Part shown: one piece after another, positions 1-10,003 of the stretch
Layout of the letters: each line of letters begins with the position of its first letter
Position numbering within the stretch: position 1 is the first letter of the stretch
NCBI GenBank assembly: GCA_023127905.1
Contig: JAGMEZ010000244.1
Location: 1 to 10,003, forward strand
From: Caldifarciminota bacterium
GTDB taxonomy: Bacteria; Hydrothermota; E44-bin80
Direction: 5' to 3'
Length of the DNA stretch: 10,003 nt
Notes under the pieces: generated by a model
Database searches by the model: none
What the model saw: the letters and a program-made list of their open reading frames with translations, nothing else
What the model was told of the DNA's origin: nothing
Position numbers and translations under genes: made by a program

Positions 1-25
1 TAATATTTGTTATATTTCCAAACAT

Positions 26-1756
26 ATGAAATCAGTTGACCTTCTTCTTTTACACCCTCCCGCAACATTTCGAAGTCCAACGAGATTAGGGCTCCACAAC
101 ATGATAGCCGCTTCTGTTCCCTCCACAGCAGCATTCGAGATTTATCCTCTTGGTTTTCTATCAATAGGGGAGTACCTCGAAAGGCATGGATACCATGTAT
201 CCATCTGTAATCTGGCACTGCTTAACGCGGTTATGCCGTCGATACGACCAGAAACCATTATAAGACGTATTCAAGCAAGGATTGTGGGAATAGACCTCCA
301 CTGGGCAACCCATACTGATGGTGTGTTAGAGCTTGCCAAAATTTTCAAGAATATTCACCCGAATACTCACATAGTTGTTGGGGGTTTCACGGCAAGCGCG
401 TTCTGGCGTGAACTTCTAAGTTATCCTGATATAGATTTCGTTATGCGCGGTGATTCTACGGAATACCCGTTCTTATGTCTTCTGAATGTTTTGATAGGTG
501 GTGGTAACCTAAATGAGGTTCCAAACCTGGCATGGAGAGACAATGACGATAGTATCCTGACTACAGGATTGGAGTGGGTTCCTGATAATATCGATGACTA
601 TCGAACGGATTATGCATGGGGCATTCGTTCAGCTGCAAGGCACATCGACCCGGTAAATGTTCTTTTGAGTATTCCATACCGTGATTGGTTGACCAACCCA
701 TCAGCCGCAGTATTGACACAGAGGGGATGTTCCAACAATTGCTTGATATGTGGTGGAAGTGCAAATGCCTATCTGAATATTTTCAATAGAAAGAGAACAG
801 CCGTCAAGTCACCAGGTGCCGTTATACGTGACGTTGCCAGTGCTGCAAGGATTTTAAGAGGCAGGATCTTTATCGGGTCTGATTTGCAGGAACCAGGGGA
901 GGAATACTATCATGAGGTATTTCAACGCTATGAATCTCTCCGTATTAATAATCCGCTGACTATCGAGGTGATTCAACCCGCACCGTCGGAGTTCTTCGAA
1001 GCTGCAGCGGAAGCTGGATCTGTAACCCTTCAGATGTCCGCGGAAAGCCATGATGAAGATCTGAGGATGCGCTTTGGCAGAAACTATACAAATGATGCTC
1101 TTGAGGGGATGATTGGAGCAGCACTGGATGCGGGGATCAAGGCTGTGAGAATCTTTTTTGGCATTGGTTTACCCGGACAGGATACAGATTCGGTCATGGA
1201 AACAGTTAATTACTGTGGAGAATTGTTAAGCCGCTTTGGGCGTGATGGAAGGTTCTTTCCATTTATCTCAGTTCTTGCTCCATATATCGAACCAGGGAGC
1301 TGTGCATTTGACGAACCTGAACGCTATGGATACAGGAGTTTTTGCTCTACACTTGAAGACTACAGGAATTCAATGAGGCAATATTCGTGGGCACAGTCCT
1401 TCGGTTACGAAACGTATGATATGGAACGATCGGTTATTATTGAAACAACTTATAAGGCTACTATTGAATTGAACCGACTTCACGAAAGACACAATTTGAT
1501 TACTGCGCGAAACCGTCAACGCGAGGAAGAAAGATTAAAGAGGGAATGGCAGGCGGTTCAAAGAAAGAGTACCCATCAGGTAAGATGTATCGTGGGAGAA
1601 TCGAGCCTTTACACTTCGAGATTGCGAGGTTTTTTTATTAAACCTTTTGCATTTCATCCTTTCGGGATCCTGAATGAAGTGTGTGTGGGATTGCGAAGGT
1701 TCTTCAGTGATATGTTTACTGGTAAAGTAAAGAGCCCATGGAAATTTATTATTTAA
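26..1756 (+). CDS. B12-binding domain / radical SAM domain protein
   Basis: A 576-residue cytoplasmic protein with the two-part layout of cobalamin-dependent radical SAM enzymes. The N-terminus (LLLLHPPA, residues 6-13) and residues about 40-155, including VVGGFTAS at 117-124, match the Rossmann-like B12-binding domain. A textbook DxHxxG cobalamin motif is not seen. The radical SAM cluster motif is C235-SNN-C239-LI-C242, followed by GGS, and the core runs to about residue 430. FGIGLPGQD (378-386) is the usual late-barrel segment. A charged stretch near 480-515 and a basic, aromatic tail follow; neither is recognised. Members of this superfamily do methylations, ring rearrangements and other radical chemistry, and the substrate cannot be told here. 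The length and the CxxxCxxCGGS form recall the Ta0216-like B12/radical SAM group, from memory. The start at 26 is chosen because the protein begins right at the domain's first strand; no clear Shine-Dalgarno precedes it. It converges on the minus-strand operon. Confidence 0.88.
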   Translation: MKSVDLLLLHPPATFRSPTRLGLHNMIAASVPSTAAFEIYPLGFLSIGEYLERHGYHVSICNLALLNAVMPSIRPETIIRRIQARIVGIDLHWATHTDGVLELAKIFKNIHPNTHIVVGGFTASAFWRELLSYPDIDFVMRGDSTEYPFLCLLNVLIGGGNLNEVPNLAWRDNDDSILTTGLEWVPDNIDDYRTDYAWGIRSAARHIDPVNVLLSIPYRDWLTNPSAAVLTQRGCSNNCLICGGSANAYLNIFNRKRTAVKSPGAVIRDVASAARILRGRIFIGSDLQEPGEEYYHEVFQRYESLRINNPLTIEVIQPAPSEFFEAAAEAGSVTLQMSAESHDEDLRMRFGRNYTNDALEGMIGAALDAGIKAVRIFFGIGLPGQDTDSVMETVNYCGELLSRFGRDGRFFPFISVLAPYIEPGSCAFDEPERYGYRSFCSTLEDYRNSMRQYSWAQSFGYETYDMERSVIIETTYKATIELNRLHERHNLITARNRQREEERLKREWQAVQRKSTHQVRCIVGESSLYTSRLRGFFIKPFAFHPFGILNEVCVGLRRFFSDMFTGKVKSPWKFII

Positions 1757-1771
1757 CCCCTGCCACTACAA

Positions 1772-2800
1772 TTAATTAAGTAAATTTTCCTTTAAGAATA
1801 ATACTGTTTTTTCGAAGGAAAAAATATACTTGTCTATATTCAAATAGGCGGTTTCTACGATAATAATAAGTGATACTATTCCAATAAAGAGTAAAGCGAG
1901 AGAGTAAACAAAGAGTGCATTTTTTGGTGAAGGTTTGAATATAAACCACAACATGAATAATAACAAGGAAATACCGCCAATACTGGTAAATAGAATAAAT
2001 GCTCTTGAGAGAATGGTAATTTTATAAAGATAGAAAAGGGAAAAAAGACAGAGTATAAAACTAAGAAATATAAAGAATGCTGTTCTTTTTGCTCCGATGC
2101 ATACAGCGAGCGTTTTAAGTCCACGCTTTCTATCACCTTCGATGTCGGGTATCGTCTGACTCCAGTATGGAACAAGTTCAAAAAAGAATCCCGATAGACC
2201 GATAACGATTGCAACCAAGGAAAATGCACGAGATCCATTGTATGCAGCAAATGCCCCCTGTGGAATAAAAAATGCAGCAAGTGCGGGTGGAAGAAATCCG
2301 ATTTTAGTCTTTTTTAGTTTTGCAGAATAGGTGAATATCAGAAAAATACCTATTGCAAGGAGCAAAGCACACATTGCATTAATAAGTAATCCAACTGCAA
2401 GACTCAGAAATGAAAGTACAATACTGGTGATAAGGGCAGTTTTTCTATTAACGAGCCCTAGCACAAGTGGTCTGTTCTGGGTTCTTTTGTTTATTCGGTC
2501 GACCGCCTCATCGCAGACATCGTTGAATATATGTGCTGATGCAATTGCCAGAACAAGACAGAGAACTCCCAGAGCGGATTTTGTAAATGGAGGAAAACCA
2601 TCTGTTGCAAGAAATGCACTTGCAGCAGGAGTTAATACAACAACTACGATAATCATTGGACGCGCCATAGCAAAGAGAGATAGGAATGGAATTAATTTAT
2701 TAATAAATGGGATTGTTTTCAAGAATTCAACGATTTCATCGGTGAAAGAGCGTACCAAACCTCCTAAACGTTCATCAATGTTCTTTTGTCTATTTTTCAT
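1772..2800 (-). CDS. UbiA-family prenyltransferase (second copy in operon)
   Basis: An integral membrane prenyltransferase. UbiA enzymes use Mg2+ bound by two Asp-rich motifs to transfer a polyprenyl chain from its diphosphate to an acceptor. Numbered from the upstream TTG at 2818, the first motif is N99-D100-VC-D103-EAV-D107 and the second is D225-IEG-D229, followed by RKRGLKTLAV. The DxEGDxxxGxxTL form recalls the homogentisate/menaquinone/chlorophyll synthase side of the family. About eight or nine hydrophobic segments span the rest. The start is ambiguous. The 348-codon frame opens with TTG at 2818, overlapping the upstream gene by 17 bp. ATG at 2800 (342 codons) lies one base past the upstream stop and is preferred, although neither has a good Shine-Dalgarno. 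It is the last gene of the four-gene operon, probably translationally coupled to the radical SAM gene. Which acceptor it uses is unknown. Confidence 0.9.
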   Translation of the reverse strand: MKNRQKNIDERLGGLVRSFTDEIVEFLKTIPFINKLIPFLSLFAMARPMIIVVVVLTPAASAFLATDGFPPFTKSALGVLCLVLAIASAHIFNDVCDEAVDRINKRTQNRPLVLGLVNRKTALITSIVLSFLSLAVGLLINAMCALLLAIGIFLIFTYSAKLKKTKIGFLPPALAAFFIPQGAFAAYNGSRAFSLVAIVIGLSGFFFELVPYWSQTIPDIEGDRKRGLKTLAVCIGAKRTAFFIFLSFILCLFSLFYLYKITILSRAFILFTSIGGISLLLFMLWFIFKPSPKNALFVYSLALLFIGIVSLIIIVETAYLNIDKYIFSFEKTVLFLKENLLN

Positions 2801-2801
2801 T

Positions 2802-4007
2802 TTACTGTATTTTTTCAATAGGGTATGGAAGAGATGCGTCTTTTGGTATCGGATAGATATAGCGTTTTCTGAATTCCTTATCCTGAATCATACATGCTCT
2901 ATTTTCGGTTGTATATTCAGCGTGTTTTCTCACTTTTTCCCACATATTTTTGAGCGAGGTTTCACGGATGTTTCCAAATGTAAGAGGAGTATAGGAGCAT
3001 GGAATAAGATCGCCGGCAGGAGTAAAGTGAATCCATCTTCTTCCAGCCATGCAACCAAATCTTTCAGGACTCTCGAAGTAGCTGAATGCCATTACCTTTG
3101 GACCTTTATTCCCTTTCTGGTTTACTTCCTTGTGGAACTTGATGGTACTTTCCCGTTCTTCATCTGTTAATGTATCATCTTCCCGTTCCAGCCATTTTCC
3201 TATTGCAAGGATGTCGTAAAAGGAAACCTCGTGTGCACCAAGTTTCTCTGCAAGTGAGAGCAAGTCATTGAGTGTTTTTCTGTCGGAATTCGTCCTTCGT
3301 ACAACATTGTAAAGACTGACGAAGAGTCCTGCTTCAACTGCTGATTGTGCGCCGGCAGTTGCTTTTTTGAATATGCCTTTTACCTTTCGTATTTTGTCGT
3401 GTTCTTCTTGATAGGGGCTGTCTATACTCACCTGGAGTGTATCGAGACCTGCCTTTTTTAATTTATGTGCAACATCGCCATCGAGATACAGTCCGTTTGT
3501 AAACATAACTGTCAACGAACCGGTAGAGTTTGCATAGGAAATGATGTCATAGATATCTTTTCTCAGAAGCGGTTCACCACCGTCGAAGGTAAAGAGATGG
3601 GTTCCCATCTCAATACCCTGGTCGATAATTGATTTGATCTCATCGAATGTTAATTCTGGTTCTGCCCTGATTCCTTTTGCACAGCAGAAAATACAGTCAC
3701 AGGGACATTTTCCGGTGACAGCGATCGAAATCTGTTCGGGTATCTTTATGCCGTTCATTTTTATCTTTACCTGGTTGGATAGCAATCTCGTTAATGCAGG
3801 GCTTGGTATATACGGTAGCCATCCGGAAAGAACATATTTTTCTTCTGTTGCTATTGCTGGACGTTCGGTAGAGAAATATTCGCTTATCTGTTTAACGATC
3901 GGATTCGCCATATGTTTAAGGAATCCTTCTGCTGTAAATTCAATATCATTATCTTTTAACTTAGCTTTTATTGAAAGACCTGGAAGTTTATAAATTTCGT
4001 ATTCCAT
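2802..4007 (-). CDS. Radical SAM protein with SPASM-like C-terminus
   Basis: A 401-residue radical SAM enzyme. The SAM-cluster motif is C101-PCD-C105-IF-C108, with extra Cys at 103 and 109. FDGGEPLL (141-148) is the SAM-binding GGE motif, and LQVSIDSP (191-198) is the usual strand 4. The C-terminal part has C319 followed by G332-DLIP-C337, with FGNI at 344-347 and a further C372. This resembles a SPASM or twitch auxiliary-cluster region, but with few Cys. About 95 residues precede the barrel, an N-terminal extension that I do not recognise. ATG at 4007 is well supported by GGAGG at 4013-4017; this Shine-Dalgarno overlaps the stop of the upstream prenyltransferase gene, which suggests coupled translation. 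SPASM enzymes often modify peptides, but some act on small molecules. Between two UbiA genes, a role in tailoring a prenylated or aromatic compound is the inference. Substrate unknown. Confidence 0.9.
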   Translation of the reverse strand: MEYEIYKLPGLSIKAKLKDNDIEFTAEGFLKHMANPIVKQISEYFSTERPAIATEEKYVLSGWLPYIPSPALTRLLSNQVKIKMNGIKIPEQISIAVTGKCPCDCIFCCAKGIRAEPELTFDEIKSIIDQGIEMGTHLFTFDGGEPLLRKDIYDIISYANSTGSLTVMFTNGLYLDGDVAHKLKKAGLDTLQVSIDSPYQEEHDKIRKVKGIFKKATAGAQSAVEAGLFVSLYNVVRRTNSDRKTLNDLLSLAEKLGAHEVSFYDILAIGKWLEREDDTLTDEERESTIKFHKEVNQKGNKGPKVMAFSYFESPERFGCMAGRRWIHFTPAGDLIPCSYTPLTFGNIRETSLKNMWEKVRKHAEYTTENRACMIQDKEFRKRYIYPIPKDASLPYPIEKIQ

Positions 4008-4009
4008 TT

Positions 4010-4897
4010 TTACCTCCGGTAAATTCTGGTGGCAATATCGACTATTAATCCAATAAATAAAACGCTTCTATAATTTGCTGCCCGAATGAAAAAGCTCCCG
4101 CCTGCTTCAGGAATTGGTTTTCTTACAAACCTGAAAGCCATCCACAAAAGCCATGAGCCGGAAATAAGGGCAATTGATATATATACCCAGCCAAGAGATG
4201 CAGCACGCCAGATAATAATGGAAAATATAATTCCAATAATCCAGCATACAAGCACGAAACGGGAAGTGAAAGGGATTCCGAACACCACAGGCATCGTTGG
4301 TGCTCCCCTCCTCTCGTCACCTGCAATATCTCTACTAACTCCAGAAAGGGTAAATCCCCAGTCTGTTGCGCATATCATACCTGCAAGCAGCAAACCAGCT
4401 AAGTGAAGTTTTCCATAAGCAAGCCATACTCCGATGGGTACGAGCCCGTATGCTATTCCAACAGGTATAAAACTCAACGGTGTTTTGCGTTTAAAATAGG
4501 CAGAATATGAAGTAATTATTACCGTTGAAGTTATTACAACAATTACAGAGAGTAAGCTGTAAAAACTGAAGATAACGATACTGACACCAAGGAGAAGAAT
4601 GGAGTAAATCAATGCTGCGGAAGGCTTCAATCTCTTTGAAGGAAGGGGTCTCTTTGGAAGATTAACCCTGTCAATGTCAATATCTACAAAGTCATTAAAA
4701 ACATAAGAGCTGACAATAGCACAGAATGCTCCTATGGTGACGAGGAGGATTTTTAACAAGATAATAGGATTGCTGTACATATTTAATAGATATACTGCTA
4801 AAAAAGAGGCTACCATAGGAAGTGTCAGATCCATGATTATAAGTTCAGGACGGAGTAATTCAAAGTAGGCTGCGATGCGTGAGATAGCATTCTTCAT
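4010..4897 (-). CDS. UbiA-family prenyltransferase (first copy in operon)
   Basis: A 295-residue polytopic membrane protein of the usual UbiA length. The first Asp-rich motif is N68-D69-FV-D72-IDI-D76, followed by RVNLPKRPLPS, the segment typical of UbiA enzymes. The second is D190-IAG-D194, followed by ERRGAPTMPV. Both metal/diphosphate-binding motifs are intact, so it is probably active. It differs clearly from the other prenyltransferase of the operon (DIAGDERRG against DIEGDRKRG, and shorter), so the pair are distant paralogs and not a recent duplication. Acceptors in this family include 4-hydroxybenzoate, naphthoates, haem, chlorophyllide, homogentisate and, in archaeal-type lipid synthesis, geranylgeranylglyceryl phosphate; none can be chosen from sequence alone. 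ATG at 4897 lies 5 bp after the ThiC-family stop with a weak purine-rich RBS. The stop at 4010-4012 abuts the RBS of the next gene. Confidence 0.92.
   Translation of the reverse strand: MKNAISRIAAYFELLRPELIIMDLTLPMVASFLAVYLLNMYSNPIILLKILLVTIGAFCAIVSSYVFNDFVDIDIDRVNLPKRPLPSKRLKPSAALIYSILLLGVSIVIFSFYSLLSVIVVITSTVIITSYSAYFKRKTPLSFIPVGIAYGLVPIGVWLAYGKLHLAGLLLAGMICATDWGFTLSGVSRDIAGDERRGAPTMPVVFGIPFTSRFVLVCWIIGIIFSIIIWRAASLGWVYISIALISGSWLLWMAFRFVRKPIPEAGGSFFIRAANYRSVLFIGLIVDIATRIYRR
4013..4017 (-). promoter_or_regulatory. Strong ribosome binding site overlapping a stop codon (coupled translation)
   Basis: On the minus strand GGAGG is directly followed by TAA (4012-4010, stop of the first UbiA gene) and, two bases on, ATG at 4007 of the radical SAM gene. 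Ribosomes finishing the prenyltransferase are placed on the next start, which points to co-production of the two proteins. Confidence 0.7.
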
Positions 4898-4902
4898 CTC
4901 TT

Positions 4903-6195
4903 TTATGTTTCAGGTTCACATTCGGTAAAGAATGCATTGGCAATTTTAAGTGCACAGTATTTTCCACACATAGTGCATGTTTCACGATCCTTTGGAAGAT
5001 GTCTTTCTCTTATCTTTCTTCCTTTTTCTGGTTCTATAAAAAATTTGAATTGTTTTTCCCAGTTTAGGTCTCTTCTCGCTGTAGCAACATTCAAATCCAT
5101 ATCACGTCTTTTTAATTTTATCGTATCTCCGATATGTGCTGCAATTCTTGCAGCGATAACTCCTTCTCTTACATCTTCGGGGAAGGGAAGGCTTAAGTGT
5201 TCAGCAGGTGTTACGTAGCATATAAAATCCGCTCCGTAAGCAGAAGAAAGAGATGCACCTACAGTTGCAGAGATATGATCATATCCAGCAGAGACATCAG
5301 TAACAATTGGACCTAACATATAAAAAGGTGCTTCATTTGTCATTCTCTTCTGCAGGATTACATTAGTTTCGATTTCATCGATAGGGATATGTCCTGGTCC
5401 TTCCACAATAACCTGTACCCCTTCATGTTTTGCCCTCTGGGCAAGTTCTGCATTAATGATTAGTTCCTGGATTTGAGCTCTATCTGTTGAATCGCTTATT
5501 GCTCCGGCTCTCATTCCATTTCCAAGACTTAAAACGGTATCGTATTTTTTCAAAATTTTCAGAAGGTCATCGAATCTTTCATATAAAGGATTTTCACGCT
5601 TATTATGAACTATCCAAGCCGTTATAAAGGCTCCTCCACGGCTTACCAATCCACCGTGCCTGTAGCCTTGATTCCGAAGGCGGTCAAGGGTTAATCTATT
5701 TACTCCACAATGTATTGCCATAAAACCAATTCCGTCTTCACACTGTTTTTCGATTGTTTCAAAAAGAAATTCGTCCGGTAATTTGACTATTGCGCCAAAT
5801 TTTTGTATTGATTCTATTGCAGCCTGATATAAAGGAACGCTTCCAACTGGCATTTTTACAGCCTTTAGGACATCCCTTCTTATCTGGTCAAAATCCCCGC
5901 TTATGCTGAGTTCCATCAGAGTATCTGCTCCAGATTGCTCTGCAATTTGTGCCTTTTCTACCTCCATATCCTTGTCAATAATGTCGGACGATGTCCCTAT
6001 ACTTGCATTTACCTTTGTTCTCAGTCCTTTTCCTATTGCAACTGGAACTTTTCTTCCATTTCCGCATACTATAACAACTTTTCCTTCTTCTATTTTATTA
6101 CGGATGGATTCAGGAGTAATACCCTCTTTTTTTGCGACTTCTTTCATTTTTTCGGTAATCACATTCTTACAAGCGCTCTCTTTTTGCGTTAACAT
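4903..6195 (-). CDS. thiC: ThiC-family radical SAM enzyme (phosphomethylpyrimidine synthase or BzaF-like paralog)
   Basis: A 430-residue ThiC-family protein of the short anaerobe type. ThiC converts aminoimidazole ribotide to HMP-P for thiamin; the paralog BzaF converts the same substrate to 5-hydroxybenzimidazole, the lower-ligand precursor of B12. Visible family hallmarks are GKGLRTKVNASIGTSS (55-70), VSRGGAF (184-190), EGPGHIP (265-271, metal His269), YVTPAEHLSLP (327-337, metal His333) and the C-terminal cluster ligands C407-TM-C410-GKY-C414, a CX2CX3C spacing. Several places differ from the thiamin enzymes I remember: ELSISGDFD (95-103) where DLSTGGD is common, SLGNGMRAG (223-231) where SLGDGLRPG is common, and no KNxNH motif near 45. 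These suggest a paralog, but I cannot confirm which. ATG at 6195 has GGGAG 6-11 bases upstream. It is the first gene of the operon, with no TPP riboswitch seen. Confidence 0.9.
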   Translation of the reverse strand: MLTQKESACKNVITEKMKEVAKKEGITPESIRNKIEEGKVVIVCGNGRKVPVAIGKGLRTKVNASIGTSSDIIDKDMEVEKAQIAEQSGADTLMELSISGDFDQIRRDVLKAVKMPVGSVPLYQAAIESIQKFGAIVKLPDEFLFETIEKQCEDGIGFMAIHCGVNRLTLDRLRNQGYRHGGLVSRGGAFITAWIVHNKRENPLYERFDDLLKILKKYDTVLSLGNGMRAGAISDSTDRAQIQELIINAELAQRAKHEGVQVIVEGPGHIPIDEIETNVILQKRMTNEAPFYMLGPIVTDVSAGYDHISATVGASLSSAYGADFICYVTPAEHLSLPFPEDVREGVIAARIAAHIGDTIKLKRRDMDLNVATARRDLNWEKQFKFFIEPEKGRKIRERHLPKDRETCTMCGKYCALKIANAFFTECEPET

Positions 6196-6238
6196 TTAAA
6201 TCTCCCTTTTGGTGTTAAATATTTATACACAACTATGG

Positions 6239-6268
6239 ATTATTAATGTATCAAGCTTCATTTGTCAA
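6239..6268 (-). promoter_or_regulatory. Candidate sigma-70-type promoter for the thiC-ubiA operon
   Basis: Reading the minus strand, a perfect TTGACA (6268-6263) is followed after 18 bp by AATAAT (6244-6239), five of six matches to the -10 consensus. A 17-bp alternative is the poorer TAATAA. Transcription would begin near 6232, giving a leader of only about 37 nt before the ATG at 6195. That is too short for a TPP or cobalamin riboswitch. Confidence 0.5.
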
Positions 6269-6325
6269 GCAGAAAATTAAGGATGGAGGCTGTAAATTCT
6301 GAATTTTTGGGCATGGAAACAGGTG

Positions 6326-6348
6326 AATTGCACAAAAATTGTGCAATT
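6326..6348. repeat. Perfect 10-bp inverted repeat between divergent promoters
   Basis: The arms AATTGCACAA (6326-6335) and TTGTGCAATT (6339-6348) are exact reverse complements separated by AAA. The palindrome lies 58 bp upstream of the candidate -35 of the minus-strand operon and 50 bp upstream of the candidate -35 of the plus-strand lipoprotein gene. A dyad operator for a dimeric regulator is the most natural reading. A hairpin is also possible, but there is no U-tract and no gene ending nearby, so a terminator is unlikely. Confidence 0.6.
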
Positions 6349-6398
6349 AAGGAAGAATACTAAAGGAGAATATATGATAAGTTTCGTAAAATAGGAAT

Positions 6399-6426
6399 TT
6401 AGAACATTAATTAATTCTGGTATGAT
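6399..6426 (+). promoter_or_regulatory. Candidate extended -10 promoter for the secreted-protein genes
   Basis: TTAGAA (6399-6404, four of six to the -35 consensus) is followed after 16 bp by TATGAT (6421-6426, five of six to the -10). TGG directly precedes it, forming a TGn extended -10. Initiation near 6433 would give a leader of about 34 nt carrying the AAAGGAGG ribosome binding site at 6451-6458. Confidence 0.4.
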
Positions 6427-6466
6427 TCTTGCCATATTTATTGTTAGAAGAAAGGAGGAATGTTGT

Positions 6467-7261
6467 ATGAGTAGAATAAAATGCTGTGGATTGTTTTTGA
6501 TTATATTGATGTTAGTTTCATGTTGCAGGATTTGTGAACCTGACTTTGAACCGCCTGCTGTTCCGAGAGGAGTAACAAGCATAACAGGAGATGAAAGGAT
6601 CTATATTCAGTGGTATCCAAATCAAGAAGAGGATCTTGATGGATACAAAGTTTACAGAGGCTATTCAGCAACAGGTTTTTTTGATTTTATGGCTACTGTA
6701 TCTTCACCATACTTTGTTGATTATAATGTAATAAATGGAGAGACTTATTACTATGCAGTGAGTGCATTTGATATGGCAGGGAATGAAAGCGATCTTTCAG
6801 GCGACCTTGTATATGATACACCGAGACCGGAAGGTACAGATATGCTCAAGAGCTATATTACAGACCCGGATGAAGCAGGATTCGATTTTTCTACAGAATC
6901 TATTCTTCATTATGATAACAGCCATACAGATATCTATTATGAATATTATGAATATGACACACTGTATGGTGTTCATTATATGAATTGCGCTACCGGCACA
7001 GACATACAGGATTTTGGTTACACGGATGACATTGATGACATTAATTATTCACCAGAGCAAGGATGGTCGTATCTTGGATGGGTGGAATTAATACTGGGGC
7101 ATGGATATATTGTTTGGACAAGGGATGACCACTATGCAAAATTCAGGATTATCGAACTTGGTGACGGATGGTGCAAGTTTGACTGGGCATATCAAGTTGA
7201 CGAAGGAAACAGAGAACTTGCTCCTCCTGGTTTAAGCAAAGAGATTACCAATAATCAATAA
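6467..7261 (+). CDS. Lipoprotein with a fibronectin type III domain
   Basis: A 264-residue predicted lipoprotein. The start at 6467 is chosen because AAAGGAGG (6451-6458) sits 8 bp upstream and the protein then opens with a classic signal peptide, MSRIKCCGLFLIILMLVSC, with lipobox L16-V-S-C19. The in-frame ATG at 6422 would bury the signal and lies inside the likely -10 box. Residues about 29-115 form an FN3 domain: a PPAVPRGV start, then IYIQWYPN, DLDGYKVYRG, TYYYAVSAFDMAGNES. The remaining 140 residues are rich in acidic and aromatic residues. They include GYIVWTRDDHYAKFRI (213-228) and WCKFDWAYQVDEGNREL (235-251), a beta-rich domain resembling those in other envelope lipoproteins that I cannot name. 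Surface or periplasmic binding or scaffolding is inferred. It is first in a run of four exported proteins, with 17 bp to the next gene. Confidence 0.85.
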   Translation: MSRIKCCGLFLIILMLVSCCRICEPDFEPPAVPRGVTSITGDERIYIQWYPNQEEDLDGYKVYRGYSATGFFDFMATVSSPYFVDYNVINGETYYYAVSAFDMAGNESDLSGDLVYDTPRPEGTDMLKSYITDPDEAGFDFSTESILHYDNSHTDIYYEYYEYDTLYGVHYMNCATGTDIQDFGYTDDIDDINYSPEQGWSYLGWVELILGHGYIVWTRDDHYAKFRIIELGDGWCKFDWAYQVDEGNRELAPPGLSKEITNNQ

Positions 7262-7278
7262 AAAAGAAGGAGGTAAAA

Positions 7279-8412
7279 ATGATTAAGAAGATATTTTTAT
7301 TGGTTTGCCTTGCTGTCCTTATTCTCTCCTTTTCGGTTGAGAGGGCAGAGGCGCGATGTGGGTCGTCTGGACCTCCCTGGGCATGGGGATATTATAATGC
7401 TTGCAACTACCATTGGTATCCATACTACCGTTCCTATTACTCTTGGAATCCGTGTTATAGTTGGTACACTCCTTACTGTTATGATGACTACTGTTGTGAT
7501 TACAACTGGGGTTGTTACTATGAACCGTACTATTGCTGTTCACCTGGATGGTATATAAGTTTCTGGATCGGGTGGGGTTGTTTTAACTACTGCTATAATC
7601 CTTACTGGTACTATCCTCCACCTCACTACTACCAACATTATGGTTGGTGTGACTACCATTATTGCTACGACTACCATTACCGTGATTACTACTGGGATGG
7701 ATATGGTAGGTGGAGAGATAATTATAATAATGGAAATAAGTCGTACAGGACCAATAAATATGAAGGAGGGGGTAAGGAATATAGTTTCAATAACAGGAAA
7801 AACAATGCAAAACCCCCGAAGGATTACGGAAAGTATAAAGATAGGAAAAAGGTTAGCAAGCCAAAACGTGATAAGGGCATTTATGAAATTGCTAAAGCAG
7901 ATCCCGTAAAGAAAGGTAGAAGTGTTAAAAAGCCCAGGGATAAATCAAAGACAAAATATGAAGATAAAAAGTCGATGAAGCCAGATCCTATAAAGGGAGG
8001 AAAAGAACCTATTGAGGTTGCAAACGATCATCGTATCCATCTCTACGATAGAGATTTCGGGAAAGATGATAGAGAAAAGAGCGACAAGGATTATGATGGA
8101 AAGAAGGGAGTGAAAGAAAAGAAATCAGTTTCTAAAAAAGAACCTAAGGGAGAGGATAGAAAGAAATCTGACAAGGATTATGGTAAAAAAAGTGGAGTGA
8201 AAGGAAAAGAATCTGTTTCAAAAAAGAAACCGCGTGAAGAAGAGAAAAAGAAGGATGCTGCAAAATATGAGAAGAAAAAAGTTTCCAGTAAAAAACGCTT
8301 TTCTTCATCCAGCAAGAAAGGCTTTTCTTCATCTAATAAGAAAAATCCTTCTTCAAAAAGCAATAATAGAAAATCTCCTTCAAGTAAAAGCAAGAGTGGG
8401 AAGAGGAGATAG
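7279..8412 (+). CDS. Secreted Tyr/Cys/Trp-rich protein with Lys/Ser-rich tail
   Basis: A 377-residue protein with no family that I recognise. AGGAGG lies just upstream of ATG 7279. Residues 1-26 are a Sec signal peptide (probable AEA/R cleavage). Residues about 27-150 are extreme in composition: 36 Tyr in residues 31-150 (30%), 13 Cys from C27 to C129, many Trp, Asn, Asp and Pro, and short patterns such as YCCDYNWGCYYEPYYCC. From about 150 the protein turns hydrophilic and highly basic. It carries a 29-residue tandem repeat (264-292 and 293-321, 20 of 29 identical) and ends in SSK/FSSSSKK runs. The aromatic half could cross-link through disulfides or dityrosine, or pack as a structural matrix; the tail could bind polyanions such as cell-wall polymers, DNA or acidic proteins. 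Both ideas are inference. The stop codon is 2 bp from the next gene, so co-expression is likely. Confidence 0.85.
   Translation: MIKKIFLLVCLAVLILSFSVERAEARCGSSGPPWAWGYYNACNYHWYPYYRSYYSWNPCYSWYTPYCYDDYCCDYNWGCYYEPYYCCSPGWYISFWIGWGCFNYCYNPYWYYPPPHYYQHYGWCDYHYCYDYHYRDYYWDGYGRWRDNYNNGNKSYRTNKYEGGGKEYSFNNRKNNAKPPKDYGKYKDRKKVSKPKRDKGIYEIAKADPVKKGRSVKKPRDKSKTKYEDKKSMKPDPIKGGKEPIEVANDHRIHLYDRDFGKDDREKSDKDYDGKKGVKEKKSVSKKEPKGEDRKKSDKDYGKKSGVKGKESVSKKKPREEEKKKDAAKYEKKKVSSKKRFSSSSKKGFSSSNKKNPSSKSNNRKSPSSKSKSGKRR
8068..8241 (+). repeat. 87-bp in-frame tandem repeat, two copies
   Basis: Units 8068-8154 and 8155-8241 encode consecutive 29-residue blocks beginning DREKSDKDY and DRKKSDKDY. They align without gaps at 20 of 29 residues. 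The repeat lies in the basic half of the Tyr/Cys-rich secreted protein. Confidence 0.75.
8296..8343 (+). repeat. 24-bp in-frame tandem repeat, two copies
   Basis: Units 8296-8319 and 8320-8343 share GCTTTTCTTCATC and an AAGAAA end. They encode RFSSSSKK and GFSSSNKK in the Ser/Lys-rich tail of the secreted protein. This is a small expansion inside the low-complexity tail. Confidence 0.7.
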
Positions 8413-8414
8413 GG

Positions 8415-9164
8415 ATGAAGAGGTTGCTATTTTTCTTGCTTTCTCTTTTTGTCCTTTTCGCTAATACAACGGCTCAGGAAGAGTACAATTTAGAAATTGA
8501 TGTATCAGTAGACAAGGGAGATGAGGCGGTATACTATGATGAAGAGCCTATTTTTATATCATTTAGAACAACTGAGAATGCATATGTTATTATTTATGAT
8601 ATAGATACAGATGGGAACCTCCACCTCATATTTCCTGAACGAGAGGAGGGAAGAGGATTTATAAGGGCAAATAGAACATATCAGATTCCAGCAGATAACG
8701 ATGATTATAGTTTAAGAATTAAAGGACCTCCGGGGGAGGAATTTATCTGTGCAGTTGCTTCAACTGAACCTTTGAGAATCCCTGCTGTTTTCAGAGGAGA
8801 GGAAGAATCACAATTTAAGGTAGAAGGTGATCCTGAGAAAGCAATAGAGAATATAACAGAAGATATTCTTGAAGGAAACAGGGGTGCGTATGCTACCGAT
8901 ATTTGTTACCTGTATGTTGAGTGTCCATTTCCGCCCCCACCACTTTATTGTGCAGTTGAGATTGTATCGAAGCCAAGTGGTGCGAAAATTTATCTTAACG
9001 GACGATACTTTGGCAGGACACCTGCAGTAATTACAGGTATTCCACCAGGGGTACACAGGCTTGTTTTAAACAAGAAATGTTATTATAGATATATGAGAGA
9101 GATAGTACTTGGCAAGGGAGAGAGAGAGCGAGTGAAAGTCCGTTTGAAATGGAAACTCTGGTGA
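8415..9164 (+). CDS. Secreted DUF4384 + PEGA domain protein
   Basis: A 249-residue exported protein. ATG 8415 follows the previous stop by 2 bp, with AGGAG (8404-8408) as RBS inside the end of the upstream gene, so translation is probably coupled. Residues 1-20 form a signal peptide ending TTAQ. Residues about 28-118 match the DUF4384 pattern: paired acidic beta strands, AYVIIYDIDTDGNLHLIFP (56-74), then RTYQIPADNDDY, a domain often fused to surface or kinase-associated proteins. Residues about 180-247 are a PEGA domain: VEIVSKPSGAKIYLNGRYFG, RTPAVITGIPPGVHRLVL. PEGA domains are thought to sit at cell-surface layers. A Cys- and Pro-rich linker (164-179, with CPFPPPP) separates them. A role in envelope or extracellular assembly alongside its neighbours is inferred; no catalytic residues are seen. 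Confidence 0.87.
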   Translation: MKRLLFFLLSLFVLFANTTAQEEYNLEIDVSVDKGDEAVYYDEEPIFISFRTTENAYVIIYDIDTDGNLHLIFPEREEGRGFIRANRTYQIPADNDDYSLRIKGPPGEEFICAVASTEPLRIPAVFRGEEESQFKVEGDPEKAIENITEDILEGNRGAYATDICYLYVECPFPPPPLYCAVEIVSKPSGAKIYLNGRYFGRTPAVITGIPPGVHRLVLNKKCYYRYMREIVLGKGERERVKVRLKWKLW

Positions 9165-9222
9165 AGAGAAAATGCTTGACAGATGTAACCTTTTCTGATA
9201 AAAATGGTTTAGGAGCAGTAAA

Positions 9223-10003
9223 ATGAGAACAAGATTAATCATAGTAATGGTTTTGATTCTAATAGTCCCCATACTTTCCTATCCGGTTGAGAAGACAAAA
9301 AAGGAAGGAACATCAGAAATTGTGAAAGCAGAGACGGATACGAAAGGGGAGATTATTGGATATGAAGATAAAAATAAGGATGGTAAAAACGACCTTTTCA
9401 GGGATGCAGATGGTGACGGAATCAATGATGTAGATGCCGAAGAGTATAACTGTCCGTTTTTGTTTGTAGACGAAGATAAGGATGGAAAGAATGATCTTTT
9501 CCAGGATGCAGATGGAGATGGAGTAAATGACCTTGATACGAGTTTTGTTGATGAAAACAATGATGATATTAATGATAATATAATTGATTTTGACGGCGAC
9601 GGGAATAATGATATAACTGGAAAATTGAGTGTAAGAAGAAAAGATACGAAATCCGTGAGTGTAAACACAACAGATGCCTTTATTGATTTAAATAATGATG
9701 GGATCAATGATCTAAAGAAGCCCGCTAAGATCGACAAGAATGAGAAGGCGTGGACAGATTTTCAAAATGATTATTTCATAGATAGAGATGGTGATGGGGT
9801 ATCTGATACCTGGGAGAGAAAGAAGACGATTAAGATCATAGAACCCAGGGAAAAATCAAAAAAGTCAACGTCAAAAAAGAGGGATGAAATTAAGAAAAAG
9901 GAAGTGAAAAAAGAGAAGAGCAGGACGAAAAAGGATGAGGTTAAGAAAAAGGATGAGGCTAAGAAAAGGAGTGAGGCTAAGAAAAAGGATGAGGCTAAGA
10001 AAA
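9223..10003 (+). CDS. Secreted calcium-repeat (DxDxDG) protein with Lys-rich tail, 3'-truncated by window
   Basis: An open frame from ATG 9223 to the window edge (260 codons seen, no stop). AGGAG at 9211-9215 is the RBS, 58 bp after the previous gene. Residues 1-20 are a signal peptide (MRTRLIIVMVLILIVPILSY). Residues about 48-198 carry eight DxDxDGxxD-type loops, for example DADGDGINDVD (61-71), DADGDGVNDLD (95-105), DFDGDGNND (122-130) and DRDGDGVSDTWE (187-198). These resemble thrombospondin type 3 or dockerin/EF-hand-like calcium sites in surface proteins. The block at 49-71 is duplicated at 83-105 (34-residue offset). After about residue 199 the protein becomes a Lys/Glu-rich, probably helical or disordered tail ending in hexapeptide repeats KKDEAK. 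The full length and any C-terminal anchor are outside the window. Calcium binding is expected from the motif, not shown. Confidence 0.85.
   Translation, partial: MRTRLIIVMVLILIVPILSYPVEKTKKEGTSEIVKAETDTKGEIIGYEDKNKDGKNDLFRDADGDGINDVDAEEYNCPFLFVDEDKDGKNDLFQDADGDGVNDLDTSFVDENNDDINDNIIDFDGDGNNDITGKLSVRRKDTKSVSVNTTDAFIDLNNDGINDLKKPAKIDKNEKAWTDFQNDYFIDRDGDGVSDTWERKKTIKIIEPREKSKKSTSKKRDEIKKKEVKKEKSRTKKDEVKKKDEAKKRSEAKKKDEAKK
9928..9999 (+). repeat. 18-bp tandem repeat, four copies, running to window end
   Basis: Units 9928-9945, 9946-9963, 9964-9981 and 9982-9999 are variants of AAAAAGGATGAGGCTAAG. They encode KKDEVK, KKDEAK, KRSEAK and KKDEAK. The array continues into the last bases (AAAA), so the copy number is a lower bound. 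Being a multiple of three, gain or loss of units keeps frame. Confidence 0.85.

Follow-up and report, generated by a model that had tools for sequence, protein, structure and literature searches.

Four consecutive genes in a 10,003-nucleotide stretch of bacterial DNA (contig JAGMEZ010000244.1, hereafter the window) encode a ThiC paralogue, two UbiA prenyltransferases and a radical SAM/SPASM enzyme (Table 1). With moderate confidence, we interpret them as a pathway devoted to one membrane compound, a prenylated aromatic N-heterocycle derived from aminoimidazole ribotide (AIR), using enzyme families common with methanophenazine synthesis. Judging from its clade and active-site residues, the ThiC paralogue would convert AIR into a 5-hydroxybenzimidazole (5-HBI)-type ring and not the thiamin pyrimidine; UbiA1, from its clade and motifs, would transfer a prenyl chain to this ring or to a product thereof. 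The radical SAM/SPASM enzyme would then be a candidate for remodelling of the head group, and UbiA2 might, as a guess, carry out a second transfer or act on a different acceptor. Methanophenazine-making archaea have members of these UbiA and radical SAM families too, so the putative product most likely serves as a redox-active carrier in the membrane. The prenylated heterocyclic membrane compound of the original prediction has gained partial support from gene conservation, a second thiC in a relative, the futalosine-route search and the UbiA cut-offs, while its electron-carrier function is suggested indirectly, by kinship with the genes of methanophenazine makers.

Table 1. Genes of the operon and the convergent neighbouring gene (positions in the window).
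Feature	Position	Strand	Length and profile match
ThiC paralogue of the 5-hydroxybenzimidazole-synthase-type clade; probably an AIR rearrangase outside thiamin synthesis	4903..6195	(-)	430 aa; PF01964 591.7 bits
UbiA1 prenyltransferase, clade with Methanosarcinales-specific UbiA	4010..4897	(-)	295 aa; PF01040 139.0 bits
Radical SAM/SPASM enzyme of a family also present in Methanosarcinales	2802..4007	(-)	401 aa; PF04055 78.6 bits and PF13186 30.4 bits
UbiA2, prenyltransferase of a rare family that is sister to UbiA1	1772..2800	(-)	342 aa from ATG at 2800; PF01040 138.8 bits
Convergent B12-binding radical SAM gene (neighbour), TIGR04190	26..1756	(+)	500.8 bits against a cut-off of 500

The four genes were called as minus-strand open reading frames with 5, 2 and 1 bp between them. 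The 1 bp spacing applies if UbiA2 begins at its ATG; a TTG start at 2818 (1772-2818, 348 aa) gives a 17 bp overlap instead. Pfam matches for ThiC, both UbiA proteins, Radical_SAM and SPASM each exceed their cut-offs. The ThiC motif CTMCGKYC (CX2CX3C) lies at residue 407, CX3CX2C lies at residue 101 of the radical SAM protein, and both UbiA proteins carry the NDxxDxxxD and DxxGD motifs. Four consecutive long Pfam-positive frames are not a chance occurrence, and gene calls, Pfam and the motif scan agree on the tight operon first described. An Rfam scan of the window revealed neither a TPP nor a cobalamin riboswitch: no family reached its gathering score, and the sole match with an E-value up to 1 was a sub-threshold PK-repBA. 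It is uncertain whether the convergent gene belongs to the pathway; at the equivalent relative position in a related locus (L023), a B12-binding radical SAM gene is interrupted by the contig end.

The same four genes occur in identical order in a second Cloacimonadota genus (L023/G003), as expected if they are kept together in relatives. Relatives of ThiC, the radical SAM enzyme and UbiA2 were also found in other sources, and the equal size of the longest contigs across the three protein searches suggests, indirectly, that the operon is present in other phyla too.

To place the operon ThiC, a tree was built that took in 48 of the 120 listed homologues, excluding the partial sequence L144. The operon protein falls within a 58-member clade (support 0.957) that holds two proteins, P0168 and P0173, named 5-HBI synthases by JGI, although these names are automatic and the tree includes no characterised BzaF. 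Support for the bacterial members as a group of their own is just 0.182. With canonical thiamin ThiC (HMP-P synthase) the window protein has in common the family, the Fe-S cysteine motif, Glu265 and both His269 and His333, which we take to be ligands; it differs at two active-site positions. In a register anchored by Glu265 (CcThiC Glu413, AtThiC Glu422), Ser65 and Asn226 occupy the sites of AtThiC Asn228 and Asp383, respectively. This pair is found in all 58 clade members, including the two JGI-named synthases, whereas Asn65/Asp226 is found in all 10 canonical ThiC sequences. According to the accessible portion of a study of AtThiC, HMP-P formation is abolished in D383A and N228D, and D383N gives partial rescue only (PMC11117688). 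The operon ThiC is therefore probably not a thiamin ThiC, and its presence suggests a head group of the benzimidazole type.

A 5-HBI-forming ThiC could alternatively serve solely to supply the lower ligand of cobamides, whether those of the cell itself or of its neighbours. Its place in the operon would then be incidental, and the prenylated lipid or carrier made by the UbiA and radical SAM enzymes would have nothing to do with it. We regard this as unlikely. ThiC paralogues of this kind are known to produce 5-HBI for cobamides (PMC7726332, PMC6461909), and bza genes are enriched among cobamide producers (PMC6461909), as stated in the accessible parts of these papers. The archaeal distribution also fits, the ThiC clade being wider than UbiA1 (53 against 25 of 148 Methanosarcina-phylum genomes) and mostly unlinked to it. 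However, CobT (PF02277), the enzyme that would place 5-HBI into a cobamide and that the anaerobic lower-ligand route needs to attach the base, was found in none of the four genomes of the host family (77-94% complete, two at least 90%), while 7 of 14 controls were positive. The cobamide reading is also opposed by the retention of ThiC in a tight operon with UbiA1, the radical SAM enzyme and UbiA2 across two genera and, by the contig sizes, beyond. It is in this operon context, and in a host family where CobT was not found, that the window ThiC departs from BzaF-type 5-HBI synthases; it belongs to the ThiC family like them, and has its clade and Ser65/Asn226 in common with the two proteins that JGI named as such.

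UbiA1 and its archaeal counterpart match at 245-276 bits in 9 of 10 archaeal genomes, against at most 64.4 bits for other UbiA proteins. In a tree of a chosen subset of sequences, UbiA1 and the Methanosarcinales UbiA form one clade (support 1.00), to which UbiA2 is attached as the sister of UbiA1 (support 0.95). For UbiA2, 13 proteins reach at least 51% identity, the window's own among them, and the next match falls to 58 bits. By Pfam and the two Asp-rich motifs both proteins belong to the UbiA superfamily, like the enzymes of ubiquinone, menaquinone, haem O and archaeal ether-lipid synthesis. Unlike these, they stay below every NCBIfam cut-off among the best 25 models per protein, including those for haem O, ether lipid (DGGGP synthase) and menaquinone (MenA/MqnP); the best matches are PRK12884, with 104 and 101 bits against a cut-off of 269, and haem O synthase, with 91 and 88 bits against 210. 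An identity as a known quinone, haem or ether-lipid enzyme was rejected on these scores, and the head group seems to be something other than benzoate, naphthoate, haem or a glycerol derivative. The genome of the window contains six UbiA matches, of which three were scanned and one passes the cut-offs for decaprenyl-phosphate phosphoribosyltransferase. The expectation that the host lacks known quinone pathways agrees with the search for the futalosine menaquinone route, in which MqnA/MqnD was found in none of the four family genomes and in 4 of 14 controls; the Men route was judged solely through this UbiA census of the window's own genome.

The Methanosarcinales are the makers of methanophenazine, and the geranylfarnesyl-diphosphate (GFPP) synthase MM_0789 is, to our knowledge, the only experimentally assigned gene of that pathway. 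All 25 archaeal genomes with UbiA1 also have a top-tier relative of the radical SAM enzyme, and 24 of them have a member of the ThiC clade. UbiA1 is present and the ThiC clade absent in G180 and G068, and 29 of the 53 genomes with the ThiC clade are without UbiA1. Of nine archaeal UbiA1 loci, eight have an adjoining geranylgeranyl-reductase (GGR)-family gene and six an adjoining radical SAM paralogue, one of these a fragment. The radical SAM family is also found in archaea without UbiA1. In 55 of the 76 archaeal loci considered (79 less 3 with under 1 kb upstream), the gene immediately upstream of the radical SAM relative is of the GFPP-synthase type. The ThiC-clade gene is distant from UbiA1 in all eight fetched loci; only in G118 and G185 does it lie about 4 kb away, with unrelated genes between. 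The window differs from the archaea in its bacterial host, in the grouping of these genes with ThiC in one operon and in the extra UbiA2. The operon also has no GFPP synthase, and no close counterpart of the UbiA1-linked GGR was found in the host family (matches of at most 75 bits). In one archaeal neighbourhood (L177), [NiFe] hydrogenase and cytochrome b561 genes adjoin these genes, and a CcmE-domain gene was seen near an archaeal radical SAM gene.

The biosynthesis of methanophenazine is called unknown in the accessible text of three papers (PMC6315138, PMC11477647, PMC5852551). The archaeal members of these families are mostly scattered and the operon gathers them together, which makes UbiA1, the radical SAM paralogues, the GGR-family reductase and the ThiC-clade paralogue testable methanophenazine candidates. 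A more speculative proposal, which we put forward tentatively and think rather improbable, is that 5-HBI formed from AIR by the ThiC paralogue becomes the hydroxylated o-diamino ring of methanophenazine. The second ring would be the work of radical SAM/SPASM enzymes and the C25 chain would be added by UbiA1, and the same route would give a phenazine-like membrane carrier in other bacteria, some Cloacimonadota among them. 5-HBI is considered as the ring source because its hydroxyl group stands beta to the ring-fusion carbons that bear nitrogen, exactly as in 2-hydroxyphenazine. If so, B12-ligand chemistry and methanogen respiration would share a precursor, and the operon would expose how methanophenazine is made. 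The broader reading, a prenylated AIR-derived compound, would itself place a ThiC-family product in a membrane lipid, for which no description was found in a literature text search.

The predicted structure of the radical SAM protein (mean pLDDT 89.6) shows an ordinary radical SAM-SPASM core at residues 67-387, and the structural matches scarcely cover residues 1-66. Most of the 50 matches listed act on peptides or nucleotides, which leaves the substrate of the window enzyme undecided. The protein differs from PqqE, SkfB and SuiB in its own N-terminal segment, and its NCBIfam scores (AhbD 148 of 500, NirJ2 142 of 500, PqqE 119 of 381 bits) do not exceed 148 bits, against cut-offs of at least 381. 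Of the 234 loci with radical SAM homologues, 80 were kept. In a tree of a chosen subset, the window enzyme is a co-orthologue of an archaeal pair; strict orthology with the GFPP-linked member is contradicted by this tree and was dropped.

AhbD (haem b synthase) and NirJ2 are the best sub-threshold NCBIfam matches of this protein, both UbiA proteins have haem O synthase among their better ones, and there is the archaeal CcmE-domain gene, all of which would fit enzymes that alter haem, by prenylation or otherwise, for membrane cytochromes, with ThiC as a passenger. We consider this very unlikely, as the scores lie far under the cut-offs and the ThiC paralogue is left without a role.

Least probable of all, in our estimation, is that the cell relies on the operon ThiC for ordinary thiamin synthesis and that the operon is a chance mixture of genes: this was rejected because the relative G003 carries a second, canonical thiC overlapping thiD2-thiE, and because of the ThiC tree and the replaced active-site residues. 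The separate thiC looked for in the original prediction thus exists in a relative. In the window's own genome no ThiC other than the operon copy was found, which taken literally is the finding named in advance as contrary to the proposal, but this genome is 89% complete and a second thiC may be missing from it. The whole protein also passes two NCBIfam thiamin cut-offs (PRK13352, 582 of 410 bits; TIGR00190, 564 of 460 bits), scored with a model list that held no competing BzaF model; for BzaB (TIGR04386) it reaches 548.5 bits, below the cut-off of 700. In archaea, a third ThiC paralogue was observed as well (L155-L161).

The four genes of the operon are present at the coordinates claimed, separated by gaps of 5, 2 and 1 bp, and Pfam assigned their products to ThiC, UbiA (UbiA1), Radical_SAM plus SPASM and UbiA (UbiA2), with the catalytic motifs of the original prediction found in all. 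The host genome (2.88 Mb, 668 contigs) has a completeness of 89% and a contamination of 3.6%.

Coordinates of the operon and of other features in the host genome
Feature	Contig	Position	Strand	Observation
B12-binding radical SAM, TIGR04190	G000:C162	26-1756	+	500.8 bits vs cut-off 500; convergent with operon
Four-gene operon	G000:C162	1772-6195	-	ThiC, UbiA1, radical SAM/SPASM, UbiA2
ORF	G000:C162	7279-8412	+	N-terminal half Tyr/Cys/Trp-rich, C-terminal half Lys-rich; no Pfam match
DUF4384+PEGA gene	G000:C162	8415-9164		Adjoins ORF 7279-8412
UbiA like archaeal ether-lipid synthases (locus L232, also scanned as L019)	G000:C545	123-956	-	Cloacimonadota genome; PRK12884 219.5 bits (best), PRK12882 198; both under cut-offs

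The four genes recur, in unchanged order, in a different genus of the same family (locus L023 and genome G003, treated as one genome as contig numbers and coordinates match). The two genomes share 88% identity in ThiC and 83% in UbiA1, and in L023 a TIGR04190 gene follows the operon on the same side, truncated by the contig end. UbiA1 was found in only these two of 147 genomes of the phylum (E up to 1e-40). Separate protein searches returned relatives whose longest contigs are equal in length: ThiC P0123, radical SAM P0006 and UbiA2 P0246 (9,855), radical SAM P0007 and UbiA2 P0247 (7,539), ThiC P0124 and UbiA2 P0250 (7,597), and ThiC P0128 and radical SAM P0012, both labelled Planctomycetota (5,591), from which we infer that the operon is also present in other bacteria. 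The UbiA2 search gave 33 matches, 13 of them with at least 51% identity (the window's own counted) and the next at 58 bits, a drop that makes UbiA2 look like a dedicated, rare family. None of the papers listed by the literature searches, which covered few subscription papers, describes this gene set. In one search a single paper (PMC9385802) matched on all four components, but on ThiC only via the word "thickness".

A separate canonical thiC is present in G003, which has two ThiCs; the window's own genome shows one. The second thiC of G003 begins within the final part of a gene encoding ThiD2 and thiamin-phosphate-synthase domains. A 75-sequence tree places the operon ThiC inside a 58-member clade (support 0.957) that also holds archaeal ThiC paralogues and two proteins named 5-hydroxybenzimidazole (5-HBI) synthase by JGI; the canonical ThiCs, from G003 and from archaea, group in a separate clade (support 0.923).

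The operon ThiC was aligned to solved thiamin ThiCs. Its Glu265 aligns with CcThiC Glu413, described as the equivalent of AtThiC Glu422 (PMC11117688), which fixes the register and places Asn226 at AtThiC Asp383 and Ser65 at Asn228. Both residues occur in 58/58 clade members and 0/10 canonical ThiCs. AtThiC D383 is described as contacting N3 of aminoimidazole ribotide (AIR); D383A gave no HMP-P, D383N a partial rescue, and N228D no HMP-P (PMC11117688). Judging from these replacements and the reported mutant effects, the operon ThiC likely makes a non-thiamin product, against which counts its passing of two NCBIfam thiamin cut-offs. 5-HBI is the known alternative product from AIR. The name ThiC may be wrong for three proteins, P0199, P0221 and P0232 (Anammoxibacter, Brocadiales, Scalindua), which group with the Ser65/Asn226 sequences. 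Archaea have a third ThiC paralogue (loci L155-L161) with Asn at 65 but also Asn at 226 (7/7), mixing residues of canonical and 5-HBI-type ThiC.

Outside the bacterial group to which it belongs, the radical SAM protein has its next relatives in Methanosarcinales. Of 234 loci found, 80 were kept, 1 from Cloacimonadota and 79 archaeal by title; 77 of the latter name Methanosarcinales, Methanosarcinaceae genera, ANME-2, Methanothrix or Methanoperedenaceae, and the other 2 only Euryarchaeota archaeon. The window protein lies outside the archaeal pair in the radical SAM tree, which indicates that it is a co-orthologue of that pair. Of the archaeal loci, 76 extend 1 kb or more upstream of the radical SAM relative, and in 55 of these a polyprenyl synthase is encoded directly upstream of it. 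The synthase of locus L066 scores 535 bits against NF040627 (methanogen geranylfarnesyl diphosphate synthase), under the cut-off of 600. M. mazei MM_0789, presumably the same gene, has such an activity and was assigned to methanophenazine by Ogawa et al. (cited in PMC3017947).

Ten archaeal genomes were chosen from the radical SAM loci: 9 carry a dedicated UbiA1 counterpart (245 to 276 bits; their other UbiAs, 64.4 or less) and 8 a ThiC-clade member (498 to 554 bits, versus 422 or less). The 148 genomes surveyed in the Methanosarcina phylum (GTDB Halobacteriota) include 25 with UbiA1 (at least 396 bits; next 82) and 29 with a top-tier radical SAM relative (512 bits or more). All 25 UbiA1 genomes are among those 29 (Fisher 1.8e-24). 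The ThiC clade (757 bits or more; next 549) occurs in 53 genomes, and 24 of the 25 UbiA1 genomes have it (Fisher 5.5e-12). Since the genomes are related, these P values overstate independence. A geranylgeranyl reductase (GGR)-family gene follows the archaeal UbiA1 in 8/9 loci, and a radical SAM paralogue, in one case a fragment, comes after it in 6/9. The methanophenazine chain is partly saturated, a detail for which a text search gave no match; a GGR-family reductase would fit it. In locus L177 the UbiA1/GGR/radical SAM run is followed by genes for a [NiFe] hydrogenase and cytochrome b561, matching the gene set described for a methanophenazine-reducing hydrogenase (PMC9478090).

We propose that the ThiC paralogue likely converts AIR to a 5-HBI-type ring, and that UbiA1 could plausibly prenylate this ring or a derivative; more speculatively, the radical SAM enzyme might remodel the ring, and UbiA2 would perform a putative second transfer. 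In the boldest reading, 5-HBI would supply the hydroxylated ring of methanophenazine. Chemical reasoning lies behind it: 5-HBI contains an o-diaminobenzene with a hydroxyl at the beta position, as 2-hydroxyphenazine does, and is made anaerobically.

Several results stand against this proposal, among them the co-orthologue status of the window's radical SAM protein. None of the 8 archaeal ThiC-clade loci fetched has UbiA1 near the ThiC-clade gene; one of them (L169, genome of L067) has a radical SAM family gene ~4 kb off. The distance from the ThiC-clade gene to UbiA1 is ~4 kb in G118 and in G185, both with unrelated genes in the interval, and ~27 kb in G149. No ThiC-clade member was found in two genomes with UbiA1, G180 and G068; the latter is titled Methanoperedenaceae, and menaquinone use is reported for M. 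nitroreducens (PMC5244752). The ThiC product could instead serve cobamides: 5-HBI is described as the ligand of Factor III in methanogens (PMC10989573, PMC9561151), which fits the ThiC clade being more widespread than UbiA1. For the host, such use is disfavoured by the search for CobT, which was found in 0/4 genomes of its family (completeness 77 to 94%; controls positive 7/14).

A further result against is that the radical SAM family also forms clusters in archaea lacking UbiA1. Each of four loci fetched (L219-L222) holds two or three of its genes beside a GGR-family gene and an additional radical SAM gene; in L219 the latter is PTO1314-like and a weak UbiA is present as well. These clusters perhaps serve another prenylated carrier or lipid.
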